Source: Polyangiaceae bacterium (GTDB lineage: Bacteria; Myxococcota_A; Polyangia; Polyangiales; Polyangiaceae). Taken from it: a stretch of 52,313 bases of DNA. The notes below the pieces were generated by a model that worked only from the letters and a program-made list of their open reading frames with translations, had not been told where the DNA came from and did no database searches. The stretch spans positions 1 to 52,313 of the forward strand of contig JADLFU010000150.1 in NCBI GenBank assembly GCA_020849655.1, in the 5' to 3' direction. This document shows positions 1-52,313 of the stretch, piece after piece. The position numbers were made by a program, and so were the translations under genes. Each line of letters opens with the position of its first letter. Position 1 is the stretch's first letter.

Positions 1-2
1 TC

Positions 3-200
3 GAGGTGAAGATCACGCGCATCGAGGAGGACGGCAAGATCCGCCTCTCGGTCGTCGAGCTGATGGGCGACGAGGAGCGCCGCGAGTTCGAGCAGTTCCG
101 CGGCGGGGAGAAGAAGAAGCAGGGCGAGAGGCCCGCCGCCGTCAGGAGCTTCGGCACCTTCGGCGATCTGCTCGCGCAGAAGGGCCTCGCGAAGCGCTGA
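3..200 (+). CDS. S1 RNA-binding domain protein, 3' end only
   Basis: The window opens inside this gene; the frame is open to the first base. The visible 65 residues begin with the last strands of an S1/OB-fold (VKITRIEEDGKIRLS, a typical S1 ending), then a charged Lys/Arg/Glu linker, and end in a short tail containing FGDLLAQKGLAKR. S1 folds bind single-stranded RNA. The same ending occurs in ribosomal protein S1, polynucleotide phosphorylase, Tex-like proteins and small single-S1 proteins, so the exact family cannot be told from this fragment. The fragment converges on the Hsp70-like gene with about 40 bp between the two stops. Confidence 0.7.
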   Translation, partial: EVKITRIEEDGKIRLSVVELMGDEERREFEQFRGGEKKKQGERPAAVRSFGTFGDLLAQKGLAKR

Positions 201-239
201 GCGGCAGGTCGGGAGAGGACGCCCGCGCTCGAGACCTCT

Positions 240-2672
240 TCAGACGACCACCTGGCTCGCCTGCCGCCGTCGGAGCGCCTCGGCGTCGCCCGCGGCCTCG
301 AGTCCCTTCAGGCGGAGCTGCGCCTGTGCCTGCTTGCCCGTCGCCACGTCCTTCGCGCGGACCTGCAAGAGGCCGTCCGAGTCGATCTCGAAGGTGACCT
401 CGATCTCGACGTCGCCGCGCACGCCCTCGCGGATGCCCGAGAGCACGACCTCGCCGAGGTGCACGTTCTCGCCGAAGCGCGCGCTCTCGCCCTGCGCGAC
501 GTTCACCCGCACGCTCCGCTGGAAGTTCTTCGCGGTCACGAACACGCGGGTGCGGTCGCACGGCACCGGCGTGTTGCGGGCGATGACGACGTCGCAGTAG
601 CCGCCGAGCGTCTCGACCGACAGGCTGAGCGGCGTCACGTCGACGAGCAGCGGCGCGGAGGGCGCGCGCATCTCGCGGATCTGAGGCGCGACCTGCATCG
701 GCATCGTCCCCGCGAAGGGCCTCGCGGCGGGTGCGGTCGGCGCGTGCATCACCGGCGCGGCGGGCGGCGGCGCGTGCATCACCGGTGCGGCGGGCGGCGG
801 CGTGTGCATCACCGGCGCGGCGAGGGGGAGGTCCGGCGGCGGCGCGACCGGGGCGGGCGCGGGCGGCGTGAACACCGGGAGGACCTGCGTCGCGCCGCCG
901 CGCGCGACGGGGCGCTCGGGCTCCGCGGGCGTGATCATCGGCGTGGGCATCATCGGCGCGGGCTCGAGCGCCAGCGGCTCGAGCGGCAGCTCCTTGCGCG
1001 CTCCGACGAGCGTCTGCTCCTCCGGCTCGGAGGGCCGCGCCATCGCGCCGATGAGCGGCAGCGCGTCTGCGACCGAGTCGGTCGTGACGCCCGAGGCCGC
1101 GCGCTGCGCCTCGGCGCCGAGCGAGAGCTTCGTCGCGGCGTCGGGCACCTGCGGCCGTGACGGAGCCGCGGGCCTCGGGGGCGGGAGCGGCGGCGGCTGC
1201 GGGCGCGCGGCGGGCTTCGCGGGGGCCCCGGCGAAGTCCGCGGTCGACGGCGCCCGCTCGGTCATCTTCAGATCGGGGGCGGTGGTCGCGCGCCCCTCCT
1301 TCTCGCGCTCGACGGCCTCACGCGCCTGCTTCGCGGCCGCGCCGAGCCCCCGCGCCGTGCCTGAGGCGCCCGGCGAGAGCCCGGGATCGGTGCGACGCCC
1401 CTGCGGCGCCGCGAGGCCCGGCGACGTGTCGACGCGAGGATCCCCCTTGCCCAGCCCGCCGAGCGTCGGCGCCTTCAGGCGATCGCCCGCGCCCCCCGGC
1501 CGCGAGTCGACGCCTCCGCGACGTCGCTCGTGCGACGTGAGCGCCATCGCCTGGATGGCCGCGCCGATCGCGACGACCTCGTCCGGGCTGACCGATCCGA
1601 GCGGCTCGCGGTCGAAGTACTCGGCGACCATCCGGCGCACGAGCGGGATGCGCGTCGAGCCGCCCACCAGGATCACCTGGTCGAACTCCTTCGCCTTCGC
1701 GCGCGCCGTCGCGAGCGCGTCGCGGCACACGTTGAACGTGCGATCGACCAGCGGGCGGATGAGCGCCTCGAAGTCCGCGCGCGACATCCCAAACGTCGAC
1801 GACAGCGCCCGGCCGCCCGGTCCGAACGCGATCTCGTCGAGGTGCACCTCGGCGAGCTCGCTGATGGAGAGATCCAGCTTCAGCTTCTCGGCCGCCGCGC
1901 GGACGTGCTCGAACGCCTGCGGATCGGTGCGCGGATCGTAGCGGTGCTCGCGCAGGAAGGCGTCGGAGATCCGATCGGCGAGCAGCAGATCGACGTCGTC
2001 ACCGCCGAGGAACGTGTCGCCGCTCGTCGCGAGCACCTCGAACACGTTGCCCGACAGATCGAGGAGCGTGACGTCGAACGTGCCGCCGCCGAAATCGTAG
2101 ATGGCGATGCGCTCCGCGTTCGACTTGCCGTAGCCGTACGCGAGCGCCGCGGCCGTCGGCTCGTTCAGGATGCGCAGCACCTCGAGCCCCGCGACCCGGC
2201 CCGCGACCTTCGTCGCCGCGCGCTGCAGGTCGTTGAAGTTCGCCGGGACGGTCACGACGGCGCGCTCGACGGGCTGGCCCAGCGCCGCCTCCGCCACCGC
2301 CTTCGCCTTGCGCAGCACGTACGCGCTGATCTCGGACAGCGTGTACGTCTCGCCGCGGGCCACGACGAGCACCGCGTGCCCCGGGCCCTCGCGCAGCTCG
2401 AAGGGGAACCTCGAGCGCGCGCGCTTCACGTCGTCCGAGTCCCACGCGCGGCCGATGAGCCGCTTCACGCTGAAGACCGTGCTCGTCGCGTCGAGCAGCC
2501 GGCGCTCCTTCGCCTGGCGCCCGACGATGACCTGCCCCGACGGGTGGAAGGAGACGACCGACGGGATCAGCCGCTCGCCGGCCTCGTCCGCCAGCGCCGT
2601 GGCGCGGCCCTGGTCGACGTGGGCGACGACGGTGTTGGTGGTGCCGAGATCGATGCCGACGACAGCGCTCAT
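240..2672 (-). CDS. Hsp70/DnaK-family protein with a long Pro-rich interdomain linker
   Basis: A predicted 810-residue protein. Residues 1-375 form a normal actin-like ATPase: phosphate-1 motif GIDLGTTN near residue 6, [13 protein letters not shown], phosphate-2 [14 protein letters not shown] and adenosine motif VILVGGSTRIP. Where DnaK has a roughly ten-residue hydrophobic linker, this protein has about 290 residues rich in Pro, Ala, Gly and Arg, including a 10-residue tandem repeat. A substrate-binding beta domain follows (VDVTPLSLSVETLGG to about KAQAQLRL). The helical lid is reduced to about 25 residues. Start choice: the ATG at 2672 gives the canonical N-terminus; longer starts add only arginine-rich sequence from the neighbour. 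The ATG overlaps the stop of the upstream HExxH gene (ATGA), so translation is probably coupled. No DnaJ or GrpE gene is adjacent. It is a specialised Hsp70 rather than housekeeping DnaK; its client is unknown. Confidence 0.9.
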   Translation of the reverse strand: MSAVVGIDLGTTNTVVAHVDQGRATALADEAGERLIPSVVSFHPSGQVIVGRQAKERRLLDATSTVFSVKRLIGRAWDSDDVKRARSRFPFELREGPGHAVLVVARGETYTLSEISAYVLRKAKAVAEAALGQPVERAVVTVPANFNDLQRAATKVAGRVAGLEVLRILNEPTAAALAYGYGKSNAERIAIYDFGGGTFDVTLLDLSGNVFEVLATSGDTFLGGDDVDLLLADRISDAFLREHRYDPRTDPQAFEHVRAAAEKLKLDLSISELAEVHLDEIAFGPGGRALSSTFGMSRADFEALIRPLVDRTFNVCRDALATARAKAKEFDQVILVGGSTRIPLVRRMVAEYFDREPLGSVSPDEVVAIGAAIQAMALTSHERRRGGVDSRPGGAGDRLKAPTLGGLGKGDPRVDTSPGLAAPQGRRTDPGLSPGASGTARGLGAAAKQAREAVEREKEGRATTAPDLKMTERAPSTADFAGAPAKPAARPQPPPLPPPRPAAPSRPQVPDAATKLSLGAEAQRAASGVTTDSVADALPLIGAMARPSEPEEQTLVGARKELPLEPLALEPAPMMPTPMITPAEPERPVARGGATQVLPVFTPPAPAPVAPPPDLPLAAPVMHTPPPAAPVMHAPPPAAPVMHAPTAPAARPFAGTMPMQVAPQIREMRAPSAPLLVDVTPLSLSVETLGGYCDVVIARNTPVPCDRTRVFVTAKNFQRSVRVNVAQGESARFGENVHLGEVVLSGIREGVRGDVEIEVTFEIDSDGLLQVRAKDVATGKQAQAQLRLKGLEAAGDAEALRRRQASQVVV
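741..830 (-). repeat. 30-bp tandem repeat in the Hsp70 linker
   Basis: Three head-to-tail copies of a 30-bp unit, the first two differing at one base and the third degenerating at its end. They encode a 10-residue PPPAAPVMHA-like repeat within the Pro-rich linker of the Hsp70-like protein. The length is a multiple of three, so copy-number change would keep the frame. Confidence 0.8.
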
Positions 2673-3262
2673 GGGGTGGCCGCATCGTAGCCGGCGGCCC
2701 CGCGCCCGGTCGAACTCTCTGCCTCGATCGCCGCGAGCGCCTCGTCGTACCAGCGCGACAGCTGCCCGGGGAACGGCCACATCCAGCCGTACGCCGCGCT
2801 CGTGAACTGCTTCATGATGTGCGCGCGGAGCGCGGGGTGCCGCGCGGCGTCGAGCCCGCGCAGCTCGGCGGTCGCCCTCAGGCTCTCCGTGTACGCCTCC
2901 CACTCGATGCGCGCCCGACCGTACGCGAGCCCGAGCGGGAAGATCGGCACCAGGTAGATCGCGGCCATCCCGATGAACCCGTACCTCCGCGACTGCCGCA
3001 GGTGCACGCGCTCGTGGCGCAGCACGATCACCCGGTCGAGGTCGTCCTCGTCGTCCCAGCAGGCGGGCACGTACAGGCGACCCGCGATGACGGTGTGGTA
3101 CCGCGTCAGGTACTCGCGCTGCCCGCCGAGCGTCACGACCCTCAGCGCCGCGTCGATCAGCCGCGAGAAGCGGTCGTCGCGCTTGTGGATGAGGCGGAAC
3201 GAGGGGAACTCCCGCCGGATCTCCTCGAGGAAGCGCTCGGTGTGCGTCGCGGCCGCGGACAT
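2669..3262 (-). CDS. HExxH metallopeptidase-like protein with a membrane segment
   Basis: A predicted 197-residue protein of no family I can name. Residues 83-87 are HERVH, a zincin-type HExxH motif. A hydrophobic stretch follows (about 94-114, YGFIGMAAIYLVPIFPLGLAY-like), then WEAYTES near 119 that could supply the third zinc ligand as an acidic residue, as in gluzincins. It therefore looks like a small membrane-associated zinc peptidase or a degenerate relative; activity is inferred only from the motif. It precedes the Hsp70-like gene and its TGA overlaps that ATG by four bases, suggesting the two act together. Start: the ATG at 3262 is chosen; a GTG at 3298 in frame would add 12 residues. 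It is divergent from the aldehyde dehydrogenase. Confidence 0.7.
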   Translation of the reverse strand: MSAAATHTERFLEEIRREFPSFRLIHKRDDRFSRLIDAALRVVTLGGQREYLTRYHTVIAGRLYVPACWDDEDDLDRVIVLRHERVHLRQSRRYGFIGMAAIYLVPIFPLGLAYGRARIEWEAYTESLRATAELRGLDAARHPALRAHIMKQFTSAAYGWMWPFPGQLSRWYDEALAAIEAESSTGRGAAGYDAATP

Positions 3263-3354
3263 CGCCGCGAGGCTAGTCGACGCGGGCGCGCCCGCCACCC
3301 GCGCGTGGTCTTCCGCCCTTCACGGCGCCCCGCGGTCGTGCTCCGCTCCTCGGC

Positions 3355-4815
3355 ATGTCCCAGGCCGCCGTTTCCGAAGACGTGGTTCGCGAGCAGAAGT
3401 CCGACGCCGAGATCGCGGGCGAGCTGCCCAAGCTGCTGGCGAAGCTCCGCGAGGCGCACCGCCGCAAGGGGCCGCCCGACGAGGCCGAGCGCCTGCGCTG
3501 GCTCTCGCGCATCGAGCGGCTGATGCTGTCGAACAAGGAGCGCATCGCCGACGCGATCTCGGCCGACTTCGGCAGCCGCTCGCGCCACGAGACGATGATC
3601 GCGGAGATCTTCGTCACCGTCTCGTACATCCGCTACGTCAAGGAGAACCTCCGCCACTGGATGGAGCCCGAGCGCCGCCACGTGGCGTTCACGTTCTTCC
3701 CCGCGCGCAACGAGGTGCTCTACCAGCCGCTCGGCGTCGTCGGGATCATCTCACCGTGGAACTACCCGATGCAGCTCGCGATGGCGCCGCTCGTCTGCGC
3801 GATGAGCGCGGGCAACCGGGCGCTGATCAAGCCGAGCGAGCTGACGCCGCGCACGAGCGAGCTGCTCGCCGAGCTGCTCGCGTCGCAGTTCGCCGACGAC
3901 GAGGTCGCGGTCGTGACCGGCGGGCCCGAGGTCGGCCAGGCGTTCTCCAGGCTCCCGTTCGATCACCTCGTGTTCACGGGCTCGACGGCCGTCGGCCGGC
4001 ACGTGATGCGCGCCGCGGCCGACAACCTCGTCCCGTGCACGCTCGAGCTCGGCGGTAAATCGCCCGCGCTCATCGCGCCCGACTTCCCGATCGACACGGC
4101 GGCCGAGCGCATCATCGGCGGCAAGCTCTTCAACAGCGGTCAGACGTGCATCGCGCCCGACTACGTCCTCGTGAAGGAGGAGCAGGTCGACGAGCTGGTC
4201 GCGAGCCTGAAGGCGCACGCCGCGCGCATGTACCCGACGCTCGTGTCCAACCCGGACTACACCTCGATCGTGCACCCGCGGCACAAGGCGCGCCTGGAGA
4301 AGCACCTCGCGGAGGCGGCCGAGAAGGGCGCGAAGCTCGTGCCGCTCAACCCCGCAGGCGAGTCGTTCGAGGGCTCGCCGAAGCTCGAGCCCTGCCTCGT
4401 GCTCGGCGCGACCGACGAGATGAGCGTGATGCAGGACGAGATCTTCGGGCCGGTGCTGCCCATCCTCCCGTACAAGGATTTCGGCGACGCGCTCGACCAC
4501 GTGAACGATCGCCCGCGGCCGCTCGCGCTCTACGTGTTCAGCCACGACGAGCGGACGGTGCAGCGCACGCTGCGCGACACGACGTCGGGCGGCGTCAGCG
4601 TGAACGACACGATGGTGCACTTCGCCCAGGACGACATGCCGTTCGGCGGCGTCGGCGCGAGCGGCATGGGCCACTACCACGGCCGCGAGGGCTTCGAGGC
4701 GCTCAGCAAGAAGAAGCCCGTGTTCTACCAGGCGCGCGTCAACGGCACCGCGCTGCTCCGCCCGCCGTTCGGCAAGACGATCGACACGGCGATGCGGTTC
4801 TTGCTCGGCAAATGA
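3355..4815 (+). CDS. NAD(P)-dependent aldehyde dehydrogenase (coniferyl-aldehyde-dehydrogenase-like)
   Basis: A full-length 486-residue class 3-like aldehyde dehydrogenase, oxidising an aldehyde to the carboxylate with NAD(P)+. Visible landmarks are the substrate/cofactor motif SPWNYPMQLAMAPL, the Rossmann segment FTGSTAVGRHVM, general base Glu231 in LELGGKSP, nucleophile Cys265 in NSGQTCIAPDY, and the FGPVLPI and PFGGVGASGMG motifs near the C-terminus. The short N-terminus and the GQTCIAPDY context resemble coniferyl aldehyde and fatty aldehyde dehydrogenases, but the substrate cannot be set from sequence. Its TGA shares bases with the ATG of the next gene, so the two are probably one transcript. 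Confidence 0.93.
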   Translation: MSQAAVSEDVVREQKSDAEIAGELPKLLAKLREAHRRKGPPDEAERLRWLSRIERLMLSNKERIADAISADFGSRSRHETMIAEIFVTVSYIRYVKENLRHWMEPERRHVAFTFFPARNEVLYQPLGVVGIISPWNYPMQLAMAPLVCAMSAGNRALIKPSELTPRTSELLAELLASQFADDEVAVVTGGPEVGQAFSRLPFDHLVFTGSTAVGRHVMRAAADNLVPCTLELGGKSPALIAPDFPIDTAAERIIGGKLFNSGQTCIAPDYVLVKEEQVDELVASLKAHAARMYPTLVSNPDYTSIVHPRHKARLEKHLAEAAEKGAKLVPLNPAGESFEGSPKLEPCLVLGATDEMSVMQDEIFGPVLPILPYKDFGDALDHVNDRPRPLALYVFSHDERTVQRTLRDTTSGGVSVNDTMVHFAQDDMPFGGVGASGMGHYHGREGFEALSKKKPVFYQARVNGTALLRPPFGKTIDTAMRFLLGK

Positions 4816-5864
4816 GCGCGCGCGTCCTCGTCGTCGGGTGCGGCGGGCTCGGCGGGATCGTCGCCGCGCACCTGACGGAGCAGCGCGAGGCCCTCGGCGT
4901 CGAGGTCGTCGCGTCCACCACGAACCGCGAGATCGCGCGCGCCGTCAACGAGCGCGGCTTCGTGCTGCGAGGCGCCTCGCCGCGCACCGTGCGCGGCAGC
5001 GTGGCGTCGTCGCTCCCCGAGGGCACGCGACCGTTCGACTGGATCGTGCTCGCGGTGCAGCCGCCCCAGGTCGAGGAGGCGGCGCGCGCCGCCGCGCACC
5101 TGCTCGCCCCGTCGGGCGCGATGGTGTGCCTGCAGAACGGCCTCTGCGAGGACCGCGTCGCCGCGATCGTCGGCGCGGATCGGGTGGTGGGCGCGGTCGT
5201 CAGCTGGGGCGGCGCGATGCCGGAGCCCGGCGTCTACGATCGCACGGCCGAGGGCGGGTTCACGCTGGGCGTGATGAGCGGCGCCGACGACGCCCGCCTC
5301 TCGGCGCTGGCGACGCTGCTCGAGCCGGTCGGCCCCGTCACGCTGACGCGCAACCTCGCCGGCGCGCGCTGGAGCACGCTCGCGATCAACTGCGCGATCT
5401 CGACCCTCGGCACGCTCTGGGGCGGCACGCTCGGGAGCGCGATGGTGCACCGGGCGGTGCGGAGGCTCGCGCTCGAGATCATGACCGAGACCGTGGACGT
5501 CGCGCGCCGCGAGGGCGTCGCGCTCGAGAAGGTCGCGGGCACGATCGATCTCGACTGGATCGCGCTCACCGACGCCGAGCGCCGCGCCGTCGGCTCGCCG
5601 TCGCTGCTCGCGAAGCACTCGCTCCTGCTGGCCGTCGGCGCCCGCTACCGACGGATGCGCTCGTCGATGCTCGCGGCGATCGAGCGAGGACGCACGCCGG
5701 CGGTCGATTTCTTGAACGGCGAGGTGACGACGCGCGCGCGCCGCTTCGAGCTCGCGACCCCGGTGAACGCCGCGGCCGCGCGGCTCGTGCACGAGGTCGC
5801 CGCGCGCCGCGCGGAGCCGGGCGAGCCGCTCATCCGCCGCCTCGCTGCCGAGACGGCGACGTGA
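4812..5864 (+). CDS. Ketopantoate reductase (PanE/ApbA)-family protein with altered catalytic residues
   Basis: A 350-residue protein with an N-terminal Rossmann domain (VLVVGCGGLGGIVAAHL, GxGxxG) and a C-terminal helical domain of the PanE/ApbA family. E. coli PanE uses a Lys in a W-x-K-L-x-x-N segment and a Glu in TEIDF-N-G. Here the corresponding segments read RWSTLAINCAIS and RTPAVDFLNG, so both residues appear replaced. The protein may therefore act on another 2-oxo acid or be a non-canonical NAD(P)-dependent oxidoreductase. The start ATG overlaps the aldehyde dehydrogenase stop by four bases, which points to a shared pathway. This assignment is by fold and motif only. Confidence 0.85.
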   Translation: MSARVLVVGCGGLGGIVAAHLTEQREALGVEVVASTTNREIARAVNERGFVLRGASPRTVRGSVASSLPEGTRPFDWIVLAVQPPQVEEAARAAAHLLAPSGAMVCLQNGLCEDRVAAIVGADRVVGAVVSWGGAMPEPGVYDRTAEGGFTLGVMSGADDARLSALATLLEPVGPVTLTRNLAGARWSTLAINCAISTLGTLWGGTLGSAMVHRAVRRLALEIMTETVDVARREGVALEKVAGTIDLDWIALTDAERRAVGSPSLLAKHSLLLAVGARYRRMRSSMLAAIERGRTPAVDFLNGEVTTRARRFELATPVNAAAARLVHEVAARRAEPGEPLIRRLAAETAT

Positions 5865-5903
5865 GCGCAGGCGACGATCCGCGGCGCCGTCACGAGCGCT
5901 GAC

Positions 5904-7010
5904 GTGGGCGCGGCGGCGGCGTCGAGGGGAGCGGGCGCCGTCGAGCTCCTCGTGGGCGGCGGCGCGACGCTGCTGCTCTACCCGGCCTGCTGGGCGCTGC
6001 GCCGGGTCGTCGGGCTCGACGCCGCGGAGCTCGCGGCCGGGTTCCTCACGTTCCACGCGGCGTCGGCGCTCAACGATCCTCACTTCGCGGTGACGTACCT
6101 CCTCTTCTACCGCAAGGCGCACCGTGAGCTTCGTGATGATCGCGTGCCGCTGGCGCAGCGCGCGCGCGTGCTCGTCGCCGGGATCGTGGCGCCCGCTCTG
6201 CTCGCCGCGTGGTGCGCGTACGCCCTCGCCACGCGCTCGGCGCCCGCGCTCGGCGCGCTCCTGCAGGTGATGTTCGCGCTCGTCGGCTGGCACTACGTCC
6301 GGCAGGGGTTCGGGGTCGTCGCGGTCCTCTCGCAGCGGCGCGGCGTGCGCGTCGATCCGGCGTCGCGGCGGGCGCTGTCGGCGCACGCCTACGCGGGCTG
6401 GGCGCTCGCGTGGGCGAACCCGGCCGTCCCCGCGATGGAGCTGGAGGAGAAGGGCGTCGTGTTCCGCGCGCTCGCGCACCCGGCGTGGCTCGAGCGCGCG
6501 GCGCTCGTCGCGTTCGTCGTGACCGGGCTCGGCGTCGTCGCGGCCCTCGTCGCCCGCGCGCGTCGAGGCGAGCCCGCGCTGCCGGCCGTCCCGCTCGTCG
6601 GGTTCATCGTCTCCGTCTGGTGCTGGACGATCGGCGCGTCGTGGGACCCTGTCATGGTCTACCTGATCCCGGCGCTCCACTCGGCGCAGTACCTGTATTT
6701 CGTCCTGCTGCGCGAGCGCGGGCGCGCGCGGGAGCTCGAGGGCCCACCGACCTTCGGGCGCCCCGCGGGCGAGCGCCTGGCGCTCCTCGCGCTCTCGGCG
6801 GCGGGGCTCGGGTGGCTGCTGTTTCGCGGCGGTCCGGCGGCGCTCGACGCGTGGCTCGTACCGCGCGGACGCGGCGTCGATCACGGCGCGCTCGGCCCGA
6901 CGCCGTACCTCGCGGCGGCGTTCGCCTTCGTGAACCTCCACCACTACTTCATGGATCACGCGCTGTGGCGCCGCGACGATCCCGAGGCGCGCTACCTCTT
7001 CGCGCGCTGA
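5904..7010 (+). CDS. Polytopic membrane protein with conserved-looking histidines, unknown function
   Basis: A 368-residue integral membrane protein with about eight hydrophobic segments. I do not recognise a named family. Histidines lie in or next to membrane segments: FHAASALNDPHFAVTYLLFYRKAH near the N-terminus, GWHYVRQGFG, PALHSAQYLYF and FVNLHHYFMDHALWR close to the C-terminus. Such a pattern is seen in membrane-bound di-metal or haem enzymes, but no function is claimed. It starts with GTG 39 bases after the ketopantoate-reductase-like gene, same strand, possibly the third gene of that unit. It converges on the lipoprotein gene with only two bases between stops. Confidence 0.75.
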   Translation: MGAAAASRGAGAVELLVGGGATLLLYPACWALRRVVGLDAAELAAGFLTFHAASALNDPHFAVTYLLFYRKAHRELRDDRVPLAQRARVLVAGIVAPALLAAWCAYALATRSAPALGALLQVMFALVGWHYVRQGFGVVAVLSQRRGVRVDPASRRALSAHAYAGWALAWANPAVPAMELEEKGVVFRALAHPAWLERAALVAFVVTGLGVVAALVARARRGEPALPAVPLVGFIVSVWCWTIGASWDPVMVYLIPALHSAQYLYFVLLRERGRARELEGPPTFGRPAGERLALLALSAAGLGWLLFRGGPAALDAWLVPRGRGVDHGALGPTPYLAAAFAFVNLHHYFMDHALWRRDDPEARYLFAR

Positions 7011-7012
7011 GC

Positions 7013-8005
7013 TCAGGGCAGCGCGGCGCGGTCGGCGAACGCGCAGCTCGCCGCGTCGCCCGAGGTCGGCTCGATCGAGATCGAGTCCGTGTAGTACGTG
7101 CGCTCGAACGAGCGTGACCAGCACTCGGTCATCTCGACGACGACGCCCGCGGGGAGGTCGCCGGCCGAGAGCTTCACGTCGCTGCGCCCCGCGCCGTCCC
7201 CGCGGAACCGGCTGACGAGCACGACGTCCTCCGGCAGCGTCGCCTTCGAGTCGTCGGTGTCGCCGTGGAGGGTGAGGTCGACGCCGCCGCCCTCGCCCTG
7301 CTCGCCGCGGGCGATGTGCAGCACGAAGCGTTCGTCTCGCTGGCTCGGCGTCGAGCGCACGGTGATGTCGCGCGGGCCGCCGAGGATGGGCGCGCCGCGG
7401 ATGTCGTACTCGATCACGACGACGCCGCTCTCATCGTCCGCGCGCAGGCGCGCCGGGTCGAGCTCGTTCGCGGCGTCGAAGTCGATGGTGAAGGCGCCCG
7501 TGCCGTGCCGCGCGTCGCGATCGGCGTACCCGCGCCCCGTGACGACGGGGCGAAAGTCGCCGCTCGTCCCCTTGGGCCGCCCCTCCCACGCCCAGTCATA
7601 GGTCGCCTCGGCGACCTTCGACACGCGCAGCCGGTACTCCGCGGGGTGGAGCGGCTCGCTGCCCGGCCCCCAGATGGCCTCCTCCTCGGTGAGGGTCGTC
7701 GGGGGGGAGTGCGCGACGAACCACACGGAGCCGAGCACCGCCGCCGAGCCGTAGTTCACGACGTCGTAGAGCCCGCGCGTCAGCTTGTAGAGCTTCGCGT
7801 ACGCGGTTGACGGCGCCTGGCCCACGACGCCCGGGGCCGCTTGCGTCGTCGGCGTCGCGCCCGCGCCCGTCGGATCGGTCGCCTTCACGTCGTCCGCGCG
7901 CGGGATCGCCTGCCGGAAGGGGTCCACGTCGGGCGACGACTGGGGCCCGCAGGCGGCCGCGGCGAGCAGCGGGAGGGCGAAGAGCGCGCGGAGGGGAGAT
8001 CGCAT
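7013..8005 (-). CDS. Lipoprotein, unknown function
   Basis: A 330-residue protein with a lipoprotein signal peptide: MRSPLR, a hydrophobic stretch, and lipobox LAAAAC with lipidated Cys19 expected. The mature part begins with a Pro/Thr/Ala-rich linker to about residue 65. It continues as a single mostly-beta domain ending in a segment with two cysteines (MTECWSRS and DAASCAF) that could form a disulfide. No catalytic motif or known domain is recognised. The gene is divergent from the MacB-type permease across a 238-bp gap. Confidence 0.8.
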
Positions 8006-8243
8006 GGCGAGGCGCAGCCCAGCAAGCCGAGCGCCACCGCGACGAGCGTGATTCCCCGTGCCCCGGAGCGCCCGGTGAACCGCCGTTCACGCGGGCGGCG
8101 CGTCGCGCGGTCCACGCCGTGGTACACGCGGGCGGGATGGTCGGCGTGGATGTCGGGGTGCCTTCGTCGCGAGCGCCGGGGTCCTCACGTCCTTCGGCCG
8201 CCTCGGGGGGCTCCCACGCTCGATCCTCGGGATCTCGAGGCCC
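8006..8243. other. Divergent intergenic region with a 16-bp dyad
   Basis: This 238-bp gap between two divergent genes holds no convincing gene. Its clearest structure is GTGAAC-CGCC-GTTCAC at 8075-8090, a perfect six-base dyad with a four-base spacer, placed about 70 bp upstream of the lipoprotein start. It could be an operator or a small hairpin. No clean -35/-10 pair was found on either strand. Confidence 0.4.
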
Positions 8244-9461
8244 ATGCTGAGCGGCCTCTTGCTCGCGCTCCGGGCGATCCGCCGCAACGCGCTCCGGGCC
8301 TCGCTGACGGTCCTCGGGATCCTGATCGGCGTGATGGCGGTGTGCATCGTGACGGCGATCGGCACCGGCGCGAGCGAGAACGTCGGCGGCCAGATCTCGA
8401 ACCTCGGCTCGAACGTGATCATCGTCTTCCCCACCGCGGCGAACGCTTCCGGCGCGCGCGGGCAGCAGGGGCTGGGGGCGCGCCTGACGATCGACGACGG
8501 CGAGGCGATCGGCCGCGAGGCGACCAGCGTGAAGCTCTGGGCGCCGGTGATGCGCGCGCCCATCCAGGCCGTCTACGAGGGCCGCAGCGTCGCGTCGAAC
8601 GCGATCGGCTCGACGGCGGCGTACCTCGAGGTGCGCAGCTGGAAGCTGGCGCGCGGAGAGGTGTGGCCGCTCTCGAGCGAGACGCTGAAGGAGAAGGTCT
8701 GCGTGCTCGGCTCGACGCTCGCGACCAACCTGTTCGGCCCGCTCGATCCCGTCGGTCGCCGCCTGCGCATCGGGCGGCACACGTTCCAGGTGCTCGGCGT
8801 GCTCGAGACGAAGGGCCAGGCGCCGTTCGGGGGCGACCAGGACGACGTCGCCCTCATGCCGCTCGGAACCTACAAATCTCACGTCAGCTACGCGCCGCCC
8901 GACCGCGCGGGCGCGATCATGATGAGCGCGACGAGCGCCGAGACGACCGAGCGCGCCGTCGCCCAGACCACCTCCATCCTCCGGCAGCGTCACCGCATCG
9001 ACGAGGGCAAGGAGCCCGATTTCGTCGTGCGCAGCCAGGCGGAGTTTCAGGCCGCGCAGCGCGCGATCACCGGCTCGCTCACGGTGCTCCTGCTCGCGGT
9101 CGCGGCGGTGTCGCTCGTGGTCGGCGGCATCGGCGTGATGAACATCATGCTGGTCAGCGTCGCCGAGCGCACGCGCGAGATCGGCGTCCGCATGGCGATC
9201 GGCGCGCGCGAGGGCGACATCCTCGTGCAGTTCCTGATCGAGGCCGTCGTGCTCTCGCTGATCGGCGGCGTCGCGGGGATCGTCCTGTCGGTGCTCGTGG
9301 CCTGGGCGCTCGCGCGCGCGAGCGGCTGGCCCATCCGCGTGCAGGGGTCGGCCATGCTCATCGCCGTCGCCACCAGCACCGCGATCGGCGTGGTCTTCGG
9401 CTTCTTCCCCGCGCGGCGGGCGGCGCGCCTCGATCCGATCCAGGCCCTCGGCCGGGAGTAG
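8244..9461 (+). CDS. MacB/FtsX-type ABC transporter permease
   Basis: A 405-residue permease of the MacB/LolCE type. It has one transmembrane helix near residues 21-42 ([19 protein letters not shown]), a large periplasmic domain (about 45-275), then three helices at roughly 277-305, 328-352 and 370-392. The segment [30 protein letters not shown] is the hallmark of the family (FtsX domain). Such proteins couple cytoplasmic ATP hydrolysis to mechanical transmission across the inner membrane, for example in efflux or lipoprotein handling. No ATP-binding subunit or periplasmic adaptor gene lies beside it, so partners must be elsewhere. The MerR-isc promoter begins two bases after its stop. Confidence 0.92.
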
Positions 9462-9462
9462 C

Positions 9463-9546
9463 CCAACCCTTACGTGAGCGTGAGGTCTTGACCTCCGGCG
9501 CGAGATCGCTACAAGGCGATCAACCTCTCGCGTACGTAAGGGTTGG
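9463..9546 (+). promoter_or_regulatory. isc promoter framed by two inverted MerR-type operator copies
   Basis: Two copies of a 23-bp site face each other: 9463-9485 and the reverse complement of 9524-9546, matching at 20 of 23 positions. Their outer 13 bases (CCAACCCTTACGT / ACGTAAGGGTTGG) match perfectly. Each contains an imperfect dyad, best in the left copy (CCTTACG-TGAG-CGTGAGG), of the CTTACG/CGTAAG kind seen for some MerR-family proteins. Between them lie TTGACC (9488-9493) and TACAAG (9510-9515) with 16 bp spacing. A second dyad, GAGGTC-TT-GACCTC (9482-9495), overlaps the -35. The arrangement suggests autoregulation, possibly by looping; the promoter call is by inspection. Confidence 0.6.
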
Positions 9547-9548
9547 AA

Positions 9549-10103
9549 ATGACCGCCTCCGCCTCGCGCCTCCGCCTCCCGCTCGCCTCGTGCGACGACC
9601 CAGCAGATCAGCCGCCGCTGCACGTCGGCGATCTCGCGCGCGAGGTCGGCCGGAGCGTGCGGGCGATCCATCTGTACGAGGAGCTCGGGCTGCTGAAGAG
9701 CGCGAGGTCGAAGGGGCGCTTCCGGCTGTTCGACGCGGACGCGGTGATGCGCGTGCGCTGGATCGCGAAGCTCCAGGACCTCGGCCTGTCGCTCGGCGAG
9801 ATCCAGACGATCATCCGCAGCGTCGACGAGGCCGCGTCCGCGCCGTCCGCGATGAAGCTCCTGCGCGACACCTACCGCGACAAGCTCGCGGCGACCGCGG
9901 CGCAGATCGCGCGGCTGCGGGCCCTCGAGAGCGAGCTGTCGATGAGCCTGTCGTACCTCGAGACGTGCGACACGTGCGACCCCGCGCGCCTGATGCACGC
10001 CTGCTCGTCGTGCGATCTGCACGACTGTCGCCCCCCGCCGGAGCTCGTCGCGGGGGTGCACGCCGGGCCTCGGCCCGCCGCGCCTCAACCGGAGAACCGC
10101 TGA
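9549..10103 (+). CDS. MerR-family regulator with a C-terminal cysteine cluster, head of the isc operon
   Basis: A predicted 184-residue regulator. After a 22-residue N-terminal extension comes a MerR winged-helix domain ([39 protein letters not shown]), then a dimerisation coiled coil (about 90-135). A C-terminal CX2CX8CX2CX4C cluster follows (CDTC...CSSCDLHDC). SoxR, also MerR family, binds a [2Fe-2S] cluster through a differently spaced cysteine set, so metal or Fe-S sensing is a reasonable inference. It occupies the place of the Rrf2-type IscR found in front of isc operons elsewhere. The ATG at 9549 is chosen over TTG at 9543. The stop is two bases before the iscS ATG, so it is co-transcribed and likely controls the operon. 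Confidence 0.88.
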
Positions 10104-10105
10104 TC

Positions 10106-11326
10106 ATGGCCCCGAAGCTGCCGATTTACATGGATTATCACGCGACGACGCCGCTCGATCGCCGCGTGCTCGACGCGATGCTGCCGTACTTCTCCGAGAC
10201 GTTCGGCAACGCGGCGAGCCGGAGCCACGTGTTCGGCTGGCGCGCCGAGGAGGCCGTCGAGATCGCGCGCGAGCGCGTCGCCAGGCTGGTCGGCGCCGAC
10301 AGCGCGAAGGAGATCGCGTTCACGTCCGGCGCGACCGAGTCCGACAACCTCGCCATCAAGGGCGTCGCCGAGTTCTACAAGGACAAGGGCGACCACATCA
10401 TCACCTCCGTCATCGAGCACAAGGCCGTGCTCGACTCGTGCAAGCGCCTCGAGAAGCAGGGGTTCCGGGTCACGTACCTCGGCGTCGACCAGCAGGGCAG
10501 GGTGTCGCCCGACGACGTCGCCCAGGCCATCACCGACAAGACCATCCTCGTGTCGATCATGCTCGCGAACAACGAGGTCGGCACCGTGCAGCCGATCGCG
10601 GAGATCGGCGCGATCACGCGCGCGCGCGGCGTGCTCTTCCACTGCGACGCCGTGCAGGGCGTCGGCAAGGTGCCGTTCGACGTCTCGAAGATGAACGTCG
10701 ACCTCGCGTCGATCACCGCCCACAAGATCTACGGCCCGAAGGGCGTGGGCGCGCTCTACGTCCGGCGCTCGAAGCCGCGCGTGCGGCTCGTCGCGCAGAT
10801 GGACGGCGGCGGCCACGAGCGCGGGATGCGCTCCGGCACGCTGAACGTCCCAGGCATCGTGGGCTTCGGGCGCGCGGCCGAGCTGCTCGTCACCGAGGGC
10901 GCGGCCGAGGCCGAGCGGCTGACCGCGCTCCGCGAGCGGCTGGCGAAGAAGCTCTTCCAGATCGAGGCGGTCACCCTCAACGGCCACCCGACGCTGCGCC
11001 TGCCCGGCAACCTCAACATCGCGTTCTCGTACGTCGAGGGCGAGTCGATGATGATGGCGATAAAGGACGTCGCCGTCTCGAGCGGGTCGGCGTGCACGAG
11101 CGCGAGCCTGGAGCCCAGCTACGTGCTGCGCGCGATGGGCGTCGGCGAGGAGCTCGCGCACTCGAGCATCCGGTTCGGCCTCGGGCGGTTCACGACCGAG
11201 GAGGAGATCGACTACGTGGGGCAGCTGGTCACCGACAAGGTGCGCATGCTGCGCGACATGAGCCCGCTCTGGGAGATGGCCCAGGCCGGGATCGATCTGA
11301 AGACCGTCGAGTGGGCGGGACACTGA
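10106..11326 (+). CDS. iscS: Cysteine desulfurase IscS
   Basis: A 406-residue class V aminotransferase-fold enzyme that takes sulfur from L-cysteine and passes it as persulfide to the scaffold IscU. The N-terminus ([12 protein letters not shown]) is standard. Lys207 in [11 protein letters not shown] is the Schiff-base lysine for pyridoxal phosphate, and Cys330 in [14 protein letters not shown] is the mobile-loop sulfur carrier. The loop length and C-terminus mark it as the IscS rather than the SufS type. The gene is immediately followed by iscU. Length matches E. coli IscS (404). Confidence 0.97.
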
Positions 11327-11342
11327 GCGAAGGAGCACACGG

Positions 11343-11747
11343 ATGGCCTACAGCGAGAAAGTCCTCGAGCACTACGAGAACCCCAAGAACGTCGGCACGC
11401 TCGACAAGGAGGCGGACGACGTCGGCACCGGCCTGGTCGGCGCGCCCGCGTGCGGCGACGTGATGCGCCTGCAGATCAAGGTCTCCGACGAGGGCGTGAT
11501 CGAGGACGCCAAGTTCAAGACCTTCGGCTGCGGCTCGGCGATCGCCTCGTCGTCGCTCGCGACCGAGTGGCTGAAGGGCAAGCGCGTCGAGGAGGCCGAG
11601 ACGATCAAGAACAGCATGATCGCCGAGGAGCTGAACCTCCCGCCCGTGAAGATCCACTGCTCCGTCCTCGCGGAGGACGCGATCAAGAGCGCCATCGCCG
11701 ACTTCAAGCAGAAGCAGGCGGCGAAGCGGGCGCTCTCGGGGGGCTGA
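11343..11747 (+). CDS. iscU: Fe-S cluster assembly scaffold IscU
   Basis: A 134-residue scaffold on which [2Fe-2S] clusters are built. The conserved ligands are present: Cys37 and Asp39 (PACGDVM), Cys63 (FGCGSAIASSS), and His105-Cys106 (KIHCSV). LPPVK at 99-103 is the recognition motif for the chaperone HscA, which is encoded three genes downstream. It follows iscS by 16 bases with a good ribosome-binding site (AAGGAG). Size matches the family. Confidence 0.97.
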   Translation: MAYSEKVLEHYENPKNVGTLDKEADDVGTGLVGAPACGDVMRLQIKVSDEGVIEDAKFKTFGCGSAIASSSLATEWLKGKRVEEAETIKNSMIAEELNLPPVKIHCSVLAEDAIKSAIADFKQKQAAKRALSGG

Positions 11748-11749
11748 CG

Positions 11750-12127
11750 ATGATGGCCCCCACCGAGACCCACGATCCCGCGCCGAGGCCGTCGCCCTCG
11801 GTGACGCTCTCGCCTCGCGCGGTCGAGATGGCGAAGGCGCGCCTCGCGAAGCGCGGCACGCCCGGCGCGGCGCTGCGGCTCGGCGTGAAGGGCGGCGGCT
11901 GCTCGGGGTTCGGCTACGTGATCGAGTTCTCCGACGAGCCGCCGCGCGATCGCGATCGCGTGTTCGAGTTCGACGGTCTGCGCGTCTACGTCGACAAGAA
12001 GAGCCTCGTGTACCTCGCCGGCACGACGCTCGACTGGGAGCAGTCGCTCATGAAGGCGGGGTTCAAGTTCCTCAACCCGCAGGAGGCCGCGTCGTGCGGC
12101 TGCGGGCACTCGTTCACCGTGAAGTGA
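11750..12127 (+). CDS. iscA: A-type Fe-S carrier IscA
   Basis: A 125-residue A-type carrier of the HesB/IscA family, thought to transfer iron or clusters to apo-proteins. It carries the three invariant cysteines: Cys51 in GGGCSGFGY and Cys116/Cys118 in SCGCGHSF. The first 17 residues form a Pro-rich extension absent from E. coli IscA. Start choice lies between adjacent ATGs at 11750 and 11753; the first is only two bases after the iscU stop. The position between iscU and hscB is the classical operon order. Confidence 0.93.
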   Translation: MMAPTETHDPAPRPSPSVTLSPRAVEMAKARLAKRGTPGAALRLGVKGGGCSGFGYVIEFSDEPPRDRDRVFEFDGLRVYVDKKSLVYLAGTTLDWEQSLMKAGFKFLNPQEAASCGCGHSFTVK

Positions 12128-12133
12128 GCCGCG

Positions 12134-12640
12134 TTGGCAGACCCGTTCACCACGCTGGGCCTCGCGCCGACCTACTCGCTCGATCTCGCGTCGCTCGACG
12201 CGCGCTACCACGAGCTGTCGAAGGTCGTGCACCCCGATCGCCAGGCCGGCAAGGCGCCGGCCGAGCGGCGGCGCGCGCTCTCGCTCGCGGTCGACGTGAA
12301 CTCCGCGTACCGCGCGCTCCGCGACCCGATCCGTCGCGCCGAGGCGCTGCTCGCGAGGCGGGGCGTGAGCCACGAGCGCGCCGCGCCGACGCCCGAGTTC
12401 CTGATGGAGGTGATGGAGCTGCGGGAGTCGCTCGCGGACGCCCGCCTGGCGAGAGATCTCGACCGGGTGCGGCGCATGGCGGACGACGCGCGCGCCCGGC
12501 GAGCGCGCGTCACCTCCGCGCTCGGCCCGCTGCTCGACGCCGGCCGCGACGCCGACGCCGTGCCGCTCGTGGCCGAGCTGCGGTACCTCGCGAGGTTCCT
12601 CGACGAGGTGCGGGTGATCGAGGAAGAGGCGGGCGCCTGA
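12134..12640 (+). CDS. hscB: Fe-S co-chaperone HscB
   Basis: A 168-residue J-domain co-chaperone that delivers IscU to HscA and stimulates its ATPase. The J domain occupies residues 1-75 with HPD at 33-35 (KVVHPDRQ). The C-terminal three-helix domain that binds IscU follows. It opens with TTG, as no ATG gives the conserved N-terminus (DPFTTLGLAPTYSLD). It is six bases after iscA and three bases before hscA. Length compares with 171 in E. coli. Confidence 0.92.
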   Translation: MADPFTTLGLAPTYSLDLASLDARYHELSKVVHPDRQAGKAPAERRRALSLAVDVNSAYRALRDPIRRAEALLARRGVSHERAAPTPEFLMEVMELRESLADARLARDLDRVRRMADDARARRARVTSALGPLLDAGRDADAVPLVAELRYLARFLDEVRVIEEEAGA

Positions 12641-12643
12641 GCG

Positions 12644-14548
12644 ATGCTGTTCGACATCTTCGACCCGAAGGCGGCGCCTCGCCCGATCGGCATCGATCTC
12701 GGCACGAGCAACTCGCTCGTGGCGTGCGTGCGCGACGGCCGCGCCGCGTGCCTCCTCGACTGCGACGGCGCCGCGCTGCTCCCGTCGGTCGTGCACTACG
12801 GGCCGCACGGCCGCGTCGTCGTCGGTGGCGACGCCGCGCGCCTGCAGGGCGAGCACCCCGAGGACACCGTCACCAGCGTGAAGCGCTTCATGGGGCGCGG
12901 CGCCGACGATCCCGAGACCCGCCGCCTCTCCTCCCTGCGCTTCGCGACGCCGTCGACGCCCGAGGAGGCGCGCGTCGTCCGGTTCTGCGTCGCCGACCGC
13001 GTCGTCTCGCCCGTCGAGGTGTCGGCCGAGATCCTGCGGACGCTCGCGGCGCGCGCGCGCGACGAGCTGAACGGCGTCGGCGGCGTCGTGATCACGGTGC
13101 CCGCGTACTTCGACGACGCGCAGCGCCAGGCCACGAAGGACGCCGCGCGGCTCGCCGGCCTCGAGGTGCTCCGCCTGCTGAACGAGCCGACCGCGGCGGC
13201 GCTCGCGTACGGCCTCGAGAAGAAGCAGAGCGGCACCTTCGCGGTGTACGATCTCGGCGGCGGCACGTTCGACGTGACCGTCCTGCGCCTCGACGACGGC
13301 GTGTTCCACGTCCTCGCGACCGGCGGGGACAGCGCGCGCGGGGGCGACGACTTCGACCGCGCGCTCGCGGAGGCGCGCGTGCTGCCCGCGCTCGGCGTCG
13401 CCGACCCGGGCCCCGACGTGCGCCGGCTCGCGCTCGACCTCGCGCGCCAGGCGAAGCACGCGCTCACCGATCACGCCGAGGTCGAGGTCGCCCTCCCGCG
13501 CGACGGCGCGCCCGCGCTCGTGGTCACGCGGGCGGAGCTCGACGGGCTCGTGAGGCCGATCATCGAGCGCACGGGCGCCGCGTGCCGGCGGGCGCTGCGC
13601 GACGCCGAGCTGTCGCCCACGGAGCTCACCGGCGTCATCCTCGTCGGCGGCGCGACGCGGGTGCCGGCGGTGCGCGCGTACGTCCGCGAGCTGTTTGGTA
13701 CGGAGCCGCTGTGCGATCTGGATCCAGACCAGGTCGTCGCGCTCGGCGCGGCCGCGCAGGCGGAGCTGCTCGCCGGCGACGGCGCGATGGACGACGTGCT
13801 CCTGCTCGACGTCCTGCCGCTGTCGCTCGGCATCGAGACGATGGGCGGCGTCGTCGACAAGATCCTGCCGCGCAACACCACCGTCCCGGCGGAGGCGCGC
13901 TCGACGTTCACGACGTACGCCGATCGCCAGACGGGGTTCGAGCTGCACGTCGTCCAGGGGGAGCGCGAGCTCGCCGCCGACTGCCGCTCGCTCGCGCGGT
14001 TCACCCTGCGCGGCATCCCGCCGATGCCGGCCGGGATGGCCCGCCTCGAGGTGACCTTCTCGGTGGACGCCGACGGTCTCTTGCATGTCTCCGCGCGCGA
14101 GCTGACGACGGGCCTGGTGCAGCGCGTGGAGGTCAAGCCGACGTACGGCCTCGACGACGACGCGGTCGAGCAGATGCTCCTCGCCGCGCTCGATCACGGC
14201 GAGGACGATCTCGCGGCGCGGCGCCTCGTCGAGGAGCGCGTCGAGGGCGCCCGCGTGGCGCAGGCGACCCGCCAGGCGCTCGCGGCCGACGCGGCCCTGC
14301 TGCTGCCGGGCGAGCAGGCGACGATCGACGCGGCGATGGCGGCGCTCGTCGCGGCGATCGACGGCGACGACGCCGGGAGGATCCACCTCGCCTGCGAGGA
14401 TCTGCAGCGCGCGACCCACGCCTTCGCGGGCCGGCGGATGGACGCCGCGATCGCGGCGGCGATCTCCGGCAGGCAGCTGGGCGACGTCGAGCGCTCGGTC
14501 GAGGGCGCGAAGGGCGTCGAGGCTCACCTCGCCGCCGAGCGGAGCTGA
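12644..14548 (+). CDS. hscA: Fe-S chaperone HscA (Hsp70 family)
   Basis: A 634-residue Hsp70 specialised for IscU. The ATPase domain (1-375) has [42 protein letters not shown] and [14 protein letters not shown]. The linker reads [17 protein letters not shown], and the substrate-binding beta domain and a helical lid follow to the end. Unlike the second Hsp70 in this window it has a normal short linker and lid. It acts with HscB in ATP-driven release of the cluster from IscU; the LPPVK target motif is present in IscU. The gene sits between hscB and fdx. Confidence 0.95.
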
Positions 14549-14551
14549 CGA

Positions 14552-14881
14552 ATGGCGAAGATCAAGTTCGTGAAGCAAGGGCTCGAGGTCGAGGCCAAGC
14601 CGGGCGAGAGCGTGCTCGACGCGGCGCGCGCCGTCGGCGCCCCCGAGGGCTCGCTGTGCGGCGGCGTCTGCGCGTGCTCGACGTGCCACGTGTACGTCCT
14701 CTCCGGCGCCGCGTCGCTCAGCGAGATGGAGGACGACGAGAACGACATCCTCGACAAGGCGTTCGACGTCCGCGCGACGTCGCGCCTCGGCTGCCAGGCG
14801 CGCGTCCGTGGCGACGGCACGATCGAGGTCGAGATCAGCCGCGAGTCGCTCGAGGCGTACGAGGCCGAGCACCCGAGCTGA
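14552..14881 (+). CDS. fdx: ISC-type [2Fe-2S] ferredoxin
   Basis: A 109-residue adrenodoxin-type ferredoxin that supplies electrons for cluster assembly. The ligands are Cys36, Cys42, Cys45 and Cys81 in the order C-x5-C-x2-C-x35-C (LCGGVCACSTCHVYV). The additional Cys40 is also present in E. coli Fdx. The acidic stretch MEDDENDIL matches the partner-binding face. It is the last gene of the operon, three bases after hscA; the gap before lon is about 70 bp. No iscX is seen downstream. Confidence 0.95.
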   Translation: MAKIKFVKQGLEVEAKPGESVLDAARAVGAPEGSLCGGVCACSTCHVYVLSGAASLSEMEDDENDILDKAFDVRATSRLGCQARVRGDGTIEVEISRESLEAYEAEHPS

Positions 14882-14961
14882 CGGCGCGCGGGCGCGATGC
14901 GCCATGACTTCGCGCCACGTTGTATTAGGCTGCGTGCGCCGAGCGCTCCTCGGTGATCTCC

Positions 14962-17432
<2,471 letters not shown>

Positions 17433-17436
<4 letters not shown>

Positions 17437-18665
17437 GGGCGCTCGTTCTCGCGGCCGCGCTCACGGCGGCGGGCTGCGCGCCTCGCCCCGTCGTCAGCGC
17501 CGCCGTCGCCGCGGGCGAGCTGTGCGACGGTCCGGACGCGTGGCCGCTCGTCGTCGAGGGTGGGCGACTCTTCGTCGACGTCGTCGCGGACGGCCCGCGC
17601 GGGCCCGCGCCCCTGCGCCTGATGATCGACACGGGCGGCAACGCGCACGGGGTCGCGCTGTACGGTCGCGCGGCGGCGCGCCTCGGCGCGAGGGACGTGG
17701 CGGAGCTGCCGCGGGCGCTCCGCGTCGGGGGCAGGATCGTCTCGATGCCTGAGGGCGCGTCGTGGGTGCTCGTCGACGACGCGTCGCCGACCTCGCTCGT
17801 CGCGCGGGCGCGGCCGGGTGAGTGCGACGGTCAGATCGGCGCCGGGTGGCTGTCGCGGCGCCGCGTCTGCGTGGACGCGGTAGCGCGGCGGATGGGCCTG
17901 GGCGACCCTCGCGCGTCGACGATCGCGGCGGACGAGGCGGCCGCTCCGCTCCTGCTCGCGGAGGAGGCGCCGCTCGGCGCTCGCTACGCGTTCGTGCGCG
18001 CGGACATCGCAGGTGAGCCGCGCACGCTGCTCGTCGACACCGGCGCGTCCGCGGGGATGCTGCACGAGCGGGCGTTCGCGCCGCTCACCGCGCGGGGCCC
18101 GTGGGCCGAGGTCGCCGCCGGGGACTGGGACATGATCGCCGGCGCGCACGCGACCGAGCGAGTCTCCAGCGGCGCGCTCTCGATCGCGGGGAGATCGCTC
18201 GGCGCCGCGGTGTTCGTCTCGCGCGCCGACGGGACGTTCCCCGCGCTGTTCACGGCGCTGCCCGGCGGCGGGCCCGACGGCGTCCTCGGCGCGGACGTCT
18301 GGTCGCGCCACCGCGTGCTCGTCGACTGGAGCTCCGGTCGGCTGTTCTCGTGGCCCACCGCCGCCCCCACGCCGCCCGCCGCGCGCGTGCCGATCTCGAT
18401 CTCGTTCGACCTCACCGGGTGCCCGACGGTCGCGCGCGCGGCGGCCGACGCGCAGGCGGAGGGGCTGGCGCCAGGGGATCGCCTGCTCCGGATCGAGGGA
18501 CGTGAGGCTTGTGGAGTGTCGCACGCCGAGCTCTCGCGCTGGCTCGCGGCGCCCGAGGGCAAGCGCCTGTCGGTCGGACGAGCGCGCGCGGGTCGGGTGG
18601 AGGAGCTCGCGGTGACCTCGCGCGGCGCGCTCCCGCGGGCCCCGATCACGGGACTGGATCGTTGA
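17433..18665 (+). CDS. Lipoprotein with two DTG aspartic-protease motifs and a PDZ-like tail
   Basis: A 410-residue exported protein. Residues 1-15 form a lipoprotein signal (lipobox TAAGC, Cys15). Two similar halves follow, each with a hydrophobic-hydrophobic-D-T-G motif: IDTGG at 65-69 and VDTGAS at 201-206. These are the catalytic triads of retropepsin/pepsin-fold proteases, and one chain carrying both could form a complete active site. The C-terminal 90 residues resemble a PDZ domain ([13 protein letters not shown]), common in bacterial aspartyl proteases of this kind. The first motif is followed by Gly where Ala/Ser is usual, so activity is uncertain. The GTG start overlaps the lon stop, so expression is coupled to lon even though it would act outside the inner membrane. 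Confidence 0.85.
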
Positions 18666-18723
18666 CGGTCGTCGACGGGCGCCGACGCTTGGCGCCGCGC
18701 CAGCAGGGTGACAGGATCCGGGG

Positions 18724-19434
18724 ATGCGCCGCCTCGCGCTCCCTCTCGCGCTCGCCGGGGCCGTGGGCTGCGCCTCGCCCGCCGCGGTCGCCCCTCGCGA
18801 GCCCGCGCCCGCGCCGCCGCCGACCGCGCCGCGCTGGGTGAGCTCCGCCGCCGCCACGAGCGCGCCCACCCCCGGGCCGGCCGTGCCGCTCGGCGCGCCG
18901 CAGGAGCGGGCGGACCACGCCGTCCAGGCGCTCGCGTCGCTGCCGTCGCCACCCAAGCCCTCACGCGCGGAGGTCGAGGCGGCCGGCGTGCTCGGCGCGC
19001 TCTCGGGCGGCTCGCTCTCGGGCGTCGTCGGCCTCTCCGAGGGCGGGGCCGGCGGTCTGGGGATGTGGGGCGTGGGGAGTGGCGGCGGGGGCGCCGGCGT
19101 CGGATCCATCGGCCTCGGCACGATCGGGACGCGCGCCCCGGCGCTCCGCGTGACGGTGTCGAAGGTCGTGGCCTCGAGCGACGCGGTCCCGATCCGCCTC
19201 GCGGCGTCGCGGCGCGCGCCGAGCCTCCGCCTGTGCGCGAAGGGGCTGAAGTCCCCGTCCACGCTCTCGGTCTCGCTCCGGTTCACGGCGACCGGCGCCG
19301 TCTCCGGTGCGACCGTCACGCCCGCGGGGCCCCTCGCGACCTGCGTCGCGGCGTCGCTGCGCGCCATCACCGCGCCGAAGGCCGCCGCGCCTCGCGGCGC
19401 GACCTTCACGGTCAGGCTCGAACCCCCTGCGTGA
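18724..19434 (+). CDS. Lipoprotein with AgmX/PglI-like C-terminal domain
   Basis: A 236-residue lipoprotein: MRRLALPLALAGAVGC gives lipidated Cys16. A Pro/Ala-rich linker and a Gly-rich low-complexity segment (about residues 95-138) follow. The final 60 residues have the pattern of the AgmX/PglI C-terminal domain: a cysteine (LRLCAKGLK), a strand pair around FTATGAVSGATV, then a second cysteine (LATCVAASLRAI). In myxobacteria that domain is found in proteins linked to gliding and envelope functions. The assignment is by pattern only. It converges on the beta-propeller-like gene with a nine-base gap. Confidence 0.75.
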   Translation: MRRLALPLALAGAVGCASPAAVAPREPAPAPPPTAPRWVSSAAATSAPTPGPAVPLGAPQERADHAVQALASLPSPPKPSRAEVEAAGVLGALSGGSLSGVVGLSEGGAGGLGMWGVGSGGGGAGVGSIGLGTIGTRAPALRVTVSKVVASSDAVPIRLAASRRAPSLRLCAKGLKSPSTLSVSLRFTATGAVSGATVTPAGPLATCVAASLRAITAPKAAAPRGATFTVRLEPPA

Positions 19435-19443
19435 CCGGCGTTT

Positions 19444-21498
19444 TCAGCGCGCCGGCCACGCGAAGGCGACGCCGCCCGCGTGGAACGTCAGCGCCCGCGC
19501 TCCGTCCGGTGAGAGCAGCGGCGCGGCGACGACGGGTGCCGGCAGTCCGCGCTCGACCAGGACGTGACCGTCAGTCGCGTCGAGCACGACCAACCGCTTC
19601 TCTTTCGCGCACGCGATCCGCGCGACCTCCGGCGCGGTCGCCCGCCACAGGCAGGGCTCGGGGCCGAGGGGCCGCGCCTCGCCGGTCGACAGCGAGACGA
19701 TCGCCGGGCGCTCGCCCCCGAGCAGCACGCGATCCGCGCCGAGCGCCTGCGCGGCCGCCCACCCCGCGCCCTCCGGCGCCGAGAGCTTGCGCTGCAGCTC
19801 GCGATCGGCGACCCGGAACACGTACGCGACGCCCGCGACGACGACCAGGTGAGCGCCGTCAGCGGAGAAGGTGATCGCCCTCACGCGCTCGCGCCACGGC
19901 TCGTCCACGAACGCGCGCGGCACCGACAGCGGCGTCTGCTCCCCCGACGCCGGATCGACGAGGGCGACCCGGTCCGCCGCGGCGCCGCTGGTGGCGATGG
20001 CGATCCGCCCGCTCGTCGGCGCGACCGCGAGGGCGAGGATCTCCGTCTTCGCCTTCGTGACCGTGCGGAGCGTCGCGGGCCGGCCCATCGGGACGGCGTA
20101 CAGCGTCGAGCCCTGGGTCAGCCAGAGCGTGTCGCCGCGCGGCGAGAAGGCGATCTGCCCCGAGCTCTGGAGCGGCGCGAACCCGAGGTGCTTGCCCACG
20201 CGCGCGTCCCACAGCCGCAGACCGTCCTCCGCCACGGTCGCGAGCAGCTTGCCGTCGGGGGAGAGCGTCGCCTCTCGCGGCGCCCTCGCGTGTCCGGGAG
20301 GGCCCTCGTCGATCACGCCCTTCTCCGGGCTGACGAGCAGCGTCTGCCCGCGCTGCGCGGCGAGGCGCGATCCGCCGGAGGAGAGCGCGATCACGCTCGC
20401 GTCGACGTCGATCCTGTCGAGCTCCTTGCCCTCGGCGCTCTGGATCGTGAGGTCGTGCCGCGCGAGCGCCGCGAGCTTGCCGTCGTCGGAGAGCGCGCCC
20501 GCGCGCGGCGCCGTCGTGCGCGCGTCGAACTCCGCGATCGAGCTTCCGGTCCTCACGTCGATCGAGATCGTGCGCCCGTCCCGCCAGAGCAGCAGCGCCC
20601 GCCCGTCGTCGGACACCGCGAGCCAGCGCTCGGGCTCATCCGGATTGGTCGAGGAGCGCCGGAGCGCCGCGCCCGACTTCACGTCCCACGCGGTCGCGCC
20701 TTCGGTGGGAGATGCGCCGCCCGAGAAGAGCGGGATCGACGCGAACACCGCGGTCGAGTCGTGGGTCAAGAGCGTCGCGCCGCTCCGCGCGAGCCCCAGC
20801 ACCGTCAACGACGGGCCGTACAGCGCGGCCATGCCCTTCACCTTCGAGGGCAGCGGCGGGGACCTCATCGTCCGCCGGAGCGCGCCGGTGTCTCCGTCGA
20901 ACACGAACACCCCGTCGCTCGTCTCGGCGACGACCACGCGGGCCCCGTCGCTGACGAACACGGCGCGCACCCGCGGCGTCACCTCGCGCGGCTTCCCACG
21001 CACGACCTCGTGGCGCGTCGGCAACGTGAGCTTGCGCCGCACCACGGCATCGGCGACGCCGACCAGCTGCAGATCGCTCGTCACGAGCACCGAGAGATCA
21101 GGCGACACCGCGCCCCCTGCCGGCGACGGGTGCGCGCGCCGCACGCGCCCGCTCGCGATCTCGCGCAGCTCGAGCCGACCCTCGTCGTGATCGGCGACGA
21201 GGGCGACGCCGGCCGCGTCGAACAGGAGCTGCGCTTGCGGGGCGTGCACGCGGTACCGATCGCTCCCGAACCGCGCGAGCGCGACGGGAGGCAGCGGCGC
21301 GCCGAGCGTGTCGACGCCGGCCGGCAGGCGCGGCTCCTCCTCGGCCGGCGGCGGCGCGGCGGACGCGACGGGCGGGGGCTCGGCCGAAGCGCTCGGCGCC
21401 ACGCGCTCGATCGGCGTCGTCGCGCTCGGGGCGGGCAGGGGCGGCGACGGCGCGCCGCACGCGGAGAGCGACAGCGCGAGCAGGCACGCGCGTCTCAC
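19444..21498 (-). CDS. Beta-propeller (WD40/YVTN-like) repeat lipoprotein
   Basis: A 684-residue lipoprotein with signal VRRACLLALSLSAC (lipobox LSAC) and a Pro/Ser-rich linker to about residue 70. The rest consists of repeated blade-like units of about 40 residues: hydrophobic strand, S(D/P)DG(K/A) turn, then LAV/LW strands. Examples are LSPDGKLLATVAEDGLRLWDA, VSDDGRALLLWRDG and FSADGAHLVVVAGVAYVF. This is the signature of a WD40/YVTN-type propeller, a protein-binding platform outside the cytoplasm. The GTG start overlaps the stop of the M20 peptidase gene by four bases (GTGA), so the two are co-translated. A longer start at 21549 adds only Arg-rich sequence without a signal peptide. Confidence 0.82.
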   Translation of the reverse strand: MRRACLLALSLSACGAPSPPLPAPSATTPIERVAPSASAEPPPVASAAPPPAEEEPRLPAGVDTLGAPLPPVALARFGSDRYRVHAPQAQLLFDAAGVALVADHDEGRLELREIASGRVRRAHPSPAGGAVSPDLSVLVTSDLQLVGVADAVVRRKLTLPTRHEVVRGKPREVTPRVRAVFVSDGARVVVAETSDGVFVFDGDTGALRRTMRSPPLPSKVKGMAALYGPSLTVLGLARSGATLLTHDSTAVFASIPLFSGGASPTEGATAWDVKSGAALRRSSTNPDEPERWLAVSDDGRALLLWRDGRTISIDVRTGSSIAEFDARTTAPRAGALSDDGKLAALARHDLTIQSAEGKELDRIDVDASVIALSSGGSRLAAQRGQTLLVSPEKGVIDEGPPGHARAPREATLSPDGKLLATVAEDGLRLWDARVGKHLGFAPLQSSGQIAFSPRGDTLWLTQGSTLYAVPMGRPATLRTVTKAKTEILALAVAPTSGRIAIATSGAAADRVALVDPASGEQTPLSVPRAFVDEPWRERVRAITFSADGAHLVVVAGVAYVFRVADRELQRKLSAPEGAGWAAAQALGADRVLLGGERPAIVSLSTGEARPLGPEPCLWRATAPEVARIACAKEKRLVVLDATDGHVLVERGLPAPVVAAPLLSPDGARALTFHAGGVAFAWPAR

Positions 21499-22841
21499 GT
21501 CGCCGCCGTGAAATCGCGCACGAGCTCGAACAGCACGCGCTGGCCCCACAGGTAGCCGTCCTTCGGGATGCGCTCGTCGTGACCGTGGTACATGCCGGTG
21601 AAGTTCAGCTCCGGCCCGAGCTTCACGGGGGAGAACCCGTAGCAGGTCGCGCCGAGCCGCGCGTACGCGAACGAGTCGGTGAACCCTGGGATCATGTACG
21701 GCACCGCGACGCCGTCGGGATCGTGCCGCGCGAGCGTCGATCGAATCTTCTCGTAGAGCGGCGTGTCGGTGCCGAACGTCGTCCCGTCGTGCCGGTCGAG
21801 CACGTTGATGCGCACGTCGTCCCCGACGACCGCCTGCACCTCGCGCAAGAAATCAGCGATCGCCGTGCCCGGCAGCACCCGCCCGTCGATCTGCGCGCGC
21901 GCCTCGCTCGGGATCACGTTCACCTTCTTGCCGGCCGAGAGCACCGTCGGTGACGTCGTGTTGCGCAGCATCGCGTTGATGCCGATCGCGCGGTCGACGT
22001 CCTTCTTCTCCATCAGCCCGAGCAGGTGCCCCGCGAGCCGAGGCTCGAGCAGGAGCGGCATCACCTTGTTCTGCGGGAAGGGCGCGCCCGCCGCGAGCGT
22101 CCGCAGGAACCCCTCGACGACAGGCAGGTTCTTCTGCGGCAGCCGCGTCGCGCCGAGGCGCTCGATCGCGCGCGCGAGCCGCACGACGGCGTTGTCGGGG
22201 CGCGGCATCGAGCCGTGGCCGGGGCTGCCCTCCGCGATGAGCTCGAACCAGCAGATGCCCTTCTCCGCCACCTGCACCGGGTAGAAGCGGCGCTTGCCCA
22301 TGTGCAGCGTGTGGCCGCCGACCTCGTTCAGGACGTACTCGGCGCGCACGAGCTCGGGGTGCTCCTCGACCAGATAGAGCGCGCCCTCGCGCGAGCCCGC
22401 CTCCTCATCGGCGACGCCCGCGAAGATCACGTCGCGCTCGAGCGCGGCGCCCGTGCGCTTCAGCAGCACGAGCGTCATCAGCCCCATCGCGACCATGTTC
22501 TTCATGTCGATCGCGCCGCGGCCCCAGATGCACCCGTCGTGCTCCTCCGCGCCGAACGGATCGTGCCGCCACTTGTCGCGGTCGACCGGCACGACGTCGA
22601 GGTGGCCGTTGAGCAGCAGCGGCGCGCGCTTGCCGTTGCCCCGCAGCCTCGCGACGACCGACGTGCGCGTCGGCGCGCGCTCGACCAGCTGGTGCTCGAT
22701 CCCCTCGCGCGCGAGCACCCCCGCGATGAGCTCGGCCGCGGGCCGCTCGTTGCCGGGAGGGTTCACCGTCTCGATCCGCAGCAGCGATTTGAACAGCTCC
22801 ACGGACTCCGCGCCGACGCGCGCCCAGTCGATCTCGGCCAT
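21495..22841 (-). CDS. M20-family zinc metallopeptidase / amidohydrolase
   Basis: A 448-residue cytoplasmic M20/M28-fold enzyme, likely a dipeptidase, carboxypeptidase or N-acyl amino-acid deacylase. Metal-binding and catalytic residues are visible: His80 and Asp82 (LNGHLDVVPVD), bridging Asp112 (GRGAIDMKNM), Glu146-Glu147 (GVADEEAGS), and the C-terminal His in MYHGHDERIPKD. The dimerisation domain starts at GICWFELIAEGSPGHGSMP. ATG at 22841 gives the standard N-terminus (about 20 residues before FKSLLRIETVNPPGNE). It is divergent from the ribbon-helix-helix gene across 60 bp. Confidence 0.93.
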   Translation of the reverse strand: MAEIDWARVGAESVELFKSLLRIETVNPPGNERPAAELIAGVLAREGIEHQLVERAPTRTSVVARLRGNGKRAPLLLNGHLDVVPVDRDKWRHDPFGAEEHDGCIWGRGAIDMKNMVAMGLMTLVLLKRTGAALERDVIFAGVADEEAGSREGALYLVEEHPELVRAEYVLNEVGGHTLHMGKRRFYPVQVAEKGICWFELIAEGSPGHGSMPRPDNAVVRLARAIERLGATRLPQKNLPVVEGFLRTLAAGAPFPQNKVMPLLLEPRLAGHLLGLMEKKDVDRAIGINAMLRNTTSPTVLSAGKKVNVIPSEARAQIDGRVLPGTAIADFLREVQAVVGDDVRINVLDRHDGTTFGTDTPLYEKIRSTLARHDPDGVAVPYMIPGFTDSFAYARLGATCYGFSPVKLGPELNFTGMYHGHDERIPKDGYLWGQRVLFELVRDFTAAT

Positions 22842-22894
22842 CGCCCGCACCCTACCGAAAAATCTCGCCTCCCGCCCTTGACGACTTACGTCGT

Positions 22895-22910
22895 GTGATA
22901 CATGTATCAC
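22895..22910. promoter_or_regulatory. Perfect 16-bp palindrome over the start of the RHH gene
   Basis: GTGATACATGTATCAC is a perfect palindrome whose centre falls in the ATG at 22902. A second dyad, ACGAC-TTAC-GTCGT (22881-22894), and a TTGACG hexamer (22878-22883) lie just upstream. Ribbon-helix-helix proteins normally bind such palindromes in their own promoters, so autorepression is likely. If TTGACG is the -35, transcription would start near 22913, making the in-frame GTG at 22914 a possible leaderless start. Confidence 0.55.
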
Positions 22911-23411
22911 GGCGTGACACGGAAGCCGCCCGCGAAGCCCGACGAGGACGACGACGACGCGTCCCCGGACACCCCTCGGAAGGAGCGCGTGCTGCACACG
23001 CGCGTGCCGGCGGTGCTCGAGGAGGAGCTGAAGCGCTTCGCGAAGAACCTCCGCGTGCCGGTGTCCAACGTGGTCCGAGCCATCCTCGAGGACGCCCTGA
23101 AGATGGCCGATCGCGCGACCGGCTCGGTCGAAGACCGGCTGAACGACGCGGTCGCGGTCGTGCGCAGCGAGCGCGAGACCATCCAGTCGAAGCTGAAGCG
23201 CCTCGATCCGCTCGATGACGTGCTCGCGTTCCAGCCGCTCGTCGTCGCGCTGCCGACCGAGTGCACCGCCTGCCAGGGCTCGCTGCGCCGCGGCGAGAGC
23301 GGCTGGCTCGGCATGACGACCGACCCCTCGCGCCGCGTGATCGTGTGCGGCGCGTGCCTCCCGAAACCCGACCCAGACCCAACCCACACCGAGAAGGAGC
23401 CAACCCCATGA
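22902..23411 (+). CDS. Ribbon-helix-helix DNA-binding protein with a zinc-ribbon-like tail
   Basis: A 169-residue protein. An acidic N-terminus (KPDEDDDDASPD) precedes a ribbon-helix-helix domain at about 28-68 (VLHTRVPAVLEEELKRFAKN, VPVSNVVRAILEDAL). A helical middle part follows. The tail has two CxxC pairs (CTAC and CGAC, about 29 residues apart) that could bind one zinc ion. RHH proteins are usually dimeric repressors; the C-terminal ribbon may be a sensor or oligomerisation site. I know no name for this combination. The TGA overlaps the ATG of the small downstream gene, and a perfect palindrome covers the proposed start. An in-frame GTG at 22914 is the alternative start. Confidence 0.82.
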   Translation: MYHGVTRKPPAKPDEDDDDASPDTPRKERVLHTRVPAVLEEELKRFAKNLRVPVSNVVRAILEDALKMADRATGSVEDRLNDAVAVVRSERETIQSKLKRLDPLDDVLAFQPLVVALPTECTACQGSLRRGESGWLGMTTDPSRRVIVCGACLPKPDPDPTHTEKEPTP

Positions 23412-23635
23412 CCATCGAGACCACCACCCCCACGCCCGCCCCCGAGACCAGCGCCAGCCCCTCGACCGAGAAGCTCGTCCACGATCTGTTCGGCGTCGGC
23501 GCGCTCTGGGCGTCGCACGGCCTGACCATCGCGCGCTCGTCGCTCGAGGCGGGCTCCGAGACGCTGAAGCGCACCGCGAGCCTGCTCGGCGGCATCGCCG
23601 ACAGCTTCGACGAGCGCGCGAAGAAGGATCGCTGA
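23408..23635 (+). CDS. Small amphipathic helical protein, possibly phasin-like
   Basis: A 75-residue protein with a Thr/Pro-rich N-terminus and one long amphipathic helix (about 22-70, LVHDLFGVGALWASHGLTIA and onward). It has no signal peptide or cysteine. Size and character recall small phasin-like surface proteins of PHA granules, but I cannot assign a family. A strong AAGGAG ribosome-binding site precedes the ATG, which overlaps the stop of the RHH gene by four bases. This tight pairing suggests that the RHH protein regulates or is regulated by this product. Confidence 0.75.
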   Translation: MTIETTTPTPAPETSASPSTEKLVHDLFGVGALWASHGLTIARSSLEAGSETLKRTASLLGGIADSFDERAKKDR

Positions 23636-23728
23636 CCCGAGCTTCACCGCGGCGCAGGCCTCCGCCGCGCGCTCCCTTCGTGTGAGGGGCGCGAACCGAG
23701 GTCGGACGGGGCAGGGGAAGGAGACCTG

Positions 23729-23857
23729 ATGTCCGGTACCGCACGCGACCCTCATGGCGCGCCGTCGGAGCTGGGGAGCTTTGTGCTCGCCGTCCTCGCG
23801 ATCCTGGCGCTCACCGGCACGATGTGGATCGAGTGGATCCGCTCGACCGGCCGGTGA
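23729..23857 (+). CDS. 42-residue single-pass membrane microprotein
   Basis: A short reading frame with a strong ribosome-binding site (GAAGGAGA, six bases before ATG). It encodes a polar N-terminus (MSGTARDPHGAPSELG), one membrane-spanning segment of about 22 residues (SFVLAVLAILALTGTMWIEW) and a basic tail ending STGR. The positive residues after the helix suggest a cytoplasmic C-terminus. Codon use matches neighbouring genes (G/C in nearly all third positions). Small proteins of this shape often belong to oxidase or other membrane complexes, but no partner is visible. Confidence 0.6.
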   Translation: MSGTARDPHGAPSELGSFVLAVLAILALTGTMWIEWIRSTGR

Positions 23858-23911
23858 GCGCCGACGTCACGCTTGACCCCGAAGGCCGCCTCGCCGATGA
23901 GGCGCGCCCTC

Positions 23912-24844
23912 ATGTCATCGCTCCCCATCCTGATCGTCGGCTCGATGGCGTTCGACGATCTCGAGCTGCCGACGGGATCCTTCAAGGACGTCGTCGGCGG
24001 CTCGGCGACGTACGGCGCCTACGCCGCGACCAGCTTCGCGCCGGTGCGCCTCGTCGCCGTCGTCGGCGACGATTTCCCGGCCGCGGAGCTGTCCTCGCTG
24101 GGGGCGCGCGGCGCCGACGCGGCGGGCGTCGAGCGCGCGAAGGGCAAGACGTTCCGCTGGGCGGGGCGCTACAGCCAGAACCTCTCGTCCCGCGAGACGC
24201 TCGACACCCAGCTCAACGTCTTCGCGGATTTCTCGCCGAAGATCCCCGCAGAGTTCCAGGACAGCCCGCTCGTCCTGCTCGGCAACATCCACCCGGCGCT
24301 GCAGGTGCGGGTGCTCGATCAGGTGTCGCGCCCGAAGCTCGTCGTCGCGGACACGATGAATTTCTGGATCGAGGGCGAGCCCGCGGCGCTCGCGGCGATG
24401 ATGAAGCGCGTCGATCTCCTCGTCATCAACGAGGAGGAGGTGCGCCAGCTGTCGGGCGAGCACAACATCGCTCGGGCGGCCGCCGGCGTGCTGAAGATGG
24501 GCCCGAAGCAGCTCATCGTGAAGCGCGGCGAGTACGGCGCGCTGCTGTTCGACGCGAGCGGCGCGTTCTTCGCGCCGGCGTACCCGCTCGAGGACGTCGT
24601 CGATCCGACGGGCGCGGGCGACAGCTTCGCCGGCGGCCTGCTCGGCTACCTCGCGGAGAAGGGCGACGTCTCGCCGCTCGCGCTCCGCAAGGCCATCATG
24701 GTCGCGTCGGCGTGCGCGTCGTTCTGCGTGGAGGCCGTCGGCCCCGCGCGCCTGGCGGGGCTGCGCCGCGACGAGATCGCGACACGGCTCGACGCTTTCC
24801 GTAAGCTCCAAGATTTCGGCGGCGGCCCGCTGCCGTTACGCTAG
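23912..24844 (+). CDS. PfkB-family sugar/nucleoside kinase
   Basis: A 310-residue ribokinase-like kinase. The N-terminal strand (PILIVGSMAFDDLELPTG) and the di-Gly (VVGGSATYGAYAATSF) bind the substrate. The family signature DPTGAGDSFAGGLLGYL near residue 230 supplies the anion hole and catalytic Asp. Substrate cannot be set; adenosine, ribose and fructose kinases share this pattern. Start choice: ATG at 23912 matches the family N-terminus; ATG 23897 and TTG 23873 are longer in-frame options. A good ribosome-binding site is lacking at all three. Confidence 0.9.
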   Translation: MSSLPILIVGSMAFDDLELPTGSFKDVVGGSATYGAYAATSFAPVRLVAVVGDDFPAAELSSLGARGADAAGVERAKGKTFRWAGRYSQNLSSRETLDTQLNVFADFSPKIPAEFQDSPLVLLGNIHPALQVRVLDQVSRPKLVVADTMNFWIEGEPAALAAMMKRVDLLVINEEEVRQLSGEHNIARAAAGVLKMGPKQLIVKRGEYGALLFDASGAFFAPAYPLEDVVDPTGAGDSFAGGLLGYLAEKGDVSPLALRKAIMVASACASFCVEAVGPARLAGLRRDEIATRLDAFRKLQDFGGGPLPLR

Positions 24845-24880
24845 GCCATCCTTCTGCTCGTCCTCACCCAGGAGATCTTC

Positions 24881-27800
24881 ATGCGCTCTTCCCGTCCGAT
24901 CGCCGTCGCCCTCACCTTCCTCGCGGCCACCGCCGCCTACGCCTGCAGCTCCGAGAAGAGCGACGAGGGGGCCTCGGTCACGCCCGCCCCGGCCAACCTC
25001 GGCGGCTGCTACCCCACCGATCCGAAGTGCACCATCGCCGGCTCGAAGTGCCAGGCCCTGATCGACAACTCCGCGTCGAACAAGAAGACCCTGCGCATCA
25101 GCCAGCTGAAGGTCAGCAAGCCCGCCGCGCTCGCGTCGACGACCATCAACTTCACGATCATCGGGCCGGCCGTCACCATCCAGGACAACGACGCGTGCCA
25201 CCTCCGCCCCGGCCTGAAGGCGGGCACGTTCAACTGGCTGATGGAGTTCGATCTCACCGACCCGGCGAAGGCCACGCTCCGCACCGGCGGCGCCCGCCCC
25301 GTGAAGGACGTCTCGGCCGGCTACTGCTTCCTCACCGACTCGATCGGCGGCAGCTCGCTCGCCCCGCAGACCATCCCGATCGTCTACGACAAGGCCACCG
25401 GCGCGTTCTCGACCGGCGAGGGCAAGGCGCTGACGGTGCCGATCTTCCTCGACCAGGAGGCGAAGACCACGCCGATCCTCCTGCCGCTCCAGGGCGTGAA
25501 GATCACGAACGGCAAGCTCACCGAGAACGGCAACTGCATCGGGCGGTTCCGCGGCGACGTCGGCGAGCTCGACTCGGCCTGCCAGACGCTCTCCAGCGAT
25601 CCGACCGATCCGCAGGCGTTCCAGTTCGAGAAGGGCGCCGACCTCGAGGGCTACATCACCGCCGAGGAGGCCGACAAGGTCAAGATCGTCGATCTGAGCC
25701 AGTCGCTCTGCTCGTTCCTCTCGAACGTCCGCGAGCCGTGCGTCGAGGACTCGTCGTTCAAGTGCTGCCGCCGCGGCGCCGACGGCAAGGTCGACCTCTC
25801 GTCCGCGTCGGGCAAGCCCGACTTCTCGTCGACCGGCCAGAAGGCGTGCAGCGGCACGCCCGACTGCGACGCGTACCTGCTCGGCACCGAGCTGTCCGCC
25901 GCGGCGGTCAAGATCAACGACACGTGTAATTTACCGGCACTTTCGCGCTGTTGGCGCTTGCTTCGACCGTGGGCCGCCGCGTACCTTGAGGGTGCGGCGG
26001 CTCTCGCCATTTTTCGACCGGAGGTCTCGATGGCTCGCTTGATCAAGAAGATCGTCTTCACTTCGCTGTTTGGCCTGGTCGCCTGCGGGGGCGGGGGAGG
26101 CGGCTGCAACTCGGGGTGCGCGGGCGTCGCGCCCTTGCCGAACGGCTTCCCGGCGGCGGAGCGCATCGACAACTCAGCGTCGCTCCGGCTCACCGACAAG
26201 GGCTTCGCCTTCCTCTCGGCGAACCTCGGCACGATCGCGGGGCCGCTCGTGGGTGGCAGCAACTCGAGCGGCGTGCTCGAGTTCCCGATCGCGGGCAGCG
26301 GCCCGATGGACCTCGGCGGCATCGGCAAGGCCTGCCCGAACGGCTCGGTGGCGACGGCGTCTCCTCCGGAGTGCATCATCGAGATCGGGCTCGCGAAGTC
26401 GAAGCTCGTGCTCGGCAGCGGCGCGCCGCACAACCTCAAGGTCGGCGGCACGATCCCGATCCGCGCGCAGCGCATCCCGGTCACGGCGGCCGGCTTCGAT
26501 CTCCGGGCGTCGCTCGGCAACGCGGGCTGCTCGGGCGGCGTGAATTTCGCCGACGTCGAGATCGACGCCGACATCTCCGTCGAGACCGACAAGGATCCCA
26601 GCCACGGCGCGGCGACGGGCCTCTCGAAGATCAAGATCCTGAAGCTCGATCCGAAGCTGAAGCAGGAGCAGGTCCAGCTCTGCGCGGACTGCACGAACAT
26701 CCTCTGCACCGGCATCCTGAACCCCATCCTCGGCGGGCTGAAGAACGCCCTCTTCGGCACGCTGGTCGACCAGATCAAGAAGCCGCTGAACGACCAGCTC
26801 GCGACGGCGCTCTGCTCGAAGGGCTCGACCGACGATCCGGCGACGGCGTGCCCCGCGGGCTCGGCCCCCGAGGACCCGAAGGACCCGAAGAACAGCAACT
26901 GCGTGTACCCCGACAAGAGCTGCGTCGGCCCGTCGCTCGGGATGGACGGCCACTTCGATCTCGGCGCGGCGCTCGCGAGCGTGTCGCCCACGACGAAGGG
27001 CGGGCTCGACTTCCAGTTCGCGCTCGGCGGCCTCGGCACGAACCCCGACGCGCCGTCGCTCACCTACGGCGATCTGAACCCGGTCGACAAGGGCGCGACG
27101 CTGTCGCTCGTCGGCGGCGCCATCCCCAGCCCGAAGGGCACCTGCATCGTGCCGGTCGACCTCGCGAAGCCGACGGGCATCCCGACGCCGGACGAGCTGC
27201 TCGGCAACTCCGTCTCCGGCTGGCCCGCCGGGCTCGACGGCCCGCACTTCGGCCTCGGCCTCAGCGAGGCGTACACGAACTACGCGCTCGGCGGCGTGTA
27301 CAACTCGGGCGCGCTCTGCATCCAGATCACGACCGAGAACGTCGCCATGCTCGACGCCGGCAAGATCTCGCTGCTCGCGCCGTCGATGAAGACCCTGCAG
27401 TGGCAGAAGCAGAACCAGCAGGTCGGCATCGTCATCCGCCCGCAGGAGCCGCCGAAGGCCGCGTTCGGGAACGGCACGAACCTCACGACCGACGCGAACA
27501 TCATGGTCGACCTGAACAAGTTCGCGCTCGACATCTACGTGTTCAGCTCCGACAGGTTCATCCGCGCGTTCACGGTCACGCTCGACATGACCATCCCGCT
27601 GAACCTCGACGTCGGCGCGGACGGCAAGCTCACGCCGATGCTCGACAAGATCAACGTCAAGAGCGCGACGGTGACGAACAACCAGTTCCTCGCCGAGAAG
27701 CCCGAGACCATCGGGACCGGCTTCAAGGAGCTGCTCGCGGGCCTCGCGGGGCAGTTCCTCGGCGGCATCAACCCGATCGATCTCGGCAGCCTCACCGCGA

Positions 27801-30229
27801 GCCTCGGCCTGAAGCTCGTCATCCCGCCGAGCGTGAAGGGCCAGGGCTCGCCCGGCGTCCGCAAGCTCTCGAAGAACGGCTTCAACCACCTCGGCCTCTT
27901 CGGCACGCTGCAGATCGCGCCCGCGGTGATGACGAGCCTCGAGGTGCCGCTGCCGACCGCGTCCTCCACGTCCACCGCCGTCGTGCTCGATCGCCGGGTG
28001 ACGCGCGAGGGCGTCAACTGGCGCACGTTCACGCCCGAGAACGCGCCCGTGATCGACGTGCTCGCCGCCTCGTCGATCGACGACGGGAGCCGCGCGCTCG
28101 AGTACAGCTACAAGGTCGACAAGGGCATGTGGCACCCGTGGAGCGACTCGCGGTCGCTGCACGTGAAGGACGACATCCTCCGCATCCAGGCGAAGCACAC
28201 GGTCACGGTGCGCTCCCGCGTCGTCGGCATGCCCGAGACGGAGGGGCCGCCGGTCGTGATGCCGGTGATCGTCGACGTCGAGCCGCCGCTCGTCGCGCTC
28301 TCGCGCGAGGGCGACCGCTACAAGGTGGAGGCGACCGACGTCGTCAGCGAGCCCGACGCCCTCGTCGGCCGCACGAAGCTCGACGACGGCCCGTACACCG
28401 ACTGGCTGCCGCTCGCGGCGCTCGACCGCGTCGCCGTCGAGGGCGCGAAGCTGCTGACCGTGGAGGTGCGCGACGAGGAGGGGCACGTCGGCTCCATCAC
28501 GCAGGAGCTCCGCGGTCGCCCCGACAAGACGGGCCAGACGGCGGGCAGCGGCGGCTGCGGCTGCACGGTGCCGGGCAAGACCGAGGGGTCGCTGCCGCTG
28601 TTCGGCGCGCTGGGGATCGCGGGCGTCCTCGCGTTCCTCCGCATGCGTCGTCGTCGCCTCGCCGAGGTCGCCGCGGGCGCCGCGGTGATGTCCGTCTCGG
28701 GCACGTGGGCGGGCTGCCTCTGCTCGAGCAGCGACTCGACCACCGAGGAGACCCCCAGCGAGCAGGGCGGCGCGGGCGGCGCGGCGGGCGCGGCCGGCGC
28801 GGGCGGGAGCGTCGGGGGCCAGGCGCCCGCGACCCCCGAGGTCGTCAAGCAGGGGCTCATCGGCTCGTACACGTCGGTCGCGGTGACGGCGGCCGGCAAG
28901 GCCTGGGTCGCGGGCTACAACGAGGCCGACTACGACAACAGCCACGCGTTCGGCGATCTCGTCGCCGGCACGGTGGAGGGCGACAAGGTCAAGTGGACGA
29001 CCGTCGACGGCTACGATCCGTCCGAGACCGTCGACCCGATGCTCGCCGATCCGAACAGCTGGCGCGGCGGGCGCATCAACGCCGGCCCCGACGTGGGCCT
29101 GTGGACGTCGATCGCCATCGGCGACGGCGACCAGCCGCAGATCGCGTACTTCGATTTCACGAAGGCCTCGCTGAAGTACGCGACCTTCGACGGGACGAAG
29201 TGGAGCACCCACGTCGTCGAGACGAAGGAGAAATCGAGCTACGGCCGCTACGCGAAGCTCCTGATGATCGACGGCAAGCCGGTCATCTCGTACCTCGCGA
29301 TGGAGTCCGCCGCGGACGGGTCCGTCACCTCGAACGTGAAGGTCATCCGCGCGAAGTCGGCGAAGCCGGGCGCGACCGCCGACTGGGGCCCCGCGGAGCT
29401 CGTGCTCGAGAAGGGCGCCGCCATCCCGTGCCGCGCGCTGTTCTGCGCGACCGGCAACAAGTGCAACGCGACGTCCAACAAGTGCGAGAAGCCCGCGACG
29501 ACCTGCACGCCGAAGTGCGGCTCGGGCGAGGACTGCTTCACCGGCGCGATGGGCGCCCCGGCGAAGTGCGAGCCCATCCGCAGCGCCACGTTCCTCGACT
29601 CGTACCCCGAGGCGACCGGCCTGTACGTGTCGGCCGCGGTGACCTCGAAGAAGGACGTGGGCCTCGTGTTCTACGACCGGGTGCGAGGCGATCTCTGGAA
29701 GGCCGAGAGGGGAGCCTCCGGCAAGTGGGAGCCCAAGCTCGTGCTCGGCCAGGACGCGATGGGGCTCGACAGCGGCGACGTCGGCATCGGCGCCTCGCTC
29801 GCGATCGACAAGACCGGCGACTGGCACGTCACGTTCGTCGACGGGTCGAAGGAGGCGCTCTGGTACGCGAAGCTCGCGGCGGGCGCGGTCCCGCCGGCCG
29901 AGTCGAAGGTCGTGGACGCCGGCGACGACCCCGCGAGCCCCGGCAAGCCCTTCGCCGACGGCACGCACATCGTCGGCGACGACTCGTCCCTCCTGATCGA
30001 TCCGACGGGCACCGTGCGCGTCGTCTACCAGGACGCGACGGCGGCCACGCTCCGCGTCGCCACGCGCGGCGCGGACGGCGCGTGGACCCGCAAGATCATC
30101 CCCGTCAAGGACATGATGAGCGGCTTCTTCCCGCAGCAGATGGTGGTGGGGGGCAAGGTGCAGATCGCCCACTACGCGCGCAACAACGGGCTCGTGCCCG
30201 TCGGCGACGTGGCCATCACGGCGCCGTGA
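24881..30229 (+). CDS. Stop-less 1782-codon frame holding three lipoprotein-like modules
   Basis: One uninterrupted frame with AGGAG before its ATG. Module 1 (residues 1-350) is a Cys-containing lipoprotein (lipobox AYAC, Cys22). Codons 350-383 use A/T-ending codons unlike the rest (AAT, TTA, CTT, TTT, ATT) and contain a ribosome-binding site, so they look like an intergenic spacer. Module 2 (384-1254) starts with its own signal (MARLIKKIVFTSLFGLVACG) and ends in a MYXO-CTERM-type tail (GGCGC..., a helix, RMRRRR). Module 3 (1255-1782) opens MRRRRLAEVAAGAAV...WAGC, itself a lipoprotein signal, then a Gly/Ala linker, beta-propeller-like repeats and a Cys-rich knot (CRALFCATGNKC). No enzymatic motif is seen. 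Either an in-frame fusion or stop loss by indel; TAA at 25927-25929 in a neighbouring frame could be the lost stop. Confidence 0.75.
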   Translation: MRSSRPIAVALTFLAATAAYACSSEKSDEGASVTPAPANLGGCYPTDPKCTIAGSKCQALIDNSASNKKTLRISQLKVSKPAALASTTINFTIIGPAVTIQDNDACHLRPGLKAGTFNWLMEFDLTDPAKATLRTGGARPVKDVSAGYCFLTDSIGGSSLAPQTIPIVYDKATGAFSTGEGKALTVPIFLDQEAKTTPILLPLQGVKITNGKLTENGNCIGRFRGDVGELDSACQTLSSDPTDPQAFQFEKGADLEGYITAEEADKVKIVDLSQSLCSFLSNVREPCVEDSSFKCCRRGADGKVDLSSASGKPDFSSTGQKACSGTPDCDAYLLGTELSAAAVKINDTCNLPALSRCWRLLRPWAAAYLEGAAALAIFRPEVSMARLIKKIVFTSLFGLVACGGGGGGCNSGCAGVAPLPNGFPAAERIDNSASLRLTDKGFAFLSANLGTIAGPLVGGSNSSGVLEFPIAGSGPMDLGGIGKACPNGSVATASPPECIIEIGLAKSKLVLGSGAPHNLKVGGTIPIRAQRIPVTAAGFDLRASLGNAGCSGGVNFADVEIDADISVETDKDPSHGAATGLSKIKILKLDPKLKQEQVQLCADCTNILCTGILNPILGGLKNALFGTLVDQIKKPLNDQLATALCSKGSTDDPATACPAGSAPEDPKDPKNSNCVYPDKSCVGPSLGMDGHFDLGAALASVSPTTKGGLDFQFALGGLGTNPDAPSLTYGDLNPVDKGATLSLVGGAIPSPKGTCIVPVDLAKPTGIPTPDELLGNSVSGWPAGLDGPHFGLGLSEAYTNYALGGVYNSGALCIQITTENVAMLDAGKISLLAPSMKTLQWQKQNQQVGIVIRPQEPPKAAFGNGTNLTTDANIMVDLNKFALDIYVFSSDRFIRAFTVTLDMTIPLNLDVGADGKLTPMLDKINVKSATVTNNQFLAEKPETIGTGFKELLAGLAGQFLGGINPIDLGSLTASLGLKLVIPPSVKGQGSPGVRKLSKNGFNHLGLFGTLQIAPAVMTSLEVPLPTASSTSTAVVLDRRVTREGVNWRTFTPENAPVIDVLAASSIDDGSRALEYSYKVDKGMWHPWSDSRSLHVKDDILRIQAKHTVTVRSRVVGMPETEGPPVVMPVIVDVEPPLVALSREGDRYKVEATDVVSEPDALVGRTKLDDGPYTDWLPLAALDRVAVEGAKLLTVEVRDEEGHVGSITQELRGRPDKTGQTAGSGGCGCTVPGKTEGSLPLFGALGIAGVLAFLRMRRRRLAEVAAGAAVMSVSGTWAGCLCSSSDSTTEETPSEQGGAGGAAGAAGAGGSVGGQAPATPEVVKQGLIGSYTSVAVTAAGKAWVAGYNEADYDNSHAFGDLVAGTVEGDKVKWTTVDGYDPSETVDPMLADPNSWRGGRINAGPDVGLWTSIAIGDGDQPQIAYFDFTKASLKYATFDGTKWSTHVVETKEKSSYGRYAKLLMIDGKPVISYLAMESAADGSVTSNVKVIRAKSAKPGATADWGPAELVLEKGAAIPCRALFCATGNKCNATSNKCEKPATTCTPKCGSGEDCFTGAMGAPAKCEPIRSATFLDSYPEATGLYVSAAVTSKKDVGLVFYDRVRGDLWKAERGASGKWEPKLVLGQDAMGLDSGDVGIGASLAIDKTGDWHVTFVDGSKEALWYAKLAAGAVPPAESKVVDAGDDPASPGKPFADGTHIVGDDSSLLIDPTGTVRVVYQDATAATLRVATRGADGAWTRKIIPVKDMMSGFFPQQMVVGGKVQIAHYARNNGLVPVGDVAITAP
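26030..30229 (+). other. Probable independent internal start (module 2 onward)
   Basis: The ATG here follows CGGAGGTCTCG, a good ribosome-binding site at seven bases, and begins a fresh lipoprotein signal (MARLIKKIVFTSLFGLVACG, Cys22). The 100 bases upstream are relatively AT-rich, with TTGGCG and TACCTT elements that may be a promoter. If it is used, the product is 1399 residues and module 1 is a separate gene lacking a stop. I consider this the more likely biological start for modules 2 and 3. Confidence 0.6.
28643..30229 (+). other. Embedded lipoprotein-type signal after an internal MYXO-CTERM
   Basis: From this ATG the frame reads as a lipoprotein signal: MRRRRL, hydrophobic AEVAAGAAVMSVSGTW, lipobox WAGC, then CSSSDSTTEETPSEQ and a Gly/Ala-rich linker. 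The Arg run is shared with the end of the MYXO-CTERM-like tail that closes module 2. No clear ribosome-binding site precedes the ATG, so translation by read-through or fusion is more likely than a separate start. Confidence 0.4.
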
Positions 30230-30578
30230 ACCCCCGCAGCCGGCGCACGAGCTCGTCGATGTCGAAGGGCTTGGCGAGCGCCGGCAGCCCGGCCGACAAC
30301 AGGAACCGCTCGGTCGCGTCGGTGGTCGCGCCGCCGGTCGTGATGATGAACCGCCCCGCGAGGTCGGGGCGGCCGGCGCGCACGGCGGCGTAGACGTCCT
30401 CCGCCGTCCCGTCGGGCAGCGAGAGATCGCAGATGACGGCCGAGAGCGCGGGATCCGCGAGCGCGCCGCGCGCCGCCGCGACGGACTCGACCGCGATCGC
30501 CTCCCACTCCGGCGCGAGCAGCACCTTCAGGGTGGTGGTGAGCATCCGCTCGTCCTCGACGTGCAGGACGCGCCTCAC
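30216..30578 (-). CDS. Single-domain response regulator (CheY-like receiver)
   Basis: A 120-residue stand-alone receiver domain. The acidic pocket is Glu8-Asp9 (HVEDE), the phospho-acceptor Asp51 (ICDLSLPDG), Thr near 80 (FIITTGG) and Lys near 104 (LAKPFD). No output domain is attached, so it would signal by protein contact or accept phosphate in a relay; no histidine kinase is adjacent. It starts with GTG that overlaps the stop of the small membrane protein gene (GTGA), and its 3' end overlaps the convergent giant frame by 14 bases. Confidence 0.9.
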   Translation of the reverse strand: MRRVLHVEDERMLTTTLKVLLAPEWEAIAVESVAAARGALADPALSAVICDLSLPDGTAEDVYAAVRAGRPDLAGRFIITTGGATTDATERFLLSAGLPALAKPFDIDELVRRLRGFTAP

Positions 30579-30781
30579 CTCGGGGCCTCCTCACGCGCGC
30601 GCTCTCCGCCGGTGCGCCCGAGCTTGTGGGCCGCGTAGAGCCCGAGCACGAGCCCCGCGGCGCCCAGCCAGGGGCCCACGGTCGCCTCGCCGGTCGCGTT
30701 CATCGCGATGGACGAGAGCATCGCGACCACGGCCACCTTCGCGGCCTTCCGGGCCTGCAGATACGCGCGATCGGGGGCCAC
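30575..30781 (-). CDS. Small membrane protein, unknown function
   Basis: A 68-residue protein with a basic N-terminus (APDRAYLQARKAAK), two hydrophobic segments (VAVVAMLSSIAM and GPWLGAAGLVLGLYAAH) and a charged tail. It begins with GTG, six bases after the upstream lipoprotein stop, and its own stop overlaps the response regulator start. It may form a short operon lipoprotein - membrane protein - receiver. No family recognised; the coding call rests on position, overlap and composition. Confidence 0.6.
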   Translation of the reverse strand: MAPDRAYLQARKAAKVAVVAMLSSIAMNATGEATVGPWLGAAGLVLGLYAAHKLGRTGGERAREEAPR

Positions 30782-30787
30782 CTCGCC

Positions 30788-31297
30788 TCAGTCCCAGGAC
30801 TTCGCCTTCGCCTGGACCATGAAGTCTCGCACGTCGCGCTCGAGCGCGGCCTCGGCGGTGATCGACGTGCTCTGGTGGTCCTCGCCGACCTCGTCGTCGC
30901 TCAGGTAGTCGCGGTCGAACAGGATGAGCATCTTCGTGTCCTGCTCGGCCTTCGAGCCGCCCTCCGCGAGCACGAGCGCCTTCGGGCGCTTCGGATCCTT
31001 CTGGGGGATCTTGTCCGCGTCTCCGCCGCCGAGATCGTTCTCGGTGAGGTACGCGACGCCGAACTTCTTGTCGGCGACCGCGACGTCCATGTGCACCGTC
31101 GCGCCGCTCTGGATCTTCACGTCGCGGCCCTCGGCGGGCGTGACGCGCTCCTTCTTCATCGCGCGCGCGATGATCTCGATCGCGCGGCGCTCGGCGATGG
31201 GCTTCTTGGGGTTCGGTGTGCGCGGCGGGCCGCCGCTGCACGCGGCGAGCATCGACAGCGAGGCGAGGGCGAGCGCGAGCGCGGAGCGGGGCAGCAT
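30788..31297 (-). CDS. Small lipoprotein, unknown function
   Basis: A 169-residue lipoprotein: [20 protein letters not shown] gives lipidated Cys20. The mature part has a Pro-rich linker ([12 protein letters not shown]) and one alpha/beta domain rich in charged residues. It shows no recognised motif. ATG at 31297 is chosen because it gives a complete signal peptide; a GTG-type start further upstream would bury it. The gene is divergent from gyrA with 92 bp between the starts. Confidence 0.8.
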
Positions 31298-31389
31298 CGG
31301 TGGCGCAGGGTAGTGGACCCCACGCCCGAGCGCCACACCCGCGCCGTCGCGCGTTGCCACCCGCGCGCACTGCGACTACCTCGCCCGCG

Positions 31390-33978
31390 ATGGCCGAGAG
31401 CAACATCGAGCAGCGTATCCCCGTGTCGTTGCAGGACGAGATGCGCACCTCGTACCTCGACTACGCGATGAGCGTGATCATCGGCCGCGCGCTGCCCGAC
31501 GTGCGCGACGGCTTGAAGCCCGTGCACCGGCGCATCCTCTTCTCGATGTACGAGCAGAAGATCAACGCGACGGGCGCGTACAAGAAGTGCGCGCGCGTCG
31601 TCGGCGACGTGCTCGGCAAGTACCACCCACACGGCGATCTCGCCGTCTACGACGCGCTCGTCCGCATGGGGCAGCCGTTCTCGCTGCGCGGGATGCTGAT
31701 CGACGGCCAGGGCAACTACGGCAGCGTCGACGGCGACTCGCCCGCGGCGATGCGCTACACGGAGTGCCGGCTGTCGCGCCTCGCGGGCGAGCTGCTCGCC
31801 GATCTCGACAAGGAGACGGTCGACTTCGTCCCGAACTACGACGACAACGAGGAGGAGCCGAGCGTGCTCCCGGCGCGCTGGCCGAACCTCCTCGTCAACG
31901 GCGCCGAGGGCATCGCGGTCGGCATGGCGACGAAGATCCCGCCGCACAACCTCGGCGAGACGATCGCGGCGACCATCGCGCTCATCCGCAACCCGGACGC
32001 GACGCTCGAGGAGCTGATGGCGCACATGCCAGGGCCTGACTTCCCGACGGGCGGGTTCATCTACGGCAAGGCCGGCATCGAGCAGGCGTACCGCACCGGT
32101 CGCGGCAGCCTCGCCATCCGCGCGAAGACGATCATCGAGCCCGCGCTCGGCGGCAAGACGGAGCGCGAGCAGATCGTCGTCACCGAGATCCCCTACCAGG
32201 TCAACAAGGCGCGCCTGACGAAGCGCATCGCGGAGCTCACGCGGGACAAGGAGATCGAGGGCATCGCCGAGGTGCGCGACGAGAGCGATCGCGAGGGGAT
32301 CCGGCTCGTGATCGAGCTGAAGAAGGACGTGTTCCCGCAGGTGGTGCTCAACCAGCTGTTCCGCATGACGGACATGCAGATCACGTTCGGCGTCATCAAC
32401 CTGTCGGTCGTGCGCGGGCGCCCGGCGGTGCTCGGGCTCAAGGAGACGCTCGCGCACTTCGTCGCGCACCGGCGCGAGGTCGTCACGCGCAGGTGCCGGT
32501 ACGAGCTGCGCGTCGCGGAGGCGCAGCGCGAGCTGAACCTCGGCTACGGCATGGCGACGACCGAGATCGATCTCGTCGTGCGCACGATCCGCGAGTCGCC
32601 CGACACCGACGAGGCGAGGGCGCGCCTGATGAAGCTGCCGCTGTCGGGCCTCGAGGCGTACGTGCGGCGCGCCGGGCGGCCCGAGGCCGAGATCGCGGAG
32701 GCCGCCCTGCGCGGGCAGGTGACCCTGAGCGAGCGGCAGGCGAAGGCGATCCTCGAGATGCGCCTGTCGCGCCTCACGGGGCTCGAGCAGGAGAAGCTCG
32801 CGACGGAGTACGGCGAGCTGTCGGAGGAGATCGCGAAGCTGCGCGCCATCCTCGCCTCCGAGGCGCTGTTGCTCGACGTCATCGTCGCCGAGCTCGAGGA
32901 CGTGAAGGCGCGCTACGCCGATCCGCGGCGCACCGAGATCATCGCGGCCGAGGCGGAGATCAACCTCGAGGATCTCATCCAGGTGCGCGACATGGTCGTG
33001 ACCGTCTCGCACCTCGGGTACATCAAGCGCACGCCGGCCGCCGACTACGCGGCGCAACGCCGGGGCGGCAAGGGGCGCATCGGCCACGCGAGCCGCGACG
33101 AAGACTACGTCTCGCGGTTGTTCGTCGCGTCCACGCACGCGTTCGTCTTCTTCTTCACCGACAAGGGCAAGGTGTACGTGAAGAAGGTCTACGAGGTGCC
33201 CGAGGCCGCGCGCAACGCGAAGGGCAGGGCGATCGTGAACTTCGTCGGGATGGAGCCCGGCGAGAAGGTGACGGCCATCGCGATCGTGCCCGAGCTCGTC
33301 GACGGCAAGTTCGTGCTCACGCTCACGCGCAACGGCCTCATCAAGAAGACCGAGCTGCTCGCGTACGAGAACTTCAGGGAGAGGGGCATCATCGGCGTCA
33401 AGATCGAGGACGGCGACGAGCTCCTGTCGGCCGAGGTGACCGACGGCACCCGCGAGATCCTGATCGCGACCGAGCAGGGCATGAGCATCCGCTTCGCCGA
33501 GGATCAGGTGCGCCCGACGGGGCGCGACACGATGGGAGTCAAGGGCATCACGCTCGAAGCGAACGACAGGGTCGCCGGCTTCCTGGTCACCGAGCCCGGG
33601 CGCGATCGCGTGCTCGCGATGTGCGAGAAGGGCTACGGCAAGCGCACGGCGATCGACGAGTTCCGCGGCCAGAACCGCGGCGGCAAGGGCATCATCCTGA
33701 TCGACGCGAGCGATCGCAACGGGCCGTGCGTCGGCATCTCGCTCGTGAAGGAGGACGACGAGGTCATGCTCGTCACCGACCGCGGCCAGACGCTGCGCAC
33801 GAAGGTCTCCGAGATCCGCGAGACGGGCCGCAACGCGCAGGGCGTGAAGGTGATCCGCGTCGACGACGGCGAGCGCCTGGTCGCGGTCGAGCGCCTCGCG
33901 GAGCAGGAGGTGGGCGGCGACGGCGAGCCCGGCGCGGACGACTCGGTCGCGCCGCCGGCCGAGGCGACGGATGAGTGA
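31390..33978 (+). CDS. gyrA: DNA gyrase subunit A
   Basis: An 862-residue subunit that cuts and reseals DNA; with GyrB it introduces negative supercoils. The winged-helix domain holds catalytic Tyr123 ([10 protein letters not shown]). The C-terminal beta-pinwheel has a GyrA-box QRRGGKG (about residue 557), which marks gyrase rather than topoisomerase IV; QNRGGKG appears again later. The quinolone-resistance region reads [19 protein letters not shown]: Leu84 occupies the place of E. coli Ser83, while Asp88 (E. coli Asp87) is kept. Ends in an acidic tail. The last eight bases overlap hslO. gyrB is not in the window. Confidence 0.95.
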
Positions 33979-34807
33979 CGGCGTCGTCCGCGCGCTCACC
34001 GAGGACGGCGCGTTCCGCGTCGTGGTCGTCGACACGACCGACACGGTGGCGTTCGCCGTGCGCGCGCAGGAGGCGAAGGGCGCGTCCGCGCGCCTGCTCG
34101 GCGAGCTGATGACGGGCGCGGTGCTCGTGCGCGAGACGATGGCGCCCGGCTCGCGCGTCCAGGGCATCCTGAAGGGCGCGGGCGGCTCGGGGATGATGCT
34201 CGGCGACGCGCACCCAGAGGGCGTCACGCGCGGGCTCGCGCAGGCGAGCGGGGAGCGGCCGCTCGCGGCCGAGGGCGCGCTCTTGCAGTTCATGCGCACG
34301 CTCGCGAACGGCGCCCTCCACCAGGGCATCGTCGAGGTCGAGGCCGGCTCGATCGACCGCGCGCTGATGACGTACTTCCAGCAGTCCGAGCAGGTCGAGA
34401 CGGCGCTCGGCGTCGCGTGCGTGCTCGACGGCGACCAGGTCGTCGCGGCCGGCGGGTACCTCGTCCAGCTGCTGCCGGAGGCGGAGGCGCCGGCGATGCG
34501 CGCGATGCTCGAGCGGCTCGGCGCGTTGCCGTCGACGGCGGAGCTGGTGGCGAGAGGCGCGGGGCGGCGCGCGCTCGTCGAGCGCATCCTCACGGGCGCG
34601 GCGTTCGGCGTGACGTCCGACACGCCGCTCCGCGCGGGGTGCACGTGCAGCGAGGACCGCGTCGTCGCCAGCCTCGCGACCTTGCCCCGCGCGGAGCTGC
34701 GATCGATGCGCGACGCGCGCCAACCGCTCGAGATCCGCTGCGATTTCTGCCGCACCGACTACGCCGTCGCGCTCGATGCGATCGAGCGGTTGCTCGACGC
34801 CAACTAG
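33971..34807 (+). CDS. hslO: Redox-activated chaperonin Hsp33
   Basis: A 278-residue Hsp33, a holdase activated by oxidation. The N-terminal domain is standard ([19 protein letters not shown]). The redox switch at the C-terminus has CxC ([10 protein letters not shown]) and CxxC ([10 protein letters not shown]), the four zinc ligands that become disulfides under stress. Its ATG lies inside gyrA, overlapping its last eight bases, so translation is probably coupled. Length is slightly under E. coli (292). Confidence 0.93.
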
Positions 34808-34852
34808 CCGGCGCGCCGGCGCGCCCGAGGGTCGGTTACCGTCGCGGCGCGA

Positions 34853-37518
<2,666 letters not shown>

Positions 37519-37522
<4 letters not shown>

Positions 37523-38028
37523 CCGACACGCCCCACCCCTGGATCCGCGGCGATCTGCGCGTCCCGCGCGCCGTCGTCGACGCGCTCGTCGCCGAGGCCG
37601 AGGCCGCGTACGCCCGCGACGAGGAGGCCTGCGGCTACCTGACGGGCCCCGCGGGCGCGCCGCTCGTGTGCGACGAGGCCGTCGTGATGCCCAACCTCGC
37701 GAACAAGTACCACCGCGTCGATCCCGAGGCGTACCCGCGCACCGGTCGGATGTACTTCCTCCTCGACGGCCGGAGGTTCCAGCGCGCCGTCGACGAGGGC
37801 GGCCCCGCGGGGCGCCCGGTGAAGGTGCTCTGGCACTCGCACCTCGACGTCGGCGCGTACTTCAGCGAGACCGACGCCGCGGCGGCGAACATGGGCGGCG
37901 ACGAGCCCGCGAACCCGCTCGCGTACCTCGTCACCAGCGTGCGCGCGGGCAAGGTGGACGACCACCGCCTGTTCGTGTGGGACGCGGCGGCGCGCGCGTT
38001 CGTCGAGTCGCCGCTGACGATCACCTGA
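37519..38028 (+). CDS. JAMM (Mov34/MPN) metallopeptidase, Mec+-like
   Basis: A 169-residue single-domain JAMM zinc peptidase. The motif is complete: Glu35/Glu36 (RDEEACGYL), His106-x-His108, Ser116 and Asp119 (HSHLDVGAYFSETD), fitting H-x-H-x7-S-x2-D. Bacterial members remove C-terminal adducts from small beta-grasp sulfur carriers; Mec+ of Mycobacterium releases cysteine from CysO-cysteine. Adjacency to the CysM-like gene supports this role. It is cytoplasmic, with no signal peptide. Confidence 0.9.
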
Positions 38029-38075
38029 CGCGCGGGGGGCTTTCACCTGGGCCCCCGCGGCGCTACGCCGTCGCG

Positions 38076-39119
38076 GTGACCACCACGCAGAAGCCGCCGT
38101 GGCTCCGGGTCCGCGCCCCGGGCGGTGAGTCGTACCAGCGCCTGAAGGGCACGTTCCGCTCGCTCGATCTGCACACCGTCTGCGAGGAGGCGCGCTGCCC
38201 GAACGTCGGCGAGTGCTGGCGCGAGGGGACGGCGACGGTGATGCTGCTCGGTGACACGTGCACGCGCGGCTGCCGGTTCTGCGCCGTGACCACCGGGAAC
38301 CCCCGCGGCGCCGTCGACGGCAGGGAGCCCGAGCACGTCGCGCGCGCGATAGCGTCGATGGATCTGCAGTACGTCGTGCTCACGATGGTCGATCGCGACG
38401 ATCTGCTCGACGGCGGCGCCGGGCACGTCGCGCGCACCATCAGGAAGATCCGCGAGCTGCGGCCCGATCTGCTCGTCGAGGCCCTGGTCGGCGATTTTCA
38501 GGGGCGCCTCGCGTACGTCGACGAGGTCGTCGAGAGCGCGCCGGCCGTCTTCGCGCACAACATCGAGGTCGTGCGCCGGCTGACGCGCACGGTGCGCGAC
38601 GTGCGCTGCAGCTACGATCAGTCGCTCGCCGTGCTGCGCCGCGCGAAGGACGCGGCGCCCGAGCGCCTGACCAAGTCGTCGATCATGGTGGGCATCGGCG
38701 AGACCGACGACGAGGTCGACGAGACGCTCCGGGATCTGCGCGCCGCGGGCGTCGACGTCGTCACGATCGGCCAGTACCTGCGCCCGACGCCGAAGCACCA
38801 CGAGGTCGCGCGGTTCGTCGCGCCGGCGGTGTTCGACGCGTGGGCGGCGCGCGCGCGAGAGCTCGGGTTCCTCTACGCCGCCTGCGGCCCGCTCGTCCGC
38901 TCGAGCTACAAGGCCGCGGAGGTCTGGGTCCGCGCGCGCCTCCGGCCCGCGGACGGGGACGTGTCGGCCATCCTCGAGGCGCGGATGGCGACGGCCGCGC
39001 GCGAGGCGGCCCGCTACGCCTCGACGTCCGAGGTGGCCGCCCGCGAGGCGCGCACGCTGCTCGCCGAGCACGCGGCGCAGGCCGGGCTCATCCACCCCTC
39101 GACGCTCCACCGGAGGTGA
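38076..39119 (+). CDS. lipA: Lipoyl synthase
   Basis: A 347-residue radical-SAM enzyme that inserts two sulfur atoms into octanoyl groups on carrier domains such as PDH E2. The auxiliary [4Fe-4S] ligands are Cys36, Cys41 and Cys47 (CEEARCPNVGEC); the radical-SAM cluster ligands are Cys62, Cys66 and Cys69 (CTRGCRFC). The product motif SSYKAAEVW is near the C-terminus, and a tail of about 50 residues follows that is longer than in E. coli LipA (321). It starts with GTG, giving TTTQKPPWLR. lipB is not nearby. A lipoylated E2 is encoded about 7 kb downstream. Confidence 0.95.
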   Translation: MTTTQKPPWLRVRAPGGESYQRLKGTFRSLDLHTVCEEARCPNVGECWREGTATVMLLGDTCTRGCRFCAVTTGNPRGAVDGREPEHVARAIASMDLQYVVLTMVDRDDLLDGGAGHVARTIRKIRELRPDLLVEALVGDFQGRLAYVDEVVESAPAVFAHNIEVVRRLTRTVRDVRCSYDQSLAVLRRAKDAAPERLTKSSIMVGIGETDDEVDETLRDLRAAGVDVVTIGQYLRPTPKHHEVARFVAPAVFDAWAARARELGFLYAACGPLVRSSYKAAEVWVRARLRPADGDVSAILEARMATAAREAARYASTSEVAAREARTLLAEHAAQAGLIHPSTLHRR

Positions 39120-39124
39120 CGCAG

Positions 39125-39928
39125 ATGCTCGCTCACCGCTTCGTCCCGGGGAAATCCAGGCTCGCTCGCCTCGATCCGGCCGACACCGGGCCGTTCTCGG
39201 GTCGCGACGATCCGCGCGTGAAGCGCCGGCTCGAGCGCGCGATCGAGACGATGGTCGAGCTGCAGCAGCGGCTCGTCGGCGAGGCCCGCCACCGGCTGCT
39301 GATCGTGCTGCAGGCGATGGACACGGGCGGCAAGGACGGCGTCATCCGGCGCGTGATCGGCCCGCTCGACTCGCGGGGGTGCCGCGTCGAGAGCTTCAAG
39401 GCGCCGAACGACGACGAGCGGTCGCGCGACTACCTCTGGCGCGTGCACCAGCGCGTGCCCAAGAGCGGCGAGATCGTCGTGTTCAACCGCTCGCACTACG
39501 AGGACGTGCTCGTCGCCCGCGTGCTCGGCCTCGCGCCGCCCGCGGCGTGGAAGCGCCGCTTCGAGCACATCGCCGCGTTCGAGCAGATGCTGCACGACGA
39601 GGGCACGACGCTCGTGAAGATCTTCCTCCACATCTCGAAGGACGAGCAGAAGGAGCGGCTCGAGGCGCGCCTCCGCGATCCGGCGAAGCGCTGGAAGTTC
39701 GACGAGGCCGACCTCGAGATGCGCGCGCGATGGAGCGACTTTCAGGCGGCCTACGAGGACGTGCTCCAGAAGACCTCGCGGCCCGACGCGCCGTGGTTCG
39801 TCGTGCCCGCCGACAGGAAGTGGTTCCGCGACCTCGCGGTGGCCGAGCTCATCGCGGGCACGATGAAGCGGCTCGATCCGCGCTATCCCGAGCCGCGGCT
39901 CGACCTCACGCGCGTCCGCGTGCGGTGA
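39125..39928 (+). CDS. PPK2-family polyphosphate kinase
   Basis: A 267-residue PPK2 enzyme that moves phosphate between polyphosphate and nucleotides. Walker A is MDTGGKDG (about 65-72); the Walker B-like segment is FNRSHYEDVLVARVLG; a lid with basic residues follows (RWKFDEADLEMRARW). The size is that of single-domain class III or class I PPK2; the direction and the nucleotide preferred cannot be told. The ribosome-binding site (CGGAGG) overlaps the lipA stop, so the two are probably co-transcribed. Confidence 0.92.
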   Translation: MLAHRFVPGKSRLARLDPADTGPFSGRDDPRVKRRLERAIETMVELQQRLVGEARHRLLIVLQAMDTGGKDGVIRRVIGPLDSRGCRVESFKAPNDDERSRDYLWRVHQRVPKSGEIVVFNRSHYEDVLVARVLGLAPPAAWKRRFEHIAAFEQMLHDEGTTLVKIFLHISKDEQKERLEARLRDPAKRWKFDEADLEMRARWSDFQAAYEDVLQKTSRPDAPWFVVPADRKWFRDLAVAELIAGTMKRLDPRYPEPRLDLTRVRVR

Positions 39929-39982
39929 CGTCGGCGCGCGCTCGATCGATGCCCCAGGCCTCGCGCGCCCGCCTTCGTGACG

Positions 39983-40618
39983 TCAGCGGAGCCCGAGGAG
40001 GCGCGCCGCGACGGCGAGGTCCGCGACCGCGTCGTCGGCGATCGTCGCGAGGCGTGCGGCCTCGGGCCCGACGGCGATGACGCGGGCCCCCGCGGCGCGC
40101 CCCGCCTCGCAGCCGGCGCGCGAGTCCTCGAGCACGACGCACCGATCGATCGGGACGCCGAGCCGCGCCGCGCAGAGCAGGAAGATGTCGGGCGCGGGCT
40201 TCTTGTGCGCGACGTCGCTGCCCGTCACGACGGCGTCGAACCGCTCGAGCCACCCGCGCGGTCCGAGCGCCGCCTCGACGAGCGGCCGCGCCGTCGACGA
40301 GCCGAGCGCGATCTTCGCGCGGGCCTTCGCCGCCTCGACGATCTCGGCTGCGTGCGGGCATGGCGGCGCCTCGTGCGCGCGCTCGCGGAACCGCTCGTCG
40401 ATCTCCTCGACGAGCGCGCGGTGCTCCCCCGCGAACCCGTAGCGCTCGACGAGGTACGTGACGCACCGGTCGATCCCGCGGCCGAGGCACGCGGCGGCGT
40501 CCTCGTCGGAGTAGCGGCCCCCGCGCGCGGCGCAGAACGCGTCGAGCACCTCGGCCCACAGAGGCTCGCTGTCGAGCAGGAGCCCGTCCATGTCGAACAG
40601 CACCGCGGCCGGCGTCAT
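39983..40618 (-). CDS. HAD-superfamily hydrolase (phosphoglucomutase/phosphatase type)
   Basis: A 211-residue HAD enzyme. Motif I is LFDMDGLLLDSEP with nucleophile Asp9 and Asp11; motif II is IALGSSTARP; Lys is in HKKPAPDIFLLCA; motif IV is VVLEDSRAG. The cap is the four-helix C1 type seen in beta-phosphoglucomutase and 2-deoxyglucose-6-phosphatase. Substrate is unknown. ATG at 40618 gives the usual N-terminus (MTPAAVLFDMDG). It converges on the PPK2 gene and is divergent from the Ser/Thr kinase. Confidence 0.92.
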   Translation of the reverse strand: MTPAAVLFDMDGLLLDSEPLWAEVLDAFCAARGGRYSDEDAAACLGRGIDRCVTYLVERYGFAGEHRALVEEIDERFRERAHEAPPCPHAAEIVEAAKARAKIALGSSTARPLVEAALGPRGWLERFDAVVTGSDVAHKKPAPDIFLLCAARLGVPIDRCVVLEDSRAGCEAGRAAGARVIAVGPEAARLATIADDAVADLAVAARLLGLR

Positions 40619-40718
40619 CGGGCGCGCCGGTACCACGCCGCCTCGACGGCGAGAAACGCCCCGCGCGTGCACGCCGAGCTTGGCCCTCCCCCCTGGTTCG
40701 GAGTACTCCCGTTCGGCC

Positions 40719-41903
40719 GTGCCGCCCTCGATCCCCCAGCTGCCCGACGCGATCGGTCGCTACGAGGTCGTCCGCGTGCTCGGGCAGGGCGCGATGGGCC
40801 GGGTGCTGCTCGCCCGCGATCCGGTGCTCAACCGCGACGTCGCGATCAAGATCCTGCGCGACGATCTCGGGCTGCCCCCGGAGGTGCAGGCGGGGCTCAC
40901 CGTGCGGATGCGGCACGAGGCGCAGGCGGCGGCGCGCGTCTCGCACCCGAACATCGTCACGCTGCACGACATGGGCGAGGACGACCGCGTCGGCATCTAC
41001 CTCGTGTTCGAGTACGTGCAGGGGCAGAACCTCAAGGAGCGCCTGAAGCTCGACCGGCTCCCGCCCGCACAGGTGGCGCGGCTCGCGAAGGAGCTCGGCG
41101 CGGCGCTGTCGATCGCGCACCTCGCGGGCGTCCTGCACCGCGACGTGAAGCCCGAGAACGTCATCCTCTCGGCGACCGGCGCGAAGATCGCGGACTTCGG
41201 CATCGCGCGCGTGCCCGACTCGACCCTGACGCGCACGGGCTCGCTCATCGGCACGCCCGCGTACTGCGCCCCCGAGGCGCTCGCGGCCGGATCGTTCTCG
41301 CCCGAGAGCGACCAGTTCTCCTTCGCGGCGACGCTGTACGAGGCCGCGAGCGGCGAGCGGGCGTTCCCCGGGGACGACGCGCTCGGCGTGGCGACGAAGA
41401 TCCAGACCGACGAGCCCCGGCCCATCGCGCGCAAGATCAACCTGCCCGACGAGCTCGACGACGTGCTCTCGCGCGCGATGCACAAGTCACCGTCGGCGCG
41501 GTACGCGTCGTGCGCCGAGCTCGGCGAGGTGGTGGCGGCGTGCCTCGAGCGCGCGCACCCGCCCGCGTCCCGCGCGAGCCGGTCCGCGGTGCCCGCGACC
41601 GCGTCGCCTGAGGCTGGTCCGCGCCCGTCCACCGTCGCCGTCGGCGCCGTCACGATCGCCGTCGTGAGCGCGCTCGTCGGCTACGCGGCCTCCACTGGCC
41701 TGCCGTTCTTCGGCGCGCCGAGGCCCGCCGCGACGCCCTCCGTGTCCGCGCAGTCTGCGCCCTCGGCGGAGCCCTCCGCGGCGAAGACCTCGGCGCCGCA
41801 CCCGCCGCGCGTTCGTCCGCTCCCGCCGCCGCGCGACGCGGGCGCGGACGACGCCGCCCACGCGCGTCCGCTCCCGCCTCCGCTGCCGTCGTCGTCGCAC
41901 TAG
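40719..41903 (+). CDS. Transmembrane Ser/Thr protein kinase (Hanks type)
   Basis: A 394-residue kinase. The domain (about 13-280) has G-loop GQGAMGRVLLA, Lys44 in VAIKIL, HRDVKPENV with catalytic Asp142, DFGIARV with Asp159, and an APE-like motif CAPEALA. A single transmembrane helix follows at about 305-326 (TVAVGAVTIAVVSALVGYA). The outer part is a Pro/Ala/Ser-rich tail of about 65 residues without a folded sensor. It starts with GTG; upstream frame sequence is Pro/Arg-rich and unlikely to be coding. Likely role: phosphosignalling in the inner membrane; targets are unknown. Confidence 0.9.
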   Translation: MPPSIPQLPDAIGRYEVVRVLGQGAMGRVLLARDPVLNRDVAIKILRDDLGLPPEVQAGLTVRMRHEAQAAARVSHPNIVTLHDMGEDDRVGIYLVFEYVQGQNLKERLKLDRLPPAQVARLAKELGAALSIAHLAGVLHRDVKPENVILSATGAKIADFGIARVPDSTLTRTGSLIGTPAYCAPEALAAGSFSPESDQFSFAATLYEAASGERAFPGDDALGVATKIQTDEPRPIARKINLPDELDDVLSRAMHKSPSARYASCAELGEVVAACLERAHPPASRASRSAVPATASPEAGPRPSTVAVGAVTIAVVSALVGYAASTGLPFFGAPRPAATPSVSAQSAPSAEPSAAKTSAPHPPRVRPLPPPRDAGADDAAHARPLPPPLPSSSH

Positions 41904-42074
41904 CACTAGCCAGAAAACTGCAGTGACGCGGCACGAGAAGCGTCGCCGGGGTCACGCAAGTCTCTTGACCATCGCGCGGGGTTCCGCCAGAAGTCGCGTT
42001 GATCTCGGAGCCAAACGCCGACCAACCTGGCACACGCGCGTGAGAGGGGCTTCGCTTCTATCAGGGAGAACATC

Positions 42075-42662
42075 ATGAAGAACGTCTCGAAGTGGTTCGT
42101 CGGTCTCGGTTTCGTGTCCATCAGCATGCTCGTCGCTTGCTCCAGCTCCTCGAGCGGTGGCAGCGGCGGCCCGACCCTGGCCGGCGGCGCCGCGGGGTCC
42201 AGCGCTGGCGGCTCGTCCGCCGGTGGCTCGTCCGCCGGCGGCTCGTCCGCTGGCGGCTCGTCCGCTGGCGGCTCGTCCGCCGGTGGCTCGTCGGCTGGTG
42301 GCTCGTCCGCGGGTGGCTCGTCCGCCGGCGGCTCGTCCGCGGGTGGCTCGTCCGCGGGTGGCTCGTCCGCGGGTGACTGCGCGTCGATGGCGTCGAACGA
42401 CTGCTTCCAGTGCTGCGACGACGGGCACAACAACGGCCTCACGCAGGCGCTCGTGATGGCGTGCGCGTGCAACGCGGGCGCCGACTGCAACAGCCAGTGC
42501 GCGGCGACCATCTGCGCGGGCCAGCAGCCGAGCCAGGACTGCGTCACGTGCCTGAACGGCCTCTCCGACTCGGCCGCGTGCATCAACAACATCAACACGG
42601 AGTGCAACAAGCTCCCGGACTGCAAGGCCGCCATCCCCTGCGTGCAGGGCTGCCCGCAGTGA
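42075..42662 (+). CDS. Lipoprotein with Gly-Ser repeat stalk and a 16-Cys domain (copy 1)
   Basis: A 195-residue lipoprotein: MKNVSKWFVGLGFVSISMLVAC gives lipidated Cys22. Then comes a GSSAG stalk (about residues 41-100) encoded by 12 copies of a 15-bp repeat. A 95-residue domain follows with 16 cysteines, including a CC pair (CFQCCDDG) and CxC (ACACNAG), and ends in IPCVQGC. Cysteine spacing after the first is the same as in the next gene (identical through CC-x15-C-x-C-x5-C-x3-C-x4-C-x8-C-x2-C-x9-C-x7-C-x5-C-x5-C-x3-C). I recognise no named family. A ribosome-binding site (AGGGAGA) precedes the ATG. Eight disulfides are possible; the protein likely sits on the cell envelope. Confidence 0.85.
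   Translation: MKNVSKWFVGLGFVSISMLVACSSSSSGGSGGPTLAGGAAGSSAGGSSAGGSSAGGSSAGGSSAGGSSAGGSSAGGSSAGGSSAGGSSAGGSSAGGSSAGDCASMASNDCFQCCDDGHNNGLTQALVMACACNAGADCNSQCAATICAGQQPSQDCVTCLNGLSDSAACINNINTECNKLPDCKAAIPCVQGCPQ
42195..42374 (+). repeat. Twelve copies of a 15-bp coding minisatellite
   Basis: Twelve consecutive 15-bp units, consensus GGCTCGTCCGCNGGN, encode GSSAG in the stalk of the 16-Cys lipoprotein. The first unit is divergent (GGGTCCAGCGCTGGC). The remaining eleven differ mostly at the wobble base of two codons. Unit length keeps the frame, so copy number could vary by slippage. Confidence 0.9.
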
Positions 42663-42689
42663 AGTTACGACGAGCCCTCGTCGTCCCTC

Positions 42690-42718
42690 GCGGGCGCCGG
42701 CGTCGCGTCGGCGCCCGC
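42690..42718 (+). terminator. Intrinsic terminator between the two 16-Cys genes
   Basis: GCGGGCGCCG - nine-base loop - CGGCGCCCGC forms a perfect ten-base-pair stem, followed by TTCGGTTTGT. It lies 28 bases after the first lipoprotein stop, so the two paralogues are probably transcribed separately. Confidence 0.7.
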
Positions 42719-42759
42719 TTCGGTTTGTGTCCCCCCATCCGCACCCTGGAGCCCACCCC

Positions 42760-43362
42760 ATGAAGCCCCGTTCGATCCTGACAATCTCCGCGATGTCGGC
42801 GCTCCCCCTCGCCGCGTGCGGCGGCCTGTCGTCGGCCGATCAGCTGTTCGAAGGTCGCGCGAGCGCCGGAGCGTCGGGGGCAGCGGGCAAGGCGGGCGCG
42901 GGCGCGGGCGCATCCGGCGCCAGCGGATCGTCCGGCGCGACCCAGGCCGGGGGCGCGGGGCTGGCGGGCGCGAGCGCGGCAGGTGCACCCAGCGCGTCCG
43001 GCGGGGCCGGCGGCTCCGCTGGCGGAGGCGGTGGCCAGGGCTTCGGCGGGAAGCCCGGCAAGGGAGGCGCGCCCGGCGTCGACTGCTCCGAGCTCGGGAG
43101 CAAGTGTCAACAGTGCTGTGACGACCAGACCGACGGGGTCGTCACGCAGGCGTTCGTCATCGCGTGCGGCTGCGCGAAGGGCGCCCAGTGCGAGAAGGCG
43201 TGCGGCTCGAACCTGTGCACTGGCAAGCAGCCGTCGATGCAGTGCGCGGGGTGCCTCAACGGCGTCGACGACGACGCGCCGTGCGTCGAGGGGTTCCAGA
43301 AGGCGTGCCAGGAAGACCCGAAGTGCGCGGCGGCGATCCCGTGCTTCGAGGGCTGCCAGTAG
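42760..43362 (+). CDS. Lipoprotein with Gly/Ala stalk and a 16-Cys domain (copy 2)
   Basis: A 200-residue lipoprotein paralogous to its upstream neighbour. The signal is MKPRSILTISAMSALPLAAC (Cys20). The stalk is Gly/Ala/Ser-rich but not a regular repeat (about residues 38-107). The last 93 residues carry the same 16 cysteines (CQQCCDD, IACGCAKG, QCAGCLNG, IPCFEGC); only the first gap is one residue shorter. Shared sequence outside cysteines includes TQA-V-AC, QPS, CLNG and AAIPC. ATG at 42760 is chosen to give a whole signal peptide. A ribosome-binding site (TGGAG) lies 10 bases upstream. Function unknown. Confidence 0.85.
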   Translation: MKPRSILTISAMSALPLAACGGLSSADQLFEGRASAGASGAAGKAGAGAGASGASGSSGATQAGGAGLAGASAAGAPSASGGAGGSAGGGGGQGFGGKPGKGGAPGVDCSELGSKCQQCCDDQTDGVVTQAFVIACGCAKGAQCEKACGSNLCTGKQPSMQCAGCLNGVDDDAPCVEGFQKACQEDPKCAAAIPCFEGCQ

Positions 43363-43426
43363 CTCTGCCGCAGAGCGGCAATCGTACGGCTTGCGGCAGC
43401 GCGCGCCACGCGCGAGAACCCGCGCG

Positions 43427-44392
43427 ATGACGAACGTGCCCGAGCTCGCGGCGCTGTATCGCAAGATGCAGCTCATCCGTCGCGTCGAAGAGGAGGCCGC
43501 GCGCGCCTACGCGCAAGGCAAGATCGGCGGCTTTCTGCACCTCTACATAGGTCAGGAGGCGATCGCGGTCGGGGCGGACGCGGCGCTCCGGCCGACCGAC
43601 TACGCGCTGACGACCTACCGCGATCACGGCCTCGCGCTCGCGCGCGGGATGTCGGCGCGCGCGCTGATGGCCGAGCTCTTCGGCAAGGCGACCGGCGCGT
43701 GCCAGGGCCTCGGCGGCTCGATGCACGTCTTCGACGCCGAGCGCCGCATGCTCGGCGGGTACGGGATCGTCGGCGGCCACCTGCCGCTCGCGACGGGCAC
43801 CGCCTTCGCGAGCAAGTACCGCGGCGACGGCGGCGTCACGATCTGCTTCTTCGGCGAGGGCTCGGTGCCGATCGGCGAGTTCCACGAGGCGATGACGCTC
43901 GCGTCGCTGTGGAAGCTCCCGATCGTCTTCGTCTGCGAGAACAACGGCTACGCGATGGGCACGCCGATCGATCGCGTGCTGCCGGTGCACGAGGTCACCT
44001 CGCACGCCGTCAGCTACGGCATCCCGTCCGACAGGTTCGTCGTCGAGTGCGTGCGCGAGGTCGTCACGCGCATCGGCGCCGCGGTCGAGCGCGCGCGCAC
44101 CGAGAGCACGCCCACGCTCGTCGAGTGCCTGACGTACCGGTTCCGCGGCCACTCGATGAGCGATCCCGGCAAGTACCGCACGTCCGAGGAGGTCGAGGCG
44201 CACAAGCGCCGCGATCCGCTCGTGCGCGCGCGCGCCGAGCTGGTGGCCGAGCGCGGGGAGGCCGCGGCCGCGGCGATCGACGCCGAGATCGAGGCCGAGG
44301 TGGCCGACGCCGTCGCGTTCTCCGACACGTCGCCCGAGCCCACCGCCGACGTGCTCGAGCCCACGACCTACGCAGGACCCTTCGCGAGGTGA
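43427..44392 (+). CDS. pdhA: Pyruvate dehydrogenase E1 component, alpha subunit
   Basis: A 321-residue thiamine diphosphate-binding subunit that decarboxylates pyruvate together with the beta subunit. Visible: YIGQEAIAVG, TTYRDHGLALARG, the glycine motif GQGLGGSMHVFD-like (CQGLGGSMHVFD), GGYGIVGGHLPLATG, the ThDP/Mg motif GEGSVPIGEFHEAMTLASLW and ENNGYAMGT. The phosphorylation-loop-like RFRGHSMSDPGKYRT follows. Branched-chain 2-oxo acid or acetoin dehydrogenases share the fold, but the order alpha-beta-E2 and close spacing fit PDH. Its stop is just before the beta-subunit start. Confidence 0.92.
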   Translation: MTNVPELAALYRKMQLIRRVEEEAARAYAQGKIGGFLHLYIGQEAIAVGADAALRPTDYALTTYRDHGLALARGMSARALMAELFGKATGACQGLGGSMHVFDAERRMLGGYGIVGGHLPLATGTAFASKYRGDGGVTICFFGEGSVPIGEFHEAMTLASLWKLPIVFVCENNGYAMGTPIDRVLPVHEVTSHAVSYGIPSDRFVVECVREVVTRIGAAVERARTESTPTLVECLTYRFRGHSMSDPGKYRTSEEVEAHKRRDPLVRARAELVAERGEAAAAAIDAEIEAEVADAVAFSDTSPEPTADVLEPTTYAGPFAR

Positions 44393-44397
44393 TGCAG

Positions 44398-45381
44398 ATG
44401 ACGACGATGCGCTTGCGTGAGGCCCTGCGGGCCGCGATGGTCGAGGAGATGGAGCGCGATCCCGAGGTGTTCCTCCTCGGCGAGGAGGTCGGCCACTACC
44501 AGGGCGCCTACAAGGTCACCGAGGGCATGCTCGCGAGGTTCGGCGCGCGCCGCGTGATCGACACGCCGATCGCCGAGAGCGGGTTCGCCGGGCTGGCGAT
44601 CGGCGCCGCGATGGTGGGCATGCGCCCCATCGTCGAGTTCATGACGTGGAACTTCTCGGCCGTCGCGTTCGACCAGATCATCAACAACGCGGCGAAGCTC
44701 CGGCAGATGTCGGGCGGGCAGCTGAAGGTGCCGATCGTGTTCCGCGCGCCGAACGGCTCGGCGCGCCAGGTGGGCTCGCAGCACTCGCACGCGATGGAGC
44801 ACTTCTACGCGCACGTGCCGGGGCTGAAATGCATCGCGCCCGCCACGCCCGCCGACGCCTACGGGATGCTGAAGACCGCCATCCGCGACGACGATCCCGT
44901 GCTCCTGTTCGAGAGCGAGACCCTGTACTCGCTGTCGGGCGACGTGCCCGACGATCCGTCCTTCACCGTCCCGTTCGGCGTCGCGCGCGTCGCGCGAGAG
45001 GGGAAGGACGTGTCGCTCATCTCGTACTCGCGCGCGGTGCACACGTGCCTCGAGGCCGCCGAGCAGCTCGCGAAGGCAGGCGTCGACGCGGAGGTGATCG
45101 ATCTGCGCAGCCTGCGCCCGCTCGACGAGGCCGCGCTCGTCGCCGCCGTGTCGAAGACCCACCGCGCGGTCGTCGTGCACGAGGGCTGGCCGTACGGCGG
45201 CGTCGGCGCGGAGCTGGTCGACCGCGTGCAGCGCCTGGCGTTCGATCAGCTCGACGCGCCCGTCCTGCGCGTGTGCTTCCTCGACGTCCCGATGCCCTAC
45301 AACGCCGCGCTCGAGCGGCTGGTGATCCCGCAGGTGGATCGCGTGATCGAGGCCGTGAAGTCCGTGACCTACGCGAGGTGA
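44398..45381 (+). CDS. pdhB: Pyruvate dehydrogenase E1 component, beta subunit
   Basis: A 327-residue beta subunit of the heterotetrameric E1. N-terminal MRLREALRAAMVEEMERDP and FLLGEEVGHYQGAYKVTEGM are typical, as are DTPIAESGFAGLAIGAAM and the C-terminal half with ISYSRAVHTCLEAAEQL, EVIDLRSLRPLD and HEGWPYGGVGAE. ATG 44398 is preferred over ATG 44392 because the GAGG ribosome-binding site is then eight bases away; the nearer one would leave only two. Confidence 0.93.
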   Translation: MTTMRLREALRAAMVEEMERDPEVFLLGEEVGHYQGAYKVTEGMLARFGARRVIDTPIAESGFAGLAIGAAMVGMRPIVEFMTWNFSAVAFDQIINNAAKLRQMSGGQLKVPIVFRAPNGSARQVGSQHSHAMEHFYAHVPGLKCIAPATPADAYGMLKTAIRDDDPVLLFESETLYSLSGDVPDDPSFTVPFGVARVAREGKDVSLISYSRAVHTCLEAAEQLAKAGVDAEVIDLRSLRPLDEAALVAAVSKTHRAVVVHEGWPYGGVGAELVDRVQRLAFDQLDAPVLRVCFLDVPMPYNAALERLVIPQVDRVIEAVKSVTYAR

Positions 45382-45384
45382 GAG

Positions 45385-46617
45385 ATGGCGAAGCTGCTCG
45401 ACATGCCCAAGCTGTCCCCGACGATGGAAGAAGGCCAGATCGCCGCGTGGCACAAGAAGGTCGGCGACGCGGTGGAGGTCGACGATCTGCTCGCCGAGGT
45501 CGAGACCGACAAGGCGACGATGGAGTTCCGCGCGTTCGACAGGGGCACGCTGCTCGCGATCCTCGCGCCCGCGGGCTCTGTCGTGAAGCTCGGCCAGGGC
45601 GTCGCGATCGTCGGCGCGCCGGGCGAGGACGTCTCCGCGGTCGCCGCTCCTGCCGTGCACGCGGCCGCGCCTGCCGCGACGCCCGCCGCTGCGCCTGCCG
45701 CGACGCCTGCCGCTGCGCCTGTCGCGACGGCGCCCTCGCCTCTGCCCGCCGCGACGCCGGGGCGCGTGCGCGCGTCACCGTACGTCCGCTTGCTGGCGCG
45801 AGAGCGGGGGCTCGATCTGTCGCGCGTGACCGGCACCGGGCCGAGCGGTCGCATCGTCGCCAGGGATCTCGCCGCGGCGCCCGCGCCCGTCGTGGCCGCG
45901 CCCGCTGCCGGCGGGCGGCGCGTCCCGCTGTCGATGATGCGCAAGGCCATCGCGCGGCGGCTCACGGAGTCGAAGCAGACGGTGCCGCACTTCTACCTGA
46001 AGATCGACGTCGACGCGGGGCCGCTCGCCGCGCTCCGCGCGCAGCTCGTGGCCGATCTCGCGGCGGCGGCGCCGAAGGGCGAGGAGCCCGAGAAGCTCTC
46101 GGTGAACGATCTGATCCTGCGCGCGGTCGCGCTCGCGCTCGCGCGCGTCCCCGAGTGCAACGCGCGGTTCGACGGTGACAGCGTCACGTACTTCGACTCG
46201 GTCGATCTGTCGGTCGCGGTCGCCGTCGCCGACGGCCTCGTCACGCCGGTGGTGCGCGGCGCCGACCAGAAGGGCGTGCTCGCGATCGCGCGCGAGGTGC
46301 GCTCGCTCGCCGCGCTCGCCCGCGCGAAGAAGCTCTCGCCCGAGCAAATGAGCGGCGGCACGTTCTCGGTGTCGAACCTCGGCATGTACGGCGTCGACGA
46401 GTTCGCGGCGGTGATCAACCCGCCGGAGGGCGCCATCCTCGCCGTCGGGCGCGTGCGCGACGAGCCCGTCGTCCGCGACGGCCTGGTCGTCGCCGGCAAG
46501 CGCCTCGCGATGACGCTCTCGTGCGATCACCGCGTGATCGACGGGGCGGTGGGCGCGGCCTTCCTCGCGGAGCTGCGGGCGGTCGTGGAGCACCCGACGC
46601 GCATCCTCCTCTCGTGA
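45385..46617 (+). CDS. pdhC: Pyruvate dehydrogenase E2, dihydrolipoamide acetyltransferase
   Basis: A 410-residue E2. One lipoyl domain (1-80) has the lipoylation site Lys43 in ETDKATMEF. A flexible Ala/Pro linker (about 90-125) precedes the E1/E3-binding domain (RASPYVRLLARERGLDLSRV, GTGPSGRI). The catalytic domain from about 180 ends with His382 and Asp386 in SCDHRVIDGAVG. E2 transfers acetyl to CoA; its lipoate depends on LipA, also encoded in this window. No E3 gene follows; the next gene overlaps its stop. Confidence 0.94.
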   Translation: MAKLLDMPKLSPTMEEGQIAAWHKKVGDAVEVDDLLAEVETDKATMEFRAFDRGTLLAILAPAGSVVKLGQGVAIVGAPGEDVSAVAAPAVHAAAPAATPAAAPAATPAAAPVATAPSPLPAATPGRVRASPYVRLLARERGLDLSRVTGTGPSGRIVARDLAAAPAPVVAAPAAGGRRVPLSMMRKAIARRLTESKQTVPHFYLKIDVDAGPLAALRAQLVADLAAAAPKGEEPEKLSVNDLILRAVALALARVPECNARFDGDSVTYFDSVDLSVAVAVADGLVTPVVRGADQKGVLAIAREVRSLAALARAKKLSPEQMSGGTFSVSNLGMYGVDEFAAVINPPEGAILAVGRVRDEPVVRDGLVVAGKRLAMTLSCDHRVIDGAVGAAFLAELRAVVEHPTRILLS

Positions 46618-47606
46618 CCCGCTGGCGCGCGCTCGCCGCGGCGGCCTGGGCGTCGATCGCCGCGCAGCCCGCGCTCGCGGAGGCGCCCGCGCCGAGAGCA
46701 CCACGAGAGGTCGAGGCGCGCAACTCGGACGGCGTCGTCGCGCTGACGCCAGCGCCCCCTTCGCGCGTGCGCGTCGCGGGCGGCACGTTCTTCATGGGCT
46801 CGATGCCGGGCGCGTCCACGCGGGCGCTCGAGCTCTGCGCGCGCGAGGCGCCGGAGGCCGCGTGCGAGCTGCCGCTCCTGTTCGAGCGCGCCGTCATCGG
46901 GGAGTGGAGGACGCTCGCCGCGCTCGTCGACACAGAGTCGGCGCGCCACGCGGTGACGCTCTCGGCGTACTGGATCGACGCCCGCGAGGTGACCGTCGGC
47001 GAGTACGCTCGGTGCGTCGAGGCGGGCGCGTGCGCGGCGGCTCCGCTGCGGCAGGGGGGCGGGGCGCGCTTCCGCTCGCGGCCGGATCTGCCCGCGTCGT
47101 TCGTCACCTGGGACGACGCGCGCGCGTACTGTCGGTTCCGCGGCGCGCGCCTGCCGACCGAGGCCGAGTGGGAGCGCGCGGCGCGCGGCGCGTCGGGCCG
47201 GGAGTTCCCGTGGGGCGAGGTCTACAACCGCCACCTCGCCAACCACGGCACGTTCGAGCTCGCGCGCGTCCGCGGCCTCGAGCACCGCGTGGCCGATCTC
47301 GCCCTCGACGATCGCGACGGTGTGCTCGAGGTCGCGCCGGTCGGCAGCTTCCCCGATGGGCGCACGGGTGAGGGGGTCCACGATCTCGCCGGCAACGTCG
47401 CGGAGTGGGTCGAGGACGTCTTCTCTGCGGAGTTCGAGCCGGCGCCCGTGACGAACCCGCGCGGCCCCTCGAGCGGGGCGTGGCGCGTCGTGCGCGGCGG
47501 CAGCTTCCACCACCCGGCGCCCTACCTGAGAGGCGCGGCGCGCAGCTTCGCGCCTCCGGGCACGCGCCAGCCGTGGCTCGGGTTCCGCTGCGCCGAGAGC
47601 GCATGA
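46614..47606 (+). CDS. Exported formylglycine-generating-enzyme (SUMF1)-family protein
   Basis: A 330-residue protein with a signal peptide (TRWRALAAAAWASIAAQPALA) and an FGE-sulfatase domain: VRVAGGTFFMGS, ITV-like EVTVGEYARCVEAG, VTWDDARAYCRFRGARLPTE, EWERAARG, VHDLAGNVAEWVEDVF, VRGGSFHHPAPYLRGAAR and GFRCAES. True FGE oxidises a Cys in sulfatases using a copper-bound Cys pair. Those cysteines are not obvious here, so it may be one of many non-catalytic or ergothioneine-type relatives. The GTG start overlaps the E2 stop (GTGA), an odd coupling for an exported protein. Confidence 0.85.
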   Translation: MTRWRALAAAAWASIAAQPALAEAPAPRAPREVEARNSDGVVALTPAPPSRVRVAGGTFFMGSMPGASTRALELCAREAPEAACELPLLFERAVIGEWRTLAALVDTESARHAVTLSAYWIDAREVTVGEYARCVEAGACAAAPLRQGGGARFRSRPDLPASFVTWDDARAYCRFRGARLPTEAEWERAARGASGREFPWGEVYNRHLANHGTFELARVRGLEHRVADLALDDRDGVLEVAPVGSFPDGRTGEGVHDLAGNVAEWVEDVFSAEFEPAPVTNPRGPSSGAWRVVRGGSFHHPAPYLRGAARSFAPPGTRQPWLGFRCAESA

Positions 47607-47675
47607 AGCCAACCATCGGCCCGCGCGCCCGAACCGCTTCTCGAGGGCGAGCAGGCGGTGGTAGCCTGCGAGATC

Positions 47676-49766
47676 ATGCGCGCTCACTCCTCGCTGACCT
47701 TCCTCGCCGCCCTCCTCGCCGTGGGCTCGTTCGCCCCTCTCGCCTCGGCACAGGTGTACTCCGAGACCTGGGAGGCCGGGTCCGACGACTGGCGCACGAC
47801 CAACCCGCCCGGGCCGATCAACCTCGTCCAGGAGAGCGGCGCGGCCGCCTGCGGGACGACGTTCCAGCGCGAGGTGCTCCCCGGATCCGGCGGGCGCGTC
47901 TTCAAGAAGACCGGCATCCCGGTGACGGGCGGGCAGACCTACTGCCTGTCCGGCTGGGTGAGGTGGGGGCGCACCGGCGCGGCGCCGGCGCTGATCCAGC
48001 CGTTCCTTGGCATCAACCTCTCGGACGCCGCCGGCGCGGCGGGGGCGGAGCACTGGCTGATCGGCGTAGGCAGCTATTCGACGAACTACCCCGCGCCCAA
48101 CGACACCACGACCAACGTCGACATCACGCCGGCGATGGAGCACGTGTGGCAGTGGCTGGGCAAGACCTTCGTCGTCGAGGCGGGGGCGACCCACGTGGTC
48201 ATCAAGAACGAGAGCTTCGCGTGTCCCGGCTGCCAGGCGGCGCTCGGCTACGCCGATTTCGACGATCTGACGCTCACCGAGGGCGCGTGCCCCGCGGCGC
48301 CGCCGCCGCCCGCCGTCGTGCACGGCGCGTGCGCGGCCCCGGCAGCGGTGTGCTCCGCGACGCTGGGGTGTGTGGAGTGCGTGGATGACACGACGTGCGG
48401 CGCGCCGACCCCCCAGTGCGACGTCGCCCGCGGCACGTGCGTGGCGTGTGTCGACGACGGCGGCTGCGCGGCGCCGACGCCCGCGTGCGACACCGCGGCC
48501 CAGGTGTGCGTCGCGTGCGTCGACGACACGAGCTGCAGCGGCGCGACGCCCGCGTGCGACACCGCGACGAAGACGTGCGTCGGCTGCGTCGACTCGGGCG
48601 ACTGCGGCGGCGCGACGCCCGCGTGCGACACCGCGACGAAGACGTGCGTCGCGTGCGTCGACGACACCACCTGCGGCGGGGCCGCGCCCCTCTGCAACAC
48701 CGCCACGCACGTGTGCGTCGGGTGCCTCGACGACACCACGTGCTCGTCGCCCACGCCCGCGTGTGATCCCGGGACGAACACCTGCGTCGGGTGCGTCGAC
48801 GCCGGCGACTGCGTGTCGCCGACGCCCGCGTGCGACACGGCCGCGCACATGTGCGTCGCGTGCGTGTCGAACGGCGACTGCAGCGGCGCGACGCCGGCGT
48901 GCGACACGGCCGCGCACGTGTGCGTCGCGTGCACGATCGACGCCGACTGCGTCGATCCGTCGGCGCCCGTCTGCGACGCGGGCACGCACGTGTGCGTGAT
49001 GGGCGGAGCAGGCGGTGCAGGTGGCGCAGGCGGCGCCGGCGGCGCCGGCGGAGACAGCGGCGCGGGTGGCGCGGGCGGTGACAGCGGCGCTGGCGGAGCG
49101 GGCGGTGACAGCGGCGCTGGCGGCGCGGGTGGTGACAGCGGCGCTGGCGGAGCGGGCGCGTCAGGAGCCGCGGGCGCCGGCGCAGCTGGAGCGGGCGGTG
49201 GCGCGAGCGGGGCCGCGGGCGCGTCGGGCACCGGTGGCGCCGGTGCGAGCGGCGCCTCCGGTTTCGCTGGCAAGTCGGGCGCCGCGGGTGCGGCGGGGAG
49301 TTCTGGCGCGGCTGGCAAGTCGGGCGCCGCAGGTGCAGCGGGCAGCTCGGGCGCGGCCGGCAAGTCGGGCGCGGCGGGCGCAGCTGGCAAGTCGGGCGCG
49401 GCGGGCGCGGCCGGCAAGTCGGGCGCGGCGGGCGCAGCTGGCAAGTCGGGCGCCGCGGGCGCGGGTGGGGCGTCAGGCGCCGCTGGCAAGTCGGGCGTCG
49501 CCGGAGCCGCTGGCAAGTCCGGCGCGGCTGGCATGTCGGGCGCTGCCGGAGCGGCCGGGAAGGCGGGCGGTGCGACCGGCGGAAAGGCGGGGGCGACCTC
49601 GATCGGCAACGCCGCCGGCGCTGCTCCGAGCTCGAACGCCGCCGACGGGAGCGACTCGGAGCTGGAGGGCGGCTGCGGCTGCTCGACCAGCGGAGACACC
49701 AACGGCGCGGTGGCCTCGATGCTCGCGGCCCTGGGCGTGCTGCTCCGCCGCCGTCGCCGCAGCTGA
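47676..49766 (+). CDS. Large exported protein: Cys repeats, collagen-like stalk, MYXO-CTERM
   Basis: A 696-residue surface protein. Residues 1-26 are a signal peptide (SSLTFLAALLAVGSFAPLASA). Residues about 30-205 form a jelly-roll-like domain resembling carbohydrate-binding modules (YSETWEAGSDDWRT, GGQTYCLSGWVRWG). Nine 23-24-residue Cys repeats of form CVxCVDDxxCxxxTPxCDTA span residues 232-439. About 200 residues of Gly-X-Y-like sequence follow (GKSGAAGAAGKSGAAG). The end is GGCGCSTSGDTNG, a hydrophobic helix and RRRRR, a MYXO-CTERM anchoring and sorting signal. ATG 47676 is chosen because it gives the signal peptide. Role: probably adhesion or matrix, inferred from the architecture only. 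Confidence 0.88.
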   Translation: MRAHSSLTFLAALLAVGSFAPLASAQVYSETWEAGSDDWRTTNPPGPINLVQESGAAACGTTFQREVLPGSGGRVFKKTGIPVTGGQTYCLSGWVRWGRTGAAPALIQPFLGINLSDAAGAAGAEHWLIGVGSYSTNYPAPNDTTTNVDITPAMEHVWQWLGKTFVVEAGATHVVIKNESFACPGCQAALGYADFDDLTLTEGACPAAPPPPAVVHGACAAPAAVCSATLGCVECVDDTTCGAPTPQCDVARGTCVACVDDGGCAAPTPACDTAAQVCVACVDDTSCSGATPACDTATKTCVGCVDSGDCGGATPACDTATKTCVACVDDTTCGGAAPLCNTATHVCVGCLDDTTCSSPTPACDPGTNTCVGCVDAGDCVSPTPACDTAAHMCVACVSNGDCSGATPACDTAAHVCVACTIDADCVDPSAPVCDAGTHVCVMGGAGGAGGAGGAGGAGGDSGAGGAGGDSGAGGAGGDSGAGGAGGDSGAGGAGASGAAGAGAAGAGGGASGAAGASGTGGAGASGASGFAGKSGAAGAAGSSGAAGKSGAAGAAGSSGAAGKSGAAGAAGKSGAAGAAGKSGAAGAAGKSGAAGAGGASGAAGKSGVAGAAGKSGAAGMSGAAGAAGKAGGATGGKAGATSIGNAAGAAPSSNAADGSDSELEGGCGCSTSGDTNGAVASMLAALGVLLRRRRRS
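48369..48992 (+). repeat. Nine tandem 69-bp cysteine repeats
   Basis: Eight units of 69 bp and one of 72 bp encode 23-24-residue modules with four cysteines each (C-x2-C-x5-C-x6-C). They are similar at DNA level, particularly in GCGACGCCCGCGTGCGACACC-like parts of 15-20 bases, suggesting recent duplication. Confidence 0.85.
49002..49595 (+). repeat. Collagen-like Gly-X-Y coding repeat
   Basis: This region codes for GGAGGAGDSGAGG-type and then GKSGAAGAA-type triplets, with Gly at every third position through most of its second half. The 27-bp unit GGCAAGTCGGGCGCGGCGGG-like recurs with small changes. The stalk lies between the Cys repeats and the MYXO-CTERM anchor. Confidence 0.85.
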
Positions 49767-49775
49767 GCCGAGCAG

Positions 49776-49804
49776 CGCTCGCTCCACGGTCGATGGAGCG
49801 AGCG
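49776..49804. terminator. Hairpin 1 between convergent giant genes
   Basis: CGCTCGCTCCA - seven-base loop - TGGAGCGAGCG forms a perfect eleven-base-pair stem, ten bases after the upstream stop. There is no T-tract, but the placement between two convergent genes fits a terminator. Confidence 0.6.
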
Positions 49805-49823
49805 TGAGGCTCGTGATGTGACG

Positions 49824-49852
49824 CGGGCGCCGCGCGAGGAGCGCGGCGCCCG
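49824..49852. terminator. Hairpin 2 between convergent giant genes
   Basis: CGGGCGCCGCGC - GAGGA - GCGCGGCGCCCG forms a perfect twelve-base-pair stem with a five-base loop. It is 19 bases from hairpin 1 and 22 bases before the stop of the opposite-strand gene. It probably ends the reverse transcript, and may act both ways. Confidence 0.65.
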
Positions 49853-49874
49853 TTGCTGGTTCGCTCGGCGACGC

Positions 49875-52277
49875 TCAGTCGGCGCAGCAGAGCACGCCGC
49901 CGCCGGTCGCGACGGGGTGCGTGATCACCGCCTGCTCCGTCGTGCCGCCGGCGCCGCCGTCGTTGCACTCGAAGCCCTGCGCGGAGATCGCGCCGCAGAC
50001 GTTGTAGCTGAAGACGTTCAGCGGCGAGCAGCCGACGATGTTCGTCTGGCCCGCGGTGCCGCACCCGAACACGTCGTTCTGCCCGTTGCTGCCGCACTGC
50101 GCGCTGCCCGGCCCGGACTGGCGGGTCGCGAAGAAGGTGTCCGCCGGGAACGCCGCGATCGACGCCGCGCAGGTGCCGACGAGGTTCGCCTGGACGTCGG
50201 CGGCCGAGGAGCACACGTGCCAGCCCACCTCGCAGAGATCGAGCGCGTTGCAGCCGACGCCCGTCGCCAAGGCGCCGTCGTCGCCGCCCTGCCGGTTGCA
50301 CGCCGGCGCCGTCACCGTGGCGTCGAGGCCGGGGATCTGCCAGCCGCCGCCGCAGGCCGCGATGCGCGGGTAGGTGGACACGTCAGTGAGTCCCTCGCGC
50401 TCGCCGTCCGCGCAGCCGAAGCGCGCGACGCAGGTCTTCGTGCTGGCGTCGCACGCCGCCGTGGAGCAGTCGCCGTCGACGAGGCACTTCTGGCCGAGCG
50501 TGCACTTCGCGCAGGTGCCGCCGCCGCAGTCGACGTCGGTCTCGGCGCCGTTCTGGACGACGTCGGTGCATGCTGGCGCCTGGCACACGTTGCCGGTGCA
50601 CACGCCGGAGACGCAGTCCGCGGGGACGCCGCACGTCGTGCCGTCGAGGCACTTGCCGCAGGTGCCGCCGCCGCAGTCGACGTCGGTCTCGGCGCCGTTC
50701 GTCGTCTGGTCGGTGCAGTCGGGCGCGACGCACACGCCGTTGTCACACACGCCAGAGGTGCAGTCGCTCGGCGATCCGCAGGTCTTCGTGTCGGCGCACT
50801 GCGGGCAGACGCCGCCGCCGCAGTCGACGTCGGTCTCCGCGCCGTTCTTCGTCAGATCGGCGCAGGTCGGCGCCGCGCACGCGCCGGCGTCGCACACGCC
50901 GGAGTCACAGTCGCCGGGGTTGACACACTGCTGGCCGGTCGTGCACGGGCCGCAGGTGCCGCCGCCGCAGTCGACGTCGGTCTCGGCGCCGTTCTTCGTC
51001 AGATCGAGGCAGGTCGGCGCCGCGCACACGCCCGCGTCGCACACGCCGGACGCGCAGTCACTGTTCTGGCCACAGCCTCCGCCGGTGGGGCAGGGGTTGC
51101 AGGTGCCGCCGCCGCAGTCGACGCCGGTCTCGGCGCCGTTCTTCGTCGAGTCGTTGCACGACGGCGCGGCGCACGTGCCCGCGTCACAGACCCCGGACTC
51201 ACAGTCGGCGCCGACGGCGCACGTCTTCGTGTCGGCGCACTTGGGGCAGGTGCCGCCGCCGCAGTCGACGTCGGTCTCGGTGCCGTTCTTGACGACGTCG
51301 TTGCACGTCGCGGCCGCGCACGTGTTGCCCGAGCAGACCCCGGAGACGCAGTCGCTCGGATCGGCGCAGCCCAGCGTGTCGGCGCACTTGGGGCAGGTGC
51401 CGCCGCCGCAGTCGACGTCGGTCTCGGCGCCGTTCTTGGTCTGGTCGCTGCAACCGGGCTGGGTGCAGACGCCGCCGCTGCAGTTGCCGGACGCGCAGTC
51501 GCCGTTGATCATGCACTTCTTGCCGTTCGCGCAGCCGTTGCAAGCGCCGCCGCCGCCGCAGTCGACGTCGGTCTCTCCGCCGTTCTGGGTGGCGTCCGTG
51601 CAGCTCGCCGCCGCGCACTTGCCCTGCGTGCAGACGCCGGAGAGGCAGTCGGAGGGGAATCCACAACTCTTGCCCGTCGCGCACTTGGGGCAGGTGTTGC
51701 CGCAGTCGACGTCGGTCTCGGTGCCGTTGTGGACCTGGTCGGAGCAGGTCGCCGCCGCGCCGCCCTGGCCCGCCTGTCCGGCCTGACCCGCGCCGCCCTT
51801 GCCCGCCTGCCCGGCCTGACCCGCACCGCCCTGACCAGCCTGGCCTGCGCCGCCCTTGCCGGCTTGCCCTGCCTGTCCAGCCTGACCTGCGCCGCCCTTG
51901 CCGGCCTGCCCAGCCTGACCCGCGCCGCCCTTGCCGGCCTGCCCAGCCTGACCCGCGCCGCCCTTGCCGGCCTGTCCCGCCTGACCTGCGCCGCCCTTGC
52001 CAGCTTGACCCGCGCCGCCCTTGCCGGCCTGACCCGCCTGACCCGCGCCGCCCTTGCCGGCCTGACCTGCCTGGCCCGCGCCGCCCTTGCCCGCCTGTCC
52101 ACCGCCGCCCTGGGCAGCGCCCGCCTGGCCCGCGCCTCCCTTGCCGGCGGTGCCGGTGCCGGCGCCGGCAGCGCCCGCCGACGGGGAGGGGGTCACCTGG
52201 GTCTCGAGCTCGCCGCCCGAGCAGGCGGCGAAGAGGGCAAGTGAGGAAAGTGAAATGAGGAGGAGAGACGTCTTCAT
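49875..52277 (-). CDS. Giant lipoprotein: low-complexity stalk, nine Cys repeats, C-terminal domain
   Basis: An 800-residue lipoprotein. Signal MKTSLLLISLSSLALFAAC gives lipidated Cys19. A stalk of about 140 residues uses KGGAGQAGQAG, an 11-residue unit, and shorter KGGAGQAG variants. Nine modules of about 49 residues follow, each with eight cysteines (C-D-x4-NGAETDVDCGGGTC, then CxxC, DC, SGVC and C). The last 180 residues are a separate Cys-rich domain (GGGWQIPGLDATV, GWHVCSSAADV, ending LLCCAD) that I do not recognise. ATG 52277 is chosen for a complete signal; a start at 52301 adds eight residues. The gene faces the collagen-like protein gene and probably makes a second cell-surface appendage protein. 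Confidence 0.87.
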   Translation of the reverse strand: MKTSLLLISLSSLALFAACSGGELETQVTPSPSAGAAGAGTGTAGKGGAGQAGAAQGGGGQAGKGGAGQAGQAGKGGAGQAGQAGKGGAGQAGKGGAGQAGQAGKGGAGQAGQAGKGGAGQAGQAGKGGAGQAGQAGQAGKGGAGQAGQGGAGQAGQAGKGGAGQAGQAGQGGAAATCSDQVHNGTETDVDCGNTCPKCATGKSCGFPSDCLSGVCTQGKCAAASCTDATQNGGETDVDCGGGGACNGCANGKKCMINGDCASGNCSGGVCTQPGCSDQTKNGAETDVDCGGGTCPKCADTLGCADPSDCVSGVCSGNTCAAATCNDVVKNGTETDVDCGGGTCPKCADTKTCAVGADCESGVCDAGTCAAPSCNDSTKNGAETGVDCGGGTCNPCPTGGGCGQNSDCASGVCDAGVCAAPTCLDLTKNGAETDVDCGGGTCGPCTTGQQCVNPGDCDSGVCDAGACAAPTCADLTKNGAETDVDCGGGVCPQCADTKTCGSPSDCTSGVCDNGVCVAPDCTDQTTNGAETDVDCGGGTCGKCLDGTTCGVPADCVSGVCTGNVCQAPACTDVVQNGAETDVDCGGGTCAKCTLGQKCLVDGDCSTAACDASTKTCVARFGCADGEREGLTDVSTYPRIAACGGGWQIPGLDATVTAPACNRQGGDDGALATGVGCNALDLCEVGWHVCSSAADVQANLVGTCAASIAAFPADTFFATRQSGPGSAQCGSNGQNDVFGCGTAGQTNIVGCSPLNVFSYNVCGAISAQGFECNDGGAGGTTEQAVITHPVATGGGVLCCAD
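50421..51749 (-). repeat. Nine tandem ~147-bp cysteine modules
   Basis: Nine units of about 49 codons. The core encoding ETDVDCGGGTC is nearly invariant in DNA (GTCGACTGCGGCGGCGGCAC on the coding strand), while the remainder varies. One unit has ETGVDC and the first lacks one Gly pair (DCGNTC). Repeats of this identity are a risk for assembly collapse and a substrate for recombination. Confidence 0.85.
51756..52180 (-). repeat. 33-bp / 24-bp tandem repeat coding the lipoprotein stalk
   Basis: Irregular alternation of a 33-bp unit (KGGAGQAGQAG) and a 24-bp unit (KGGAGQAG). The order is not strictly periodic. The region lies directly after the lipidated N-terminus of the giant lipoprotein. Confidence 0.85.
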
Positions 52278-52313
52278 GGTGCGGACCCTAGCCGATGTCA
52301 TCGCGCTCCGGAA

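Follow-up and report, generated by a model that had tools for sequence, protein, structure and literature searches.

IscR is the usual regulator of isc operons and heads isc in E. coli. In the stretch of DNA considered here (the window: 52,313 nucleotides of contig JADLFU010000150.1 from a Polyangiaceae bacterium), the isc genes follow a gene for a MerR-family protein, which raises the question of whether a regulator of another fold stands in IscR's place and how it might act on the operon.

A MerR gene at the head of isc

The first-pass annotation had placed a MerR gene 2 bases before iscS, followed by iscU-iscA-hscB-hscA-fdx, and both the coordinates and the Pfam/NCBIfam assignments agree: the TGA stop codon of merR ends at 10103, iscS starts at 10106, and merR heads the operon, which comprises the following genes.

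9549..10103, plus strand: merR, MerR-family regulator of 184 aa (Pfam; AlphaFold model with a mean pLDDT of 85)
10106..11326, plus strand: iscS, cysteine desulfurase (TIGR02006, 646.5 bits, cut-off 643.2)
11343..11747, plus strand: iscU, scaffold (TIGR01999, 225.4 bits, cut-off 192.4)
11750..12127, plus strand: iscA-type carrier (TIGR00049, 107.3 bits, cut-off 58.8)
12134..12640, plus strand: hscB, J-domain co-chaperone with a TTG start (TIGR00714, 71.4 bits, cut-off 46.75)
12644..14548, plus strand: hscA, Hsp70-type chaperone (TIGR01991, 790.5 bits, cut-off 708.55)
14552..14881, plus strand: fdx, 2Fe-2S ferredoxin (Pfam Fer2 above cut-off)

IscS, IscU, HscB, and HscA score above the NCBIfam cut-offs of their own names. 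The iscA product passes only the broader TIGR00049, its score against TIGR02011 (IscA) being 108.3 bits for a cut-off of 150.6, and the best NCBIfam model for Fdx, TIGR02007, gives 85.9 bits, below the cut-off of 132.1. A conserved link of the operon to lon was rejected, as lon was found only in the window and at locus L039 among the best 80 of 283 GTDB relatives, whose flanks extended to 8 kb at most and in many cases less far.

Linkage across Myxococcota

The co-occurrence with isc that the first-pass annotation led one to expect in relatives is borne out. In a set of 59 genomes (that of the window and 58 relatives), MerR and IscU both score over the cut-off in 45 and neither does in 11. In 3 further genomes, contig ends leave one gene of the pair, MerR in 2 and IscU in 1. 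In the phylum set of 377 Myxococcota genomes, a strong MerR match is present in 126, IscU over the cut-off in 138, and both in 114, 112 of which carry the two genes linked on one strand, 1249-1825 bp apart. Among the named GTDB loci (the best 80 of 283 confirmed relatives), iscS comes next after merR in 79, and the 80th runs into a contig end. The position of this MerR next to isc is not a matter of chance.

Exceptions exist, and the 24 of 138 IscU genomes of the phylum that have no strong MerR count against the proposal made below. Thirteen of these 24 loci were fetched: an Rrf2 gene lies directly upstream of iscS in 3 (L145, L148, and L155), the L153 and L157 loci end at a contig end, and no regulator was found in the remaining 8 with one MerR and one Rrf2 query. 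Conversely, 12 phylum genomes have MerR only at the cut-offs used. L133, L135, and L138 have an iscS operon that gave no iscU match, a contig end interrupts the locus in G039, L131, L143, and L144, L142 has SUF, and L137 has only an unlinked paralogue; in L139-L141, a NifS-like gene comes next and the operator described below is absent, which we also count against the proposal.

Rrf2 regulators and the SUF machinery

An IscR encoded elsewhere in the genome might have controlled the operon. We looked for one and found no Rrf2 (PF02082) match, nor any SufB match, in the own genome, which is 96.9% complete. SufB scores over the cut-off in 10 of the 59 genomes, 9 of which lack MerR, and all 9 have an Rrf2 match beside sufB by coordinates, confirmed directly in the 3 that were fetched; in G047, the sufB concerned is a fragment cut off by a contig break. 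These 9 SUF genomes belong to the 12 of 59 without a strong MerR, together with G031, where IscU lies at the end of a contig, and with G025 and G057, which have neither IscU nor SufB over the cut-off.

One genome of the phylum set (L142) has the order merR-iscA-sufB-sufC-sufD-sufS. Its MerR nests with two ISC-linked rows with an SH-aLRT of 99 in a quick tree that carries a long-branch warning for SoxR and L184, and the genome gave no IscU match at E 1e-30. This case bears on the possibility that the cysteines hold only structural zinc and that an Isc protein reads the loop or the C-terminal tail P(E/D)LVAG, free assembly capacity then setting the level of repression. The tail is indeed conserved, with P164 invariant and L166, V167, and G169 kept in at least 90% of 65 rows (alignment A2, the window plus 64 of the 80 named loci; L012 is absent from alignment A1), and it is modeled as a helix (block pLDDT of 87) despite being part of neither the DNA-binding domain nor the long helix. 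However, the MerR is kept in the SUF operon of L142, where the missing IscU match makes an IscU-specific contact unlikely, and we regard such a protein-contact signal as improbable.

Domains and cysteines of the MerR protein

The merR product matches only MerR models in Pfam (MerR_1, MerR-DNA-bind, and MerR, all over cut-off) and gives no match to the Rrf2 domain PF02082. The helix-turn-helix and the dimerization helix of the MerR superfamily are present (PF13411 and PF09278 over cut-off), and the fold matches agree. The cysteines come after the dimerization helix, as in SoxR, in a loop of low confidence in the AlphaFold model (pLDDT of about 55).

9966..10028, plus strand: cysteine-rich loop CX2CX8CX2CX4C, codons 140-160 (Cys 140, 143, 152, 155, and 160)

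The five-cysteine pattern reported earlier is present in the window protein and its first four cysteines are kept in 124 of 125 distinct orthologous proteins, L194 being the one that lacks one of them. The fifth occurs at its spacing in only 39 of 125, and we rejected it as a family-wide ligand; a histidine 3 residues past the fourth cysteine is found in 102 of 125.

The paired CX2C motifs could form a thiol-disulfide switch without metal in the regulator of an oxidant-sensitive pathway, but the four cysteines and the mostly kept histidine would look more like a ligand set, and of the readings considered here we give this one the least credence. A metal sensor, in which a thiophilic ion such as zinc or iron(II) occupies the four-cysteine (plus histidine) site with no cluster and in which metal supply or toxicity sets isc expression, deserves more weight. 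The CX2C-X8-CX2C pairs resemble zinc knuckles, and a sister MerR family has a similar CX2C-Xn-CX2C loop with no isc linkage in the 9 loci fetched, so that the loop by itself is no sign of Fe-S. The best PDB sequence matches are Bacillus MerR, CadR, and PbrR, with sequence-profile scores of 66.7 bits for Bacillus MerR and 65.8 for CadR compared with 38.5 for SoxR, which counts against a cluster, and the NCBIfam scores for CadR, CueR, and MerR are near that for SoxR. The protein resembles CadR, PbrR, MerR, and CueR in its DNA-binding and helix regions, and CadR ties with SoxR in structure comparison (VIA Z of 12.9 and 12.8). The equivalog cut-offs of NCBIfam for CadR-PbrR, CueR, MerR, and ZntR are nevertheless each missed by more than 100 bits and, unlike those of the metal sensors, the present gene is linked to Fe-S assembly genes and its palindrome lies outside the promoter spacer. 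Since the partner is Fe-S machinery in nearly all genomes with both genes and also in the one in which ISC gave way to SUF, and since the sole near-perfect operator lies at isc in most relatives searched (see below), we consider a metal sensor unlikely, and an Fe-S cluster rather than zinc the most likely ligand of the four cysteines.

SoxR is the top Foldseek match and shares both the MerR fold and the position of the cysteine loop past the dimerization helix. E. coli SoxR, however, has the motif CX2CXCX5C (Cys 119, 122, 124, and 130) compared with CX2CX8CX2C here, the score against NCBIfam TIGR01950 is 52.7 for a cut-off of 116.9, and the pairwise alignment (30% identity over 105 residues) stops before the cysteine loop. 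The low similarity and the different cysteine spacing suggest that the present protein arose independently of SoxR.

A conserved palindrome over the predicted start site

Upstream of merR, the window contains a promoter-like -35/-10 pair flanked by two copies of a palindrome.

9463..9546, no strand assigned: promoter-operator region
9466..9487, no strand assigned: upstream operator O1, an imperfect 22-bp palindrome that abuts the -35 (matrix score 19.6, 2 mismatches to consensus)
9488..9493, plus strand: predicted -35, TTGACC (TTGAC is also found in most related upstream regions)
9510..9515, plus strand: predicted -10, TACAAG, after a spacer of 16 bp (promoter prediction)
9522..9543, no strand assigned: downstream operator O2, 6 bp past the -10 (matrix score 25.3, 2 mismatches to consensus)

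The arms CCAACCCTTACGT (9463-9475) and ACGTAAGGGTTGG (9534-9546) form a perfect inverted repeat. O2 and O1 are the first- and second-ranked plus-strand matrix positions in the window, and O2, whose placement is the same in most relatives, is expected to cover the transcription start.

Across relatives, the predicted operator is the 22-bp palindrome ACCCTNACG-N4-CGTNAGGGT, found upstream of merR genes in 81 of 81 loci at a threshold set to the 99.5% point of dinucleotide shuffles; this count lacks independence, as the matrix was trained on 110 loci, near-duplicates among them. Independent counts come from the held-out and negative sets: the operator is found at 18 of 18 held-out loci and is absent from all 14 upstream regions of isc or suf operons that lack this MerR, from 9 of 9 sister MerRs, and from 3 of 3 NifS-linked orthologues. 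Judged from this distribution, the palindrome is probably the binding site of this MerR protein.

The place of the site within the promoter bears on the choice between activation and repression. MerR proteins typically bind spacers of 19-20 bp (PMC9909328), and with its MerR fold and with SoxR as top Foldseek match, the protein could be a classical activator that untwists an over-long promoter upon oxidation. A promoter was predicted at 59 of 81 loci and not called at 22. With a scoring that favors 17 bp, the site starts 0-25 bp past the -10 in 48 of the 59 called promoters and is centered in the spacer in 1; without this preference, the numbers are 49 and 1. Spacers measure 16-18 bp in 50 of 59 promoters with the preference and in 42 without; 6 of the 59 promoters lack a nearby site. 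A palindrome located mostly just past the -10, next to a spacer of ordinary length, fits a repressor rather than the usual MerR activation by distortion, and in this respect the family differs from SoxR and the classical MerR proteins, a spacer-centered palindrome occurring in at most 1 of 59 predicted promoters, with 22 of 81 uncalled. We thus hold the classical activator to be highly improbable.

The operator also informs on the extent of the regulon. Ten of 12 chosen relatives have a single site with at most 1 mismatch, upstream of merR, and the other two (G018 and G021) have no site at this level. At 2 mismatches, the 12 genomes contain 27 forward sites and 27 in the reversed control, and these equal counts give no sign of targets beyond isc. 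In the own genome, 2 mismatches to consensus are found in O1, in O2, and also in two further places, which we count against the proposal; the matrix gives 25.3 and 19.6 for the isc sites and 14.9 and 11.8 for the others.

Taken with the near-invariant linkage, the missing Rrf2 match, and the retention over SUF in one genome, the conserved operator makes this MerR look like a regulator in IscR's place, as the first-pass annotation had suggested.

Comparison with other Fe-S regulators and proposed mechanism

Rrf2 proteins are among the closest known parallels. In Myxococcus xanthus, holo-RisR represses isc and suf; its gene sits in the suf operon, its core motif is GAC-N7-GTC, and the footprint that it leaves at isc takes in the putative start together with most of the -10 (PMC9973013). 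That footprint is close to the position of O2 in the window promoter. IscR and RisR are Fe-S proteins and feedback repressors of an Fe-S assembly operon, and the MerR protein is linked to such an operon too. They differ from it in their Rrf2 fold with three cysteines, and RisR also in its motif as given there; no target beyond isc stood out for the MerR protein in the 12 relatives. SufR, of cyanobacteria and mycobacteria, is another Fe-S cluster regulator recruited by a suf operon and is described as having an ArsR-like helix-turn-helix (PMC9973013; name from PMC6034842). We recognized no MerR-family regulator of isc or suf in the literature among the matches listed, a coverage that excludes preprints and most subscription journals, and "MerR" occurs 0 times in the accessible text of PMC9973013.

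In many myxobacteria, a cysteine-rich MerR protein heads the operon and a conserved palindrome overlies its start, an arrangement that suggests a feedback switch of separate evolutionary origin. On balance, we think it somewhat probable that the merR product is an autorepressor dedicated to the Fe-S assembly operon and that its holo form, with an Fe-S cluster, binds DNA over the transcription start. In this working model, the dimer would bind the 22-bp palindrome over the start and block its own promoter, and in some species, including that of the window, would also bind the second copy against the -35. The loop with the four cysteines, where the dimerization helix ends, would most likely hold an Fe-S cluster provided by the assembly machinery itself. 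With plentiful clusters, the holo-protein would repress; when iron is short or the cell is under oxidative stress, the protein would lose its cluster or not receive one, and the operon would be derepressed. The assignment of the palindrome to this protein, repression by MerR, the nature of the ligand, and the holo form as the binding form are the parts of this model that we infer.

Feedback control of Fe-S assembly has so far been known mainly through Rrf2 proteins. The chances seem to us about even that MerR is a further fold, after the Rrf2 proteins IscR and RisR and the ArsR-like SufR, to have been recruited as an Fe-S homeostat, serving in much of Myxococcota as a dedicated isc holo-repressor, with isc probably its sole target, that acts by occlusion of the start site, unlike SoxR, and that was retained through a change from ISC to SUF. 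If so, an unrelated fold would have converged on one wiring rule, by which the operon's own product, the cluster, turns the operon off, and the MerR repertoire would be widened from activation by distortion to repression at the start site. The protein is a candidate homeostat for a genome in which no Rrf2 regulator is detectable, and its simple circuit lends itself to testing what a cell must sense to balance its cluster supply; the exchange of ISC for SUF under the same regulator allows the signal itself to be tested, as cluster status or as a part of one machinery.

Results

The source genome (6.56 Mb in 307 contigs, the window being contig 150) carries an isc operon headed by a gene for a Cys-rich MerR-family protein (MerR). 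The features below come from gene calls with Pfam/NCBIfam profiles and from promoter and operator prediction.

9466-9487, O1, predicted operator copy
9488-9493, predicted -35 element
9510-9515, predicted -10 element, 16 bp from the -35 element
9522-9543, O2, predicted operator copy
9549-10103, + strand, merR (184 amino acids)
9549-14881, + strand, merR-iscS-iscU-iscA-hscB-hscA-fdx

Two bases separate the merR stop from the iscS start, and this layout bears out the first-pass annotation, which had placed a MerR gene at that distance before iscS, heading iscU-iscA-hscB-hscA-fdx. A lon protease gene (14953-17436) lies immediately 3' of fdx, an arrangement found in 2 of 81 loci (window plus 80 named loci, flanks of up to 8 kb), the other being the same-genus L039. 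In a database scan for relatives, the closest named records were Myxococcota, including Sorangium cellulosum, Polyangium, Minicystis rosea, and a Byssovorax MAG, together with many broadly named MAGs.

Among 59 genomes (the source genome and 58 relatives), 47 encode a MerR homolog (E of 3.1e-25 or better, a single such match per genome), 46 encode IscU above cut-off, and 45 encode both; iscS directly follows the MerR gene in all 30 fetched loci. Across 377 genomes of the phylum, strong MerR matches (E of 2e-36 or better) occur in 126 and IscU above cut-off in 138, with both in 114 (Fisher p = 3e-57, a value that ignores relatedness of the genomes), leaving 24 genomes with IscU and no strong MerR and 12 with the reverse. 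The two genes lie 1249-1825 bp apart on the same strand in 112 of the 114, and on separate contigs in G262 and G265. MerR beside isc is not a chance neighbor, and the linkage to iscS that the first-pass annotation had proposed looking for in Myxococcota is present. In three MerR-headed isc operons (L133, L135, and L138), iscS, iscA, and either hscB or hscA were matched and iscU was not detected between them.

The same annotation held that MerR replaces IscR. A PF02082 profile search, positive in 13 of 14 known genomes used as a control, found no Rrf2-type protein in the source genome (96.9% complete), and none of the 59 genomes passed the IscR cut-off; weaker Rrf2 matches were present in 44. 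SufB is above cut-off in ten of the 59, nine of which lack MerR, and by coordinates an Rrf2 match adjoins sufB in all nine, a pairing that resembles risR-suf of Myxococcus xanthus as described in PMC9973013. Three fetched loci (L158-L160) confirmed the adjacency directly, and in G047 what adjoins the Rrf2 match is a fragment of sufB at a contig break. The tenth genome, G017, carries both MerR-isc and SUF. In family f25 (L146, L150, L151, and L156), no regulator was recognized upstream of the isc operon; by eye, the HscB-like protein of these loci has an additional N-terminal CX2C...CX2C segment.

Among 125 distinct orthologs linked to ISC or SUF, 124 retain four cysteines and L194 lacks one of them; a histidine lies three residues past the fourth in 102. 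The five-cysteine motif CX2CX8CX2CX4C described earlier is present in the window's MerR, but its fifth cysteine does not characterize the family, occurring at that spacing in just 39 of the 125. In the AlphaFold model (mean pLDDT of 85), a long helix (98-138) is followed by the Cys loop (pLDDT of about 55), and the conserved tail P(E/D)LVAG forms a short helix (165-171; block pLDDT of 87). Foldseek ranked SoxR first, the VIA Z scores of CadR (12.9; 112 residues, 2.4 A) and SoxR (12.8; 117 residues, 4.3 A) were tied, and metal sensors outscored SoxR in the sequence profile.

Regions upstream of MerR-isc share a palindrome with the consensus ACCCTNACGCATGCGTNAGGGT (27 bits). Against dinucleotide shuffles, its score exceeded the 99.5% point in 81/81 loci (window plus 80 named) and every shuffle in 79, a result not independent of the 110 training loci. 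Independently, each of 18 held-out loci scored above every shuffle; these are linked to ISC or SUF and come from elsewhere in the phylum (other orders, classes, and groups). With the same matrix, the operator was absent upstream of sister MerR genes (0/9) and NifS-linked ones (0/3), and none of 14 upstream regions lacking MerR (eleven iscS, three sufB) scored above zero. Sites with at most one mismatch occurred as one copy in 10 of 12 chosen genomes, always upstream of merR, compared with one site in all 12 together for the control; sites with two mismatches showed no excess over control in these genomes.

A second MerR paralog with a similar Cys loop and no isc linkage occurs in family f38 (L127-L130, L132, L134, L136, and L137); its related, ACGTNNACGT-type palindrome scored above the 99.5% point in 8/8 cases. 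By eye from translations, this paralog follows a deoxynucleoside-kinase-like gene in L129, L134, and L137. A sister MerR family (L180-L188) has a CX2C-Xn-CX2C loop and lacks the isc operator; it lies near folE-like and LON-N-like genes in L183 and L188 (by eye) and is also found in SUF-bearing genomes (L181 and L186).

A promoter was called in 59 of the 81 loci, with no call in 22. In placement classes that overlap, a site starts 0-25 bp past the -10 element in 48 of the 59, abuts the -35 element in 18, and is centered in the spacer in one; six have no site near the promoter. Spacers measure 16-18 bp in 50 under scoring biased toward 17 bp and in 42 without that preference, the peak remaining at 17 (29 promoters) and the downstream site recurring in 49. 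Classical MerR promoters, as described in PMC9909328, have spacers of 19-20 bp with the site inside, whereas the palindrome here mostly follows the predicted -10 element and spacers are mostly shorter. The plain reading of this geometry would be occlusion, i.e., repression, at the merR-isc promoter.

Discussion

Our results identify MerR, almost certainly, as a MerR-family regulator that is dedicated to Fe-S assembly and controls its own expression. It probably acts as a repressor, and we somewhat favor an Fe-S cluster as the signal that it senses. It belongs to the MerR proteins but is not SoxR. Our literature search, with preprints and most subscription journals outside its coverage, found no MerR-family regulator of isc or suf.

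In G336 (locus L142), the MerR gene precedes iscA-sufB-sufC-sufD-sufS, and its product groups in the tree with two ISC-linked sequences (SH-aLRT of 99), one sharing its family code; G336 is absent among genomes with IscU at E 1e-30. On the example of this one genome, the regulator can follow function rather than machinery. In L139-L141, an orthologous MerR gene lies directly 5' of a NifS-like cysteine desulfurase gene and the palindrome is absent; a nitrilase-like protein follows in L140 and L141 (by eye).

Taken as a whole, the explanation to which we lean, by a little over even chances, is that MerR is a dedicated isc autorepressor, bound to DNA when its Fe-S cluster is present; it would work like IscR or RisR, yet from outside their family.
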